In this document: in pieces, positions 1 through 64,000 of the stretch
Numbering within the stretch: the stretch's first letter is position 1
Layout of the letters: every line of letters begins with the position of its first letter
From: Mesoterricola sediminis
GTDB lineage: Bacteria > Acidobacteriota > Holophagae > Holophagales > Holophagaceae
Length of the DNA stretch: 64,000 nucleotides
Direction of reading: 5' to 3'
Assembly (NCBI RefSeq): GCF_030295425.1
Contig: NZ_AP027081.1
Coordinates: forward strand, 3,579,001-3,643,000
Program-made: the position numbers and the translations under genes
Notes under the pieces: model-generated
What the model saw: the letters and a program-made list of their open reading frames with translations, nothing else
Databases searched by the model: none
Told to the model about the DNA's origin: nothing

Positions 1-273
1 GCCCTGGGGATCGGTGACCAGGATGCCCTCCCGCGTGGCGTCCAGGGCCAGGGGCGCCGGCGGGGGCGCCGGCTGGGCCCGCCCGGCCAGGAGGCTGAAG
101 GAGGTCCACAGGAAGGCCGCGGCCGCGGCGTTCATGACGAGCCCCACCCCCAGCTCCGGGATCCACACCCACGCCGGTGCGCCCATTCGAACGGCCACGG
201 GTGCGGCCAGGAGGAGGACCAGGGAAGCCGCAAAGGCTCCCTTCACGACTGTGGAGTGCTTGCCAGACGCCAT
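1..273 (-). CDS. Membrane PAS sensor protein, N-terminal part (runs off left edge)
   Basis: The ATG lies at 273 and the frame stays open to base 1, giving 91 residues of an incomplete protein. A hydrophobic segment at about residues 11-32 and a second at about 37-60 look like two membrane spans with a very short loop. The last visible residues, LDATREGILVTDPQG, read like the beginning of a PAS domain, as found in sensor kinases or diguanylate cyclases. The output domain lies outside the window, so the class of sensor cannot be named. It is transcribed away from prkA, and the 274-base gap between the two must hold both promoters. Family assignment is inference from the PAS-like start only. Confidence 0.55.
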   Translation of the reverse strand, partial: MASGKHSTVVKGAFAASLVLLLAAPVAVRMGAPAWVWIPELGVGLVMNAAAAAFLWTSFSLLAGRAQPAPPPAPLALDATREGILVTDPQG

Positions 274-547
274 CGGGACCACGCTCGTCGGAGATGCGCG
301 GACCCCGTGGCCAGGAACGGCCGAAGACCCGCCTGCCGGGAGGTGGGAGGCCCCCCTGTCCCTCCATTGTATCCCGGCCCCGCGCCCGCTCTCCAGCCAT
401 GTTTAAAGTTTCAACAAATAAATGGCTCGTCCCCAAGATCTCCCCCTGGGCGCAGGATCCAGGAATGAAGCCCTTGACGCTGGGTGGCCGCGACCTACCC
501 TGAAATACGAAATATTAATCTTTAATTCGTTCCGGGGAGGAGGTCCC

Positions 548-2470
548 ATGTCCCTGTTCACCCATTGCCAGGACCGCTTCGAAGCCTTCCGGGAGGAGGA
601 GATGTCCCTCCAGGAGTACCTGGAGCTCTGCCGCCGGGATCCCTCCGCCTACGCCACCTTCGCCGAGCGCATGCTCAAGGCCATCGGGGAGCCGGAATTG
701 GTGGACACGCGCCTGGACGACCGTCTGTCCCGGATCTTCTCCAACAAGGTCATCCGCATCTACCCGGCCTTCCGGGACTTCTACGGCATGGAGGAGGTCA
801 TCGAATCCATCGTGGCCTACTTCCGCCACGCGGCGCAGGGCCTGGAGGAGCGCAAGCAGATCCTCTACCTCCTGGGCCCCGTGGGCGGCGGCAAGTCCAG
901 CCTCGCGGAGGGGCTGAAGGCGCTCATCGAGAAGGTCCCCTTCTACGCCCTCAAGGGCTCGCCCGTGAACGACTCCCCCCTGAGCCTCTTCAACCCGGCG
1001 GAGGACGGCCGGATCCTGGAGGAGGACTACGGCATCCCCCGCCGGTGCCTTGGCACCATCCTCAGCCCGTGGGCCGTCAAGCGCCTCCAGGAGTACGGGG
1101 GCGACATCACCCGCTTCCGCGTCGTCCGGCGCTTCCCTTCGCAGCTGTCCCAGGTGGCGGTCGCCAAGACGGAACCCGGGGACGAGAACAACCAGGACAT
1201 CTCCAGCCTGGTCGGCAAGATCGACATCCGGAAGCTGGAGACCTGCAGCCAGAACGACCCGGACGCCTACGCCTACTCCGGCGGCCTGTGCCTGGCCAAC
1301 CGGGGGCTCCTGGAATTCGTGGAGATGTTCAAGGCCCCCATCAAGGTCCTCCACCCCCTGCTGACGGCGACCCAGGAGGGCAACTACAAGGGCACCGAGG
1401 GCTTCGGGGCGATCCCCTTCGACGGCCTCGTCCTGGCCCACTCCAACGAGGCCGAATGGCTGGCCTTCAAGGGGAACCGCAACAACGAGGCGTTCCTCGA
1501 CCGCATCTACATCGTCAAGGTGCCCTATTGCCTGCGGGTCTCCGAGGAGGTGCGCATCTACCGGAAGCTCCTGGAGGGATCCTCCCTGTCCGCCGCCCCC
1601 TGCGCGCCGGACACGCTGCGGATGCTCGCCCAGTTCTCGGTGCTCAGCCGCCTCAAGGAGCCGGAGAACTCGAACCTCCTCTCCAAGATGCGCATCTACG
1701 ACGGCGAGAACCTCAAGGACACCGACCCCAAGGCCAAGAGCCACCAGGAGTACCGCGACGCGGCGGGGGTGGACGAGGGCATGACGGGGCTCTCCACCCG
1801 CTTCGCCTTCAAGATCCTCTCGCGGGTCTTCAACTTCGACCATCGCGAGGTGGCCGCCAACCCGGTCCACCTGATGTACGTGCTGGAACAGCAGATCGAG
1901 CAGGAGCAGTTCCCCGCCCAGCAGGAGGAGGCCTACCGGCGCTTCCTCAAGGAGTACCTGGCGCCGCGCTACGCCGAGTTCATCGGCAAGGAGATCCAGA
2001 CCGCGTACCTGGAGAGCTATTCGGAGTACGGACAGAACATCTTCGACCGCTACATCATCTACGCCGACTTCTGGATCCAGGACCAGGAGTTCCGGGACCC
2101 CAACACGGGCGAGATGCTCGACCGGGCCGCCCTCAACGACGAGCTGGAGCGCATCGAGAAGCCCGCGGGCATCGCCAACCCCAAGGACTTCCGGAACGAG
2201 GTCGTGAACTTCGTGCTGCGCAGCCGCGCCCGCAACGACGGCCGGAACCCCGCCTGGACCTCGTACGAGAAGCTCCGCACGGTCATCGAGCGGAAGATGT
2301 TCAGTTCCAGCGAGGAGCTCCTGCCGGTGGTCTCCTTCAACGCCAAGGGCAGCGCCGAGGAGCAGAAGAAGCACCAGGACTTCGTGGAGCGCATGCGCGC
2401 CAAGGGCTACACCGAGAAGCAGGTCCGCCTGCTCTGCGACTGGTATCTGCGGGTCAGGAAGGCCTCATGA
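548..2470 (+). CDS. prkA: PrkA family serine protein kinase
   Basis: A 640-residue protein of the PrkA/YeaG family, cytoplasmic AAA-like proteins that in Bacillus and E. coli work with YhbH/YeaH and SpoVR in stress, stationary-phase or sporulation physiology. Walker A is GPVGGGKSS at residues 110-118, in the N-terminal AAA_PrkA domain; the C-terminal part carries the kinase-like PrkA region. Length matches E. coli YeaG (about 644). An in-frame ATG exists further upstream at 422, but the start at 548 is preferred because it follows a strong GGGGAGGAGG site and the protein then begins as other family members do. It overlaps the next gene by ATGA, so the three genes 548-5234 are almost certainly one translationally coupled operon. 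The true in vivo substrate and whether it acts as kinase or protease are not visible from sequence. Confidence 0.95.
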   Translation: MSLFTHCQDRFEAFREEEMSLQEYLELCRRDPSAYATFAERMLKAIGEPELVDTRLDDRLSRIFSNKVIRIYPAFRDFYGMEEVIESIVAYFRHAAQGLEERKQILYLLGPVGGGKSSLAEGLKALIEKVPFYALKGSPVNDSPLSLFNPAEDGRILEEDYGIPRRCLGTILSPWAVKRLQEYGGDITRFRVVRRFPSQLSQVAVAKTEPGDENNQDISSLVGKIDIRKLETCSQNDPDAYAYSGGLCLANRGLLEFVEMFKAPIKVLHPLLTATQEGNYKGTEGFGAIPFDGLVLAHSNEAEWLAFKGNRNNEAFLDRIYIVKVPYCLRVSEEVRIYRKLLEGSSLSAAPCAPDTLRMLAQFSVLSRLKEPENSNLLSKMRIYDGENLKDTDPKAKSHQEYRDAAGVDEGMTGLSTRFAFKILSRVFNFDHREVAANPVHLMYVLEQQIEQEQFPAQQEEAYRRFLKEYLAPRYAEFIGKEIQTAYLESYSEYGQNIFDRYIIYADFWIQDQEFRDPNTGEMLDRAALNDELERIEKPAGIANPKDFRNEVVNFVLRSRARNDGRNPAWTSYEKLRTVIERKMFSSSEELLPVVSFNAKGSAEEQKKHQDFVERMRAKGYTEKQVRLLCDWYLRVRKAS

Positions 2471-3732
2471 CCTCCATCATCGACCGGCGCGGGGACAGCC
2501 GGAACAAGAGTTCCGTGAACCGGAGCCGCTTCCTCCACCGCTTCCGCAAGGAGATCCGCAAGGCCGTCGCCGACGCCGTGGACGCGGGCGGCATCCGGGA
2601 CGTGGACGAGGGCCGGCGCATCGGCATCCCCGTCCGGGACCTGGCCGAGCCCCAGTTCGCCCTGGGCTCGGCGGGGGTGCGGGAGCGGATCCACCCCGGC
2701 AACGAGACCTTCGCCACGGGGGACCGGGTGGAGCGGCCCCAGGGCGGCCAGGGCGGGGCCTCCGGCACCCAGGGCAGCCCCGACGGCACCGCCGTCGATC
2801 CCTTCACGTTCCAGCTGACCCGGGAGGAATTCCTGGACGTGTTCTTCGAGGAGCTGGCCCTGCCCAACCTCGTGAAGCGCCAGCTGGCCAGCCTCGAGGA
2901 GCCCGTGTGGGTCCGGGCCGGCTTCACCTCCACGGGGGTCCCGGCCAACATCGCCTTCGTGCGCACCCTGCGGGGCGCCGCCGGCCGCCGCCTCGCCATG
3001 GGCGGCCCCTCTGCCGCCCGGATCGCCGCCCTGGAGGCGGAACTGGCCGCCGCCCTGGCCCAGGGGGGGCCGGAGGCCCCGGAGACGCGGCGCCTGGCGG
3101 CGGAGCTGGAGGCCCTCCTGGCCCGGCGCCGCCAGGTGCCCTTCCTGGACACCTGCGACCTGCGCTTCAATCACCGGGTCCGGCGCACCCTGCCCACCAC
3201 CCAGGCCGTCATGTTCTGCCTCATGGACGTCTCCGGATCCATGGACCAGGCCAAGAAGAACATGGCCAAGCGGTTCTTCACGCTCCTCTACCTCTTCCTC
3301 AAGCGGAACTACGAGCGCACCGACGTGGTGTTCATCCGCCACCACACCCAGGCGGAGGAGGTCGACGAGCAGTCCTTCTTCCACGGCCGGGAATCGGGCG
3401 GGACCGTGGTGTCGACGGCCCTCCGGCTCATGGCGCGCATCGCGCGGGAACGGTATGCCTCGGGCCTCTGGAACATCTACGGCGCCCAGGCCTCGGACGG
3501 GGACAACTGGCAGGAGGACTCCTCGGTGTGCCAGGACCTGATGGAAAAGGAGATCCTGCCCCTGGTCCAGCACTTCGCCTACGTGGAGATCACGGAGGGA
3601 CGCCCCCAGAACCTGTGGCAGGAGTATGCGGAGGTCCACCGGACCCACCCGGAGACCTTCGCCCTCCGCCGGGTCACGCAGCCCTCGGAGATCTACCCGG
3701 TCTTCCACGAGCTCTTCCGGAGGCGTCCGTGA
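2467..3732 (+). CDS. yhbH: YhbH/YeaH family protein (DUF444, von Willebrand A-like)
   Basis: A 421-residue member of the DUF444 (UPF0229) family. The N-terminus is basic (RSRFLHRFRKEIRKAV) and the C-terminal half contains a von Willebrand A-like fold with a MIDAS-type motif, DVSGSMD, near residue 258. A glycine- and glutamine-rich stretch around residues 90-110 resembles the flexible linker seen in YeaH. Length is close to E. coli YeaH (427). Its ATG overlaps the prkA stop codon (ATGA) and its own stop overlaps the GTG of spoVR. The family is functionally linked to PrkA, but its biochemical role is unknown; the MIDAS motif suggests metal-dependent protein binding. Confidence 0.94.
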   Translation: MTSIIDRRGDSRNKSSVNRSRFLHRFRKEIRKAVADAVDAGGIRDVDEGRRIGIPVRDLAEPQFALGSAGVRERIHPGNETFATGDRVERPQGGQGGASGTQGSPDGTAVDPFTFQLTREEFLDVFFEELALPNLVKRQLASLEEPVWVRAGFTSTGVPANIAFVRTLRGAAGRRLAMGGPSAARIAALEAELAAALAQGGPEAPETRRLAAELEALLARRRQVPFLDTCDLRFNHRVRRTLPTTQAVMFCLMDVSGSMDQAKKNMAKRFFTLLYLFLKRNYERTDVVFIRHHTQAEEVDEQSFFHGRESGGTVVSTALRLMARIARERYASGLWNIYGAQASDGDNWQEDSSVCQDLMEKEILPLVQHFAYVEITEGRPQNLWQEYAEVHRTHPETFALRRVTQPSEIYPVFHELFRRRP

Positions 3733-5234
3733 CCGGGTCCCCCCTGCCCTCCGGCTCCGAATGGACCTTCGAGGCGATCGCCGCCCACGACGCGGCCATC
3801 GCGGAGCTGGCCGACGCCCACGGCCTGGAACGGTATCCCCACCGCCTGGAGATCATCACCTCCGAGCAGATGATGGACGCCTACGCCAGCGCGGGCATGC
3901 CCGTGAACTACCACCACTGGTCCTTCGGCAAGCACTTCCTGGCCACCGAGGGCCGCTACCGCCGGGGCCGCATGGGGCTGGCCTACGAGATCGTCATCAA
4001 CTCCGACCCCTGCATCGCCTACCTCATGGAGGAGAACAGCCTGCCGATGCAGGCCCTGGTCGTCGCCCACGCGGCCTACGGCCACAACTCCTTCTTCAAG
4101 GGCAACCTCCTCTTCCGGCAGTGGACGAGCCCCGACACGATCCTCGACTACCTGGTCTTCGCCCGGAACTACCTGGCCTCGTGCGAGGAACGGCACGGCG
4201 TGGAGGCCGTGGAAGCCATCCTGGACGCCTGCCACGCCCTCATGAACTTCGGCGTGGACCGGTTCCGCCGCGCCCCCCGGCCCAGCCTCGCGCGGGAGAT
4301 CCAGCGCCGGCAGGAGCGGGAGGCCCACCGCCAGAGCCAGGTCAACGAGCTCTGGCGCACCCTGCCCGCGGGCCGCGCCCGGGAGGCCCCGGGCGAGCCG
4401 GAGCGGTTCCCCGCCCAGCCCGAGGAGAACCTCCTCTACTTCATCGAGAAGCACGCGCCCCTGCTGGAGCCCTGGGAGCGCGAGGTGGTCCGCATCGTCC
4501 GCAAGATCGCCCAGTACTTCCACCCCCAGCGCCAGACGCAGGTCATGAACGAAGGCTGGGCCACCTTCTGGCACTACACCCTGCTGACCGAACTGCACGC
4601 CCAGGGGCGCATCGGGGACGGCTTCATGCTGGAGTGCCTCCATGCCCACACCAACGTGGTGATGCAGCCGCCCCACGACAGCCCGGCCTACGCCGGCATC
4701 AACCCCTACGCCCTCGGCTTCGCCCTCTGGAGCGACCTGCGCCGCATGTGCGAGGCCCCCGACGCCGAGGACCGGGCCTGGTTCCCCGAGGTGGCCGGCC
4801 AGCCCTGGGGGGAGGTCTTTCCCTTCGCCATGGCCAATTTCAAGGACGAGAGCTTCATCGCCCAGTTCCTCTCCCCCCGGCTCATGCGGGCCTTCCGGTT
4901 CTTCACCGTCCAGGACGACGACCGGGAGAGGACCCTGGCCATCGGGGCCATCCACGACGAATCCGGCTACCGGACCCTCCGGAACGCCCTGGCCGACCAG
5001 TACAACCTGGGAAGCCGGGAGCCGGACATCCAGGTCTGGAACGTGGACCGGCGGGGGGACCGGAGCCTGACCCTCCGCTATACCAGCCGGAACCGCCGGG
5101 ACCTGGGCGGGGACTGGCAGGCCGTCCTCGCCCACGCCGCCTTCCTCTGGGGCTTCACCGTGCGCCTGGAGGAGGCGACGGCGGGCGGCGAGGTCCGCTT
5201 CCTGGGCGAGCACGTGCCCGCGCCGAGGCGCTGA
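3729..5234 (+). CDS. spoVR: SpoVR family protein
   Basis: A 501-residue SpoVR/YcgB protein, close to the 510 residues of E. coli YcgB. Features include the N-terminal block with MPVNYHHWSFGKHF, the ENSLPMQALVVAHAAYGHNSF block rich in conserved histidines, and the later NEGWATFWHYT motif. In Bacillus SpoVR affects spore cortex formation; in non-sporulating bacteria such as this one the operon is usually a general stress module. The start is taken as GTG at 3729, overlapping the yhbH stop as GTGA; an earlier start would run through yhbH. It is the last gene of the three-gene operon and is followed by a convergent desaturase 50 bases away. Confidence 0.95.
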   Translation: MTGSPLPSGSEWTFEAIAAHDAAIAELADAHGLERYPHRLEIITSEQMMDAYASAGMPVNYHHWSFGKHFLATEGRYRRGRMGLAYEIVINSDPCIAYLMEENSLPMQALVVAHAAYGHNSFFKGNLLFRQWTSPDTILDYLVFARNYLASCEERHGVEAVEAILDACHALMNFGVDRFRRAPRPSLAREIQRRQEREAHRQSQVNELWRTLPAGRAREAPGEPERFPAQPEENLLYFIEKHAPLLEPWEREVVRIVRKIAQYFHPQRQTQVMNEGWATFWHYTLLTELHAQGRIGDGFMLECLHAHTNVVMQPPHDSPAYAGINPYALGFALWSDLRRMCEAPDAEDRAWFPEVAGQPWGEVFPFAMANFKDESFIAQFLSPRLMRAFRFFTVQDDDRERTLAIGAIHDESGYRTLRNALADQYNLGSREPDIQVWNVDRRGDRSLTLRYTSRNRRDLGGDWQAVLAHAAFLWGFTVRLEEATAGGEVRFLGEHVPAPRR

Positions 5235-5283
5235 CCCCGGTCCCCCGCCTCCCCTCCGTGGCCTCGCGCCGGACGGCCCCGGC

Positions 5284-6426
5284 TCAGGTCAGGGCGAGCC
5301 GCCTCACCTGAAGCTTGGCGGCCTTCCAGGCCTGCCACGCTTCGGCCACCTCGTCCCGGTGCTGGGCCATGGAGGCCCGCCACTCGGCCTTCCGGGCACG
5401 CCAGGCCTCCCGCTTTACGGCGGACCGGTCGGCCTTGCGGGCCTCCCAGCCCTCCACCTGGGCCTGCATGCGGGCCAGGGCGGCATCCAGGGCGGCGCGG
5501 GCGGCGACCAGGCGGCGGTTCAGTTCCTCCCGGGCGGGGTGGGCGGGGGCGCGGTCCAGGCGCTTCAGGAGCTTCTTCTCCTCCATGGCCAGGCGGGCCC
5601 GGCGGATGGCGGCGTCCGGCACCCGGCGCAGGTTCCGGGCCAGGCCCACGCAGGCGAGGGTGAAGATGAGCCACTTGGTGGGGTCGAACTGCCACCAGCG
5701 CACCCCGTTGCGGTAGTCCCACTGGAAGAGGTGGTGGTAGTTGTGGTAGCCCTCGCCGTAGGTCAGGGGCGCCAGGAAGGCGTTGTCCCGGGCGGTGTTG
5801 GCGTCGGTGTAGGGGCGGGTCCCGAAGAAGTGGGCCGCGGAGTTGATGAAGAAGGTGGTGTGGTGGGTGACGACGATGCGGAGGAGGACGCCGATGACCA
5901 GGTGGCCCCACACGTCCCGCAGGAGGAGCCCCACCGCCAGCGGCAGGGCCGCCACGGCGGCGCCGATGAGGAAGTAGTAGCGATGCTGCCAGCGAACGAG
6001 GGGGTCCTTCTCCAGGTCGGCCACCCCTTCGATGGGGGTCGCCTCGGCTTCCATGACCCAGAGCCAGTGGGCGTACCAGAAGCCCCGGGTGCTGTTGTAC
6101 GGGTCCTTGTCGCCGTCCACGTGGCGGTGGTGGATGCGATGGCTGCTGGCCCACTGGAGGACCGAGTTCTGGAAGGCGGCCGAACTCAGGAGGAGGAGGA
6201 CCACCCGCACGGGCCAGGCGGCCTGGTACGACCGGTGGCTGAACAGGCGGTGGTAGCCCGCCGTCACCCCCAGGCCGATGCTGACCAGCATGACCCCGAA
6301 CATCACCCATTCTCCCCAGTGTTCCAGCGAATGCCGGAAGTTCAGGGGCACCAGGACCAGGGCGGCGACCAGGGTGCCGACCAGGAAGGTGGTGTTCAAA
6401 AGATCCCAATGTCGCTTTTTCTGCAC
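5284..6426 (-). CDS. Fatty acid desaturase (delta-9 type)
   Basis: A 380-residue membrane desaturase that would introduce a cis double bond into acyl chains and so adjust membrane fluidity. The three histidine boxes of the membrane di-iron family are present: HRLFSH at residues 59-64, HRIHHRH at 96-102 and HNYHH at 228-232. Hydrophobic segments lie at about 12-30, 40-57, 73-88 and 153-190. The start is GTG at 6426, preceded by a G-rich stretch. From about residue 280 the protein continues as a highly charged Arg/Glu/Ala-rich and Trp-containing helix, probably a coiled coil, which the core family does not need. Transcription converges with spoVR. The acyl-CoA versus acyl-lipid substrate cannot be told from sequence. 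Confidence 0.9.
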   Translation of the reverse strand: MQKKRHWDLLNTTFLVGTLVAALVLVPLNFRHSLEHWGEWVMFGVMLVSIGLGVTAGYHRLFSHRSYQAAWPVRVVLLLLSSAAFQNSVLQWASSHRIHHRHVDGDKDPYNSTRGFWYAHWLWVMEAEATPIEGVADLEKDPLVRWQHRYYFLIGAAVAALPLAVGLLLRDVWGHLVIGVLLRIVVTHHTTFFINSAAHFFGTRPYTDANTARDNAFLAPLTYGEGYHNYHHLFQWDYRNGVRWWQFDPTKWLIFTLACVGLARNLRRVPDAAIRRARLAMEEKKLLKRLDRAPAHPAREELNRRLVAARAALDAALARMQAQVEGWEARKADRSAVKREAWRARKAEWRASMAQHRDEVAEAWQAWKAAKLQVRRLALT

Positions 6427-6622
6427 ATGCCCCCCCTCGGCGGTGACGCCGACCCCCCATCATCGGCCAGGGGGACGCATTTCTCAAGGCGGACGCGAGG
6501 GAATGTTCATTTCCCGTTCGCAAGGTGCCTTGCAGCGAAATCATTACCCCTTTGGTTTCCGTTTTTGCGTCGCATTCTCGACCGCCTGACCAGGCGTCAC
6601 GCCGGACGCCCCGCCGGGTCCT

Positions 6623-8212
6623 TCAATCCGCGACCGTCACCCGGTTCCGGCCGTTGGCCTTGCTGACGTAGAGGCTCTCGTCGGCGCGGCTGATGAACCA
6701 GCCGGGGCTCGTCTCCGGGGAGACCTGGGCGACGGCCAGGCCGATGCTGATGGTGACCACCTCGGCGGCCTCGGAATCCTCGTGGGGGATGGCCAGGGCT
6801 TCCACGGCCTTGCGGAACATCTCGGCGGAAAAGGCGGCCTGGTCGGGGGAGGCGCAGGGGATGATGACGGCGAACTCCTCGCCCCCGTAGCGGGCGGGCA
6901 GGTCGTCGCCGCGCCGGAAGAGCTCACGCATGACCCGCCCCACGGCCTGGAGGCAGGCGTCTCCGGCCAGGTGGCCGTAGCGGTCGTTGTACTTCTTGAA
7001 GCAGTCCACGTCGGCCAGGAGCATCGCGAGCCAGGATCCCGCCCGGCGGCCGCGGCGCACCTCCGTGTCCAGGACCTGGTCGAACATGCGGCGGTTGGCC
7101 ACCCCGGTGAGGCCGTCCTGCATGGCCAGCTCCTGGAGCTTGGCGTTGGCGCGCTCGAGTTCGGCGGTGCGCTCCTCCACCCGGCGCTCCAGTTCCTGGT
7201 TGACCAGCTTGAGGGCCCGGGCCTGTTCCAGGTTCTCCGCGTAGAGGCGGGCGTTGACGAGGGTGAGGGCCGCCCGGTCGGCCAGGTTCTGCAGGGTCGC
7301 CAGGTCCTCCACGGAGTAGGCTCGGCTGCCGCCCCCCTTGGCCAGGGTGATGGTCCCGATGACCCGGCCGTCGGTGCGCATGGGCACCACGAGCAGGCTG
7401 TGCACCTTGAAGTGCTCCAGGTAGGCGTGGAAGGCGGGATCCAGGTAGTCCCGCAGCTCCTGCCAGGTGCGCTGCTCCAGGTGGATGGCCTCCGCCGTGC
7501 CCGCGACCTGGCCCGTGCCCAGGACCCGGCCCGGGCTGAGGATGCCCGCGGGGGTCGGCGTCAGGGAGCGGGCCTCGGGGAGGTAGGCGTCCCCGCCCAC
7601 GTAGACCTGGTTGATCACCTCCGTGTGGAGGAGGTCGTCGTCGCCCAGGAGGTCCAGGACGCACAGGTCCCCCAGGGATACCGCCAGGTGGTGGGCGATG
7701 AGCTTCAGGGCGGCGGCGTGGTCCGGCCCCACCCCGGCGAGGGCCAGGGAGACCGCGTTCTGGGCCTCGGCCCGCTTGAGCCGGGCGGTGGCCTCCATCT
7801 CCAGGCGCTTGCGCTGGGTGATGTTGGTGGCGGTGATGAGGAGCCGGTCCACCCCGCCGATGGGGGTGCGGCGCATGTTGACCTCGAGCCACACGAGCTG
7901 CCCTCCCCGCGCGGGGCAGAGCCACTCGAAGGTCTGGGGGGCGCCATCGATGGCCTTCATGGCCCAGTCGATGGCGACCTCGCGGGTGTAGGGCCAGATG
8001 CCCAGGCTCAGGTCCCCCAGGTCCCGCTGGAGGAGCTCCTGCTGGGTGAGGCCCAGCCACTCGCAGAGCCGGCGGTTCACGTCCAGCATCGCCCCGGACT
8101 CCATGTCCTGGATCATGATGCCGTCGTTGACCGAGTCGTAGATGGCCTGGAAGCGCTGCTCGCTCAGGTACAGTTCGTCCCCGGGCCTCGGTGTCGCGCC
8201 CGTGCCGGTCAT
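6623..8212 (-). CDS. PAS-GAF-GGDEF diguanylate cyclase
   Basis: A 529-residue cytoplasmic sensor that probably makes c-di-GMP. A PAS domain covers about residues 15-130, followed by a GAF domain (about 145-310), a coiled coil (about 315-355) and a GGDEF domain. The active-site loop is RYGGEEF, with an RGDD inhibitory site exactly five residues before it, so product feedback is likely. The ATG at 8212 was chosen; a frame-open start at 8329 would overlap the preceding mdtC by 29 bases and adds a basic, non-conserved leader. It lies 88 bases downstream of mdtC in the same direction, so read-through from the efflux operon is possible, but no functional link is shown. Confidence 0.88.
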   Translation of the reverse strand: MTGTGATPRPGDELYLSEQRFQAIYDSVNDGIMIQDMESGAMLDVNRRLCEWLGLTQQELLQRDLGDLSLGIWPYTREVAIDWAMKAIDGAPQTFEWLCPARGGQLVWLEVNMRRTPIGGVDRLLITATNITQRKRLEMEATARLKRAEAQNAVSLALAGVGPDHAAALKLIAHHLAVSLGDLCVLDLLGDDDLLHTEVINQVYVGGDAYLPEARSLTPTPAGILSPGRVLGTGQVAGTAEAIHLEQRTWQELRDYLDPAFHAYLEHFKVHSLLVVPMRTDGRVIGTITLAKGGGSRAYSVEDLATLQNLADRAALTLVNARLYAENLEQARALKLVNQELERRVEERTAELERANAKLQELAMQDGLTGVANRRMFDQVLDTEVRRGRRAGSWLAMLLADVDCFKKYNDRYGHLAGDACLQAVGRVMRELFRRGDDLPARYGGEEFAVIIPCASPDQAAFSAEMFRKAVEALAIPHEDSEAAEVVTISIGLAVAQVSPETSPGWFISRADESLYVSKANGRNRVTVAD

Positions 8213-8300
8213 GCCTCGCTCCAGGGGAGCAATCCTCGCCGCACCGTCATCATCCCTTTCCGGGTCTTGGCCCCATGATGACCTGAAAGGGCGCTTTTTT

Positions 8301-11300
8301 TCAACTTTCCAGGGCCGGAACCTCCGCATTCCCGCGGCGGTGCCTGGACCTGCCGGTGATCCGGTCCATGAAGATGTAGATGACGGGGGTGGTGTAGAGG
8401 GTCAGGACCTGGCTGACCAGAAGGCCCCCGACGATGGCGATGCCCAGGGGCCGCCGCAGCTCGGCGCCGGCGCCGTGGCCCAGGGCGAGGGGCAGGCCTC
8501 CCAGGAGGGCCGCCATGGTCGTCATGGTGATGGGGCGGAAGCGCAGGAGGCAGGCCTGGAAGATCGCCTCCTCGGAGGTGAGGCCCTCCCGGCGCTCGGC
8601 CTCGATGGCGAAGTCGATCATGAGGATGGCGTTCTTCTTCACGATGCCGATCAGCAGGATGATGCCGATGAAGGCGATGAAGCTCAGCTCCGTCCCGCAC
8701 ACCAGGAGGGCCACGAGGGCGCCCACGCCCGCCGACGGCAGGCTGCTGATGATGGTCAGCGGGTGGACCAGGCTCTCGTAGAGCACGCCCAGCACCAGGT
8801 AGACCGCCGCGAAGGCCGCGAGGAGGAGGATGGGCTGGTTGGCCATGGAGGCCTTGAAGGCCTGGGCCGTGCCCATGAAGTTGCCCCGGATGGTGGCCGG
8901 CAGGCGGATCTGCTCCTTGGCCTTCTCGATGGCGGTCACGGCATCGCCGATGGCCACGCCCGGCGCCAGGTTGAAGGTGATGGTCACGGCCGGGAGCTGG
9001 CCCTGGTGGGCCACGGCCAGGAGCGTCGTCTGCCGGTCGAACCTGGCGAAGGCCGAGAGGGGGACCATGGCGCCCGTGGAGGACTTGACCTGGATGCGGT
9101 CCAGGGAGTCGGGGTTCTGCCAGTACTCGGGGGCCACCTCCAGGATCACGTGGTACTGGATGAGGTTCGTGTAGAGGGTGGAGACGGGGCGCTGGCCGAA
9201 GGCGTCGTAGAGGGTGTTGTCGATGGCCTGGGTGGTGACCCCGAGGCGGCTCGCCGTGGCCCGGTCCACCACAACCGAGGCCTGGAGGCCCTGGTTCTGC
9301 TGGTCGGTGTTCACGTCGGCCAGTTCCTTCAGGGTGCGCATGCGCTCGAACACCCGCGGCGCCCACTGGAAGAGCTCCCGGGAGTCGTCGCCCTGGAGGG
9401 TGTACTGGAACTGGGCGTTGCCGCCCCGTCCGCCGACGCGGATGTCCTGGACGGGCTGGAGGTAGAGGTTCGCGCCGGGGATCCGGGACAGCTTGGGGCG
9501 CAGGCGCGCGATGACCTGGTCGGCGGTGACGTCCCGTTCCTCGACGGGTTTCAGGGCCACGAAGAGGCGGCCGGTGTTGGTGGTGCCGCCGCCGCCCACG
9601 GACCCGGAGACGGCGCTCACGGCCTTGTCCTCCTGGACGATGCGGACGAACTCCCGCAGGCGCCACTTCATGGCCTGGAAGGAGATGGACTGGTCGGCCT
9701 GGATGGCGCCCATGATGCGGCCCGTGTCCTGCTGGGGGAAGAAGCCCTTGGGCACGAAGACGTACAGCCCGATGGTCGCCACGAAGGTGCCCACGGTCAC
9801 CGCGAAGGTGGCGCGCTTGTGGGCGAACACCCAGGTGAGGCTCCGCCGGTAGGCGTCCAGGATGGCGTTCCACCAGCGTTCCGTGCGCTGGTAGAGCGCC
9901 CCGTGGTGGGCTTCCGCGGCGGGCCGGAGGAGGCGGGCGCACATCATTGGGGTCGTGGTCAGGGAGACCACCATGGACATGAGGATGGACACCGACAGGG
10001 TGATCGCGAATTCCCGGAAGAGCCGCCCGACGATGCCGCCCATGAGCAGGATGGGGATGAAGACGGCGCAGAGGGAGATGCTGATGGACAGGACCGTGAA
10101 CCCGATCTCCCGGGCCCCCTCGAGGGCGGCGTCGAAGGGGCTCAGGCCCGCCTCCAGGTGCCGGGTGATGTTCTCGACCACCACGATGGCGTCGTCCACC
10201 ACGAAGCCGGTGGCGACGGTCAGGGCCATGAGGGACAGGTTGTCCACGCTGTAGCCGAGCAGGTACATGACCCCGAAGGTCCCCACGAGGGACACGGGCA
10301 CGGCGACGCTGGGGATGAGGGTGGAGCGCCAGTCCCGCAGGAACATGAACACGACCCCGATGACCAGGGCGATGGTCAGCAGGAGGGTGCGTTCCACGTC
10401 CTTCACGGAGGCGCGGATGGTCTGGGTGGCGTCCAGGACCTCCGAGAACTGGACCGCGGGCGGCAGGCTGGCCTTGAGCGAGGGCTCCAGGGCCCGCACC
10501 CGGTCCACGGTCTCGATGATGTTGGCGCCGGGCTGCCGGAAGACGGCCATGCTCACCGAAGGCTTCCCGTTGGTCACGCCGTCGTTGCGCAGGTCCTCCA
10601 CGCCGTCCACCACCCGGGCCACGTCCCGGACCTGGAGGGCGGCGCCCTTGTTGAAGCTGATGACCAGGTCCTGGTAGTCCTTGGCCTTCAGGAGCTGGTC
10701 CGATGTGTCCAGGATGCTCGTGGTGTCCCCGTCGACCAGGGCCCCCTTGGGCTGGTTCACGTTGGCCTGGAGCAGGGTCCGCCGCACGTCCTCGAGGCCG
10801 ACGCCCCTGGCGTGGAGGGCGTTGGGGTCGACCTCCACCCGCACCGCGGGCAGGGCGCCGCCCCACACGAACACCTGGCCCACCCCGGGCACCTGGGCCA
10901 GCTTCTGCTGGAGGACCTTGGAGGCGATGTCGTACATCTCCTCCCGGGGCACGATGTCCGAGGTGAGGCTGAAGAGCATCACGGGCGCGTCGGCCGGGTT
11001 CACCTTGCGGTACCGGGGATTGTTGGGCAGGTTGGCGGGGAGGTTGCCCCGGGCCGCGTTGATGGCGGCCTGAACGTCCCGGGCGGCGGCGTCGATATTC
11101 CGGTTCAGGTCGAACTGGAGGGTGATGCTGGTGGAGCCCAGGCTGCTGTTGGACGTCATCTCCGTGACGCCCGCGATGCGCCCGAACTGGCGCTCTAGCG
11201 GCGTGGCCACGGAGGAGGCCATGGTCTCCGGGCTGGCGCCCGGGAGGCCCGCGGAGACCTGGATGGTGGGGAACTCCACCTGGGGGAGGGGCGAGACCGG

Positions 11301-11396
11301 CAGGAACTTGAAGGCCAGGCTCCCCGCCAGCGCGATGGCGAGGGTGAGCAGGGAGGTGGCGACCGGCCGCCGGATGAAGGGCGCGGAAATGCTCAT
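8301..11396 (-). CDS. mdtC: RND efflux permease, MdtC-type
   Basis: A 1031-residue inner-membrane proton-driven drug transporter of the HAE-1 RND family. The N-terminal block ([20 protein letters not shown], then [20 protein letters not shown]) matches E. coli MdtC closely, as does [14 protein letters not shown] in transmembrane helix 4, which carries the paired aspartates of the proton relay. About 12 membrane spans and two large periplasmic loops fit the family layout. Its ATG overlaps the mdtB stop as ATGA. In the Enterobacteria MdtB and MdtC assemble as a B2C heterotrimer and export bile salts and novobiocin; here the substrates are unknown. Confidence 0.95.
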
Positions 11397-14300
11397 GGGG
11401 CTTCCGCGGGGCGGGATTCCAGCGAAGCCTCGGACCGGCGCCGGCCGAGCCGCTTCGCGGCGCGGTCGAAGGCCAGGTAGATCACGGGGGTGGTGTAGAG
11501 GGTCAGCACCTGGCTGAAGATCAGGCCGCCGATGATGGAGATGCCCAGGGGCCGCCGCAGCTCGGCGCCCACGCCCGTGCCCAGGGCGAGGGGGACCGCG
11601 CCCAGGAGAGCCGCCATGGTGGTCATCATGATGGGCCGGAACCGGAGGAGGCAGGCCTGGTAGATGGCGTCCAGGGGGCTGAGGCCCTCCTTCCGCTCGG
11701 CCTCGATGGCGAAGTCGATCATGAGGATGGCGTTCTTCTTCACGATGCCGATCAGCAGGATGATGCCGATGAGGGCGATCACGCTGAAGTCGGTGCGGCA
11801 GATCATGAGGCTCAGGAGGGCGCCCACCCCGGCCGAGGGCAGGGTGGAAAGGATGGTCACCGGATGGATGTAGCTCTCGTAGAGCACGCCCAGGAGGATG
11901 TACATCGTCGCCAGGGCGGCCAGGATCAGGAACGGCGTGTTGACGAGGGAGGCCCGGAAGGCCTGGGCGGTGCCCTTGAACTCGGCCTGGATGCTGGCGG
12001 GCAGGTCGGGCATGCCCTCGCGCACCTTCTCGATGGCCTCGACGGCGTCGCCGATGGAGGCGCCCCGGGCGAGGTTGAAGGAGATGGTGGCCGCCGGGAA
12101 CTGGCCCTGGTGGTTGATGGCCAGGGGGGCGTAGGCGTTCTCGATCCGCGTGATGGCCGTGATGGGCACGGGGGCCCCGGTGGTGGACTTCAGGTAGATG
12201 TTATCCAGGGCCCGGGGGCCCTCCCGGAAGGCCGGCATGGCCTCGAGCACGACGCGGGTCTGGTTCAGCTCGGTGAAGATGGTGGAGATCTGGCGCTGCC
12301 CGAAGGCGTCGTAGAGGGCGTCGTCGATCATCTTGGGGGTGATGCCCAGGCGGGCCGCGGAGGTCCGGTCGATGACCAGGCGGGTCTGGAGGCCGCTGCC
12401 CTGGAGGTCGCTGGCCACGTCCCGGAGGATGGGCACCTTCTGGAGCTCCTCCACGAACCGGGGCACCCAGGTGGCGAGGACCTTGGGATCCGGATCCTCC
12501 ATGGAGTACTGGTACTGGGTCCGGCTGACCCGGTCCTCCACGGTGAGGTCCTGCACGGGCTGCATGTAGAGCTTGATGTCGCCCACCTCCTCCACCTTCG
12601 GCTTGAGGCGGCGGATCACGTCGCTGGCGCTCAGCCCGCGCTCGTCCAGGGGCTTCAGGTTGATCTGGATGCGCCCGCTGTTGAGGGTCGTGTTCGTGCC
12701 GTCGACGCCGATGAAGCTGGAGAGGCTCTCCACGGCCGGATCCTCCAGGATCACGTTGGCCAGGGCCTGCTGGCGCTTGGCCATGGCCGAGAAGGAAACG
12801 GACTGGGGGGCCTCGGAGATGCCCAGGATCACGCCGGTGTCCTGGACGGGGAAGAACCCCTTGGGGATCCAGGCGTAGAGGAGGACGGTGACGCCCAGGG
12901 TGCCCGCGGCCACCCAGAGGGTCGCCTTCTGGTGCTTCAGCACCCAGGTGAGGGTCCTGCCGTAGTCGTCAATGACGCGCTTGAACACCCGCTCCGAGGC
13001 CATGTAGAAGCGCCCCTGCTGGTGCTCGGGCTTGTGCTTCAGGAGGCGGGCGCAGAGCATGGGGGTCAGCGTCAGGGACACCACGGCCGAGACGATGATG
13101 GTCACGGCCAGGGTGACGGCGAACTCCCGGAAGAGCCGGCCCACGATGTCGCCCATGAAGAGGAGGGGGATCAGCACGGCGATGAGGGAGACCGTCAGGC
13201 TGACGATCGTGAAGCCGATCTGCTCCGAGCCCTTGAGGGCCGCCTCCATGGGCGGCATGCCCTCCTCGATGAACCGCATGATGTTCTCGATCATGACGAT
13301 GGCGTCGTCCACCACGAAGCCGGTGGAGATCGTCAGGGCCATGAGCGTCAGGTTGTTGAGGCTGTAGCCCAGCAGGTACATCACCCCGAAGGTGCCCACC
13401 AGCGACAGCGGCACGGCGAAGCTCGGGATGATCGTGGCCGCGAAGGTGCGCAGGAACAGGAAGATCACCATGATCACCAGGGCGATGGTGAGCAGGAGCT
13501 CGAACTCCACGTCCTCGACGGAGGCCCGGATGGTCGTGGTGCGGTCCGTGAGGATCTGCAGCTTGACCCCGGCCGGAATGGAGGCCTGGAGGGTGGGCAG
13601 AAGGGTCTTGATGCGGTCGACGACGGCGATGATGTTGGCGCCGGGCTGGCGCTGGATGTTCAGGATGACGGCCGGGGTCCGGTTCATCCACGCGGCCAGC
13701 TTCACGTTCTCCGTGTCGTCGATGACGTTGGCCACGTCCTGGAGGGTGATGGGGTTGCCGTTCTTGTAGGCGATGATCAGGGGCCGGTACTGGCCGGAGT
13801 TCATCAGCTGGTCGTTGGCGCCGATGGCGTACGACTGCATCTTGCCGTCGAAGGCGCCCTTGGCCTGGTTCACGTTGGCCGCGCCCACGGCGGAGCGCAG
13901 GTCGGCCAGGGTGAGCCCGTACGAGGCCAGGGCGGCGGGGTTGGCCTGGACGCGCACCGCGGGCTTCTGGCCGCCGGAGATGCTCACGAGGCCCACCCCC
14001 GGCAGCTGGCTGATCTTCTGGGCCAGGCGGGTGTCGGCGTACTCCTCCACCTTGGGCAGGGCGAGGGTGTCCGAGGAGAGCGCCAGGGTGAGGATGGGCG
14101 CGTCGGCCGGGTTCGTCTTGCTGTAGATGGGCGGATTGGGCAGGTCGGAGGGGAGGTACGTGCCCGCCGCGTTCACGGCGGCCTGCACCTGCTGCTCGGC
14201 CACGTCGATGTTCAGGTCCAGCGCGAACTGGAGGGTGATGAGGGAGCTGCCCTCCGAACTGCTGGAGGTCATCTGGTTCAGGCCGGGAAGCTGGCCGAAC

Positions 14301-14509
14301 TGGCGCTCCAGGGGCGCCGTGATGGCGGTGGCCACCACGTCGGGGCTGGCCCCGGGGTAGAAGGTCTGCACCTGGATGGTGGGATAGTCCACCTGGGGCA
14401 GGGCCGAGACGGGGAGCTGCAGGAAGGCCACGAAGCCCACCAGCAGGATCCCCAGCATGATCAGGGAGGTGGCGATGGGCCGGAGGATGAACGGCCGGGA
14501 TGGATTCAT
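11393..14509 (-). CDS. mdtB: RND efflux permease, MdtB-type
   Basis: A 1038-residue RND permease, the partner of the following mdtC product. The N-terminus ([20 protein letters not shown] and [20 protein letters not shown]) is clearly MdtB-like, and helix 4 has the [14 protein letters not shown] motif with two aspartates. The order membrane-fusion protein, MdtB, MdtC equals that of E. coli mdtABC. The gene overlaps mdtA by four bases (ATGA) and mdtC by four bases, so the three proteins are translationally coupled. The two permeases are clearly paralogous and share most transmembrane motifs. Confidence 0.95.
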
Positions 14510-15711
14510 GGGGCGGCCTTGCGCTCACCGGCGGCCGGCTTGGGACCCGGGACGTCCTCGGCGACCTTGCTGCCTGGGCGGAGCTTGTCCAGGCCGCTGA
14601 TCACCACCTTCTCGCCGGGGGCCACGCCCTTCTTCAGGGCCGTGACGTCCCCTTCGGTGAACAGGGGCTCGACGACGCGCATGTCCACGGTCGAATCGGG
14701 CTTCACGACGTAGACGTAGGTCCCGGCCGGGCTGCGCTGGAGGGCGGCGGCGGGCACCATCAGGGCGTCCTTGAGGGTGTCGACCAGGAGCCGGGCGTTC
14801 ACGAACTGGTTGGGGAAGAGGGTCCCCGCCCCGTTGTCGAACTGGGCCTTGAGGCGCACCGTGCCGGTGGCGCTGTCCACCTGGTTGTCCACGGCCAGGA
14901 GGCGGCCCTCGGCCAGGCGGGTGTCCATGTCCCGGTCAAAGACGGCGACCGCGGGCATCTTGCCGCCGCCGCTGCTCTTCAGGACGCTCTGGATGGCGTC
15001 GGCCGGCACCGTGAAGACCACGTTGATGGGGGAGACCGGGGTGACGGTCACCAGGCCGGTGGTGTCGCTGGCGCGGACCACGTTGCCCGTGTCCACCAGC
15101 TTGAGGCCCACCTTGCCGGCCACGGGGGAGGTGATGCGGCTGTAGGTCAGGTTCAGGCGGGCGCTTTCCACGGAGCCCAGGTCGCTCTTCACGGCGGCCT
15201 CGTACTGATCGACGAGTGCCGTCTGGGTGTCCAGCTGCTGCTGGCTCACGATCTTCTGGTTGAAGAGGGTGCGGACCCGGGCCAGGTCCATGCGGGCGTT
15301 CTTCAGGGCCGCCTGGTCCTTGGCCATCTGGCCCTCGGCCTGCAGGAGGGCCACCTGGAAGGGCCGGGGATCGATCTGCGCGAGCAGCTCGCCCGCCTTC
15401 ACCATCTGCCCTTCCCGGAAAAAGATCTTCATGATCTGCCCATCGACCCGGGTCTTGATGACCACGTTGTCCGTGGGCACGACTGTCCCCAGCCCGCTCA
15501 GGTTCACGGGCATGGCGCCGGTCTTCACGGTGGCGGTACTGACGGGGACCGCGCGGGGGGGCGGAGCGGGCTTCTTGCCGCCGAAGCCCAGGCGGACGAT
15601 GGCAATCAGGACACCCGCGGCGACCGCGGCCCCGATGGCCCAGACCCACCAGGGCCTCGAAGCGGCCGCCGGAACGGCGGCAGGTTGGTAGGTGGTGTCG
15701 TTGGCGTCCAT
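14506..15711 (-). CDS. mdtA: RND efflux membrane fusion protein, MdtA-type
   Basis: A 401-residue periplasmic adaptor. An N-terminal anchor helix (about residues 20-40, [19 protein letters not shown]) is followed by a lipoyl half-motif, a coiled-coil hairpin (about 120-190), the second lipoyl half and beta-barrel segments, the usual order of HlyD/AcrA-like proteins. It would connect the MdtBC permease to an outer-membrane channel. The ATG at 15711 is chosen because the anchor helix then begins near the N-terminus and AGGG precedes it; the frame is open for 49 more codons upstream. No TolC-type gene lies in this window, so the channel must come from elsewhere in the genome. Confidence 0.92.
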
Positions 15712-15929
15712 GGGTACCCTGGGCATGAATGATGGACCGGCGGGCATCATCCCACCGGACCGGGCGGCCGGATCAAACCTCGTGTGTAGAGGTATTTTAG
15801 CAACTTCCCATGGAAAGGGGGCCCTAAACCACGGCAGGCGCTCCGGAGAGCCGTCCACACCTAATGGACGGCGCGGGGCCCGGTTTTGTTGAGCCCCTCC
15901 GTCCGGTTTGTGTCCAAGTGCACACAGCA

Positions 15930-15945
15930 GGCTGGTTGCCCAGCC
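15930..15945 (-). terminator. Possible hairpin downstream of pfkA
   Basis: A six-base-pair stem with a GCAA (GNRA-type) tetraloop begins about 20 bases after the pfkA stop, reading on the minus strand. There is no run of T after it, so intrinsic termination would be weak at best. Confidence 0.25.
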
Positions 15946-15963
15946 GGAATCCCGTCCGTCCCT

Positions 15964-17076
15964 TTAGCGGTCGCCCATGCAGATGCCCAGGTCCCGGGCG
16001 GTCTGGACGGTGTCCCCGTCCAGAGGCACGGCCTTCATGCGGCCGGCGACCTCCTCCAGGGGCACATAGCGGACGCCGTCGATGGCCAGGGCCACCATGA
16101 CGCCGGTCTCCCCCTGTTCCAGGCCGCGCACCGCCGCCGCGCCGAAGCGCAGGGCCGCCAGGCGGTCGAAGGCCGTGGGGCTGCCGCCCCGCAGGAGGTG
16201 GCCCAGCACGACGACCCGGGCGTCCTTGTTGGTGCGCTCCTGGAGGGCCTGGGCCACCTGCTCCCCGATGCCCCCGAGGCGCTCGGCGTGGCCCGTCTCC
16301 GCCGGCGCGGCCAGGATGCGCGCCCCGTCCTTGGGGGTGGCGCCCTCGGCCACCATGACGATCGTGTACTGCTGGTTGTTGGCGTCCCGGGTCCGGATCT
16401 TCTCGACGACGCGCTCCAGGTCGAAGGGGATCTCGGGGATGAGGATGGCGTGGGCCCGGCCGGCGATCCCCGCGTGCAGGGCGATCCAGCCCGCGTAGCG
16501 GCCCATCACCTCCACGACCATCACCCGCTGGTGGCTCTCGGCGGTGCTGTGGAGCCGGTCCAGGCATTCCGTGGCGAAGGCCACGGCCGTGTCGAAGCCG
16601 AACGTGGTGAAGGTCTTGTCCAGGTCGTTGTCGATGGTCTTGGGGACCCCGACCACCCGGAGGCCGCGCTCGGCCAGGGCGTTGGCGATGGTGAGGCTGC
16701 CGTCGCCGCCCACCGAGATGAGGGCGTCCAGTTCGCGCTTGGCGAAGAATTCAAGGATCTCCCCGGTGCGGTCCACCTCCTTGACGGTGCCGTCGGGCAT
16801 CTTCAGGGGGAAGTGGAGGGGGTTGCCCTTGTTGGTGGTGCCCAGGATGGTCCCCCCCAGGTGCGTGATCCCCCGGATCCGGTCCCGGGTGAGCCGCATG
16901 AAGCCGCCGTCGGCGTAGCGTTCGGGGAAGAAGATGCCGTTGAAGCCCTCCCGGATGCCGTAGACCTCCCAGCCCCGGTCCATGCCGGCGAGGGTGGCGG
17001 CCCGGATCACGGCGTTCAGGCCGGGGGCGTCGCCTCCGCCGGTGCTGATGGCGATGCGTCGGATCTTGTTCTTCAT
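15964..17076 (-). CDS. pfkA: 6-phosphofructokinase
   Basis: A 370-residue enzyme phosphorylating fructose 6-phosphate to the 1,6-bisphosphate in glycolysis. The N-terminal motif GGGDAPGLNAVIR binds nucleotide. The phosphate-donor motif is GGDGS, as in ATP-dependent enzymes (PPi-dependent ones usually have GGDDS), while the catalytic motif is PKTIDND with lysine, the combination found in ATP-PFKs related to the PPi-dependent clade (for example trypanosomal and plant enzymes). ATP is therefore the likelier donor. The start at 17076 matches family N-termini; upstream in-frame ATGs would add non-conserved residues. It is divergent from the acyl-CoA dehydrogenase, with 70 bases between the starts. 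Confidence 0.93.
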   Translation of the reverse strand: MKNKIRRIAISTGGGDAPGLNAVIRAATLAGMDRGWEVYGIREGFNGIFFPERYADGGFMRLTRDRIRGITHLGGTILGTTNKGNPLHFPLKMPDGTVKEVDRTGEILEFFAKRELDALISVGGDGSLTIANALAERGLRVVGVPKTIDNDLDKTFTTFGFDTAVAFATECLDRLHSTAESHQRVMVVEVMGRYAGWIALHAGIAGRAHAILIPEIPFDLERVVEKIRTRDANNQQYTIVMVAEGATPKDGARILAAPAETGHAERLGGIGEQVAQALQERTNKDARVVVLGHLLRGGSPTAFDRLAALRFGAAAVRGLEQGETGVMVALAIDGVRYVPLEEVAGRMKAVPLDGDTVQTARDLGICMGDR

Positions 17077-17146
17077 GGTCGGCTCTCGCGGGGTGTGGGG
17101 TCCGTGGCCACATTGTGGCACCATCCTTCCTTGGAGGTGAGGAACC

Positions 17147-18337
17147 ATGGCCGGCGCCTACGCGAATTTCACCCACATGACGGACTACATGGGATTGGAA
17201 GGCCTCCTCACCGAAGAGGAGCGGATGGTCCGGGAGACCGCCCGGGAGTTCGTGAACCGGGAGGTGCTGCCCATCATCGAGGGCCACGCCCAGGCCATGA
17301 CCTTCCCCGCCCACCTGATCCCCGCCATGGGCGAGCTGGGCTTCTTCGGGCCCACCCTCCCGGAGCGCTACGGCTGCGCGGGCCTTTCCCAGACCGCCTA
17401 CGGGCTCCTCATGTACGAGCTGGAGCGGGGCGATTCGGGGCTGCGCTCCTTCGCCTCCGTCCAGGGCTCCCTGGTCATGTGGCCCATCCACGCCTACGGC
17501 AGCGAGGCCCAGAAGGCCCACTGGCTCCCCCTCCTCGCCTCCGGGGCGAAGGTCGGCTGCTTCGGCCTCACCGAACCCGACTTCGGCTCCAACCCGGGCG
17601 GCATGCTGACCCGCGCCGAGCGCCTCGGGGGCGGGAAGTGGCGCCTGAACGGCACCAAGATGTGGATCACCAACGGGACCGTGGCCGACCTGGCCATCGT
17701 CTGGGCGAAGACGGACGGCGGCATCCGCGGCTTCCTCGTGGAGAAGGGCGCGCCGGGCTTCAGCGCCCCCGAGACCCACGGCAAGTGGAGCCTCCGGGCC
17801 TCCGTCACCTCCGAGCTCGTCCTGGAGGACGTGGTGGTGGATGAGGAGACGAGCCTCCTGCCCGGCGCCAAGGGCCTGAAGGCCCCGCTCTCCTGCCTCA
17901 CCCAGGCCCGCTATGGCATCGCCTGGGGGGCCCTGGGGGCCGCCGACGCCTGCTACCAGTGCGCCCTGGACTACGCCCAGAGCCGGGTCCAGTTCGACCG
18001 GCCCATCGCCTCTTACCAGCTCCAGCAGGAGAAGCTGGCCTGGATGGTCACCGAGCTGACCAAGGGGCAGCTACTCGCCCTGCAGCTGGGCCGCCTCAAG
18101 GGGGCCGACGCCAGCACCCCCGCCCAGGTCTCCATGGCCAAGATGAACAACGTCAACGTGGCGCTGGAGATCTGCCGCAAGGCCCGGACCATCCTCGGGG
18201 CCAACGGCATCCTCGACGAGTACCCCGTCATGCGCCACATGGCCAACCTGGAGAGCGTCTACACCTACGAGGGCACCCACGACATGCACACCCTCATCGT
18301 GGGCGAGCAGGTCACGGGCATCCCCGCCTACCGCTGA
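17147..18337 (+). CDS. gcdH: Acyl-CoA dehydrogenase, glutaryl-CoA dehydrogenase-like
   Basis: A 396-residue FAD enzyme of the acyl-CoA dehydrogenase family, most like glutaryl-CoA dehydrogenase, which oxidises and decarboxylates glutaryl-CoA to crotonyl-CoA in lysine, tryptophan and aromatic breakdown. The N-terminal helical domain, the middle FAD-binding block (GCFGLTEPDFGSNPGGM, then KMWITNG) and the C-terminal helical domain with the catalytic glutamate in YTYEGTHDMH are present. The RRxxF-type position reads SRVQFDRPIASYQLQQEKLA, as in GcdH-like proteins. A good GGAGGTGAGG site precedes the ATG. No electron-transfer flavoprotein genes are nearby, so the physiological pathway is not shown by context. 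Confidence 0.88.
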   Translation: MAGAYANFTHMTDYMGLEGLLTEEERMVRETAREFVNREVLPIIEGHAQAMTFPAHLIPAMGELGFFGPTLPERYGCAGLSQTAYGLLMYELERGDSGLRSFASVQGSLVMWPIHAYGSEAQKAHWLPLLASGAKVGCFGLTEPDFGSNPGGMLTRAERLGGGKWRLNGTKMWITNGTVADLAIVWAKTDGGIRGFLVEKGAPGFSAPETHGKWSLRASVTSELVLEDVVVDEETSLLPGAKGLKAPLSCLTQARYGIAWGALGAADACYQCALDYAQSRVQFDRPIASYQLQQEKLAWMVTELTKGQLLALQLGRLKGADASTPAQVSMAKMNNVNVALEICRKARTILGANGILDEYPVMRHMANLESVYTYEGTHDMHTLIVGEQVTGIPAYR

Positions 18338-18368
18338 CATAAGGGGGCGGGGGCGGCATCCAAGCTCC

Positions 18369-19712
18369 ATGCGCTTCCCGGCCCTGCTCCCCCTGCTCCT
18401 GGCCCTCCTGTCCCCCGCCCGCGCGGAGCCGCCCAAGCGGGAGGCGGCGGTGGTGGCGGGGTACGTGGACGGCGTCAGCCACGATCCGGGGGAGGCCCTG
18501 GCCCTGCGGGCCCACGCCCTGCACGGCGCCTTCGCCTGGGACGTCTTCCGCGTCGGGGCCGACGAACGCCCCCTCGCGCTCCAGGCCGACGTCCCGGCCG
18601 AACCCCGGTTCATCCCCCCCGAGGGCTTCCGCACGGGGGCGGGCTGGCCCGTGACCTGCACGATCCCCCTGTCCCGGGACTGGCCGTCGGGCCTGTACGC
18701 GGTGAAGCTGGCCGACCCCCGGGCCCGCAGCGCCTTCTACGTGCCCTTCGTGCTGCGCGGCCCCCCGGGCCCGCCCGTGGTGGTCATGGCCAACACCTTC
18801 ACCTGGCAGGCCTACAACCCCTGGGGCGGGGGGTCCTTCTACAAGGGCGAGGAGCCCCGGGAACCGGAGGCGGGCTTCGAGACCCTGGTCAGCCTGGCCC
18901 GGCCGGACCTGGCGGCCTCCACCGACAGCCCCAAGGGCCACACGGGCTACGCCGAGAAGCCCATCCACCGGTTCCTGCAGGCGCGGCGGATCCCCTACCG
19001 CCAGATCGCCGACCAGGACCTGCACGGGGACCCCGCGGCCCTGGCGGCCTGCAAGGCCTTCGTGATCACCACCCACGCCGAGTACTGGAGCCGGGAGATG
19101 GTGGACCGCCTCGAGGCCTTCCTGGCCGCCGGCGGCAGCGTCCTGAACCTGTCGGGCAACGTCCTCTGGTGGAAGGTGACGCTGCGTGGCGACCAGCTGG
19201 AGTGCCGCAAGGACCGGGGCCTGCATGCGCAAACCGGCGAACGGGGCGGCCTCTGGAAGGAGCTGGGGGTCCCCAGCCGGCCCCTCCTGGGCGTCCAGTC
19301 CGATCCCCGGGGCCTCCACACCTACGCGCCCTTCCGCGTCCTCGCGCCCGGCCACTGGCTGCTGGCCCGGAGGGGCCTGACCCGGGGCGCCCTCCTGGCG
19401 GCCCACGGGGAGAACCGGGGGGGCGGGTCGGGCGGGGAGACCGACAAGGCCGGCCCCGGCACGCCCCCGGGGGCCGTCCTCCTGGCCCATGGCCTGAACC
19501 CCGGCGACGGGGGCGGGGACATCGTGTTCTTCGAGACGCCGGCGGGGGGCGCGGTCCTCTCCGCGGGGTCCATCAGCGTCGCCGGCTGCCTGGAAACCGA
19601 CGCCACCCTGGCGGACATGGTGGACCGTTTCCTGGTTCGCTACGCCGGCGTGACCCCCCGCCCTTCCGCTTATCGGCCCATTCGATCTCCGGATGCCGCC
19701 CCGTTCCATTGA
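18369..19712 (+). CDS. Secreted N,N-dimethylformamidase-like protein
   Basis: A 447-residue protein with a clear signal peptide (residues 1-18, ending SPARA) and so probably periplasmic or secreted. After an N-terminal beta-rich region (to about 130) comes a region resembling the C-terminal domain of the large subunit of N,N-dimethylformamidase, including FTWQAYNPWGGGSFY and the later ITTHAEYWSREM and AGGSVLNLSGN segments, the last two typical of a glutamine-amidotransferase-like fold. The real dimethylformamidase is cytoplasmic and needs a small subunit not found here, so substrate and activity are unknown. It starts 31 bases after gcdH. Its TGA stop lies inside the -35 box of the next operon. 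Confidence 0.7.
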   Translation: MRFPALLPLLLALLSPARAEPPKREAAVVAGYVDGVSHDPGEALALRAHALHGAFAWDVFRVGADERPLALQADVPAEPRFIPPEGFRTGAGWPVTCTIPLSRDWPSGLYAVKLADPRARSAFYVPFVLRGPPGPPVVVMANTFTWQAYNPWGGGSFYKGEEPREPEAGFETLVSLARPDLAASTDSPKGHTGYAEKPIHRFLQARRIPYRQIADQDLHGDPAALAACKAFVITTHAEYWSREMVDRLEAFLAAGGSVLNLSGNVLWWKVTLRGDQLECRKDRGLHAQTGERGGLWKELGVPSRPLLGVQSDPRGLHTYAPFRVLAPGHWLLARRGLTRGALLAAHGENRGGGSGGETDKAGPGTPPGAVLLAHGLNPGDGGGDIVFFETPAGGAVLSAGSISVAGCLETDATLADMVDRFLVRYAGVTPRPSAYRPIRSPDAAPFH

Positions 19713-19737
19713 CAGGAGGCCCCTCCGATCGGATAGT
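19709..19737 (+). promoter_or_regulatory. Sigma-70 type promoter of the aromatic operon
   Basis: A perfect TTGACA at 19709-19714, a 17-base spacer, and GATAGT at 19732-19737 (four of six consensus bases). The predicted transcription start, 6-7 bases after the -10 box, falls on or next to the A of the leader-peptide ATG at 19744. The TGA stop of the upstream gene is part of the -35 box. Confidence 0.8.
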
Positions 19738-19743
19738 TGCCTC

Positions 19744-19827
19744 ATGAGGATGTTCTACGCCTTTACCTGCGCCGCCGGCCGATTCTATTTCGGCTTCGGC
19801 GGTGGACTGGGCAAGGCCGGAGCCTAA
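19744..19827 (+). CDS. Aromatic-rich attenuation leader peptide
   Basis: A 27-residue peptide that is not a normal gene product but reads as an attenuation leader. It begins MRMFYAFTC and continues with GRFYFGFG; seven of the first 18 residues are Phe or Tyr, at positions 4, 5, 7, 14, 15, 16 and 18. It lies directly behind a strong promoter and 23 bases before a terminator-like hairpin, which precedes a gene for phenylalanine biosynthesis. This is the same logic as the pheL leader of enteric bacteria, where ribosome stalling on Phe codons at low charged tRNA prevents termination. The predicted transcript would begin at or next to the ATG, so translation may be leaderless. A nine-base-pair hairpin (19792-19800 with 19816-19824, one G-U) could be the pause structure. 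Confidence 0.82.
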
Positions 19828-19850
19828 GGAAGAACGCGCTCACCCCTTCA

Positions 19851-19885
19851 CCCCGTCCGCCGTTACCGGCGGGCGGGGTCTTCCT
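19851..19885 (+). terminator. Attenuator terminator hairpin
   Basis: A 12-base-pair stem (19851-19862 with 19867-19878, one G-U pair) with loop TTAC, followed by TCTTCCT. It lies between the leader peptide and the start of the fusion gene. A competing pairing exists: GGCGG at 19798-19802 with CCGCC at 19857-19861, extendable by GGG with CCC, which would break this stem and act as antiterminator. The T-run is interrupted, so termination strength is uncertain. Confidence 0.72.
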
Positions 19886-19927
19886 CATCCATCCGGCGAC
19901 GGCGGCATTCCCCACCTGGAGTACCGC

Positions 19928-21946
19928 ATGCACCCGAACCCCGACACCCTGGGCGCCGCCCGGACCCTCATCGACGAGACGGACCGCGAGATCATCCGCC
20001 TCCTGGCCCGCCGTTTCGACGCCGTCCGCTCCGTGGCCCAGGCCAAGGCCACCGACGGGGACCGCCCCATCCTGGACAACGACCGGGAGCGGGGGGTCCT
20101 CGCCGCCTGGCTCCGCGACGCGGAGGCCCTGGGGCTGTCCGCGCCCTTCACGCGCCGGGTCCTCAAGGAGATCCTCAGCCACTCCCGCCGCCTCCAGGAG
20201 CCGCTGGTGGAGGGCAGCCCCGCCAGCGCCCGCCGCATCACCGTGGGCTACCAGGGCGTCCCGGGCTCCCACAGCTCCCTGGCCGCGGCCCACCTCCTGG
20301 CCACCCGCAGCGTCCGGGGCGCCGACCTCCGGGGCTACGCCCTCTTCCAGGACGTGGTGGAGGCCCTCCAGGCCGGGACCCTGGACTACGCCTTCCTGCC
20401 CATCGAGAACAGCATCGGCGGGGCCATCGCCGACGTGAACCGCCTCCTCATCGACAACACCCTGCACATCGTCGACGAGGAGGTGTGGGAGGTGGACCAG
20501 GTGCTGGCGGGCCTTCCCGGCGCCGCGCTGGACCAGGTGCGCACCGTCCGCAGCCACCCCGCGGCCCTCGTGCAGTGCGAGGGCTACCTGCGGGGCCTGG
20601 AGGAGGTGGTGCGCCAGCCCTGGTTCGACACCGCGGGCGCGGCCGAGTCCCTCCTGGAGGACCGGGACCCCGCCATCGCGGCCATCTGCTCCGAGGAGGC
20701 CGCCCGGGCCCGGGGCCTGGACGTCCTGGCGACGGGCATCGCGGACCAGGAGCGCAACGAGACCCGCTTCCTCCTCATCGCCCGGGAACCGGAGGGCCCC
20801 GATCCCCGGGTGCCCGCCAAGACCTCCCTCGTCTTCCGGCTCAACCACCACGAGGGCACCCTGGCCAGGGCCCTCGGCATCCTTTCCGCCGCGGGGGCCA
20901 ACCTCACCCGCATCGAGAGCCGCCCCCTGCCGGCCACGCCCTGGGAGTACCTGTTCTTCGTGGACGTGGAGGGCAACCAGGCCTCGCCCCACCTGGCCCG
21001 GGCCCTGAAGGAGCTGCGGAGCGCCTGCAACCACCTGCGCGTCCTCGGGAGCTACCCCCACCGGGCCCGGGGCGCCGAGCCCGCGATGGAGCAGGTCCCC
21101 GCGGTCCTGGAGCCGCCCGCGCCCCTCTCCTGCGCCGTGGAGCCCGAGCCCGCGCCGCCGCGCCCGGGCCGGGTCCGGGTGAACGTCGGTCCCATCCAGG
21201 TCGGCGAAGGCGCCTTCGTGCTGATGGCCGGCCCCTGCGCCGTGGAGAGCCGCGACCAGATCCTGGAGGGGGCCCGCATGGTCCGGGCCGCCGGGGCCGC
21301 CATCCTCCGGGGCGGCGCCTTCAAGCCCCGCACCTCCCCCTATGCCTTCCAGGGCCTCGGCCTCGAGGGGGTGGCCCTGCTCAAGGAGGCCGGGCGGGAG
21401 ACGGGCATGCCCACCGTCACCGAGATCCTCACCCAGGAGGACATCCCCGACGTGGCCCCCCATGTGGACATGCTCCAGGTCGGCGCCCGCAACATGCACA
21501 ACTTCGCCCTGCTCAAGGAGCTGGGTCGCCTGGACAAGCCCATCCTCCTCAAGCGGGGCATGAGCGCCACCCTGAAGGAGTTCCTCCTGGCCGCCGAGTA
21601 CATCCTCGCCGGGGGCAACCAGCGGGTGATCCTCTGCGAGCGGGGCATCCGCACCTTCGAGACCGCGACCCGCGCCACGCTGGACCTGAGCGCCGTGCCC
21701 GTCCTCAAGCGGATGACGCACCTGCCGGTGATCGTGGACCCCAGCCACGCCGCCGGGGAACGCGAGCTCGTGGTGCCCCTGGCCCTGGCCGCCGCCGCCG
21801 CGGGGGCCGACGGCCTCATCGTGGAGGCGCACCCCTGGCCGGAGACGGCCCTGTGCGACAAGGCCCAGGCCCTCACCCGGGAGGACATGGCGGCCCTGGC
21901 CGCGGGCCTGCGGCCCATCCTCGCGTCCCAGGGGAGGGCGTGGTGA
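19928..21946 (+). CDS. Trifunctional chorismate mutase / prephenate dehydratase / DAHP synthase
   Basis: A 672-residue fusion of three enzymes of aromatic amino acid synthesis. Residues 1-92 are an AroQ-type chorismate mutase ([14 protein letters not shown]). Residues 102-288 are prephenate dehydratase, with PIENS at 158-162 and the catalytic NETRF at 277-281. Residues 298-376 form an ACT domain with the ESRP motif (330-333) that binds phenylalanine in PheA proteins. A Pro/Ala-rich linker (about 377-418) leads to a type I-beta DAHP synthase (about 420-672) with [22 protein letters not shown], the metal-ligand region VDPSHAAG and EAHPWP. One chain thus performs the first step of the shikimate pathway and the conversion of chorismate to phenylpyruvate. 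The ATG at 19928 follows GGAG and sits at the start of the mutase domain. Regulation by the upstream leader is very likely. Confidence 0.93.
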
Positions 21947-23109
21947 AGCTCAACGCGCGCGCGGCCGGCGCCGGCCTCTCCCCCACCATGGCGGCCGCGG
22001 CCCGGCCCAGCCGCCATCCCGACCCCATCGACCTCACCGTGGGCGAGCCCGAGGGCCCGCCCCCGCCGGAGGTGCGCGAGGCCGCGGCCCGGGCCGCCCT
22101 GGAGGGACGCGCCCGCTACGGCCCCGTCCAGGGCCTGCCCCGGCTGCGGGAGCTCCTCGCCCGCGACCTGTCGGCCCGGGACGGGGTGGCGCGGGACCCG
22201 GACGACGTGCTCGTCACCGCCGGCGGCAAGCCCGCGATCCTGGACGCCCTGCGCTGCGTCCTGGAGCCCGGGGACGAGGTCCTCATCCCCCTCCCCGCCT
22301 GGCCCACCTTCCGGGACCAGGTGGCGTGGGCGGGGGGGATCCCGGTGGCCGTGGGCCCGGACCCCGGGCTCCTGCCCGCCCCGGGCGCCCTCGCCGCGGC
22401 GGCCACGCCGCGCACCCGGGCGGTGATCCTCAATCAGCCCTGCAACCCCACCGGCCGGGTCTGGGACGCCCCCCGCCTCGCGGAGCTGGCCACCCTGGCC
22501 CGGGACCGGGATCTCCTCGTCATCGCCGACCAGGTCTACGGCACCCTCACCCTGGACGGTCCCGAACGGCCCCTCCTGCGGGCCCACCCGGAGCTGGCGG
22601 ACCGCACCCTCGTCGTGGAGAGCTTCTCCAAGCGCTTCGCCATGACCGGGTACCGCCTGGGCTGCGCCGCGGGCCCCCGCGCCCTGGTGCGGGCCATGAC
22701 GGCCCTGGCCTCCACCAGCGTCACCCACGCCTCCATGCTCGCCCAGCATGCGGGCATCGCCGCCCTGGCGCTGGACGGGACCTGGGAGGCCGCCGTGCGC
22801 GACGGCCTCCGCCTCCGCCGCGACCGCTTCCAGGCGGGCCTGGCGGCCCTGCCCGGCCTCACCTGCCAGCGGCCGGAGGGCGCCCTCTACCTCTTTCCCG
22901 GGGTCGGCGCCTGGATGGCCGACCATGGGGTGGCCACGGACGGAGAGCTGGCCGATCGTCTGCGGGACGCCGCCGGCGTGAAGGTCCTGCCCGGCACCCC
23001 CTTCGGAGCCCCCGGCCACCTGCGGATCTCCCTGGCGGCCCCCCTCCCGGACCTGGACCGGGCCCTGGCCCGCCTCACGGACTTCTTCAGGAATGCGCCC
23101 GCCGGCTGA
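21943..23109 (+). CDS. PLP-dependent aminotransferase, probably aromatic
   Basis: A 388-residue class I/II aminotransferase. [13 protein letters not shown] and the PLP-lysine motif [15 protein letters not shown] are present, and the C-terminal arginine region HLRISLA binds the substrate carboxylate. The GTG at 21943 overlaps the stop of the fusion gene (GTGA) and lies four bases after GGGGAGGG. Since the upstream protein yields phenylpyruvate, the likely job is transamination of phenylpyruvate (and perhaps hydroxyphenylpyruvate or prephenate) to complete phenylalanine or tyrosine synthesis. The family also includes aspartate aminotransferases, and specificity cannot be read from the sequence, so the aromatic role rests on operon context. 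Confidence 0.87.
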
Positions 23110-23153
23110 ACCCGGCGCCCCTTCGCGTCATCGAAGCTCCGCGGAGGTGGAGC

Positions 23154-24677
23154 ATGGAGGACCGCGACGGGCAGAGCGTCTCCCTGTGGATGGAGGGGCC
23201 GGCCCCGGCCCCGCCCGTCCTGGCGGCGGACCTGGACACGGATGTGTGCGTGATCGGCGCCGGGATCGCCGGCCTGACGACGGCCTACCAGCTGGGCCGC
23301 GCGGGCCGGGCGGTCACGGTCCTGGACGAGGGCCTCCCCGGCCGGCGCCAGACCTGGCGCACGACGGCCCACCTCGCCAGCGCCGTGGACGATCGTTTCG
23401 TGGAGCTCGAGCGGCTCCACGGCGCCGAGGGGGCCCGCCTCGCGGCGGACAGCCACGCCTCCGCCATCGACCACATCGGCCGGATCGTGGTCCAGGAGCG
23501 CATCCCCTGCGGGTTCAGGCGGCTCCCCGGCTACCTGTTCCTGGCGCCCGGGGGCCCGCCGGACCTCCTGGACCAGGAACTGGTGGCGGCCCGGCGCGCC
23601 GGGCTGGAGGTGGACAAGGTGCCCCGCCTCCCCATGGCCGGCTTCGACCCGGGCGCCTGCCTCCGCTTCGCCCGCCAGGGCCAGCTGGACCCCGTCGCCT
23701 ACATGGCCGGCCTCGCCGCCGGCATCCTCCGGGATGGCGGCCACCTCTGGTCCGGCGCCCACGTCATCGCGGTGGAGGGGGGCGACCCCGCCCGGGTGCG
23801 CACGGCCACCGGCCCCACGGTGACGGCCCGGGCCGTCGTGGTGGCCACCAACACCCCCATCAACGACCGGTACGCCATCCACACCAAGCAGGCCCCCTAC
23901 CGCACCTACGCCATCAGCGCCCGGATCCCCCCCGGCGCCCTGGAGGCCGCCCTGTACTGGGACACGGGGGACCCGTACCACTACGTTCGCCTGCGAGGCG
24001 ACGGCACCGGCGAGGATGTGCTCATCGTGGGCGGGGAGGATCACAAGACGGGCCAGCAGGGCGACGGGACCGGCCCCTACGACCGCCTGGAGGCCTGGGC
24101 CCGGGTGCGTTTCCCCACCCTCGGCCCCGTGGACCACCGCTGGTCCGGCCAGGTGCTGGAGCCCGTGGACGGCCTGGCGTACATCGGCCGCAACCCCCTG
24201 GACGCCCCCAACGTGTACATCGCCACGGGGGATTCCGGCATGGGGATGACCCACGGCACCATCGCCGGCCTCCTCATCACCGACCTCATCGTGGGCCTGC
24301 CCAACCCCTGGGCCCCCCTGTACGATCCCGCCCGCAAGACCCTGCGGGCGGCCTCCGTCTTCACCCGGGAGAACGCCAACGCGGCCCTCCAGTTCGCGGC
24401 CTGGGTCACCCCGGGGGAGGTGCCCGGCGAGGAGGTCATCCCCCCCGGCGAGGGCGCCGTCGTCCGCCGGGGCCTGTCCAAGGTGGCCGTGTACCGGGAC
24501 CCGGAGGGAAGCGCCCATGCATGCTCAGCCGTCTGCCCCCACCTGGGGGGGATCGTCGCCTGGAATCCGGGCGAGCACACCTGGGACTGCCCCTGCCACG
24601 GGTCCCGCTTCAGCGCCCTGGGCGAGGTTCTCAACGGCCCCGCCCTCTCGGGCCTGGCCCCCGCCCCGCTCCGGTAG
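23154..24677 (+). CDS. FAD-dependent oxidoreductase with C-terminal Rieske domain
   Basis: A 507-residue two-domain redox protein. The N-terminal part is a DAO/glycine-oxidase-type FAD domain with dinucleotide-binding motif VIGAGIAGLTTAYQLGRAG at residues 27-45, followed by substrate and FAD segments to about residue 410 (IGRNPL and ATGDSGMGMTHG). The C-terminal 90 residues form a Rieske [2Fe-2S] domain with CPHLGG and CPCHGSRF supplying two Cys and two His ligands. Similar fusions exist in bacteria (DadA/PuuB-like proteins with a Rieske tail) but the substrate is usually unknown. It starts 44 bases after the aminotransferase with its own GGAGGTGGAG site, so it may be co-transcribed, without implying a role in aromatic synthesis. 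Confidence 0.88.
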   Translation: MEDRDGQSVSLWMEGPAPAPPVLAADLDTDVCVIGAGIAGLTTAYQLGRAGRAVTVLDEGLPGRRQTWRTTAHLASAVDDRFVELERLHGAEGARLAADSHASAIDHIGRIVVQERIPCGFRRLPGYLFLAPGGPPDLLDQELVAARRAGLEVDKVPRLPMAGFDPGACLRFARQGQLDPVAYMAGLAAGILRDGGHLWSGAHVIAVEGGDPARVRTATGPTVTARAVVVATNTPINDRYAIHTKQAPYRTYAISARIPPGALEAALYWDTGDPYHYVRLRGDGTGEDVLIVGGEDHKTGQQGDGTGPYDRLEAWARVRFPTLGPVDHRWSGQVLEPVDGLAYIGRNPLDAPNVYIATGDSGMGMTHGTIAGLLITDLIVGLPNPWAPLYDPARKTLRAASVFTRENANAALQFAAWVTPGEVPGEEVIPPGEGAVVRRGLSKVAVYRDPEGSAHACSAVCPHLGGIVAWNPGEHTWDCPCHGSRFSALGEVLNGPALSGLAPAPLR

Positions 24678-24686
24678 AATGGGGGG

Positions 24687-26600
24687 ATGGCCTGTCGTCC
24701 CTGGTTCCTTCTCTTCCTTGCCGTCACCGCCTGGGGCCAGGACCCCATCGCCCGGTTCCCCCAGCTGCCGCCCGGCACCGCCTCCATCACGGTGATGGAC
24801 CGCCAGGGGCGGTTCGTGGGGCGGATCCAGCCCAGCCGGCGAACGTGGGTCACCCTGGACCGCATCCCCGCCTTCCTGCGCCAGGCCCTCCTGGCCGTGG
24901 AGGACGCCCGGTTCTACGAGCACGGCGGCATCGACCTGAAGGGCATCGCCCGCGCCCTGGTGCGGGACGTCACCCACGGGCGCATGGCCGAGGGCGGCTC
25001 CACCATCACCCAGCAGCTCATCAAGAACCGCTTCCTCTCCAACGAGCGGACCCTGGACCGCAAGCTCCAGGAAGCGCGCATGGCCATGGACTTCGAGAAG
25101 AAGTACTCCAAGGACCAGATCCTGGAGATGTACTTCAACGAGATCTACTTCGGGAACGGCGCCTGGGGCCTCGCCCAGGCGGCCCGCCTCTACTTCGACA
25201 AGAACCCCGAGGCCCTCACGGAGGCGGAGTGCCTCCTCCTGGCCGGCGTCCCCAAGAACCCCGGCCGCTACAACCCCCTGGGGAAGCCCGCGGACGTGGC
25301 CCTGCGCCGGGACGTGGTCCTGAAGCGCCTGGAGGAGCTGGGCTACGTCTCCGCCGCCCGGAAGCAGGACTTCTGGCGGCATCCGGCCGCCGTGCAGCCC
25401 CTGCCCCAGGCGCCCTCGTACCTGGCCCAGGTGCGCGCCCAGTTGGCGACCGAGCTGGGGGAGGACGCCGTCGAACGGGGAGGCCTGGAGGTCTTCGCGG
25501 CCCTGGACCTGGAACTTCAGAAGGCGGCGGAACGAACGCTCCGGGAGGGGGTGAAGCGCCTTTCCCCCGACCTCCAGGGCGCCCTGGTGGCCCTGGATCC
25601 CCTCACGGGGGACGTCCTCGCCGCGGTGGGGGACGCCGAGGGCCAGGCCCGGTCCCTCAACCGGGCCTTCACCTCCCGGCGCCAGCCCGGCTCCGCCATC
25701 AAGCCCCTGCTCTACGCCACCGCCGTGGACCAGGGCCTCACCGCGACCAGCCGCTGGAACGACGACCCCGTCGCCTATCCGGGCGCCGGGGGCCGCCCCT
25801 GGAAGCCCCGGAACTTCGCCGGCGAGCACCTGGAGGACCCCACCCTCGCCGAGGCCCTCGCCCACTCCAGCAACGTCGTGGCCGTGAAGGTCCTGGACCG
25901 GGTGGGCCTCCCCGCCTTCGTGGAAGCGGCCGGACGAATGGGCCTGCCCCTCCGGGCCGCCAACGGGCTGTCCCTGGCCCTGGGCACCAGCGAGGTGACC
26001 CTCAAGGACCTGGTGCAGGCCTACACGCCCCTGGCCAACCCCGGCAACCTGGCCCAGGCCCGCACGATCCTCCGCACCCATGACCTGCGGACCGGGGCCT
26101 GGGTGGAGCACGCGCCCTCGGTCCAGGCGGTGTTCAACCCGGCCGCCTGCTTTGTCACCGCCTGGATGATGCAGGACGTCCTCCTGCACGGCACCGCCAA
26201 GGCCCTGCGCACCTTCGCCCAGGAACACCCCTGCGCCGGCAAGACCGGCACCACCGAGGACCAGCAGGACGCCTGGTTCGTGGGCTTCACCCCCCACCTG
26301 GCCGCCGGCGTGTGGGTGGGCTTCGACCGGCCCCGCCCGGGTGGCCGGGGCTTCACCGGCGGCGCCGTGGCGGCCCCCATCTGGGAGCGCTTCATGAGGA
26401 AGGCCGTGGGCCACGCCGAGCCCGAGCCCTTCCAGGCCCCTGAAGGGGCCGTCCAGGTGACCGTGGATCCCGCCAGCGGCCAGGTGGCCACCGACGCCTG
26501 CCCCGCCACCGCCGAGGCCTGGTTCGTGGCCGGCACCGAGCCCCAGACCCCCTGCCCCCTCCATGCCCCCCAGGCGCCCGAGACCCAGCCCGTTCCCTGA
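24687..26600 (+). CDS. Class A penicillin-binding protein (PBP1-type)
   Basis: A 637-residue bifunctional peptidoglycan synthase. A short hydrophobic N-terminus (residues 6-17) acts as signal anchor or signal peptide. The glycosyltransferase 51 domain has the catalytic glutamate in EDARFYEHGG (E72) and the EGGSTITQQLIKN motif. The transpeptidase domain has SAIK with active-site Ser336, an SSN motif and KTGTT. The C-terminal region is short, with a small Cys-containing tail after residue 600. It would polymerise and cross-link peptidoglycan in the periplasm. Only nine bases separate it from the Rieske gene, whose TAG stop directly precedes the start region, so they may share a transcript. Confidence 0.93.
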   Translation: MACRPWFLLFLAVTAWGQDPIARFPQLPPGTASITVMDRQGRFVGRIQPSRRTWVTLDRIPAFLRQALLAVEDARFYEHGGIDLKGIARALVRDVTHGRMAEGGSTITQQLIKNRFLSNERTLDRKLQEARMAMDFEKKYSKDQILEMYFNEIYFGNGAWGLAQAARLYFDKNPEALTEAECLLLAGVPKNPGRYNPLGKPADVALRRDVVLKRLEELGYVSAARKQDFWRHPAAVQPLPQAPSYLAQVRAQLATELGEDAVERGGLEVFAALDLELQKAAERTLREGVKRLSPDLQGALVALDPLTGDVLAAVGDAEGQARSLNRAFTSRRQPGSAIKPLLYATAVDQGLTATSRWNDDPVAYPGAGGRPWKPRNFAGEHLEDPTLAEALAHSSNVVAVKVLDRVGLPAFVEAAGRMGLPLRAANGLSLALGTSEVTLKDLVQAYTPLANPGNLAQARTILRTHDLRTGAWVEHAPSVQAVFNPAACFVTAWMMQDVLLHGTAKALRTFAQEHPCAGKTGTTEDQQDAWFVGFTPHLAAGVWVGFDRPRPGGRGFTGGAVAAPIWERFMRKAVGHAEPEPFQAPEGAVQVTVDPASGQVATDACPATAEAWFVAGTEPQTPCPLHAPQAPETQPVP

Positions 26601-26620
26601 TCAGCCCCGGGGCCGACGCG

Positions 26621-26675
26621 CCTCCGCGTCCGTCCTTCCCGCCGGTGGATGCGGCGGCCAGGACGGACGCGGAGG
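26621..26675. terminator. Bidirectional terminator between PBP gene and metK
   Basis: A perfect 16-base-pair stem, 26621-26636 with 26660-26675, with a second inner stem (CCGCCG with CGGCGG) inside the loop. It lies between two convergent genes and can serve both. No strong T-run follows on either strand. Confidence 0.72.
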
Positions 26676-26686
26676 GTGGACCCCGG

Positions 26687-27847
26687 TCAGCGCTTGACGG
26701 CGTCGGCCAGGAGGCCGGCCTTGTCCGTCTTTTCCCAGGGGAAGTCGCCGATGCGGCCGAAGTGGCCGTACGACGCCGTCTGGCGGTAGATGGGGCGCAG
26801 GAGGTCCAGCGACCGGATGATGCCCTTGGGGCTCAGGTCGAAGTGCTCGGCGACGAGCCGCTCGAGGACCGCGTCGTCCACCTTGCCGGTGCCGAAGGTG
26901 GTGACCATGACGCTCACGGGGCGGGCCACGCCGATGGCGTAGGCCACCTGGATCTCACAGCGGGAGGCGAGGCCGGCGGCCACGATGTTCTTGGCCACAT
27001 AGCGGGCGGCATAAGCAGCCGAACGATCGACCTTGGAGGGGTCCTTGCCCGAGAAGGCGCCGCCCCCGTGGGGGGCCATGCCGCCGTAGGTGTCCACGAT
27101 GATCTTCCGGCCCGTGAGGCCGCAGTCACCCTGGGGGCCGCCGATGACGAAGCGCCCGGTGGGATTCACCAGGTACTCGGTGTCCTTGAGCCACTCCGCC
27201 GGCATGACGGGCTTGATGATCTCCTCGATGACGGCCTCGCGGATCACCGCGTGCTCCAGTTCCGGAGCGTGCTGGGTGGAGAGGACGATGCTGCGGGCAG
27301 AAACGGGCCGGCCGTCCACGTAGCGGAGGGTCACCTGGCTCTTGGCGTCGGGACGGAGCCAAGGCAGGCGGCCGGACTTGCGCAGGGCGGCCTGGCGCTC
27401 CATGAGCCGGTGGGCGTAGTGGATGGCGGCGGGCATGAGGACGTCGGTCTCGTCGCAGGCGTAGCCGAACATGAGGCCCTGGTCGCCGGCGCCCTGCTCC
27501 TTGTCCAGGCCCTGGCCCTCGGAGACGCCCTGGCTGATGTCCTGGCTCTGCTTGTCGTAGCAGACCATCACGGCGCAGCCGCGGTAGTCGATGCCGTAGT
27601 CGGTGTTGTCGTAGCCGATGTCGCGGATGACGTTGCGCGCCACCTGGATGTAGTCGACGACGGCGTCGGTGGTGATCTCCCCAGCCATCACGACGAGGCC
27701 GGTGTTGCAGAGGGTCTCCGCCGCCACCCGGGAGCGGGGGTCCTGGGCCAGGACGGCGTCCAGCACCGCGTCGGAGATCTGGTCGGACACCTTGTCGGGA
27801 TGCCCTTCCGACACCGACTCCGAGGTGAAGAGGAATTCATGGGACAT
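26687..27847 (-). CDS. metK: S-adenosylmethionine synthetase
   Basis: A 386-residue methionine adenosyltransferase that makes SAM from methionine and ATP in the cytoplasm. Signature segments are [13 protein letters not shown] near the N-terminus, [12 protein letters not shown], and the phosphate-binding [19 protein letters not shown]. Length equals the E. coli enzyme (384). The ATG at 27847 follows CTGGAG and gives the standard N-terminus [11 protein letters not shown]; an open frame upstream adds 66 non-conserved residues. A SAM-type riboswitch lies directly upstream, fitting feedback control by the product. Convergent to the PBP gene across a strong hairpin. Confidence 0.97.
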
Positions 27848-27881
27848 TGCGTTTCTCCAGGGTTTCAGGTTGAGGTTCCTG

Positions 27882-27959
27882 CGCATGGGTCCGTGAGGTC
27901 CAGGGCACCGCAGCATCCTGCTCGGTTGCCGACCCCCCAGGGGGGGCACTCTACATGCG
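27882..27959 (-). promoter_or_regulatory. SAM riboswitch (SAM-I/SAM-IV-like) upstream of metK
   Basis: On the minus strand the leader of metK shows the core of the SAM-I/SAM-IV clan. A six-base-pair P1 joins CGCATG (27959-27954) with CATGCG (27887-27882). After P1 comes AGAGTG, then a C/G-rich P2 hairpin, then the invariant GGCAACC (27930-27924). P3 pairs ACCGAGCA with TGCT-CGGT around one bulged G, followed by GGTGCC (27909-27904) and a short P4-like hairpin before the P1 return strand. The layout P1-P2-P3-P4 is that of SAM-I. The core is short (78 bases), so the exact Rfam class is uncertain. The 5' P1 strand directly abuts the TAG stop of the upstream symporter gene on the coding side. Confidence 0.68.
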
Positions 27960-29669
27960 ACTGCAATTTTCAAGCCCAGGCGGGGCCTTGTCAATGACGC
28001 CGGTGCCGGCGGCGGCCTGGAACACCCAGGCCAGGAGGACCACAAGCAGGCAGCCGATGACGTTGTACCAAAGGAACGAGATGGGGGTCAGGAAAAAGCA
28101 GGCCAGCACCGCCGCCTCGGCCACCAGTGCCGCCCAGAAGGCCGAGCCGCCACGGACCCGTTTCAGGTAGAAGGCGACGATGAAGATGCCGAGGATCGTG
28201 CCGTAGAAGAGGGAGCCCAGGAGGTTGACGGCCTCCACGAGGGACCCGAGGCGGCTGGCGTACTCGGCGAAGGCCACCGCGAAGATCCCCCAGCCCAGGG
28301 TGGCGAGGCGGGTGACGCGCACCTCCGAGGCGGGGCCGGCGCCCTTGCGGAAGCGGCGCCACAGGTCCACGAGCGTGGTGGCCCCCAGGGCGTTGATCTC
28401 CGCGGACATGCTGGACATGGAGGCGGAGAACTCGGCGGCGAGCACCAGGCCCACGACCCCCGCGGGCAGGGCGTGGAGGACGTACCAGAGGAAGATGTAG
28501 TTCACGTCGCTGGGATTGGTGCCGGGGGCCGCCTTGCGGAGCACCTCGACGCCGGCCTTGCGCACCTCCACGGCCCGGGCGTCGGCGCGGACGAGGGCCT
28601 CCCGCTCCGGCGCCGCGTCGCCCCGGCGGCGGGCCTCGGCGAAGGCCCGGGCGGCTGCCGCACGCTCGCCCGCGACCGTTTCCCACCGGGCTTCGATCTT
28701 CCGCCATTCGGAGGCCTGGGGTCCCGCCAGGGCCGCCTTCACGGGGGCGGGGTTGAAGAACACCGGCGGCGGGCTGAACTGGTGCGCCGCGAAGACGAGG
28801 ACCCCCAGCAGGAGGATGAGGAACTGCATGGGCACCTTCAGGAGGCCGTTGGCCAGCAGGCCCATGCGGCTCTGGGAGACGGAGCTGCCCGAGAGGTACC
28901 GCTGCACCTGGCTCTGGTCGGTGCCGAAGTAGGAGAGGGAGAGGAAGAACCCCCCGATGAGGCCGGACCAGAGGTTGTAGCGGTTGGTGACGTCGAAGGA
29001 GGTGTCGATGGCGTTGAGGCGGCCCAGGCCCCCGGCCACGTGCAGGGCGTCCGCGAACCCGACGCCCGCGGGGAGCCTCCGCGCCACCAGGGCTCCGGCG
29101 GCCACCATGCCGCAGGTGATGATCAGCATCTGCCAGCTCTGGGCCCAGCTCACCGCGCGGGTGCCGCCGGTGACCGTGTAGATGAGCACAAGGGTGCCCA
29201 CCAGGGCCAGGTTCACCCGGATGTCCCAGCCCAGCAGGACGGAGAGCACGAGGGCCGGGGCGTAGATCGTGAGCCCCACCGCGAGCCCGCGCTGCAGGAG
29301 GAAGAGCCCGGCCGCGAGGGTGCGGGTCTTGGCGTCGAAGCGCGCTTCCAGGAACTCGTAGGCGGTGAACACCTTGAGCTTGTGGAACAGGGGCACCAGG
29401 GTGGCGGAGAGGACCACCATGGCCAGGGGCAGGCCCAGGTAGAACTGGACGAAGCGCATCCCGTCCACGTAGGCCTGGCCCGGAGTGGAGAGGAAGGTGA
29501 TGGCCGAGGCCTGCGTGGCCATGATGGAGAGGCAGATGGTGAACCACCGCGCGTCCCGGTTGGCCAGGATGTAGCCTTCGGCGTCCCGGTGCCCCCGGCC
29601 CTTCCACAGCCCGAAGAGGACCACGAAGGCCAGGCACCCGGCGAGGACCGCCCAGTCCAGGGGGCTCAC
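27951..29669 (-). CDS. Sodium:solute symporter (SSS family)
   Basis: A 572-residue inner-membrane transporter with about 13 hydrophobic segments, coupling solute uptake to sodium. Family features include the N-terminal [11 protein letters not shown] and [20 protein letters not shown] region and the [15 protein letters not shown] motif. Between about residues 320 and 400 there is a long, highly charged Ala/Arg/Glu-rich insertion that interrupts two membrane segments. The start is GTG at 29669, overlapping the TGA stop of the preceding 37-residue membrane peptide. The solute is unknown: the family carries sugars, amino acids, sialic acid and others. The adjacent LmbE-type deacetylase suggests an N-acetylated sugar or conjugate, but that is inference. 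Confidence 0.9.
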
Positions 29670-29779
29670 GAGAACACCCGCGAGAAGACCCGCATCAGGA
29701 CGATGCAGGCCAGCAGGTTCAGGATCACCAGGGCGTAGACCGCCCCCCAGCGCCTGCCGCCCGCCTCGGGGCCGCTCAC
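29666..29779 (-). CDS. 37-residue single-span membrane peptide coupled to symporter
   Basis: A small ORF starting GTG at 29779 and ending TGA at 29666, placed exactly between two genes. Its start overlaps the stop of the LmbE gene (GTGA) and its stop overlaps the start of the symporter (GTGA). The peptide has a short polar, glycine-rich N-terminus and one hydrophobic helix (AVYALVILNLLACIVLM) followed by RVFSRVFS, so it should be a single-span membrane protein with a basic C-terminal tail. Small accessory proteins beside SSS symporters are known in other bacteria; whether this one belongs to such a family was not tested. The tight coupling on both sides argues for a real gene. Confidence 0.65.
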   Translation of the reverse strand: MSGPEAGGRRWGAVYALVILNLLACIVLMRVFSRVFS

Positions 29780-32223
29780 CGGGCGCCCTTCAGGGCGAGG
29801 AGGTTCGCGAAGAGCCGGTAGGCCCCGCCCACCCCCTCCGGCAGCTGGCGGAAGAAGGAGATCCCCGTGTAGACGAAGTGCCCGCGGCCCCAGGGCGCGG
29901 CCAGGAGGCCCCCGGCCAGGGGCTTCTCGCCGGTGTCCGAGCAGGCCAGGACGGCGGTGTAGCGCGGGTCCCAGTCCTGGGCGAAGTAGAGGCCGCGCTC
30001 CTGGACCCAGCCCTGGAAGTCCGCGGGGCCGATGCGGTTGGGCCCGGCGAGGACCGGGTGGTCCGGGGCGAGGAAGGTGACGGGGGCGTCCTCCTCCGTC
30101 ACGCGCCCGCGCCCCACGGTGAAGGGATAGGGCCCCAGGGCCGGGGTCACGAGGCCCTGGTCGGTGGCGTAGAGCACGACCTCGGTGCCGCCGGCGGCGA
30201 CGTAGTCGAGCAGCCGGGTGCGGAGCTGGGCGAGGCGCGGCCGGGTGTTGAAGGCCCGGATGCCCACGACGATGGCGTCGTAGACGGCGAGGTCCGCCGT
30301 GGCGAGCTCCTCGTCGGAGAGGAGGTCCACCCGGTACCCCAGGGGCCGGAGCAGGGCCGGGATCTCGTCGCCCGGGCCCATGACGTAGCCGATGCGCGTG
30401 CCGCCCTTCTTCAGGTCCAGGCGCGCGACGCGGGCGCCGGCGGGGGTGAGGAGGGTCTGGACCGGGATGTGGGGATGGTCCACGAGGCGCCGGGAGAGGG
30501 CCGGGACGGGCCCCGCGCCCGTGTCCACCGTCACGGCCAGGGCGCCGCCGCCGGGGGCGGGCGGCGGGGTGAGGCGGGTCTCGAGGCGGGCCTCGTCCCC
30601 CGCGCGGTCCAGGCGCACCTGGAAGGCGGCGGGCTCCGCCGTCCAGCCCGGGGGCGGCGCCAGGCGGACCGTGCCGGCCACGGGGCCCCGCCCGGCGATC
30701 ACGTCCAGGCGCAGGACCCGGGGGGTCCCGTCCGCGAGGATCTGGACGGGCTCGGCCAGGTTCACCAGGAGGGGCGGCACGACGAGGAAGGGTTCGCGCC
30801 GCTCCCCGAGGACGGGGTCCCGGTGGCGGCGCACCACGGGCACGGCGAGGCTGAAGGGGACACCGCCGCTGGACAACCGGAACACCGCCGTGAAGGCGGG
30901 GGGCGCTTCGGGCAGGCCGGCCAGGGGCGACGGGGGGGCCGCCGCGCCCGGCGCGGGGGCCGGCGCCGCGTCGGCCGGCACGGCGAGCCTCCGGGTCTCG
31001 GAAAAGGGCTGGTTCACCTCCAAAGTCCGCGGCGCCGTGGCGCCTCCGCCCAGATCGATCCCTTCCAGGACGATGCCCGGGGCCAGGCGGGAGAGCACCG
31101 TCAGGGTGACGGGGACGGTCTCCCCCGGGGCGGCGCTGGGGCGCTCCACGGTGGCCTCGGCCCACAGCCCCGCCGCGCAGCGGATGGCCTCCGTGAGTTC
31201 GGGGCCCTTCACGGCCTTCCAGGGATCCGGGGGCAGCCGGTCCAGGGCCGCCCGGGCCCGCAGGAGCCAGGGCAGCGCGCCGGAGGGGTCCTCCGGCCGG
31301 AAGGCTTCCCGGGCCTTGGCCAGGAGCGCGTCCACCTCGCCGCCGCCCGGAACCCGGTTCCAGGTGAGGTCCACGCCCTCCAGCAGATCCCCGGGCGCCT
31401 TCTGCCCGTCCAGGGGCTCGAAGGTCTCGGGCCGGGCGCCCCGCACCGGCAGGGCGCCGAAGCCCTGGCTCCGGTGCTGGCTGCGGCTCTCCGCCGCCAG
31501 TTCCGCGTAGGACCGGCCCAACAGCGGATCGTAGGCGCCGGGGTCCAGCCGCGTGAAGGTGCCGTCGGGCTGGCCCTCCCGGGGCCGGAAGCTGTTCCAG
31601 AGGATGCGGCGGGCCTGCCAGGGCCGGACGTAGGCCAGCTGCTCGGGGAAGGCCGCGGGGTCCGCCGCGGCGCGGAAGGCCTCCAGGGCCAGGATGGCGG
31701 AGGCCGTGTGGTGGCCGTGGGTGCCGCCGGGTTCGGGGGTGAAGCGGGTGAGGATCACGTCGGGGCGGACCCGGCGGATGACCCACACCACGTCGGCCAG
31801 GGCGGCGTCGTGGCCCCACACGCGCAGGGTCTCGGCCGGGGTCTTGGAGAAGCCGAAATCCACGGCGCGGGTGAACCACTGCTCGGCCCCGTCCACCCGG
31901 CGCGCGGCCAGCAATTCCTGGGTCCGGACGGCCGCCAGGGCCTCGCCCAGCTCCGTGCCGATGAGGTTCTGGCCGCCGCCGCCCCGGGTCATGGACAGGT
32001 AGGCGGTGCGGACCTTGCGGCCCCGGGCCAGGGCGGCGAGGACCTGGGTGTTCTCGTCGTCGGGGTGGGCGGCCACGTAGAGGACGGTCCCCAGCACCCG
32101 AAGGCGGTCGAGCATGCCCTGGAGGGCGGCGCCGTCCGGCAGGGGCGCCGGCTGGGCATTCAGGCCCAGGGTGCCGGCCAGGGCGAGGAGACAGGGGCGG
32201 GACACGGAGGGTCGAGGCAGCAT
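29776..32223 (-). CDS. Secreted LmbE/PIG-L family deacetylase
   Basis: An 815-residue protein with a signal peptide (about residues 1-23, ending LNA). Residues 40-230 form an LmbE/PIG-L zinc deacetylase domain with the AHPDDE motif and the downstream HGHHTAS that completes the zinc site; these enzymes remove acetyl from N-acetylglucosaminyl conjugates. The middle (about 340-590) is beta-rich, resembling sugar-binding or Ig-like modules, and the last 220 residues look like a glutamine-amidotransferase-like (trehalose-utilisation type) domain (YDAIVVGIRAFNTRPRL, then YVAAGGTEVVLY). Similar multi-domain LmbE proteins occur in Bacteroidota and Acidobacteriota. It heads an operon with the membrane peptide and symporter, so it may act on a compound that is then imported. 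Confidence 0.85.
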   Translation of the reverse strand: MLPRPSVSRPCLLALAGTLGLNAQPAPLPDGAALQGMLDRLRVLGTVLYVAAHPDDENTQVLAALARGRKVRTAYLSMTRGGGGQNLIGTELGEALAAVRTQELLAARRVDGAEQWFTRAVDFGFSKTPAETLRVWGHDAALADVVWVIRRVRPDVILTRFTPEPGGTHGHHTASAILALEAFRAAADPAAFPEQLAYVRPWQARRILWNSFRPREGQPDGTFTRLDPGAYDPLLGRSYAELAAESRSQHRSQGFGALPVRGARPETFEPLDGQKAPGDLLEGVDLTWNRVPGGGEVDALLAKAREAFRPEDPSGALPWLLRARAALDRLPPDPWKAVKGPELTEAIRCAAGLWAEATVERPSAAPGETVPVTLTVLSRLAPGIVLEGIDLGGGATAPRTLEVNQPFSETRRLAVPADAAPAPAPGAAAPPSPLAGLPEAPPAFTAVFRLSSGGVPFSLAVPVVRRHRDPVLGERREPFLVVPPLLVNLAEPVQILADGTPRVLRLDVIAGRGPVAGTVRLAPPPGWTAEPAAFQVRLDRAGDEARLETRLTPPPAPGGGALAVTVDTGAGPVPALSRRLVDHPHIPVQTLLTPAGARVARLDLKKGGTRIGYVMGPGDEIPALLRPLGYRVDLLSDEELATADLAVYDAIVVGIRAFNTRPRLAQLRTRLLDYVAAGGTEVVLYATDQGLVTPALGPYPFTVGRGRVTEEDAPVTFLAPDHPVLAGPNRIGPADFQGWVQERGLYFAQDWDPRYTAVLACSDTGEKPLAGGLLAAPWGRGHFVYTGISFFRQLPEGVGGAYRLFANLLALKGAR

Positions 32224-32314
32224 CGGGCCTTCCAGGAAGCGAACGGGTACCCGACCAGAATAGTCGGGTACTGTCCGTTTCCCAAGTTCCCGCGGTCGCC
32301 GGTTCGTGATTGAA

Positions 32315-32370
32315 TGGCGGTGGCGATGGTGTCCGCCCTGTAACCGCCCCGATGGCTGATGGCGCCTGAC
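32315..32370 (+). promoter_or_regulatory. Fluoride riboswitch (crcB motif)
   Basis: The leader matches the fluoride aptamer consensus: GGCGATGG-GTCCGCC, TAACCGCC, then GGCTGATGGC-CCT. The GGCG stem (32322-32325) pairs with CGCC (32334-32337). The loop GGTGTC (32328-32333) pairs with GGCGCC (32361-32366) as the conserved pseudoknot, with two G-U pairs. A switch to translation control is visible: CGCCT (32363-32367), the 3' pseudoknot strand, can instead pair with AGGCG (32384-32388), which contains the ribosome binding site of the ClC gene. Fluoride binding would free the site and turn the transporter on. Confidence 0.9.
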
Positions 32371-32390
32371 TTTTCCCCTGCGGAGGCGGC

Positions 32391-33617
32391 ATGGCGTGGA
32401 ATTGGCGGGTTGAGCGGACGGTCTGGGACCTGGGCCTGGGCTCCGCCGTGGGGGCCTTGGCGGGCTGTTCGTCAGCGCTCTTTCTCTACTTGCTCGAGCG
32501 GGTGATCGCCACCCGGGAGCACCACACCTGGCTCCTCTTCGCCCTCCCCGTCCTGGGGGCGGCTTCCGCTTGGCTGTACCACCGGTGGGGGGGCGAATCG
32601 GAGCGGGGCGGCGCCCTCATCCTGGACGAGGTGGTGGATTTCCGCGGGCGGGTGCCTGTGCGCATGGCCCCCCTGGTCCTGGCGGGCACCCTCCTCACGC
32701 ACCTGGGCGGGGGCAGCGCGGGCCGGGAGGGCACGGCCATCCAGATGGGCGCCGGCCTGGCCACGGGCCTGGGCCGCCTCCGCTGGCGCTGGCTGGGCCT
32801 GAACGCCAGCCGCCAGCGCCTCCTCCTCATGGCCGGGGTCTCCGGCGGCTTCGGGGCCCTCTTCGGGACGCCCGCCGCCGGCGCGGTGTTCGGCATGGAG
32901 GTCATCACCATCGGCCTGCTGCGCTACGAGGGGCTCCTGGTGTGCGCCGCGGCCAGCTTCGCCGGGGACGGCGTCTGCCGGCTCCTGGGCGCCCACCACG
33001 CCCACTGGCGCCCCGCGGCCCCGCCCCTGGACGGGCTCCTCGGCCTGAAGCTCCTGGCCTTCGCGGTGCCGGCGGCCCTGGTGGCCGGAGCCTTCGCGGA
33101 GACCACGCACCGCCTCGCGGCCTGGACCCGGGCCCGCCTTCCCCACCCCTGCCTGCGGGCCTTCGCGGGCGGCTGCGCGGTGATCCTCCTGGCCCTCGCC
33201 TTCCGGACCCCCGACTACCTGAACCTGGGCACGGTCTGGCTTCCGCGGGTCCTGGACGCGCCCGGGCCGGTCCCGGGCTGGGCCTTCCTCCTGAAGTTCC
33301 TCTTCACGGCCGTGACCCTGGGCTTCGGCTTCAAGGGCGGCGAGGTGACGCCCCTGTTCGTCATCGGCGCGCTCCTGGGCGCCGCCCTGGCGCCGGTCCT
33401 GGGCATGCCCGTGCCCTTCGCCGCGGCGGTGGGCTACGTCACGGTCTTCGCCGCGGCCAGCAACACCCCCCTGGCCTCCCTCATCATGGGCGTCGAACTG
33501 TTCGGGGCGGCCTTCGCGGGCCCCCTCGTCCTCACCTGCTTCCTCGCGTACGTCCTGGTCGGCCACCGCGGCATCTACGGCGGCCACCGGGTGCATACCC
33601 CGAAGATGGGCGTCTGA
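32391..33617 (+). CDS. ClC-type channel, probable fluoride/proton antiporter
   Basis: A 408-residue ClC-family membrane protein with about ten hydrophobic segments. The family motif G-[KR]-E-G-P appears as GREGT (in GGSAGREGTAIQMG), supplying the gating glutamate, and GFGFKGGEVTPLFVIGALLG matches the second anion-site motif of the fluoride-transporting branch (CLC-F), which lacks the usual GSGIP serine. It would export fluoride in exchange for protons. The fluoride riboswitch directly in front supports this over chloride transport. The ATG at 32391 is preceded by GGAGGCGGC, part of the switch. Converges with the HxlR gene 42 bases downstream. Confidence 0.88.
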   Translation: MAWNWRVERTVWDLGLGSAVGALAGCSSALFLYLLERVIATREHHTWLLFALPVLGAASAWLYHRWGGESERGGALILDEVVDFRGRVPVRMAPLVLAGTLLTHLGGGSAGREGTAIQMGAGLATGLGRLRWRWLGLNASRQRLLLMAGVSGGFGALFGTPAAGAVFGMEVITIGLLRYEGLLVCAAASFAGDGVCRLLGAHHAHWRPAAPPLDGLLGLKLLAFAVPAALVAGAFAETTHRLAAWTRARLPHPCLRAFAGGCAVILLALAFRTPDYLNLGTVWLPRVLDAPGPVPGWAFLLKFLFTAVTLGFGFKGGEVTPLFVIGALLGAALAPVLGMPVPFAAAVGYVTVFAAASNTPLASLIMGVELFGAAFAGPLVLTCFLAYVLVGHRGIYGGHRVHTPKMGV

Positions 33618-33659
33618 GCCGCCGCGCCAGGGCCGCAGGGGAAACCGCCCGGACAGGGC

Positions 33660-34064
33660 TCAGGCGGAGAGCGCCTCGGAGGCCCGGGCGCGCTGGCGGG
33701 CCCCCGCCTTGCGGGCCTTCTCCACATCGGGCAGGTGCTCCACGGCCCACTTGCACAGGGCGCCCAGGGGCTCGCGCAGGGTCGTCCCCAGCTCGGTCAG
33801 GGAGTATTCGGTGCGGGGCGGCACCTCGGGGTAGACGACGCGCTTCACCAGGCCGTCGTGCTCCAGCTTGCGCAGGGTCTGGGTGAGCATCTTCTGGCTG
33901 ATGCCGCCCACCTCCCGCTGGAGCTCGCCATAGCGGCGGGTGCCCTGGGACAGGAGGTAGATCACGAGGGTGGTCCACTTGTCGGCGATGAGGTCCAGGA
34001 CCATCCGGGTGGGGCACTGGGGGCTCAGGACGTTGGGAGCGGCGGAACAGGCCTTGCGAACCAT
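33660..34064 (-). CDS. HxlR family transcriptional regulator
   Basis: A 134-residue DNA-binding protein. The winged-helix fold of the HxlR family is clear: LDLIADKWTTLVIYLLSQGTRRYGELQREVGGISQKMLTQ... with the recognition helix, then TEYSLTELGTTL. A Cys (near residue 17, in SPQCPT) is the residue used by many HxlR proteins for redox or electrophile sensing. Start chosen at 34064, preceded by GGAAGGTAGG; another ATG lies at 34082. Two copies of a 15-base direct repeat sit immediately upstream, in the gap to the divergent nitroreductase, and are probable operators. A role in controlling the nitroreductase, as in the YodB/HypR systems, is inferred. Confidence 0.9.
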   Translation of the reverse strand: MVRKACSAAPNVLSPQCPTRMVLDLIADKWTTLVIYLLSQGTRRYGELQREVGGISQKMLTQTLRKLEHDGLVKRVVYPEVPPRTEYSLTELGTTLREPLGALCKWAVEHLPDVEKARKAGARQRARASEALSA

Positions 34065-34066
34065 GG

Positions 34067-34100
34067 GGTGCCTACCTTCCATTCAGGTGCCTACTATCCA
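34067..34100. promoter_or_regulatory. Tandem operator-like repeat between hxlR and nitroreductase
   Basis: Two direct copies of GGTGCCTACCTTCCA and GGTGCCTACTATCCA (13 of 15 identical) at 34067-34081 and 34086-34100, with a 19-base period. They lie just upstream of the HxlR gene, and the distal one includes ACTATC, the reverse of a possible -10 box GATAGT for hxlR. This would allow autorepression and also control of the divergent gene. Confidence 0.6.
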
Positions 34101-34172
34101 AAAGAGAGCAGCCATCCTAATTTTGTCCTACGGCCTTGAACGCCGCAACCCACCCCTTGAAAGGAGTGACCG

Positions 34173-34823
34173 ATGACCGCAGCCCTCAGCGCCCAGGATC
34201 TGCTCACCGTCCAGAACCGCCGCTACGCCACCAAGAAGTTCGAGACGACCCCCATCCCCGCCGAGACCTGGGCCGCCCTCGAGGCCTCCCTCGTGCTCAC
34301 CCCCAGCTCCTTCGGGCTCCAGCCCTGGAAGTTCCTCGTGGTCTCCGACCCCGCGGTCCGCGCGAAGCTCAAGGAGGCCTCCTGGGGCCAGGCCCAGGTG
34401 GAGGAGGCCAGCCACCTCGTAGTCTTCCTCGCCAAGGACACCCTGAGCGCCGAGGACGTCCAGCACTTCATCGCGCGCATCGCCGAAGTCCGGGGCGTGG
34501 CTCCCGAGAGCCTGGCCGGGTACCGCGACATGATGGTGGGCACCCTGGTGACCGGCCCCCGCGCCGCCCACATCCAGGAATGGGCCACCCGCCAGGTCTA
34601 CATCGCCCTGGGCAACTTCATGACCAGCGCCGCCCTCCTGGGCGTGGACACCTGCCCCATGGAAGGCCTGGACCCCGCCCGCTACGACGAGATCCTGGGC
34701 CTGGCCGGCACGGGCTACCACACCGTCTGCGCCTGCCCTGCCGGTTACCGGTCCGGCGACGACAAGTACGCCGCCCTGGCCAAGGTCCGCTTCCCCGTGG
34801 AAGAGATCGTCGTCCACCGCTGA
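34173..34823 (+). CDS. Nitroreductase family NAD(P)H-dependent oxidoreductase
   Basis: A 216-residue FMN enzyme of the NfsB/nitroreductase family, reducing quinones, nitro compounds or similar electrophiles with NAD(P)H. FMN-binding residues are suggested by NRRYATKKF near the N-terminus, TPSSFGLQPWKFLVVS in the middle and the C-terminal region GYRSGDDKYAALAKVRF. A textbook AAGGAGTGACCG site precedes the ATG. It is transcribed divergently from an HxlR regulator, an arrangement common for electrophile-induced reductases, so induction by quinones or aldehydes is a reasonable inference. Confidence 0.9.
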   Translation: MTAALSAQDLLTVQNRRYATKKFETTPIPAETWAALEASLVLTPSSFGLQPWKFLVVSDPAVRAKLKEASWGQAQVEEASHLVVFLAKDTLSAEDVQHFIARIAEVRGVAPESLAGYRDMMVGTLVTGPRAAHIQEWATRQVYIALGNFMTSAALLGVDTCPMEGLDPARYDEILGLAGTGYHTVCACPAGYRSGDDKYAALAKVRFPVEEIVVHR

Positions 34824-34881
34824 GCCGTCCCGGGGGGCGGTCCGGGTTCTGCGTCCCCCGCTTCTGGGCCAGAATGGGGGC

Positions 34882-36498
34882 ATGGGAGAACCCTACTATC
34901 TCCGGAATTTCCAGACCGTCCTCTCGGACGTGGAAGGCCGGTACGGGGATCTCCTCACCCCGGACGAGGCGGCCCGGCTGGCCGGGTTCAGGGAGCTGGA
35001 TCCGGAGGCGCGGATGTTGTTCGTGCGCCTCCTTACCCGCAAGGGGCCCTGGATCCGGCGGGACGCCTTGGCCTACGCGGAGATCGGCGACCTGCCCGGC
35101 GCCCTCGGGCGCCTGGAGGCCGCCGGCCTCTGCCAGACCGAGACCGGGGCCACGCCCGCCGACCTGACCGCCCTCCTGCGCCGGGACGAACTGGCGGCGC
35201 GCCTGCGGGCGGCAGGGCTCCCCTGTCCGGCCCGGGCCAGCCGGGACGCCCTGGCGGACCAGCTGCTGGCCTCGGCGCCGGAGGCGGCCGGCCTTCCCGC
35301 CGTGGCCCTCCGGGACCGGGCCTGGGCCGACCTGGCCCTCCTGCTCTTCTTCGGGAACCGGGAACAGGGCCTCGCGGACTTCGTCATGGCCGACCTGGGC
35401 CACGTGCGGTACGAGGCCTACCCCCTGGACCCCGCGGGCCGGGCCTTCCGCACCCGGGCCGAGGTGGAGGCCCTCTGCTCCCTGGAGGCCCTGCGGGACG
35501 CCCTCGAGGCCGGGGAGGACCTGGCGGGGCCCACCGGGGCCCTGCTCGCCATGGAGGCCTGCCCCGGCCTCCGCGCAGGCCGGCGCCACCGGCGGCTCCT
35601 GAACGAGGCGGGCCGGGCCTGGGAGCGCCTGGGCCGGGAGGAGGCCGCCCTGGCCTGCTACGGCCGGAGCGGGCTGCCCCCGGCCCGGGAGCGCGTCGCC
35701 CGGATCCACCTGGCCGCGGCGCGCTGGCCCGAGGCCGCCGAAGCGGCCCTGGCCATGGCCCGCGCCCCCCTGGATCCCGGGGAGGCCCGGGCGGCGCGCC
35801 GGATCCTCGCGCGCCTCGCCCGGCACGAACCCGCCGCCGCCGCGTGGCTCGCGGCCCATCCCCCCCCGCCGGCCCCGGCCGAGCTGCGCCTGACGGTCCC
35901 GCGCCATCCCTCGGGCCTGCCGGAGCAGGCCGCCCTGGCCGCGGCGCCGGACTGGCGGGGCTGGCACACCGAGAACGTCCTCTGGAACGCCCTCTTCGGG
36001 CTGGCCTTCTGGGACGTGGTCTTCGCGCCGGTGCCGGGCGCCTTCTTCCACCCCTTCCAGGCCGGCCCCGCGGACCTCCGCAGCCCGGCCTTCGCGGAGG
36101 CCCGGCGGGAGCTGCTGGCGGCGCGGCTGGAACGCCTGTCGGACCCGGCGGAGGCGCGCCGGCTCATCCTGGGCGCCCTCGCGGCCAAGCGCGGCACGGC
36201 CAACCCCTTCGTGGCGTGGAAGGCCCTGCCGGACGAGGTCGTGGCGGCGGCCCTCGACACGGTGCCCCACGGGGCCCTCCTCGCCGTGCTCGGGACCATG
36301 GCCCCCCAGCCCTCGGCCTGGCGCAGCGGGTTCCCGGACCTCTTCCTGTGCCGGGAGGGCCAGTGCATGCTGTGGGAGGTGAAGGGTCCCGGGGACACCC
36401 TCCGCCCCGAGCAGGAGCGGTGGCTGGGGATCTTCGCCGCCGCGGGGGTGGATGCCCGGGTGGTCCGGGTCCAGTACGCCGATGGGGAGGACGCATGA
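34882..36498 (+). CDS. FAN1-like VRR-NUC nuclease
   Basis: A 538-residue protein resembling bacterial homologues of FAN1, a structure-specific nuclease that acts on interstrand crosslinks and flapped DNA. The C-terminal VRR-NUC domain has the PD-(D/E)xK core: Asp486 in SGFPDLFL, Glu499 and Lys501 in LWEVKGPGDTLRPEQ, and the early HTENVLWNALFGL segment with the preceding conserved glutamate. The N-terminal part (about 1-130) fits the SAP-like/winged-helix region and the middle is a TPR-like helical domain of FAN1. The gene begins close to the end of the nitroreductase and is overlapped by the HD gene (ATGA). A role in DNA crosslink repair is inferred from the family. Confidence 0.86.
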   Translation: MGEPYYLRNFQTVLSDVEGRYGDLLTPDEAARLAGFRELDPEARMLFVRLLTRKGPWIRRDALAYAEIGDLPGALGRLEAAGLCQTETGATPADLTALLRRDELAARLRAAGLPCPARASRDALADQLLASAPEAAGLPAVALRDRAWADLALLLFFGNREQGLADFVMADLGHVRYEAYPLDPAGRAFRTRAEVEALCSLEALRDALEAGEDLAGPTGALLAMEACPGLRAGRRHRRLLNEAGRAWERLGREEAALACYGRSGLPPARERVARIHLAAARWPEAAEAALAMARAPLDPGEARAARRILARLARHEPAAAAWLAAHPPPPAPAELRLTVPRHPSGLPEQAALAAAPDWRGWHTENVLWNALFGLAFWDVVFAPVPGAFFHPFQAGPADLRSPAFAEARRELLAARLERLSDPAEARRLILGALAAKRGTANPFVAWKALPDEVVAAALDTVPHGALLAVLGTMAPQPSAWRSGFPDLFLCREGQCMLWEVKGPGDTLRPEQERWLGIFAAAGVDARVVRVQYADGEDA

Positions 36499-37151
36499 AC
36501 AGGGAGCACGGGGAGATCGCGGCCTGGCAGGCCCGCTTCGAGGCCCACTGGGCCGCGGAGGGGGCCGCGGACGCGGCCCACGGGATCCACCACTTCCGGC
36601 GGGTGTGGCGCTCGGCCCGCGCCATCGCCCGGGCCGAGGGGGAGGGGGACCTCCTCGTCCTCCTGGCGGGGGCCTACTTCCACGACGCGGTGAACCCCCC
36701 CAAGGACAACCCCCTGCGCTCCCGGGCCTCGCGGCTCTCCGCGGAGGCGGCCACGGGCATCCTCGGCAGGATGGGCTTCGATCCCGCCCGCCTTCCGGGC
36801 GTGGCCCACGCCATCGAGGCCCACAGCTTCTCCGCCGGGATCGAGCCCCGCACCCCCGAGGCGCGCATCCTCCAGGACGCCGACCGCCTCGAGGCCCTCG
36901 GGGCCATCGGCCTCGCGCGCTGCTTCTACACCGGCGGCAGGATGGGCGGCTCCCTCTGGCACGCGGAGGACCCCTTCGGCCGCGGGGGCCGGGCCCTGGA
37001 CGACGCGGCCTACAGCGTGGACCACTTCCCCCTCAAGCTCCTGCGCCTGGCCTCCCTGATGCGCACCGCGGAGGGGCGGCGCCTGGCGGAAGGCCGGACC
37101 CGGGTCCTCCGCCGCTTCCTGGCGGACCTGGAACGGGAGCTGGCGGAATAG
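36495..37151 (+). CDS. HD domain metal-dependent phosphohydrolase
   Basis: A 218-residue HD-superfamily protein. Metal ligands are visible as HGIHHFRRV (about residue 29), the HD pair in AYFHDAVNPPKDN (about residue 63) and the final D in QDADRLEALGAIGLAR. The arrangement matches YpgQ/YedJ-like hydrolases, which act on nucleotides; the substrate is not known. Its ATG overlaps the stop of the FAN1-like gene, so the two are probably made together. A nuclease next to a nucleotide hydrolase could reflect repair or nucleotide-pool functions, but that is a guess. Confidence 0.88.
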   Translation: MNREHGEIAAWQARFEAHWAAEGAADAAHGIHHFRRVWRSARAIARAEGEGDLLVLLAGAYFHDAVNPPKDNPLRSRASRLSAEAATGILGRMGFDPARLPGVAHAIEAHSFSAGIEPRTPEARILQDADRLEALGAIGLARCFYTGGRMGGSLWHAEDPFGRGGRALDDAAYSVDHFPLKLLRLASLMRTAEGRRLAEGRTRVLRRFLADLERELAE

Positions 37152-37185
37152 GCGAGGAATCCTTCCGCCCCATGGAATCCGCTGG

Positions 37186-37214
37186 TTGAATTCCGGCCGG
37201 TACCCGTGCAGAAT
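37186..37214 (+). promoter_or_regulatory. Probable sigma-70 promoter for the gene at 37240
   Basis: TTGAAT at 37186-37191, a 17-base spacer and CAGAAT at 37209-37214 (four of six matches each). Transcription would start near 37221, leaving a 20-base leader with GGAG before the ATG. Confidence 0.5.
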
Positions 37215-37239
37215 GGCGGCACCCCAGCCCGGAGCCCCC

Positions 37240-37635
37240 ATGAACAAGGTCGTCGCCCACTTCCTGAACGGCCGCATCCTCAAGGGCCTCACCATGGACT
37301 TCACGCCCGCCAAGGAGCGCTTCCACATCGTCGAGGAGGAGATCCCCGGCGCCGCCCCCCGGGAGATCGCCATGGGCGAGCTCAAGGGGCTCTTCTTCGT
37401 CAAGGACCTGGAGGGGGACCTGGGCCACGCCAAGTCCAACGTCTTCGATCCCCAGGACGCCGCCGCGGGCCGGAAGATCCACATCGAGTTCAAGGACGGG
37501 GAGGTCCTGGACGGCGTCACCCAGGGCTACGCCCCCAACCGCCCGGGGTTCTTCGTGGTGCCCGCGGACCGAAAGGGGAACACGGAGCGCTGCTACGTGA
37601 ACGCGGCGGCGACCCGGCGGGTCTCGTTCATCTGA
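37240..37635 (+). CDS. Conserved hypothetical protein, 131 residues
   Basis: A small cytoplasmic protein that I do not recognise with certainty. It begins MNKVVAHFLNGRILKG and reads as alternating short beta strands (ILKGLTMDF, RFHIVEEE, GELKGLFFVKDL, KIHIEFKDGEVLDGVTQGY, GFFVVPAD), suggesting two or three related beta-barrel units of Sm-like or PilZ-like character with repeated KG/DG turns. There is no signal peptide, membrane segment or catalytic motif. Proteins of this style occur in Acidobacteriota and Deltaproteobacteria. A promoter of its own is likely (37186-37214) and GGAG precedes the ATG. ExoD-like gene follows after 22 bases. Confidence 0.75.
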   Translation: MNKVVAHFLNGRILKGLTMDFTPAKERFHIVEEEIPGAAPREIAMGELKGLFFVKDLEGDLGHAKSNVFDPQDAAAGRKIHIEFKDGEVLDGVTQGYAPNRPGFFVVPADRKGNTERCYVNAAATRRVSFI

Positions 37636-37657
37636 CGGGTCCGCAGTAAGCTGGGGC

Positions 37658-38245
37658 ATGGCGCCCCGCCCCTTCTTCTCGGTCCTCCACGAACTGCTGG
37701 ACAGCAAGCCGGAGGTCACCCTGGAGGACCTGCTGGCCGTGGCGGGACCGCGGACCTACGGCCTGCTGGTCCTCGTCCTCTCCCTGCCCAGCCTCGTCCC
37801 GGGCCTCAACCTGGGCCTGGCCCCCGTGGGCGGCACGGCCGTGGCCGCCCTCGGCCTCCAGCTCGCTTGGGGGGCCGACCGGCCTTGGATCCCGCGCCGA
37901 CTCCGCCGGCTGCCCCTCCACAAGAGCGGCCTCAAGGACGGCCTGGCCCGGGTGGAAGGCGTCCTGGACCGCTTCGCCAGCCGCGCCGTGCTCCCCATGC
38001 CCGTGAACGCCCGCGGCACCGGCGCCCTGGTGGCCTGGACCGGCCTCCTCCTGGCGATCCCGGTCCCCCTGCCCTTCGGCAACATCCTCCCGGCCGCCGT
38101 GCTCTGCCTCCTGGGGGCCGCCATCCTGGAGGAGCGTCCCGCCTGGGCCTGGGTGGCCCTGGCCGCGGCGGCCGCCAACACGGTCTACTTCCTCGGTTCG
38201 GCGAACCTGATCCTCAAGGCCATCCACCGGCTGGTGGCCTTCTGA
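37658..38245 (+). CDS. ExoD-like exopolysaccharide synthesis protein
   Basis: A 195-residue membrane protein of the ExoD family. The N-terminal 35 residues are soluble; then come hydrophobic segments at about 35-60, 65-75, 125-150 and 155-180. The conserved pattern of loops SLPSLVPGLNLGLAP, LPMPVNARGTG and AIPVPLPFGNILPA is typical of the family. ExoD in Rhizobium affects exopolysaccharide amount and alkali tolerance, but the molecular function is not known. The gene is followed by a convergent DNPH1-like gene. Confidence 0.82.
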   Translation: MAPRPFFSVLHELLDSKPEVTLEDLLAVAGPRTYGLLVLVLSLPSLVPGLNLGLAPVGGTAVAALGLQLAWGADRPWIPRRLRRLPLHKSGLKDGLARVEGVLDRFASRAVLPMPVNARGTGALVAWTGLLLAIPVPLPFGNILPAAVLCLLGAAILEERPAWAWVALAAAAANTVYFLGSANLILKAIHRLVAF

Positions 38246-38288
38246 TCTTGCCCTCCTGGCGTGCCCCGGGATCCGGCGCCGCCCGGGT

Positions 38289-38717
38289 TCAGGGCCGGCT
38301 CGCGCCTCCCGCCAGGAACGCGTCCGCGAGGGCCAGCATCTCGGCCTCAGTGCCGTACTCGGCGCAGGCCATGCCGGGCTCGCGGCATCCCGTGATCATG
38401 CGGCTCACGCGGGCGCCGCGGCGGTGGAGGCAGAGGACGGGCTTGGCCCGGTGCAGGGCGTAGGCCACCTCGAAGCCCACCCCGTGGCTGGGGGTGCTGA
38501 CCTCGGCGACCACCGCGTCGGCCTCGCGCACCCAGGCGGTGTCGCGGTCGTACACCGCCTCCGGCTCCAGGCCGCCCTCCTGGCCCTGGAGGTCGGGGCT
38601 GGCGAGGTGGGCGGTGAGGACGCGGTGCCCCGCGGCCTGGAGGTGGGCCACCAGGGCCGCATAGGCCGGCTGGTCGCCGCGTCCGCCGGTGATGGAGCAG
38701 GAGAAGTAGATGCGCAT
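38289..38717 (-). CDS. Nucleoside 2-deoxyribosyltransferase-like protein (DNPH1 type)
   Basis: A 142-residue protein of the nucleoside 2-deoxyribosyltransferase/DNPH1 (Rcl) superfamily. It starts IYFSCSITGGRGDQPAYAAL, has the phosphate- or ribose-binding DRDTAWVREADAVVAEVSTPSHGVG block with the conserved E that acts as nucleophile, and ends with the short C-terminal helices. DNPH1 hydrolyses 2'-deoxynucleoside monophosphates, cleaving the glycosidic bond, and so cleans the nucleotide pool; the bacterial relatives may do the same. Exact substrate unknown. Confidence 0.85.
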   Translation of the reverse strand: MRIYFSCSITGGRGDQPAYAALVAHLQAAGHRVLTAHLASPDLQGQEGGLEPEAVYDRDTAWVREADAVVAEVSTPSHGVGFEVAYALHRAKPVLCLHRRGARVSRMITGCREPGMACAEYGTEAEMLALADAFLAGGASRP

Positions 38718-38762
38718 CCCGTCAGTCTGGACGCGGGGCCGGCGGAGGGCAAGGCATCCCGT

Positions 38763-40607
38763 TCAACCGGCCTGGGGTGCTCCGTCCCACCCGCGGTAGA
38801 GGGCCAGGAAGGCATCGGCGGGAACGGCGCGGCTCCACAGGAAGCCCTGGCCGGTGGTGCAGCCCAGGGCCCGCAGGCGCTCCAGGGTGGCGGCGTCCTC
38901 GATGCCCTCGGCCACGGTGCCCAGGCGGAGGCTCCGCGCCATCTGGATGATGGCGAGGACGAGGGCCTCGTCCTGGGGCCCCTGGGTGAGGCGGCGCACG
39001 AAGGACTGGTCGATCTTGAGGCGCTCCACCTCGAAGCGCTGGAGGTAGCCCAGGTTCGAGTAGCCGGTGCCGAAGTCGTCGATGGAGAAGCGCACGCCCA
39101 TGGCCCGGAGGTTCCGCAGCTTCTGGGTGAGGGCCGGGGTGTCCTCGATGAGCATCCCTTCCGTCAGCTCCAGTTCGATGGCGCCGGCGGGGATGCCCGC
39201 GGATTCGATGGCGTTCAGGAGGGTGCTCTCCAGGTCGTCGCGGCGGAACTGGACCGGCGAGAGGTTGACGGACAGGGTGAGGCGCATGCCCAGGTCCCGC
39301 CAGGCCCTGCACTGCCGGCAGGCCTCCTCCAGGGCCCAGCTGCCGATGGGCCCGATCTGGCCGGAGCGCTCCGCCACGGGGATGAAGACCGACGGGGCGA
39401 TGAGGCCCATCTCCGGATGGCGCCACCGCAGGAGGGCCTCGGCGCCGTCGATGCGGCCCGTGGCCAGGTCCACCAGGGGCTGGTAGTGGAGGCTCAGCTC
39501 GCCGCGGTCCAGGGCCGTGCGGAGGGCGGAGGCCAGGTGGAGGTGCTCCCGGACCGCGGAATTCATGGCCGCGTCGAAGAACCGGAGGGTGTTCCTGCCG
39601 GCCGCCTTGGCCTGGTACATGGCCGTGTCGGCCTTCTGCAGGAGGGTCTCGAAGTCGCGCCCGTCCTCGGGGAACATCGCCAGGCCCACCGACGCGGTCA
39701 CGGCCACGTCCAGGCCCTGGATGGGGAAGGGGTCGGCCAGGGCCCCCGTGATCCGGGCCGTCCGGGCCGCGGCCTCGTCCTCGGAGCCCAGGTCCGCCAG
39801 CACCGCGAGGAACTCGTCCCCGCCCTGGCGGCAGAGGGTGTCGCCGGGCTCCAGGGCGGCCACGATGCGGGCGCTGGCCTCGACCAGGAGGCGGTCCCCC
39901 GCGAGGTGTCCCATGGAGTCATTGATGGTCTTGAAATTGTCCAGGTCGAGGTGGGCCATCGCCACGAAGCGCCCGGTGCGCTCGGCCTGCTCCAGGGCCA
40001 CCCGGAGCCGGTCCCGGCCCAGGGTCCGGTTCGGAAGGCCGGTGAGGCCGTCGTAGTGGGCGAGGAACTCGATGTGCCCCTGGGAATGGACGACCCGCTC
40101 GTTCTCCTCCTGCACCCGGGCCAGGGCCCGGCGGAGATCCTGGGCCAGCATCCACACGCCCAGGCCCGTCGCCAGCAGGATGGCCGACATGCCCAGGAAG
40201 GTCGCGTAGCCCACCGCGAACCGCCGGGGCACGAGCCAGCCCTGGACGGTGCCGGCGGCCAGGAGGAACATGCTCGCGACCATCACCCCCACCAGGACGA
40301 GGAAGAACCGCCGCTGGCCCAGCAGGGCCGCGAAAACGAGGATGGCCGGCAGGGCGAGGACCGCGGGGTCGGCCAGGCCCTGGAAGGACCACATGAGCGC
40401 CGTGGCCATCACGGTGAGCACCACGAGGGTGGTGTCCACGGCCGCGGAGATGCGGCCCCGGCGGGTCAGGGCGAAGGCGCCGAGGAGGGCCGCGATGCCC
40501 AGGCCGGTCTCGACCAGGGCCAGGGTGTTGTGGTGGGCCAGGCTGATCCCCAGGTTCACGGCCAGCACGGCGGCGGAAACGAACTGGATCTGGCGCAGGC
40601 GCCGCAC
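38763..40607 (-). CDS. Membrane GGDEF-EAL protein
   Basis: A 614-residue protein with five or six membrane spans in the first 165 residues, then GGDEF and EAL domains. The GGDEF site is intact (RQGGDEFL) but the inhibitory site is EPGD rather than RxxD. EAL is intact (GAEALLRWRHPE, LELTEG, DDFGTGYSNL, KIDQSFV), so it may both make and degrade c-di-GMP, with the phosphodiesterase half looking complete. The start is GTG at 40607, which has no clear Shine-Dalgarno site. An AGGAG six bases before an in-frame CTG at 40649 suggests a start there, adding 14 residues; I leave the conventional codon. Confidence 0.87.
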   Translation of the reverse strand: MRRLRQIQFVSAAVLAVNLGISLAHHNTLALVETGLGIAALLGAFALTRRGRISAAVDTTLVVLTVMATALMWSFQGLADPAVLALPAILVFAALLGQRRFFLVLVGVMVASMFLLAAGTVQGWLVPRRFAVGYATFLGMSAILLATGLGVWMLAQDLRRALARVQEENERVVHSQGHIEFLAHYDGLTGLPNRTLGRDRLRVALEQAERTGRFVAMAHLDLDNFKTINDSMGHLAGDRLLVEASARIVAALEPGDTLCRQGGDEFLAVLADLGSEDEAAARTARITGALADPFPIQGLDVAVTASVGLAMFPEDGRDFETLLQKADTAMYQAKAAGRNTLRFFDAAMNSAVREHLHLASALRTALDRGELSLHYQPLVDLATGRIDGAEALLRWRHPEMGLIAPSVFIPVAERSGQIGPIGSWALEEACRQCRAWRDLGMRLTLSVNLSPVQFRRDDLESTLLNAIESAGIPAGAIELELTEGMLIEDTPALTQKLRNLRAMGVRFSIDDFGTGYSNLGYLQRFEVERLKIDQSFVRRLTQGPQDEALVLAIIQMARSLRLGTVAEGIEDAATLERLRALGCTTGQGFLWSRAVPADAFLALYRGWDGAPQAG

Positions 40608-40844
40608 GGAAGGCGCGGTTCCGGGCGGAGGCGGTGCGGCGAGGTCCAGGGGGGCTCCTGCGGGAAGGAGGAAGGGGAAGCCCGGGGACAGGGCGGCCCT
40701 CGGGTCCGGTGGGGCGGGGATCTGCGGCGCCGGAGGCGCGCCTTCCCATCATGGCCGGGCGCGCGCCGCCGATGTCATGCCAAATTGAATTTCTCTACGA
40801 ATTCCGTTTGATTGTTTGTTCGCTTGCTTTGCGGCCCACCGGCC

Positions 40845-41384
40845 TCAGTTCAGCAGGTCGAGGATCAGGGTCGGCAGGCCCACGCCCACCGCGACGCCGT
40901 ACAAGAGGTCGAACCAGAAAAAGGACGCCAGGTTCGCCACCCAGATGAGGCCGACCAGGGGGAAGCTGAACCAGGCCAGGACCTCGTTGCGCCGGGCCGC
41001 GGTCCGGGCATGGTCCCAGAGGATCCGGGCGTCGGCGGTGCTGGGAAAGGCGTGCATGCCGATGCTGACGCCGAGCCACAGCTGGAAGAGCACGAGGACA
41101 TCGTCCTCCCGCCCGAAGATCCGGTAGGGGATGAAGGCCGGCAGGCAGAACAGGAGGCAGAGCACGGTGTTGAGGAAGAGGGGGCCGGCGCAGATGAGCA
41201 GCGTGTCCCGGAAGCGGGAGGGCGCGTCGTGGACCACGTAGCCGGAGGGATTGCCCACGCGGAAGAAGCAGACCTCGTGCACCTGGATGCCGCAGAGGCG
41301 GCAGAACAGCAGATGGGCGGCCTCGTGCACCACCACCCCGGGGAAGGTGACGATGCTGACGACGAATCCGGGGATGATCATCAT
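40845..41384 (-). CDS. Small site-2-protease-like membrane metalloprotease (HEAAH)
   Basis: A 179-residue integral membrane protein. A zinc-protease motif HEAAH lies at residues 20-24 inside the first membrane segment, as in M50 (site-2 protease) enzymes. A second metal-ligand region of the NPDG type is not obvious, though LLICAGPLFLN occupies a similar place. Four hydrophobic segments follow. M50-like proteins cut membrane-bound regulators or are chaperone-like; the short length means this may be a minimal or inactive version. Its ATG overlaps the stop of the zinc-ribbon gene (ATGA), so the two are coupled. Confidence 0.72.
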   Translation of the reverse strand: MMIIPGFVVSIVTFPGVVVHEAAHLLFCRLCGIQVHEVCFFRVGNPSGYVVHDAPSRFRDTLLICAGPLFLNTVLCLLFCLPAFIPYRIFGREDDVLVLFQLWLGVSIGMHAFPSTADARILWDHARTAARRNEVLAWFSFPLVGLIWVANLASFFWFDLLYGVAVGVGLPTLILDLLN

Positions 41385-42295
41385 GGACGGCCTCCGGGTC
41401 CGGGCCAGCCCTGGGGATATCGCGCCTCGAAGGCGGCCTTGTCCAGGATCTCCCGGGTGGCGAGGCGGTGCCGGATGCGCGCCGCGAACCCGGCGAAGCC
41501 CGGGTCCGTCGCCGGAGCCCGCTCCGCCCGGGCCAGGGTCGCCTGGGCCCGGTCCCGGAGGCCGGGATCGCCCTCCACGGCGAAGAGGCAGGCCTGGGCC
41601 GAGGCCAGGGCGCCCAGCGCCTCCTGGGTGTCGCCTTCGGCGGCCCGGAAGGCCTCCGAGGCTTTCAGGAAGGCGCGGTAGTCCTTGGCGAGCCAGGCCA
41701 GGTCCCGGTCCGCGAGGGCCAGGGCGGCCTTGTAGGGCGGCACGTCCTCCTCCCGCGCGCAGGCCTCCCGGAAGCTGGCCCGGGCCTCCCGGGGGCGGTC
41801 CGCCGCCAGGTGGGTGAGGCCCCGGTAGTAGGCCGCCAACCCCGCGAAGTGAGGCTCCTCGGGGACCAGGGCCGCGGCCTGGGCCAGGCGCCCGGCGGCG
41901 AGCTCGGTCCGATCCGCACGGTAGGCCTTCACCCCCAGACGGTAGGCCACGTAGCCCCGCACGAACCGCAGGGAATGGAGGGTGCTGGCCACCGTCAGGA
42001 GGAGGCAGGCGGCGCCCGCGGCCAGGAGCCAGCGGGGAACCTTCGCATGCGCGGGCTTGGGCCGGCAGCGGTCGCAGGTCGGCCTTCCCGCCACCAGGGG
42101 CCAGTCGCCCCGGGCCCGGTCGGCGCCGCAGACATGGCAGGTGCCGTGGTCCATGACGGGCTCGATCTCCGCGCCGGGCACGCCCTCCTCCATCGCCCGG
42201 GCGGCGCAGGCCTTGCAGAGGCCCGCCCCGCGATGCCGGTACGAGCCCTGGAGCGGGGAGCTGGCGCCGCAGTAGGCGCAGGTGAAGGTCCTCAT
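41381..42295 (-). CDS. Zinc-ribbon membrane protein with TPR-like domain
   Basis: A 304-residue protein. The N-terminus has two zinc-ribbon units (CAYCGASS with CKAC, and CHVCGAD with CDRC, residues about 5-80), then one membrane span (LLAAGAACLLLTVASTLHSL, about 92-112) and a helical C-terminal region of TPR-like repeats (about 120-290), probably outside the cytoplasm. I do not recognise a named family. It is translated just before, and coupled to, the HEAAH protease; the zinc-ribbon half would face the cytoplasm. The start at 42295 was chosen because the first zinc ribbon begins there; the upstream open frame crosses another gene. Function unknown. Confidence 0.7.
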   Translation of the reverse strand: MRTFTCAYCGASSPLQGSYRHRGAGLCKACAARAMEEGVPGAEIEPVMDHGTCHVCGADRARGDWPLVAGRPTCDRCRPKPAHAKVPRWLLAAGAACLLLTVASTLHSLRFVRGYVAYRLGVKAYRADRTELAAGRLAQAAALVPEEPHFAGLAAYYRGLTHLAADRPREARASFREACAREEDVPPYKAALALADRDLAWLAKDYRAFLKASEAFRAAEGDTQEALGALASAQACLFAVEGDPGLRDRAQATLARAERAPATDPGFAGFAARIRHRLATREILDKAAFEARYPQGWPGPGGRP

Positions 42296-42431
42296 GGCGG
42301 ATCCGGAAAGGCGCCTGGCGGGGCGAGGGTGGGGGGGATTCAGCCATTCTGCCATGACCCATCCCGGCGTGGAACGCGGTACCCTGGATCCAGGCCGGCC
42401 CCCGGGGCCGGCGCCTTTGAAAGGAGCGACC

Positions 42432-42845
42432 ATGAAACGCAGCGCCACGGCCAGGTGGAACGGGAATCTCAAGGACGGCAACGGCACGTTCGGGGTGCAG
42501 AGCGGCGCCTTCACGAACCAGAAGTTCTCCTTCCGCACCCGCTTCGAGACCGAACCCGGCACGAACCCCGAGGAGCTGATCGCGGCCGCCCACGCCAGCT
42601 GCTTCAGCATGGCCCTCAGCGCGCAGCTCGGGGAGCGCGGCATCACCCCCGCGTCCGTGGAGACGGCCTGCGACGTGACCTTCGAGAACCTGGCCCTCAC
42701 CCGGAGCCTCCTGCGCACCAAGGTCACCGCCCCCGGCGCCGACCGCGCCAAGGTGGAGGAGGCCGCGGCCGCGGCCAAGGCCGGGTGCCCCATCTCCAAG
42801 GTCCTCAACCTGGAGATCGCCCTTGAGCTGACCGTCGAGGCCTAG
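42432..42845 (+). CDS. OsmC family peroxiredoxin
   Basis: A 137-residue OsmC protein that reduces organic hydroperoxides with a thiol mechanism. The two redox cysteines are present, in HASCFSMAL (peroxidatic) and AGCPISKV (resolving), at the usual spacing for the OsmC rather than the Ohr subgroup. AAGGAGCGACC precedes the ATG. It is followed by a strong hairpin terminator and lies divergent from the zinc-ribbon gene. Confidence 0.94.
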   Translation: MKRSATARWNGNLKDGNGTFGVQSGAFTNQKFSFRTRFETEPGTNPEELIAAAHASCFSMALSAQLGERGITPASVETACDVTFENLALTRSLLRTKVTAPGADRAKVEEAAAAAKAGCPISKVLNLEIALELTVEA

Positions 42846-42860
42846 GAGCCAGGTCAAGTC

Positions 42861-42897
42861 CCCGGAGGGAGCCCGCGCGGGCTCCCTCCGGGCGTTT
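42861..42897. terminator. Bidirectional terminator after osmC
   Basis: A perfect 32-base palindrome (42861-42892), pairing into a 16-base-pair stem rich in G and C, followed by CGTTT on the plus strand. It separates two convergent genes. Confidence 0.85.
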
Positions 42898-43961
42898 CAG
42901 GGGCCCGTCCGGACCCGCCAGATGCGCGCGTAGGCCGCCTCGAAGCCCAGCCCGCGCTCGATGTCGCCCCCCGGGGCGGCCTTGAGCGCGGCCGCGTCCA
43001 CCAGGAGGGGCCGGCTCACGTAGCCGCTGGGGGCTTCGCCGGCGAAGGCCCGGTTGAGCTCATCGGCCAGCTGGAAGCCCTGGAGGCGGAGGGGCTCGGC
43101 GACGGTGGCCACCTGGCGGGACAGGCCCGAGCGGATGCGGGACAGGGCGAGGCTGGATCCGTCCCCCGCGGAGACCTGGACGACGTCCGCGCGTCCCGCC
43201 TGCGCCAGGGGGTAGTGGATGTTGTCGAAGTAGAGGTCGTTGATGGCCAGGCAGTGGGTCCAGGCCGCCCCGTGGCGCTTCGCCAGCGCGGGCACCAGGG
43301 CGGGCATGGCCCGGTGGACCTCGGGGAGGGGCACGTCCTCCACGGCCAGGATCCGGAGGCGGTGCGGCCCCCGGTGGGCGGCCGCGGCCTGGACCATCGC
43401 CGTGGTCTTGGCCCGGGCGACGGCGAAGCGGGAATCCGTGAACACGACGATGCCTGCGTCCCGGCCCCGGGCCTCCGCGTCCCGGGCCACGGCCGCCACC
43501 GCCAGTTCGGCGACGGCACGGGCCTGGGTGGCCACGTTCACCACGAGGTCGGGGGTGGGGCCCGGCTCGGGGGCGGCGTGCCACCCGGCGACCCGGATGC
43601 CGGCCTTGCGGGCCCCTGCCAAGCGGTCACGCCAGGCGGACGCGTCGAAGCCCCCCAGGACGATGGCGTCGGGCCGGAGGGCCATCGCCTTCTCCCACTG
43701 GACGTCCAGGGTTCCGGGGGACCCGGCCCCGTCCAGGAAGTGGATCCGCCACCCCAGCTGGCCGGTGGCCGCCTGGAGCCCGCGGAAGACGCCCGTCACG
43801 CCGCCGTTGCGGGAATCGGAAGCCAGATAAACGATCGTACGTCCCGGCTTCGCGGCAGGTCCCCGGGTCGGCCCGTCCCAGCCGGGGGCGGCTCCCAGCA
43901 GCGCGACGGCCGCCCCCGCCAGGAGGGCGCGCCGGAGCAGGCTGCGGGTGCCAGGGAACAT
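42897..43961 (-). CDS. Periplasmic sugar-binding-like protein (LacI/RbsB fold)
   Basis: A 354-residue protein with a probable signal peptide (residues 1-25, RSLLRRALLAGAAVALLGAAP), followed by a type 1 periplasmic-binding fold (about 40-330) of the ribose/galactose-binding family (TIVYLASDSRNGGVTGVFRGL, PDAIVLGGFDA, VVFTDSRFAV). There is no permease or ATPase gene beside it, so it is probably a sensor module rather than the uptake part of an ABC transporter. Start at 43961 was chosen for the signal peptide; another ATG lies at 44006. It is divergent from a membrane hybrid histidine kinase, which may sense the protein-ligand complex, as in other binding-protein/kinase pairs. Confidence 0.78.
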   Translation of the reverse strand: MFPGTRSLLRRALLAGAAVALLGAAPGWDGPTRGPAAKPGRTIVYLASDSRNGGVTGVFRGLQAATGQLGWRIHFLDGAGSPGTLDVQWEKAMALRPDAIVLGGFDASAWRDRLAGARKAGIRVAGWHAAPEPGPTPDLVVNVATQARAVAELAVAAVARDAEARGRDAGIVVFTDSRFAVARAKTTAMVQAAAAHRGPHRLRILAVEDVPLPEVHRAMPALVPALAKRHGAAWTHCLAINDLYFDNIHYPLAQAGRADVVQVSAGDGSSLALSRIRSGLSRQVATVAEPLRLQGFQLADELNRAFAGEAPSGYVSRPLLVDAAALKAAPGGDIERGLGFEAAYARIWRVRTGP

Positions 43962-44173
43962 GGGGGTGGGCGCCGCGCGGGGAGGGGGAAGGGGCGGCGG
44001 GACCATTATGCACGAAGGGGGGATCGCCGCGAGCCCGGCCCCCGGCGCCTGGGAAGGAAACGCCTTCGCCCCATCCCCGGGTTCGGCTAGGATGTTAGCC
44101 GCCCGATCAAGCAAGTGTTCATTTCCCAGCACCTCGCTCCCCTGGACCGCACCCCCGCGAAAGGCAGGCGACG

Positions 44174-46372
44174 ATGGCCGACCCTTCCCCGACCCCTCCC
44201 GGCGGCGACCCCGGCGTCGTCCCGGAGGCGGCGCGCGGGCCCGCCGCCCAGCCCTCCCTGCGGACCCTCTTCCTCACCCTCATCGTCGCCGGGGCGACCC
44301 TGCTCCTGGGCGGCGCCATGGGGGCGGCGGCCTGGATCGAATCCCGCCAGGCCCGCCAGGAGCTGGCCCGGGAGGTGGACCGCGCCGCCGAGGACCTGGC
44401 GGCGAGCCTCACCCTGCCCATCTGGTACCTGGACGAGGCGCAGATCGAGGAGATCCTGGACCGCCGCATGCGGGGACGGGAGGTCCAGTCCATCCGGGTC
44501 TCGCTGCTGGGCGTCGGCCATCCGGACCTCGTACGCGCCCGCGGGGACGACGCCGCCGACCCGGGCCCCCTCCTCACCTCGGAGCGCCCCGCCGTCCACG
44601 ACGGGCAGGCCCTGGCGACGGTGCGCGTGGCCTACACCACCCGGCCCATGGAGGCGGCCCTGGCCCGGCGGCTGCGCATCCAGGCCGCGACCCTGCTCGC
44701 CCTGGACCTCCTGCTGGTCCTGGGCCTCCAGCAGCTCCTCTGGCGCACCGTGCTGCGGCCCCTGGCGGAGATCCGGCGCCTGGCGCGGGCGGTGGGCAGC
44801 GGGGACCCGGCCGCGCCCGTCCCGGCCGGGGGGGGCTTCCGGGCGGAGTTCGCGGAGCTGCACCAGGATCTGCACCGGGCCTGGGACCTGCTGAAGGCCC
44901 GCTACCGCTCCATCCGGATGAGCGAGGAGCGCTACCGCACCTTCTTCGAGCGGGGCTCCGACGGCATCGTCGTCATGGATCCCGTCACCCGGCGCTTCCT
45001 CGCCTTCAACGACCAGGCCTGCCGGCAGCTGGGCTACACCCGGGATGAATTCGCCGGCCTGAGCCTCGAGGACATCGAGGCCCAGGAGACCGCCCCCGAG
45101 AGCGAAGCGCACATCGAACAGATCATGGAGGCCGGCCACGAGACCTTCGACACCCACCACCGCACCCGGGACGGGCGGATCCGCGAGGTCCAGGTGACGG
45201 CCCAGTTCATCCGCAACGAGGGCGCCGGCTTCTACCACTCCGTCTGGCGCGACGTCACGGAGCAGAACGCCCTCCGGGCCCGGCTGGCCCAGACGCAGAA
45301 GATGGAGAGCCTGGGCCGTCTCGCGGGGGGCGTGGCCCACGACATGAACAACGTGCTGGGGGCCATCCTCGGGCTCGCCAGCGCCCAGGTCGAGATCCTT
45401 CCGGAGGACAGCCCCTCGGCCAAGGCCTTCCGGACCATCCTCAGGGCCTGCGAACGCGGGGGCAAGACGGTCCGCGGCCTCCTCTCCTTCGCGCGCCAGC
45501 AGCCGGAGGAGGTGCGGGAGGTGGACCTGAACGCCCTCCTGGACGAGAGCGTCCAGCTTCTGGAGCGCACGACCCTGGCCACGGTGCGCCTGGTCCGGGA
45601 CCTGGAGCCCGGGCTGCCGCCGGTGCGCGGCGACGCGAACGCCCTCTCCCTGATGATCGTGAACCTCTGCGTCAACGCCGTGGACGCCATGCCCGGGGGG
45701 GGCACCCTCACCCTCGGCACCCGCCGCGAAGGCGCCTGGGCCCTGGTGCGGGTGGCGGACACCGGCACCGGCATGCCCCCCGAGGTCGCGGCGCGGGCCT
45801 GCGAGCCCTTCTTCACCACGAAGGCCCCCGGCAAGGGCACCGGACTCGGCCTATCCATGGCCTTCAGCACCATGAAGGCCCATGGCGGGGACCTGGAGAT
45901 CCGCTCCCAGCCCGGGCAGGGCACGGAGATCCGCCTGCGCTTCCCGGCCGGGGAGGACGCCGGCGACGGGCGCCCCGGCCCCGAGGCGTCCCCGGTGGGC
46001 GCCCGGCGGCGCCTCCGCGTCCTGGTGGCCGACGACGACGACCTGGTCCGGGAGGGCACCGGCGCGATGCTGGAGCGCCTGGGCCACGAGGCCGTCCTCG
46101 CCGTCTCCGGGGAGGAGGCGCTGGCGCGGATCCGGGAGGGCCTCAAGCCGGACCTCGTGGTGCTGGACCTCAACATGCCCGGCCTCGGCGGCGCGGCCAC
46201 CCTGCCCCTCCTGCACGGCCTGGCGCCGGACGTCCCCGTGCTCCTGGCCACCGGGAGCCTCGAGGCCTTCGCGATGACCTTCGACGCCTCCGGCCCCCGG
46301 GTGCGCCTCCTGCCCAAGCCCTACAGCCTGCAGGACCTGGACCAGAGCCTCCGCGCGCTCCTGATCGACTAG
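44174..46372 (+). CDS. Hybrid sensor histidine kinase with receiver
   Basis: A 732-residue inner-membrane kinase. Two membrane spans (about residues 31-53 and 167-190) enclose a periplasmic domain of some 110 residues. Then HAMP-like and PAS (about 250-365), HisKA with phospho-acceptor in GGVAHDMNN (near residue 389), HATPase and a C-terminal receiver with the phospho-aspartate near residue 664 in VVLDLNMPG. It is divergent from the sugar-binding-like protein. Its stop codon is unusual: the T comes from the gene and AG are the first bases of the insertion sequence that begins at 46371. The receiver fold is complete in length, so at most a few residues were lost. Confidence 0.9.
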   Translation: MADPSPTPPGGDPGVVPEAARGPAAQPSLRTLFLTLIVAGATLLLGGAMGAAAWIESRQARQELAREVDRAAEDLAASLTLPIWYLDEAQIEEILDRRMRGREVQSIRVSLLGVGHPDLVRARGDDAADPGPLLTSERPAVHDGQALATVRVAYTTRPMEAALARRLRIQAATLLALDLLLVLGLQQLLWRTVLRPLAEIRRLARAVGSGDPAAPVPAGGGFRAEFAELHQDLHRAWDLLKARYRSIRMSEERYRTFFERGSDGIVVMDPVTRRFLAFNDQACRQLGYTRDEFAGLSLEDIEAQETAPESEAHIEQIMEAGHETFDTHHRTRDGRIREVQVTAQFIRNEGAGFYHSVWRDVTEQNALRARLAQTQKMESLGRLAGGVAHDMNNVLGAILGLASAQVEILPEDSPSAKAFRTILRACERGGKTVRGLLSFARQQPEEVREVDLNALLDESVQLLERTTLATVRLVRDLEPGLPPVRGDANALSLMIVNLCVNAVDAMPGGGTLTLGTRREGAWALVRVADTGTGMPPEVAARACEPFFTTKAPGKGTGLGLSMAFSTMKAHGGDLEIRSQPGQGTEIRLRFPAGEDAGDGRPGPEASPVGARRRLRVLVADDDDLVREGTGAMLERLGHEAVLAVSGEEALARIREGLKPDLVVLDLNMPGLGGAATLPLLHGLAPDVPVLLATGSLEAFAMTFDASGPRVRLLPKPYSLQDLDQSLRALLID

Positions 46373-46389
46373 GCTGTGTTCGGAATCTA
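46371..46389 (+). repeat. Left terminal inverted repeat of the IS
   Basis: Nineteen bases, perfectly complementary to 47723-47741. Its first two bases are used as the last two of the stop codon of the upstream kinase. Confidence 0.9.
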
Positions 46390-46460
46390 TAGATTAGATA
46401 AATAGTTAACGTGTACTCATACGTAACGGCTCGTACACCACGAATTTTCCTGGGGTAACG

Positions 46461-47215
46461 ATGCCGAGAAGTTTCCTGACCGATGCCATGTGGGCAAAGC
46501 TTGAACCGCTCCTTCCGCCAGAGCGTGGAGGGATGGGGCGATCCCGTCACCCCAACCGTCCCATGGTGGAGGCGATCCTGTGGAGGCACAGGACTGGGGC
46601 GCCGTGGAGGGACCTGCCGGAGGAATTTGGACCTTGGACAAGCGTGTACACGCGATTTGAGGCCTGGACCAAGCGCGGCGTGTGGCAAAGGATCCTGGAG
46701 TTCCTGCGCAAGGAAGCCGACCTGGAGTGGGTCATGCTGGATGGCACCATCCTTCGCGCTCATCAACATTCAGCAGGCAAAAGGGGGGGCTCTGGAACCA
46801 GGCGCTCGGACGATCTCGGGGTGGATGCTCGACCAAGATCCATTTGATCTGCGATGCCCACGGTAATCCTTTGGATTTCCTGGTCACTCCGGGGCAAGCC
46901 CATGAAAGCCGGTCTGCTGAAGGATTGCTGTGCGGTTGGCAGGCAGAGTACGGGTTCGGAGATCGGGCCTACGATGGGAACCCGGTATGGAAGGCGATCG
47001 AGGCCATGGGTGCGACAGCCGTCATCCCACCTCATCCCCGGCGCAAGAATCCGGCGGCCTGGGACTCACACCTATACAAGGCCCGCCATGCCATCGAGCA
47101 TGGGTTCGCCAAGCTCAAACAGTTCAGGGCGCTGGCCACCAGGTTCGACAAAACGGCGCGAAGTTTCTCAGCCCAGGTGGCTTTGGCCTGCATCGTGATC
47201 TGGCTGAGGCTATGA
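46461..47215 (+). CDS. IS5-family transposase (two frames, programmed -1 frameshift)
   Basis: The first frame begins at 46461 and stops at 46847; the second, in the -1 frame, ends at 47215. Joining them near 46790 gives a continuous protein of about 250 residues. It starts PRSFLTDAMWAKLEPLLPPE, an N-terminal helix-turn-helix region of DUF4096 type, and carries the DDE residues: Asp in VMLDGTILRAHQH, Asp in FGDRAYDG, and Glu in YKARHAIEHGFAKLK with the Y-R-E-K signature. The joining sequence, AAAAGGGGGGGC at 46779-46790, supplies a slippery G-GGG-GGC. Both frames are free of other damage, so transposase may be active. Confidence 0.88.
46779..46790 (+). other. Programmed -1 ribosomal frameshift site
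   Basis: AAAAGGGGGGGC joins the two transposase frames. In the first frame codons are AAA-AGG-GGG-GGC; slippage of the last two by one base keeps G-G pairing, and reading resumes as CTC-TGG-AAC, in frame with the second half. Confidence 0.75.
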
Positions 47216-47248
47216 GCGGAGGGTGACAAGCGTTCCGGATCCTCATTG

Positions 47249-47297
47249 ATCCTATGAAACGCGGAGGCGCGGAGGATCTCGCAGAGGGTCGCGGAGG
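47249..47297 (+). repeat. Copy 1 of an inverted repeat flanking a GxxExxY remnant
   Basis: A 49-base segment containing GAAACGCGGAGGCGCGGAGG. Its near-identical reverse complement lies at 47578-47626, with only a few differences. Confidence 0.8.
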
Positions 47298-47348
47298 AAA
47301 GCGCTCCTGGAACCTGCCACCTCCCAATGACACGTCCCAACGGGAGGC

Positions 47349-47561
47349 GTGATGGGAAGGCATTGGGGAGAGGTCGACGGGGAGGATCATCCGCACAAGG
47401 AGATCACCCAGGCCATCATCGGGGAGGCCATCGAGATCCAGAAGGCTCTGGGGCACGGACTCCTGGAAGATCCCTACAAGGTCTGTCTGGCGCACTCCCT
47501 GAGACTGGCCGGCCATAAGGTGAAGCGGGAGGTTTTCCTGGATATCGAGTGGAGGGGGCTT
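47349..47561 (+). pseudogene. GxxExxY protein remnant
   Basis: The frame from ATG 47349 gives residues (to about 70) that match the start of GxxExxY proteins: HKEITQAIIGEAIEIQKALG, then the name-giving GLLEDPY (G37, E40, Y43) and AHSLRLAGHKVKREVFLDIEW. After WRG the similarity ends, exactly before the second inverted repeat, and the PD-(D/E)xK catalytic part is missing. The open frame continues meaninglessly through the repeat and out of the IS to 47861. It is therefore a truncated remnant. These proteins are nuclease-like with unknown role. Confidence 0.72.
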
Positions 47562-47577
47562 GTGGGCTTGATCCTTT

Positions 47578-47626
47578 CTCCGCGAGCCTCAGCGAGATCC
47601 TCCGCGCCTCCGCGTTCCAATAGGAT
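47578..47626 (-). repeat. Copy 2 of the inverted repeat flanking the GxxExxY remnant
   Basis: The reverse complement of 47249-47297, over 49 bases with a few mismatches and one small indel. Together the two copies enclose a 280-base loop region with the GxxExxY fragment. Confidence 0.8.
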
Positions 47627-47722
47627 GCTGCGAATGCGCGGCGCCATCAGGCACTGCAGCACAGACTCACTATTCCAGCTCCTCCATGCTCCGGCACGGA
47701 TGGGTATTAGCCCTTACTATCC

Positions 47723-47741
47723 TAGATTCCGAACACAGCCT
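47723..47741 (-). repeat. Right terminal inverted repeat of the IS
   Basis: Nineteen bases, the exact reverse complement of the left end; lies about 500 bases beyond the transposase stop, much further than usual. Confidence 0.88.
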
Positions 47742-47790
47742 GGACGTCAGGTATCGGCCCCGCACGGAGGGAGGGGCCGATCCACCCTGT

Positions 47791-48666
47791 CTAGCCCTTC
47801 GTGCGGCGGGATCGCCAGACCGTGGGGGCCAGGCCCGTCTGCTGGCGGAAGACCCGGCTGAAGTAGGCCTGGGAGGAGAAGCCCAGGCGCTCGGCGACGG
47901 CCCGCACGGGTTCGTCCGTGTCCGCCAGGAGCTCGCAGGCCCGGTCCAGGCGGCTCCGCATGCGGAAGCCGCGCGGGGACAGGCCGGTCTGGCCCCGGAA
48001 GCAGCGGCGGAGCCAGGTCTCGCTCACGCCCAGTTCCTCGGCCAGGGGCCCGGTGCCCTGGGGCTCCCCTTCGGGGTCCGCCAGGCGCCTGCGGACCTCC
48101 TGGACGAGCCGGGCCCGGGGGCCGCCGGGCTGGTTCCGCAGGGAGGTCTCCAGGCGCGCCAGGAGGTGGCCGAGGGCTCCCGCCATGAGCCGGGCGGCGC
48201 CTGGGGGCCGGCTGCGCACCAGCTCCACCAGCCGCGCCACCAAGCCCAGCTGCCCCTCGTCGAAGCCGGTGCGGAACACCCTCGGCAGCGGCCCGAAGAG
48301 GCCCGCGGCCAGCCACCGCTCCATCTGCCAGCCGGCGAAGTCCACCTGGTGCAGCCGGCAGCCCCGCGCCGGATCGGGCAGGAAGGCGCCCCCGGCGCCG
48401 GCCTCCAGGAGCACGGCCTCCCCCGCTTCCAGGCGGATGCGCCGGCGGCCAGGGCCCGCGACGGTGGCGCCCCCGCGCACGAGGAAGATCAGGCGCCAGC
48501 CCGGGCCACCCTCCTCCTCCGGCCGGTCCGACGACCCCAGAGCCGTGACGTACAAGCCCCAGGCCTCGTCCTGGGGGGTCGGCGCCAGCTTCCATCGAGG
48601 GGACGGGCCTTGGGCCACGGGAAACCTCCGGGCTCCAGTGTCGCCCGGTGGTGCCGGAAAGTGCAA
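47791..48666 (-). CDS. AraC family transcriptional regulator
   Basis: A 291-residue regulator with an N-terminal sugar-sensing cupin-like domain (about 30-160, WRLIFLVRGGATVAG and RLEAGEAVLLEAG) and a C-terminal AraC-type pair of helix-turn-helix motifs (about 190-285: LAEELGVSETWLRRCFRGQTG, then AERLGFSSQAYFSRVFRQQTG). It is divergent from the PTS operon with 74 bases between starts, which contain a 14-base perfect palindrome at 48693-48706. Control of the PTS and mannosidase genes is the natural inference. Its end lies 50 bases outside the insertion sequence. Confidence 0.9.
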   Translation of the reverse strand: MHFPAPPGDTGARRFPVAQGPSPRWKLAPTPQDEAWGLYVTALGSSDRPEEEGGPGWRLIFLVRGGATVAGPGRRRIRLEAGEAVLLEAGAGGAFLPDPARGCRLHQVDFAGWQMERWLAAGLFGPLPRVFRTGFDEGQLGLVARLVELVRSRPPGAARLMAGALGHLLARLETSLRNQPGGPRARLVQEVRRRLADPEGEPQGTGPLAEELGVSETWLRRCFRGQTGLSPRGFRMRSRLDRACELLADTDEPVRAVAERLGFSSQAYFSRVFRQQTGLAPTVWRSRRTKG

Positions 48667-48692
48667 ATCCTGGGCCGGAAGTTCAGGCTCCC

Positions 48693-48706
48693 GGGCCCGC
48701 GGGCCC
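48693..48706. promoter_or_regulatory. Palindrome between AraC gene and PTS operon
   Basis: GGGCCCGCGGGCCC is a perfect 14-base palindrome in the divergent promoter region. It could be a regulator site, but being G/C-only it may also be chance in DNA of this composition. Confidence 0.35.
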
Positions 48707-48740
48707 CCTCCTATCCTGGGCTGTCCCCCCCGGAGTCCCG

Positions 48741-49763
48741 ATGCATCCCTCCCTTCAACGCCTGAAGCAGTACCTCCTGTGCGGCGTCTCCCACGTGGTG
48801 CCGTTCGTGGCCTGCGGCGGCATCCTCATCGCGACCGCCATCGCCTTCGCGCCCATGCGGCCGGGTTCGGGGCCGGACTTCAGCCAGGCCCCCCTGCTGA
48901 AGCTGCTCATGGACATCGGGGGCGCCGCCTTCGCCCTGGTGGTGCCGGTCCTGGCCGGCTACATCGCGTACGGCATGGCCGACCGCCCGGGCCTCGTCCC
49001 CGGCATGGTCGGCGGTTTCATCGCCAACGCCGTGGGGGCGGGGTTCCTGGGCGGCCTCGTCGCCGGCCTCCTGGCGGGCTGGCTCGTCCAGGGCCTGAAG
49101 CGCCTGCCCGTGCACCGCACCCTCCGTCCCATCATGCCCATCCTGGTCATCCCCGTGATCTCGGCCGTGTGCGTCGGCGCGGGCATGTACCTCGTGCTCG
49201 GCGCCCCCATCAAGGAGCTCATGGCCCTGCTGGGGCGCAGCCTGGCGAACCTCGGCCACGGCAACCAGGTCCTCCTGGGCCTGGTGCTGGGGGCCATGAT
49301 CGCCTTCGACATGGGCGGACCGGTGAACAAGGCGGCCTTCTTCTTCGGGGCGGCCATGATCCGGGAGGGCAACCCCGCGGTCATGGGCGCCTGTGCGGCC
49401 GCCATTTGCATTCCGCCCCTGGGCGTCGGTCTCGCCACCCGGCTCTTCCCCTCCCGCTGGACCGACCAGGAGCGGGAGACGGGCCTGGCCGCCCTGGCCA
49501 TGGGCGCCATCGGCATCACCGAGGGGGCCATCCCCTTCGCGGCCGCCGACCCCCTGCGGGTCATCCCCACCATCGTGGGCGGATCCGCCCTGGGCGGCGC
49601 CCTCGCCATGCTGGGCGGCGTCCTGGACCGGGCCCCCCACGGCGGGCTCATCGTCCTGCCCGTGGTCGAGCACCGGCTCTGGTACCTGCTCTGCATCCTC
49701 GTGGGCGTCCTCGCGGTGGCCCTCACCCTGAACCTCCTCCGCGGCAAGAAGGAGCACGCATGA
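48741..49763 (+). CDS. Fructose-type PTS permease, EIIC
   Basis: A 340-residue membrane component of a PTS of the fructose-mannitol family, translocating and presenting a sugar for phosphorylation. About nine hydrophobic segments are seen, with family motifs AFDMGGPVNKAAFFFGAAM and GITEGAIPFAAADP (the GITEGAIPF loop is characteristic of EIIC-Fru). The ATG at 48741 follows CGGAG. It overlaps the EIIB gene by ATGA. In this arrangement EIIC, EIIB and the multiphosphoryl protein are separate genes, similar to E. coli fry genes. Confidence 0.92.
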   Translation: MHPSLQRLKQYLLCGVSHVVPFVACGGILIATAIAFAPMRPGSGPDFSQAPLLKLLMDIGGAAFALVVPVLAGYIAYGMADRPGLVPGMVGGFIANAVGAGFLGGLVAGLLAGWLVQGLKRLPVHRTLRPIMPILVIPVISAVCVGAGMYLVLGAPIKELMALLGRSLANLGHGNQVLLGLVLGAMIAFDMGGPVNKAAFFFGAAMIREGNPAVMGACAAAICIPPLGVGLATRLFPSRWTDQERETGLAALAMGAIGITEGAIPFAAADPLRVIPTIVGGSALGGALAMLGGVLDRAPHGGLIVLPVVEHRLWYLLCILVGVLAVALTLNLLRGKKEHA

Positions 49764-50062
49764 ACATCCTCGCCATCACCGCCTGCCCCACCGGCATCGC
49801 CCACACGTACATGGCGGCCGAGCAATTGGAACGCACCGGCAAGCAGCTGGGCCACACCATCAAGGTGGAGACCCAGGGGGCCATGGGCCTGGAGAACCGC
49901 CTGACCGAGGAGGACATCGCCCACGCCGACGCCCTCATCCTGGCCGCCGACATCGCCGTGGAAGGCCGGGACCGCTTCGCCGCCCTCACCCGGGTGGTGG
50001 AGGTGCCCGTCCAAGCGGCCATCCGCAATCCCGCGGAGATCTTCGCGCGCCTGGAAGCCTGA
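49760..50062 (+). CDS. Fructose-type PTS component EIIB
   Basis: A 100-residue cytoplasmic EIIB domain. The phosphorylated cysteine is Cys9 in AITACPTGIAHTYMAAEQLE, exactly as in EIIB-Fru, and the following helices are complete. It takes phosphate from the EIIA part of the next protein and gives it to the sugar at EIIC. The start overlaps the EIIC stop (ATGA) and the stop overlaps the next start (TGATG). Confidence 0.93.
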   Translation: MNILAITACPTGIAHTYMAAEQLERTGKQLGHTIKVETQGAMGLENRLTEEDIAHADALILAADIAVEGRDRFAALTRVVEVPVQAAIRNPAEIFARLEA

Positions 50063-52452
50063 TGACCGAACGCCGTTTCGCCTTCCCCCTGGCCGAGGGC
50101 CTGCACGCGCGTCCCGCGGCGGCCCTGGGCGCGTGGGCCCAGGGCCGTCCCCTCGTGTGGGAGAACACGCGCAACGGCCGCCGGGCGCCCCTCGGCAGCG
50201 TGCTGGACCTCCTGGCCACCGACACCCGACCGGGCGACCCCTGCCGCCTCCTCGCCGAGGACGCCGAGGCCCTGGCGGACTGGGATGCCTTCTTCGCCGG
50301 CCCCTTCCGCGACACCGGGCCGGCCCCCGCCGGTGGCGCCGCCCCCCGGGTGCCCCGGATCCTGGCCCGCGTCCCCACGCCCTGGTGGGCGGCCCTTCCG
50401 GTTGTCGACGGCCTGGGCGAGGGCCCGGCCTGTTTCCTGCCCGATGCCAGACCCGCCGAACCGCCGGCGGGGGATCCCCCTCAGGCCCGCCTCGCGGAGG
50501 CCCTGGCCACCCTCCGGACCGCCCTGGACGCGGAAGCCGCCCAGGCCGACGACCCCGAGATCCGGGCCATCCTCCAGGCCCACCGCGCCCTGGCCGAAGA
50601 CGATGGCTGGGCTGGCGCCATGCTGCGGTCCGCGGACCAGGGCGCCCTGGCCGCCGTCCGCCTGGCCACAGAGGCGGCCTGCGCGCGCCTCCTCGCCTCC
50701 GACCAGGCCCTGCTGCGGGCGCGGGCCCTGGACCTCCAGGGCCTGGGGGAGCGCCTGGCCGGGATCCTGGCGCCCCCGGCGCCCGACCCCGCGCCCGATG
50801 GCATCCTCCTCGCCCCCGACCTCACCCCCACCCGCCTCCTGGGCCTGGACCGGAGCCGCCTGCGCGGCCTGGTGCTGGGCGAGGGGGGCGCCGCCTCCCA
50901 CACGGCCATCCTCGCCCGGGCCTTCGGCATTCCCTGCGTGGCCCTGGCCCCGCTCCCCGCCGGCCTGGCCCCCGGCACCCCCCTCCTGGTGGAGGGGCGC
51001 CGGGGCCTCCTGGTCCAGGACGCGCCCCCCGAGGTGCGCGCCTACCTCGGCCGTGAGGCGGAGGGCCGGGCCTTCCGCCAGGCCCGCCGGGAGGCCGCCG
51101 CAGGTCCGGTCCGGACCCGGGACGGCCACCCCCTGCGGCTCCTGGCGAACCTGGCCTGCGCCGAGGAGGCCGAGGGGGCCTTCCGGGCCGGAGCCCAGGG
51201 CGTGGGCCTGCTGCGCACGGAACTGCTCTTCCTGGACCGCCGGGAGGCCCCCTCCGTGGCGGCCCAGGCCGAGGCCTACGGCCGGGTCCTGCGGGCGGCG
51301 GACGGCCGTCCCGTGGTCCTCCGCCTCCTGGACGCCGGAGGGGACAAGCCCCTCCCCTTCCTCCCCCTCCCCCGGGAGGCCAACCCCTTCCTGGGCCGCC
51401 GCGGCGTGCGGTGGTACCCCCAGCACGCCGGCCTCGTGCGGGCCCAGGTGGCCGCCGCCCTCGGCGCCGGCCCTGGCGAGCTCCGCCTCATGGTGCCCAT
51501 GGTGGCCGATCCCGAGGAACTGGCCTGGGTGCGGGCCCTCGTGGCCGAGGAGGCGGCGCGGCTCGGGCGGCCCGCCCCGCCCGTGGGCATGATGGTCGAG
51601 GTCCCCGCGGCGGCCCTGAACCTGCGGGCCTTCGGCGCGGCGGACTTCTTCAGCGTCGGCACCAACGACCTCCTCCAGTACCTGTTCGCCGAGGACCGCA
51701 ACGAGCCGGCCCTGGCGCGGCGGGACCGGGCCTGGCACCCCGCCGCCCTCCGGGTGCTGGCGGGCCTCGTCCGGGACGCGGCCGCCCTGGGCAAGGAGGT
51801 CTCCCTGTGCGGGGAACTGGCCTCGGACCCGCGCCTCCTGCCCCTGCTGGCCGGCCTGGGGTTCCGGTCCCTGAGCGTGGCGCCGGCGGCCCTGCCGGCC
51901 CTGGCCGAAGCCGCCGCCCGGCTCGAGCTCCCCGCCTGCCGGACCCTCGCGGACCAGGCCCTGGAGGCCGACGGTCCCGGCGCGGTGGAGGCCCTCCTGG
52001 AGGCCTTCGTCCCCGCGGCCCCGGACCTGCCCCTCCTCGACCCCGACCTGGTGGTCCTCGACGAGGCCTGCGCCACCCGGGAGGAGGCCATCCGGCTCCT
52101 CGTGGAGCGCCTCGCCGCCACCGGGCGCGTGCCCGACGCGGACGCCCTCGAGGCCGCCGTGTGGGCCCGGGAGGACACCTGCGCCACCGCCATCGGCCAC
52201 GGCCTGGCGGTCCCCCACGGGCACGGGCCGGGCGCCGGAGGCCTCGCCCTGCTGCGCCTCCGGGCCCCCCTGGACTGGGGCGGCAGCCCCGTGCGCCTCG
52301 TGCTCCTCCTCGCCAGCGCCGGCGCCGCGGAGCACCTGCGGGCCTTCGCGCGGCTCGCGCGGCGCCTCATGGACCCCGCCTTCCGCGAGGCGCTGGAGAC
52401 CGCCCCCGCTCCCGCCGACGCCGTCACCCTCCTCGAGACCCTGAATCCCTGA
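50062..52452 (+). CDS. Multiphosphoryl transfer protein (HPr-EI-EIIA fusion)
   Basis: A 796-residue cytoplasmic fusion holding all soluble phosphocarriers. Residues 1-85 are HPr with active His15 (EGLHARPA). The EI part (about 105-640) has its phospho-histidine at His280 in GGAASHTAIL, and PEP-binding motifs such as RTELLFLDR and DFFSVGTNDLLQY. Residues about 650-796 form EIIA-Fru with active His719 in AVPHGHG. The order HPr-EI-EIIA is that of E. coli FryA, unlike FruB. Together with EIIB and EIIC it makes a self-contained PEP-dependent PTS needing no other general proteins. Start overlaps the EIIB stop. Confidence 0.94.
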   Translation: MTERRFAFPLAEGLHARPAAALGAWAQGRPLVWENTRNGRRAPLGSVLDLLATDTRPGDPCRLLAEDAEALADWDAFFAGPFRDTGPAPAGGAAPRVPRILARVPTPWWAALPVVDGLGEGPACFLPDARPAEPPAGDPPQARLAEALATLRTALDAEAAQADDPEIRAILQAHRALAEDDGWAGAMLRSADQGALAAVRLATEAACARLLASDQALLRARALDLQGLGERLAGILAPPAPDPAPDGILLAPDLTPTRLLGLDRSRLRGLVLGEGGAASHTAILARAFGIPCVALAPLPAGLAPGTPLLVEGRRGLLVQDAPPEVRAYLGREAEGRAFRQARREAAAGPVRTRDGHPLRLLANLACAEEAEGAFRAGAQGVGLLRTELLFLDRREAPSVAAQAEAYGRVLRAADGRPVVLRLLDAGGDKPLPFLPLPREANPFLGRRGVRWYPQHAGLVRAQVAAALGAGPGELRLMVPMVADPEELAWVRALVAEEAARLGRPAPPVGMMVEVPAAALNLRAFGAADFFSVGTNDLLQYLFAEDRNEPALARRDRAWHPAALRVLAGLVRDAAALGKEVSLCGELASDPRLLPLLAGLGFRSLSVAPAALPALAEAAARLELPACRTLADQALEADGPGAVEALLEAFVPAAPDLPLLDPDLVVLDEACATREEAIRLLVERLAATGRVPDADALEAAVWAREDTCATAIGHGLAVPHGHGPGAGGLALLRLRAPLDWGGSPVRLVLLLASAGAAEHLRAFARLARRLMDPAFREALETAPAPADAVTLLETLNP

Positions 52453-52467
52453 CCCCAAGGAGCCCCC

Positions 52468-55400
52468 ATGCGTTCCGCCTTCCGCGCCGCCGCCCTCACC
52501 GCCCTGGGCACCCTGCTCGCGGCCGCCCCCCCCGAGGCTCCCGACCTCGCCAAGGAGCGGACCCTCTTCCTCGTCAACTATTCCCACCTGGACACCCAGT
52601 GGCGGTGGGCCTACCCGCTCGTGGTCCGGCGCATGCTGAGGGACACCCTCTACGACAACTTCGCCATCATGGAGCAGAAGCCCGAGTACCTCTTCAACTG
52701 GACTGGCGCCGGACGCTACCAGATGTTCGAGGAGTACTATCCGGAGGAGTACGCCCGCCTCAAGGGCTACGTGGCCAAGGGCCAGTGGTGGCCCAGCAGC
52801 AACGCCTGGGAGGAGTGCGACGTGAACGTGCCGTCGTCCGAGTCCCTGTTCCGCCAGCTCCTCGTGGGCCACCGGTTCTTCAAGCGGGCCTTCGGCACCG
52901 AGAGCTACGATTTCATGCTGCCGGACTGCTTCGGGTTCCCGGCCTCCCTCCCCTCCATCCTGGCCCACGCCGGCCTGAAGGGCTTCTCCACCCAGAAGCT
53001 CACGTGGGGCTCCGCCGTGGGCGTGCCCTTCAACGTGGGCCGCTGGACCGGCCCCGACGGCAACGGGATCGTGGCCGCCCTCAACCCCGGCGCCTACGAC
53101 GCCAGGCTCACCGAGCCCCTGGGAGGGCCGGCCTGGGTGGCCCGCCTCGACGCCAACGGCGCCAAGCTGGGCATCAAGGCCGACATGCTCTACAACGGCA
53201 CCGGCGACGAGGGCGGCTCCCCCATGCCCGAGAGCATGGCCACCGTGTGGGCCTCCATGGCCAGCCCCGGCCCCGTGCGCATCGTCATGGGCCGCGCCGA
53301 CCAGCTCTTCACCAGCATCACCCCCGACCAGCGCAAGGCCCTGCCCGAGTACCGGGGGGACCTGCTGCTCACGGAGCACTCCGCCGGATCCATCACCTCC
53401 CAGGCCTTCCTGAAGCGCCTGAACCGCGGGGACGAGCTCCTCGCCGACGCCGCGGAGAAGGCCAGCGCCGCCGCGGACCTCCTGGGCGGCTGCGCCTGGC
53501 CCAAGGCGACCCTGGACAAGGCCTGGGGCCTGATGCTCCGCAACCAGTTCCACGACATCCTGCCCGGGACCTGCCTGCCCAAGTCCTACGAATACGCCTG
53601 GAACGACGGCATCCTCGCGGCCCGCGCCTTCGAGGGCGCCCTCCACGACGGCGCCGCCGCCGTGGCCCGGGGCCTGGACACCCGCACCGGCGGGATCCCC
53701 CTCGTCGTCTTCAACCCCCTCGGCATCGACCGCGAGGACGTGGTGGAGGCCCTGCTCCCCGCCGGCCTCGAGGGCGACGGCGCCCTGGAGGCCGTGGACG
53801 GCGCCGGGAAGGCCACCCCCGCCCAGCGCACCGTCGGCGTGGACGGACGCCCCCGGGTCATCTTCGCCGCCAAGGTGCCCGCCGTGGGCTTCGCCGTCTA
53901 CGGCCTGCGCCCCGGCAAGGCCCCCGCCCAGGGCCTCCTGAAGGCCGGCGCGGGCGCCCTCGAGAACGGCCGCTACCGGGCCACCCTGGACGCCGCCGGC
54001 GACCTGGCCAGCCTCTACGACAAGGAGGTGGGCCGGGAGCTCCTGGCCGCCCCCGCCCGCCTCGCGCTCCAGGAGGAGAAGCCCAACCGCTGGCCGGCCT
54101 GGAACATGGACTGGAAGGATCGCAGGAATCCGCCCCGCGCCTACGTGGGCGGCGCCGCCACCGTCCGCGTCCTGGAGGCCGGCCCCGTGCGGGTGGCCGT
54201 GGAAGTGGCCCGCGAGACCGAGGGTTCCCGCTTCGTCCAGGTCTACCGCCTCGCCGCCGGGGGCGCCGGCTCCCGCCTGGAGGTGGCCTGCGCCGTCGAC
54301 TGGAAGTCCTCCCAGGCGAGCCTCAAGGCCGCCTTCCCCCTGGCCTCCGCCGCCCCCCGGGCCACGTACAGCTGGGACCTGGGCACCGTCGAGCGCGGAA
54401 ACAACGACCCGAAGAAGTACGAGGTCCCCACCCACGGCTGGATGGACCTCACCGACCCCACCGGCGCCTTCGGCGTCACCGTGCTCACCGGCGCCAAGTA
54501 CGGCACCGACAAGCCCGACGACGCGACCCTCCGCCTCACCCTCCTCTACACCCCCGGCGTGAACCGCGACTACCGCGAGCAGCGCTGGCAGGACTGGGGC
54601 CACCACGCCTTCACCTACGGCCTGGCCGGCCACGCCGGGGACTGGCGCAAGGGGCAGGCGCCCTGGCAGGCCCTCCGCCAGGACCAGCCCCTGGTGGCCT
54701 TCCAGGCTCCCGCCCATCCGGGCCCCCTGGGCAAGCGGCTCAGCCTCCTCGCCACCTCCTCGCCCCAGGTGGCCATCCAGGCCATCAAGCGCGCCGAGGA
54801 CGGGGAGGGCTTCGTGGTCCGCCTCCAGGAACTGGAAGGCCGCCCTGCCAAGCACCTGGTCCTCCAGGGCGCCGGCGCCATCCAGGGCGCGGACGAACTG
54901 GACGGCCTCGAACGGCCCCTCCGGGCCCTGGCCCCCGCCAAGGGCGCCCTGGCCCTGGACTTCACCCCCTACCAGGTGCGGACCGTGGGCCTCCGCCTGA
55001 AGGCCCCGGCCCAGGTGCCGGCCCCCGCCGGCACGCCCCTGGCCCTGCCCTACGGCCTCCAGGCCTTCACCACCAACGACGACCGCGCTTCCGGGGCGCT
55101 GGACGGCCCCTTCACGAGCCTGCCCGCCGAGATGATCGGGGACACGGTGACCGCCGGCGGCGTGACCTTCCGCATGGGCCCCCTGGGCAAGGGCGCCAAG
55201 AACGCCCTGGCCTGCGACGGCCAGGTCCTGCCCCTCCCCGCGGGCACGACCCGGGTCCACCTCCTCGTGGCCGCCACCGGCGGCGACGTGAAGGCCGCCT
55301 TCACCGCCGGCGGCGCCGCGGCCACGGTGACCGTGCCCGACTGGCGCGGCTACCTGGGCTCCTGGGACAACCGCGTCTTCAAGGGGGAGGTCCCCGACCT

Positions 55401-55707
55401 GACCTACAGCGTCGACAACGACCTCGAGCGCATCGACCCGGCCTTCCTGCGGGAAGGCCGCCCCGCCTGGTGGGCCTCGCACCACCACGCCAAGGGGCAG
55501 GACGCCATCTACGAGTATGGCGTCCTCTACGCCGTGAGCGTCGAGGTGCCCGCGGGGGCCCCCGCCCTCGCCCTGCCGAAGGACGCGCGGGTGAAGGTGT
55601 TCGCGGCCACGGCCACGGCGGTGGACAACGCGGGCCTCAGGCCCCTCAGCCCGCTCCTCCCGGACCTGGCCCGGGACGCCTCGTTCAAGGCGCGCTTCGG
55701 CAAATAG
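52468..55707 (+). CDS. Secreted GH38 alpha-mannosidase
   Basis: A 1079-residue glycosyl hydrolase 38 enzyme with a signal peptide (residues 1-22, LTALGTLLAAAP). The N-terminal catalytic domain has the zinc-site motif YSHLDTQWRW and the nucleophile aspartate in DFMLPDCFGFPAS, followed by the family middle and beta-sandwich C-terminal domains. It should hydrolyse alpha-mannosides outside the cytoplasm. AAGGAG precedes the ATG 15 bases after the PTS gene, so it is in the same operon, pointing to use of a mannose-containing compound. In E. coli mngAB a similar pairing takes 2-O-alpha-mannosylglycerate, but there the mannosidase is cytoplasmic. Confidence 0.92.
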   Translation: MRSAFRAAALTALGTLLAAAPPEAPDLAKERTLFLVNYSHLDTQWRWAYPLVVRRMLRDTLYDNFAIMEQKPEYLFNWTGAGRYQMFEEYYPEEYARLKGYVAKGQWWPSSNAWEECDVNVPSSESLFRQLLVGHRFFKRAFGTESYDFMLPDCFGFPASLPSILAHAGLKGFSTQKLTWGSAVGVPFNVGRWTGPDGNGIVAALNPGAYDARLTEPLGGPAWVARLDANGAKLGIKADMLYNGTGDEGGSPMPESMATVWASMASPGPVRIVMGRADQLFTSITPDQRKALPEYRGDLLLTEHSAGSITSQAFLKRLNRGDELLADAAEKASAAADLLGGCAWPKATLDKAWGLMLRNQFHDILPGTCLPKSYEYAWNDGILAARAFEGALHDGAAAVARGLDTRTGGIPLVVFNPLGIDREDVVEALLPAGLEGDGALEAVDGAGKATPAQRTVGVDGRPRVIFAAKVPAVGFAVYGLRPGKAPAQGLLKAGAGALENGRYRATLDAAGDLASLYDKEVGRELLAAPARLALQEEKPNRWPAWNMDWKDRRNPPRAYVGGAATVRVLEAGPVRVAVEVARETEGSRFVQVYRLAAGGAGSRLEVACAVDWKSSQASLKAAFPLASAAPRATYSWDLGTVERGNNDPKKYEVPTHGWMDLTDPTGAFGVTVLTGAKYGTDKPDDATLRLTLLYTPGVNRDYREQRWQDWGHHAFTYGLAGHAGDWRKGQAPWQALRQDQPLVAFQAPAHPGPLGKRLSLLATSSPQVAIQAIKRAEDGEGFVVRLQELEGRPAKHLVLQGAGAIQGADELDGLERPLRALAPAKGALALDFTPYQVRTVGLRLKAPAQVPAPAGTPLALPYGLQAFTTNDDRASGALDGPFTSLPAEMIGDTVTAGGVTFRMGPLGKGAKNALACDGQVLPLPAGTTRVHLLVAATGGDVKAAFTAGGAAATVTVPDWRGYLGSWDNRVFKGEVPDLTYSVDNDLERIDPAFLREGRPAWWASHHHAKGQDAIYEYGVLYAVSVEVPAGAPALALPKDARVKVFAATATAVDNAGLRPLSPLLPDLARDASFKARFGK

Positions 55708-55824
55708 AGGAATCCAAGTCCATTTCGTGGTCGGACTCCTCGATCCCGGGGGGCGGAATGGCGCGCGCCGGCGGAAGGGCCTACACTGCATCGGTCGCTC
55801 CAGCCCATCCCCCCCGGGATCCCC

Positions 55825-57471
55825 ATGCCCAGTCCTCCAGCCCCACGCCCACGCGGGACGCCGTTCCGGGGTCTCGCCGCGGCCGCGCTGGCCCTCCTCG
55901 CCCTCGCGGGCCCGCCGGGGCGGGCCCAGGTCCAGGAGCGGTCCGCCCTCGGCCTGACCCCGGAGGAATGGACCTTCGTGGCCGGCCGGAAGATCCGCAT
56001 CGCCGTGGACGCGGCCCGGCCGCCCTTCGAATACGTGGACGAGCGGGGACGCTACGCGGGCCTCTGCGCCGACTACATGCGGTCCGCGGCGAGGACCCTG
56101 GGCCTCGACCTGGAGATCGTCCCGGGGCTGCCCGCGGGCGAGGCCGTCGCCAGGGCCGAGGCGGGCGAGATCGATGTGATCCCCAAGATCACGCCCACCC
56201 CCGAGCGCGGCCGGTCCATCCTCTTCACGGCGCCCTACGTCACCTTCCCTTCCGTGATCGTGACCCGGGCCGACTTCCGGGAGGTGGCCGGCCTGGATGA
56301 CCTGGACGGGCTCCGCGTGGGCGTCGTCAAGGGGCTCGTGGTGGAGGAGGTCCTCCGCCGCGACAGGCCGCGCCTGCCCCTGGAGGAGGCGCCCAACGTG
56401 AAGGAAGGGCTTCTCCGGCTCAGCACCGGGCAACTGGACGCCTTCATCGACAACCTGGGCACGGTCAGCCACGGCATCGACACCCTGGGCCTCACCAACC
56501 TCCGGATCGCCGCCCGGACCCCGTACGGCCACGACCTCGCCTTCGGGGTGCGCCGGGACATGCCCCTGCTCCGCTCCGCCCTGGACAAGGCCCTGGCCGG
56601 CATGCCCGCCTCGGAGCGGAACGCCATCAAGCGGCGCTGGGTGCCCGTGCTCGACCGCGCCGGCCTGGATTGGCGGGCCCTCGCGCCCTACGCCGCCGCG
56701 GTCGTCGCCCTCCTCGCGGGCATCCTGGCCTGGAACCGCCACCTCAAGGGGGTGGTCCGGGAACGGGAGCGCATCCAGGCCGAACTGCGGGAGCACGCCG
56801 CGCGCCTCGAGGCCCAGGCGCGCCTGAAGGCCCAGGTGGCCCAGGTGTCGGCCAGCCTCCAGGCCGCGCGCACCCGCACGGACCTGGCCGAGGCCTTCCT
56901 GGGCCAGGCGGCGCCCCTCCTGGGGGCCCAGTACGGGGTCTTCCACGTCCTGGACGGGCCGGAGGTCCTGACCCCGGTCGCCACCTACGGCGGGGCCGGC
57001 GTGGAATGGGAGCTCGGCCCGGTGGCCCTGGGCCAGGGCCTAGTGGGCCAGTGCGCCCTCGCGGGCGCCCCGGTGGAACTGGACGACCCCGGGGGCATCC
57101 CCCTGCGCCTCGCGGCCGGCTGGGGGACCCTCGCGCCGCGCCGCCTCAGGTTCGAGCCCATCCGCAGCAAGGACCGCACCCTCGGCGTGCTCACCCTGGC
57201 CTTTCTGGGGGCCTTCCCCCCGGAACGGCGGGACCTGCTCGCGGAACTCCTGCCCATGCTCGCCCTGAACCTGGAGATCCTCGCGGGGCACCTGGAGACG
57301 GCGCGGCTCCTGGAGGCGGCCCGGACCCAGACCCGGGACCTGGACACGCGCCTGGACGCCCTTGCCCGTCTGGCCGGGGCGGCCCAGGACCGGGATGCCC
57401 GGCTCGCCCTGCTCCAGGGGGGCATCGACGCCCTGCGGGTCCGCTGCGCGGCCCCGCCCCACCAAGGCTGA
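55825..57471 (+). CDS. Solute-binding sensor protein with GAF domain
   Basis: A 548-residue membrane protein. A signal peptide (about 1-34) leads to a bacterial extracellular solute-binding (PBPb, SBP_bac_3) domain at about residues 55-275, of the type that binds amino acids ([23 protein letters not shown]), a membrane span (about 286-304), a coiled coil and a GAF domain (about 350-480). It lacks a kinase, cyclase or other output domain, so it is either an accessory sensor or acts through the hybrid kinase starting 20 bases later, probably in the same transcript. Confidence 0.82.
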
Positions 57472-57490
57472 ACCGGAGGAGGGACCGCAC

Positions 57491-60400
57491 GTGTGGCGCC
57501 CGTACACCAACCTGAGCATCCGGACCAAGGTCGCCATGGCCCTCCTTCCCATGGTGGTGCTCGTGGTCCTGGCCACCCTGCACGCCTCCGTGCAGATGCG
57601 GCGGGTGGAGCGCCGGTACACCGAGCTGGCCGCCCACCAGGGGCAGGCCCAGATCGCCCTGGCCCGGGCCAACCAGCGCCTGTACCGCTTCGGCATGAGC
57701 CTGTACCGGGGGGCCTCCGGCGGCGACGAGGCCGGCCTGCGCCAGGCCGAGGCGGACATGGAGGACGCCTACCGGGAGTTCCATGGCTTCATGAACGAAG
57801 CCATGGCCGCCGTGCCGGACCGGGCGGCGCGCATCGCCAAGGCCCACGACCAGGCCGACGAGATCATGACCGGGATCCGCCCCCTTCTCGCCCGGGCGGC
57901 CCAGGGTGACCGGGGGGCCCTGCGGGACCTCCAGGCCCCCCGCCACGCCAACCGCCTGGAGACCGCGCGGGCCCTCACCACGGCCCAGGTGGACGAGCTG
58001 AAGCTGGAGGCCAGCGGGCTGCGCCGGGACTACGCGCGCAGGACGGACCGGACGGTCCTCGTCACCTGGATCGTCATCGCCCTCGGCCTGCTGGGGTCGA
58101 GCCTCGCCACCTTCCTCGTGGCCCGGCAGGAGGTGGTGGAGGTCATGCTCTCCCTCCGCCGCAGCATCCTCGCCATGGCCGAGGGGCGCAACGAAGAGCC
58201 CATCGACCGGCTCGACCAGGCCAACGAGACCGGGGAGATGGCCCGGGCCCTGGCGGGGCTGCAGCGCACCGCCCAGGACCAGGAGATCCAGGCCTGGGTG
58301 AAGGCCCAGGCCGGACGGCTCATCGAGCGGCTCCAGGCCGCCCGGGACTTCGAAGCCTTCACCGCCGAGCTCATGGCCTGGATCTCGGCCCGCATCCCCA
58401 TCCTCTACGGAGCCCTCTACGTGGCCGAGGACGACGGGCCCGCCTACGTCCGGGCCGGGGGGTACGCCCTCGCGGACCCCGCCCACGGACGGTCCTTCCG
58501 CAAGGGGGAGGGGCTCGTGGGCCAGGCGGCGGCCGACGGGCGGCCCCTGTTCCTGGACACGGGCGCCGACCAGGACCTGGAGATCCAGGCCGGCCTCGGC
58601 CGGCTCCAGGTGCGCTGCCTCGTGATCCTGCCGATGCTGGACCAGGAGACCGTGGCCGGCGTGCTGGAGCTGGCCCTGCGGGATCCCCTGGGGCGGCGCC
58701 AGCGGGCCCTGCTGGACGAGGCCCTGCCGGTGCTGGCCGCCAACGTCCTGATCCTCGCGGGCAACCTCCGGACCCGTCGCCTCCTGGAGGCCACCCGGAT
58801 CCAGGCCGAGACCCTGGCCGTGTCCGAGACCCAGCTGAAGGCCCGCAAGGAGGAACTGGAGGCCGCCAACGAGCGCATGGAGACCCAGGCCCTCCGCCTC
58901 GCCGAGGCCGAGGAGCGGTCCCGCCTCATCCTCGCGTCGGTGGACGAGGGGATCGTGGGCCTGGACATGGACGGGCGCATCTCCTTCATCAACTCCGCCG
59001 GCTGCCGCATGCTGGGCTACGGCCCGGAGGAACTCACCGGCCGCAGGCTCCACGCTGAACTCCACCACAGCCACGAGGACGGCAGCCCCTACCCGGTGGA
59101 GGCCTGCCCCATGTACCTCACCGCCCTGGACGGCCAGCCCCGCCTGGTCAGCGACGAGGTGATGTGGCGCAAGGACGGCACGGCCGTTCCCGTGGAATAC
59201 GCCACCACGCCCGTGCTGAAGGACGGCGGCAGCGTGGGCTCGGTGGTGGCCTTCCGGGACATCGGCGCCCGCAAGGCCGCGGAGCGCGCCGCCCTGACCG
59301 CCCAGGAGGAGGTGCGCAAGGCCAAGCTCCTCGCCGAGGCGGCCCTGGATCTCAGCCGCTCGGGCTACTGGGAGCAGGACTGCGCCGACCCGGACCACTA
59401 CGTCAACTCCGACCGGAACACCCAGATCCACGGCCTCGCCCCCCGGCCCGGACGCCGTTACCACCTGGCCAACGACTGGCTCGCCGGGGTCCGGGCCGTG
59501 GACCCCGCCGCCGCCGACGCGGCCGCGGCCCATTTCGCCCGGGTCCTGGAGGGGGCCGAACCGGCCTACGACGTCACCTACCCCTTCCTGCGGCCCTCGG
59601 ACGGCCAGGTCGTGTGGATCCGGGCCAAGGGCACCCTGCAGCGCGACCCCGACGGCTCCCCGCGCTCGTTCTTCGGGGTGGCCCAGGACATCACGGAGAT
59701 CAAGAAGGCCGAACTGGAGATCCTCGAGGCCAAGCGCCTCGCCGAGGCGGCCTCCCAGGCCAAGGCCGAATTCCTGGCCAACATGAGCCATGAGATCCGG
59801 ACGCCCATGAACGCCATCATCGGCATGGCCCACCTGGCCCTGCGCACCGGCCAGGATCCCCGCCAGAAGGACTACCTGCGGAAGATCCAGCAGTCCGGAC
59901 AGCACCTGCTGGGCATCATCAACGACATCCTGGACTTCTCCAAGATCGAGGCCGGCAAGCTCTCGGTGGAGGCCACCGAGGTCCGCCTGGACAAGGTCCT
60001 GGAGAACGTGGCCACCCTCATCTCCCAGAAGACCCAGGCCAAGGGGCTGGAGCTGGTGCTCGACGTGGCGCGGGACGTGCCAGGGGACCTGGTGGGCGAT
60101 CCCCTCCGCCTGGGCCAGATCCTCGTCAACTACGCCAACAACGCCGTCAAGTTCACCGAGTCGGGCGAGATCGACATCCGCGTCCGGGTCCAGGAGGACC
60201 TGGGGGCCGAGGTCGTCCTCCGCTTCGAGGTGCGGGACACGGGGATCGGCCTGACCGAGGAGCAGCAGGGCCGCCTCTTCCAGAGCTTCCAGCAGGCGGA
60301 TTCCTCCACCACGCGCCGCTACGGCGGCACGGGCCTGGGGCTGGCCATCTCCCGGCGCCTCGCGGAGCTCATGGGCGGCACCGTGGGCGTGGAGAGCGAG

Positions 60401-61903
60401 CCCGGGCGGGGGTCCACGTTCTGGTTCACGGCCCGGCTGGGCCGGGGCCAGGCGCGCCGCCCCCTCCTCCCCCGCCCCGACCTGCGGGGCCGCCGGGTCC
60501 TCGTCGCCGACGACAACGACAGCGCCCGGCAGGTCCTGGTGGACCTCCTGGGCGCCATGGGCTTCCGGCCCGAGGCGGTGGGCTCCGGGGCCGAGGCGGT
60601 GGCCGCCGTCCAGGGCGCCCCCGGGACCGAGCCCTTCGAGGCGGTCTTCCTGGACTGGCGGATGCCGGGCCTGGACGGGCTGGAGGCGGGCCGCGCCATC
60701 CAGGCCCTGCCCCTGGCGCCGCGGCCCCACCTGGTGATGGTCACCGCCTACGGCCGCGAGGAGGTCCTGGCCGGGGCCGAGGCCGCCGGGTTCGACGACA
60801 TCCTCATCAAGCCCGTGTCGCCCTCCATGCTCTTCGACGCGGTGATGCGCGCCTTCCACGCGGGCGGCGCCGACGAGCAGGCGGAGGCCCGCGGCCCGGC
60901 CCCGGCGGCCGTGGCCGGCCTGGAGGGCGTCCGGGTCCTCCTGGCCGAGGACAACGCCTTCAACCAGCAGGTGGCCACGGAGCTGCTCGCGGAGGCGGGC
61001 GCCGAGGTGGAGGTGGCCCCCGACGGCGCCGCGGCCGTGGAGATGGCCCTCGCCGGCGCCTACGACGCCGTCCTCATGGACATGCAGATGCCGGTGATGG
61101 ACGGCCTGGCCGCGACCCGGAGGCTCCGGGAGGCGGGCTTCGCCCTCCCCATCATCGCCATGACGGCCAATGTCATGCAGGCCGACCGCGACCGCTGCGC
61201 CGAGGCCGGCATGGACGACTACGTGGCCAAGCCCATCGACCCCGACGAGCTCTTCGCCGCCCTGGCGCGCCGCGTCCGGCGCCAGGCCCCGCCCCCTGCC
61301 CCGGCCGCGCCCGCCGGGGACCTGCCCGCGGTCCCGGGCCTGGACGCGGCCCTGGGCCTCAAGCGCATGCGGGGCCGCCGGGACCTGTACCTGGAGATGC
61401 TCCGGGTCTTCTGCGAGGGCCAGGGCGGCGACGCCCAGGCCATCCGCGAGGCCCTGGCCCGGGGGGACGCGGCCGCCGCCCAGCGGGTGGCCCACACCCT
61501 CAAGGGGGTCGCCGGCAACATCGGGGCGGCCGGCCTCCAGGCGGCGGCGGAAACCGTGGAGGCCCGCCTGCGGGACGGCCTCCCCGCGCGCCGCGAGCTG
61601 GCCACCCTGGAAACCGGGCTGGCGGCGCTCATCGCGGCCCTGCGGCCCCTCCTCCCCGCCCCCGCGCCGGCGGACCCGGCCCCCGGGGACCTGGTGGCCC
61701 GCCTCCGCCAGCTCCTGGCGGACAACGACCCCGAAGCGGAAGAGCTGGCGGCTGCCCACCCGGAGCCGCTGAAGGCCGCCCTGGGGGACCGGGCGGAGGC
61801 CGTCCTGGCCGCCGTCCGCGCCTTCGCATTCGACCAGGCCCTCGCCCTCCTCCCTGACGGGGAGCCGGGCGCCCGCCCCGATCCCGGCCGAGGAACGCCA
61901 TGA
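57491..61903 (+). CDS. Hybrid histidine kinase with GAF, PAS, two receivers and Hpt
   Basis: A 1470-residue membrane kinase. Two spans (about 11-34 and 190-212) flank a mostly helical periplasmic region. Then come a HAMP-like linker, GAF (about 283-430), a coiled coil, PAS (about 478-600), a second PAS (about 613-750), HisKA with [11 protein letters not shown] (His near 766), HATPase, receiver 1 (from about 1000), receiver 2 (from about 1145) and Hpt with [13 protein letters not shown] (His near 1334). The architecture is a complete phosphorelay in one protein. Start is GTG at 57491 after GGAGGAGGG. It overlaps the HD-GYP gene by ATGA, so that protein is the natural acceptor. Confidence 0.93.
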
Positions 61904-63042
61904 CCGACGACCTGCGCAAGACCCTCCTCGTGGTGGACGACACCCCGGACAACCTCAAGCTCATGGGGGGCCTCCTCAAGGACCGCTACCGCGTGCGGAT
62001 CGCCAACAGCGGCCCCAAGGCCCTCGCCGTGGCCGCCGCGGACCCAGCGCCCGACCTCATCCTGCTGGACATCATGATGCCCGGCATGGACGGCTACGAG
62101 GTCTGCCGCGGCCTGAAGGCCGACCCCCGCACCCGCGACATCCCGGTGATCTTCCTGACGGCCATGACCGCGGAGGAGAGCGAGGAGAAGGGCCTCGCCC
62201 TGGGCGCGGTCGACTACATCACCAAGCCCATCAGCCCCCCCATCGTCCTGGCCCGGGTGGAGGCCCATCTGCGCCTCAAGGAGAGCGCGGACTTCCTGCG
62301 GGACAAGGCCGTCTTCCTGGAGTCCGAGGTGGCGCGGCGGACCCGGGACATCACCGCCATCCAGGACGTGACCATCCTGGCGATGGCCTCCCTGGCCGAG
62401 ACCCGGGACACGGACACCGGGAACCACATCCGCCGCACCCAGGCCTACGTGAAGGCCCTGGCCGAGCACCTCGCCGGCAACCCCCGCTTCTCGGGGGAGC
62501 TGGACCCCGGCCGCATCGCCATGCTCTTCAAGTCGGCCCCCCTGCACGACATCGGCAAGGTGGGCATCCCCGACCGCATCCTCCTCAAGCCCGGACGCTT
62601 CACCCCCGAGGAGTTCGAGATCATGAAGACCCACGCCGCCCTGGGGCGGGAGGCCATCGAGCACGCCGAACGCGCCCTCGGCACCCCCGTGGAGTTCCTG
62701 GCCCTGGCCAAGGAGATCGCCTACGCCCACCACGAGAAGTGGGACGGCACCGGCTACCCCGAGGGCCTGAGCGGGGACGACATCCCCGTCTCGGCCCGCC
62801 TCATGGCCCTGGCCGACGTGTACGACGCCCTGATCAGCCGCCGGGTCTACAAGCAGGGCCTCCCCCACGCCGAAGCCGCCGGGATCATCCTCGCCGGGGC
62901 CGGCAGCCACTTCGACCCCGACGTGGCAGCCGCCTTCGACGCCCTCCAGCCCGAATTCCAGGCCATCGCCGCCGCCTTCGCCGACGCCGACTCCGACATG
63001 GAGCGCAAGAAGGCCTATCTCGACCTCTCGTCAGGAACCTAG
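61900..63042 (+). CDS. Response regulator with HD-GYP phosphodiesterase domain
   Basis: A 380-residue two-domain protein: receiver (about 8-125, phospho-aspartate in [13 protein letters not shown]) and HD-GYP (about 155-350) with [10 protein letters not shown] and [11 protein letters not shown], the motif of c-di-GMP hydrolases. It would lower c-di-GMP when phosphorylated by the kinase whose gene overlaps it by four bases. The stop TAG lies in CTAG shared with the stop of the convergent exporter gene. Confidence 0.93.
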
Positions 63043-64000
63043 AATCGGCGCCTCGGGACGAGGACGTTGGCCAGGAGGAGGCCCAGCATCAGGGCCACCG
63101 CCACGAAGATCGACTGGAATCCCGCCTGGAGGCCCTCCAGGGTCTGCTTGTGCAGCATGAGCAGGAAGCTCCGGAAGCCGAGGCTGCCGGGGAGGATGAG
63201 CATGAGGGATGGCAGCAGGAGGACGGCCCCTGGGCGCCGGGTGAGCTTGGCGTAGTGGTTGCAGGCGGCCCCCAGGGCCAGGGCGGCCGCGCCGGCCCCC
63301 ACCTCGGGGCCCAGGAGGGCGGCGCCCGCCTTGGCGGCGGCGTAGGCCAGGAGGCTCGCCAGGAAGGTCCAGGGATAGTCGCGGCGGGCGCCCCGGAAGA
63401 CCATGAGGAAGCCGAGGGAGGCGAGGGCGATGGCGGGCAGGACGGCCCAGGCCGGCAGGGGCGCCGGATCCGGCGGCGTCCCCCGCAGCCAGCCGCCGCC
63501 GATGCGCTGGCCGAGGGCCACGCCCGAAGCCATCAGGAGGAGGACGAAGCCCGTCCCCATCAGCCGGGAGGTGCCCGCGACCAGGTTCCCCGTGCCCAGT
63601 TCCTGCATGGAGACCAGGAGGCCCAGGCCGGGCACCAGCACGATGAAGCCGCTGAGGATGAGCACCGGATTCGACACGGCGGGGAAGAGGGCCCCCAGGG
63701 CCAGCCCGCCCAGGCTGCTGATGAGGCCCCCGGCGAGGGGCAGCAGGCTGATCTGGGTGCGGTGGCGGTCCAGCACCTGGGCGGCGATGCCCACCAGCAG
63801 GCCGATGACGGCGCTGAGGAGGGCTTCCCGCCAGCCGCCCCCGAACACCACGGCCATGCCCAGGGCCGACAGCGCGTAGGCGCCGGCCATGCGCCCCGGC
63901 CCGTGGCGGGGGGGCCGCGCGGTGAGGGCCTCCAGCTCCCGCAGGGCGGCCTCGGCCCCGATGCGGTCCGCCAGGACGCGGTCCACGAGGTCGCCCGTCT
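63039..64000 (-). CDS. Threonine/serine exporter family protein (ThrE-like), partial
   Basis: The frame is open to the right edge, so the N-terminus is missing; 320 residues are visible. It contains about ten hydrophobic segments and corresponds to the membrane core of ThrE (DUF1212 followed by DUF3815): LSALGMAVVFGGGWREALLSAVIGLLVGI, then GFIVLVPGLGLLVSMQELGTGNLVAGTSRLMGTG, and later the GSLGFRSF region. ThrE of Corynebacterium exports threonine and serine. A GTG at 63986 is not convincing as start because the preceding in-frame residues (TGDL) continue the family sequence. Confidence 0.82.
   Translation of the reverse strand, partial: TGDLVDRVLADRIGAEAALRELEALTARPPRHGPGRMAGAYALSALGMAVVFGGGWREALLSAVIGLLVGIAAQVLDRHRTQISLLPLAGGLISSLGGLALGALFPAVSNPVLILSGFIVLVPGLGLLVSMQELGTGNLVAGTSRLMGTGFVLLLMASGVALGQRIGGGWLRGTPPDPAPLPAWAVLPAIALASLGFLMVFRGARRDYPWTFLASLLAYAAAKAGAALLGPEVGAGAAALALGAACNHYAKLTRRPGAVLLLPSLMLILPGSLGFRSFLLMLHKQTLEGLQAGFQSIFVAVALMLGLLLANVLVPRRRF

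Follow-up and report, generated by a model that had tools for sequence, protein, structure and literature searches.

A probable ribosome-stalling attenuator with phenylalanine and tyrosine codons upstream of a CM-PDT-DAHP synthase fusion gene in Mesoterricola sediminis

The window analyzed here, a 64-kb stretch of the Mesoterricola sediminis genome (G000, a single 4.52-Mb contig), carries on its positive strand a gene for a 672-aa CM_2-PDT-ACT-DAHP synthase fusion (19928–21946). These domains unite the first shikimate step and the reactions leading from chorismate to phenylpyruvate in one protein. The initial annotation had described a gene for the conversion of chorismate to phenylpyruvate; the CM-PDT assignment was confirmed, but the gene does not serve the phenylalanine branch alone, since DAHP synthase is also fused. 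A class I/II aminotransferase gene on the same strand (21946–23109, exact start not fixed) abuts or overlaps the end of the fusion gene and probably belongs to the same operon. Among named records, the close relatives of the fusion gene come from Holophaga and Holophagaceae of the phylum Acidobacteriota. On the upstream side, a co-directional gene (18369–19709) ends about 30 nt before the ATG of a short leader ORF. Elsewhere in the window, a fluoride riboswitch (Rfam RF01734, 46.8 bits) is located at 32313–32375.

The leader ORF comprises 27 codons on the positive strand (19744–19827) and has homologous leaders in eight other genomes with the fusion gene. Phenylalanine or tyrosine is found at codons 4, 5, 7, 14, 15, 16, and 18, seven of the first 18 positions. 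These form two control-codon clusters: UUC UAC GCC UUU at codons 4 to 7 (19753–19764), where Phe/Tyr is kept in relatives, and UUC UAU UUC GGC UUC at codons 14 to 18 (19783–19797), in and beside the loop of a pause hairpin. Among the 209 ATG ORFs of 15 to 60 codons on both strands of the window, the leader was the only one with more than five Phe/Tyr per 18 codons, and seven were reached by 1 of 20,000 dinucleotide shuffles of positions 19713–19927. The Phe/Tyr-rich ORF with two clusters, first noticed in a reading of the sequence, is thus borne out by codon positions and shuffles. Because the same frame extends without a stop to a further ATG at 19693, which precedes the promoter, the leader start at 19744 is a presumed one.

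A TTGACA promoter had also been proposed ahead of the ORF and is indeed present: TTGACA (19709–19714) and GATAGT (19732–19737), 17 nt apart on the positive strand, form a predicted promoter (19709–19737) that matches 10 of 12 consensus bases. Only 0.1 such sites are expected locally, and the match is the best in the 60 kb scanned, tied with one other site. In eight of the nine fusion genomes, promoter-like elements lie directly upstream of the leader (weakly so in G031) rather than downstream of 19830. In M. sediminis, the −10 element is separated from the leader ATG by 6 nt, which leaves no room for a ribosome-binding site, versus 16 to 21 nt in relatives, mostly with a sequence resembling such a site. 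Because transcription is predicted to start at about 19744, on the leader AUG itself, translation of the M. sediminis leader may be leaderless. A precedent is the ilvBNC leader peptide of Corynebacterium glutamicum, described in PMC4046766, with reference to Morbach 2000, as made without a ribosome-binding site; that case differs in concerning branched-chain amino acids in Actinobacteria.

Three helices on the positive strand, all with covariation, make up the rest of the element. The pause hairpin (1:2; 19759–19817, core 19771–19803) encloses the second control cluster. In the antiterminator (2:3; 19801–19861), GGUGGAC, GGG, and AAGG pair with CCUU, CCC, and GUCCGCC. The terminator hairpin (3:4; 19851–19878), CCCCGUCCGCCG-UUAC-CGGCGGGCGGGG, has a perfect 12-bp stem of −26.5 kcal/mol and ends 49 nt before the fusion-gene start codon; it is exactly the 12-base-pair hairpin that the initial annotation had reported after the ORF. 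The fold of the leader region was more stable than all 200 shuffles (z = −4.4). With the 5′ part masked to mimic a stalled ribosome, pairing of strand 3 with strand 2 was seen in all nine fusion genomes. When RNA up to strand 3 was folded without a ribosome, seven of the nine formed the antiterminator together with the upper part of the pause hairpin; default shutoff may thus be less tight than in Escherichia coli trp.

The tail that follows the stem, UCUUCCUC (19879–19886, positive strand), is a poor U-tract, and the M. sediminis hairpin fails a terminator scan. Runs of U4 to U7 follow the stem in seven of nine fusion genomes, and the U-tract is nearly absent in G031. In the 60 kb scanned, U-run terminators did not clearly exceed the chance level; thus, a weak U-tract may be normal in M. 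sediminis. Two explanations present themselves: termination with less U in this lineage, or a weaker switch in M. sediminis.

The leader ORF and hairpins were present in all nine genomes carrying the fusion gene, whose proteins share 65 to 77% identity over long alignments. Across this set, the leader ATG lies 183 to 211 nt upstream of the fusion gene. The leaders, which include MTAHSATFTFTPAARRYYYGGGGG..., MHSCLITFAFTYAYRRYFGGGGG..., MTTTTFSFTYAYRYFIGGG..., MFTATFAFTRAFRRFTRRG..., and MRPSSFFAFTCAFRQFTWRG..., vary from 23 to 34 codons and drift in sequence, while aromatic codons of the type F.FT.A.RR(F/Y) persist; that of M. sediminis has the highest aromatic-codon density. Base pairs of the pause hairpin are rebuilt between relatives (CCGCCG/CGGCGG, CGTCGA/TCGACG, CCGCCAA/TTGGCGG, and CCGATA/TATCGG). 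Of 33 pairs in the pause and terminator helices, 13 changed on both sides, as opposed to a shuffle mean of 4.2, with 0 of 500 shuffles as high, and pairing dropped when the alignment was slid. Covariation was weaker in the antiterminator, where 4 of 13 pairs changed on both sides (a count reached by 6 of 500 shuffles) and pairing was 85.5% versus at most 54% when slid. Since sequences within groups are related, these pair counts overstate independence. Retained aromatic codons, drifting flanks, and compensatory stem changes, the pattern that the initial annotation had expected of a genuine leader, were therefore found in all nine genomes. The leader has different upstream neighbors among them; in G001 the neighbor is transcribed divergently, which means that the hairpin cannot be explained simply as the terminator of a preceding gene.

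Ninety-three genomes of the class were searched with an RNA model of the element. Strong matches were confined to the nine fusion loci (E of about 1e-24 or better) and a second copy in G003 (E = 4.7e-20). Three further matches were weak. In G014 the match precedes the unfused pheA, while the other two precede leuA and have the leaders MRTNLSLNLLLALPLSGAGED and MRTSLSLNLLLALPLSGAGED. The second G003 copy (L185; C267:3291–3435, minus strand) has an aromatic leader, MPTFTFTYAYAYRWFTGGGGVMGGALS, with a terminator; it does not directly precede a recognized aromatic gene, and about 2.3 kb further on there is an aroD-like ORF.

Leaders of the same kind occur before other genes and provide independent parallels that favor the attenuator reading. 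In genus g4 and its allies, unfused CM-PDT genes follow leaders such as MSTSRRFFFFSFRTSGARLSGV with a CCCCCGAG...CTCGGGGG-TTTT terminator, and Phe is kept there through TTC/TTT changes. In family f2 of the same class (L012, L015, L017, and L019–L022), FYFYYFYF leaders with terminators, for example MKMVNSTFGRQFYFYYFYFNR, precede an operon of DAHP synthase (aroF), aroA, CM/PDT, tyrA, and an aminotransferase. In M. sediminis itself, leuA is preceded by a leader rich in Leu, MFSLNVLNLHLGLLLISGAGED, with a hairpin (L189; C1 near 4090500, 1330–1450), and the tail after this hairpin is likewise poor in U; Leu leaders also precede leuA in g4 genomes. Similar leaders were seen before leuA in G095 and G089, where little 5′ UTR is predicted as well. 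A search of the M. sediminis genome for His runs found no short his leader ORF.

The ratio of Phe to Tyr codons was 104:4 in 24 leaders of unfused pheA, 29:20 in the nine fusion leaders, and 33:29 in the seven f2 leaders. Fisher tests gave about 1e-8 and 1e-11 for related sequences that represent two or three independent cases. Since DAHP synthase feeds both amino acids, leaders with Phe and Tyr codons make sense on its genes, and this reading agrees with the enzymes that the M. sediminis fusion comprises. The codons present suggest that the leader might respond to Tyr as well as Phe. Caution on dual sensing is advised by the C. glutamicum aroR leader, which carries Phe-Tyr-Phe and yet responds to Phe, not Tyr (PMC11802643). 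We tentatively propose, with considerable reservation, that specificity in Acidobacteriota may follow architecture, with near-Phe-only leaders on CM-PDT alone and Phe-plus-Tyr leaders on DAHP synthase-bearing genes or operons, and that translation of the M. sediminis leader may be leaderless and its hairpin may terminate without a proper U-run.

We interpret the element as a classical ribosome-mediated transcription attenuator of the trpL/pheL type, with an estimated probability of about 0.88. The initial annotation had favored ribosome-stalling attenuation, and nine-genome conservation, covariation, and alternative pairing all support it. The conservation of aromatic codons through synonymous TTC/TTT changes and through exchanges with TAT supports translation of the leader. 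From the parts found, their conservation, and their pairing changes, we infer the transcription start, translation, termination, and sensed signal as follows. RNA polymerase would start at or just before the leader AUG, with a ribosome behind it. A shortage of charged tRNA-Phe, and perhaps of tRNA-Tyr, would stall the ribosome on the Phe/Tyr codons, which would open the pause hairpin and leave strand 2 free to pair with strand 3. This pairing would block the terminator and allow read-through into the fusion gene and the aminotransferase gene. With plentiful Phe and Tyr, the ribosome would reach the stop codon, strand 3 would pair with strand 4, and transcription would end near 19879. As judged from sequence comparison, the conserved arrangement points to ribosome stalling as the means by which these bacteria sense a shortage of amino acids.

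Other readings were weighed against this one. Because the preceding gene is co-directional and ends so close to the leader, the hairpin might be its ordinary terminator and the aromatic ORF fortuitous. This is highly improbable, as the leader and hairpins persist beside other upstream neighbors, including the divergent gene of G001, and the leader codons, pause hairpin, and antiterminator covary, none of which a plain terminator needs. The strong structure of the leader could also belong to a T-box, a riboswitch, or a protein-binding leader that senses the amino acid directly, with an incidental ORF. We give this hardly any credence: no covariance model of the Rfam leader families or T-boxes matched at gathering score at the locus or in the relatives, the aromatic codons survive synonymous TTC/TTT changes as well as exchanges with TAT, and the amino acids of the leader vary according to which gene is controlled. 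It is very unlikely that the leader acts on translation of the fusion gene, by coupling or masking of its ribosome-binding site, rather than on transcription. The hairpins do sit between leader and gene, but the 49-nt gap after the last one and the U-run next to it in most relatives are terminator anatomy.

An ancestral attenuator could also have decayed in M. sediminis and no longer respond there. The tail and the missing Shine-Dalgarno site, as against U4 to U7 and a sequence resembling a ribosome-binding site in most relatives, would agree with such decay. We nevertheless regard it as unlikely. Leader peptides lacking such a site work elsewhere, as PMC4046766 relates for C. glutamicum ilvB. 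The terminator stem is perfect over its 12 bp, none of the other eight fusion leaders is as dense in aromatic codons, the promoter shares the top rank in the 60 kb scanned, and the weak U-tract may be normal, since U-run terminators there do not clearly exceed chance.

Leader-peptide attenuation by ribosome stalling has long been known in E. coli. The expression of its pheL-pheA is tied to charged tRNA-Phe (PMC11802643), and the M. sediminis element shares with that system an aromatic leader, a set of alternative hairpins, and a predicted terminator, all ahead of a CM-PDT gene. Unlike pheL-pheA, to which it bears no recognizable sequence relation (no Rfam match), it has a leader with Phe and Tyr codons, a gene fused to DAHP synthase, and a start that looks leaderless. 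The closest tested case is the C. glutamicum aroR-aroF attenuator, in which a Phe-Tyr-Phe leader before a DAHP synthase operon was studied experimentally (PMC11802643, PMC4046766); it differs in phylum and in the absence of a fusion. The uORFC-13-1 motif of Acholeplasma, a predicted Phe-containing uORF beside a terminator before aroF (DAHP synthase) (PMC8632094), comes from another organism group, has another sequence, and is a prediction only. As of 2010, Proteobacteria and Actinobacteria were the groups with known leader-peptide attenuation, and hardly any attenuator in Acidobacteria had an assigned function (PMC2965389). A 2005 survey predicted attenuators before several aromatic operons and did not mention Acidobacteria (PMC1173090). 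In line with the earlier remark that none was established for this organism group, our search of mainly openly accessible papers found no report of such attenuation in Acidobacteriota; an earlier prediction is possible. Several putative attenuators, aromatic and Leu, can now be named in the phylum, and their leader code changes with the enzyme controlled. Such leaders offer a direct route to reading how a little-studied phylum regulates amino acids, and they supply natural variants with which to test the evolution of attenuator specificity upon gene fusion.

We also drew 73 further pheA upstream regions from across Acidobacteriota. Four of them (L228, L233, L248, and L280, from families f13, f70, f23, and f26) had an aromatic-rich short ORF and a hairpin with convincing anatomy, for example MRHFWFYYFAFTYRRSRREGVVGEARALK with a 14-bp hairpin, and two more (L223 and L226) had an aromatic-rich ORF alone. 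Thus, the trait is patchy in the phylum yet extends beyond one family. Outside the phylum, in Syntrophaceae and other Deltaproteobacteria, short ORFs rich in Phe/Tyr/Trp were seen about 450 to 600 nt ahead of aroF/pheA clusters (L088, L090, L094–L096, L099, L112, L114, L117, L118, L120, L121, L123, L125, L128, L130, L133, and L140), most of them followed by a GCCATGG-type hairpin and a T-run. In a MAG labeled Deltaproteobacteria (L084), a leader, MSARARFYFYGFPAASSRSGG, with a G+C hairpin lies about 280 nt upstream of a match to a PDT-DAHP synthase fusion.
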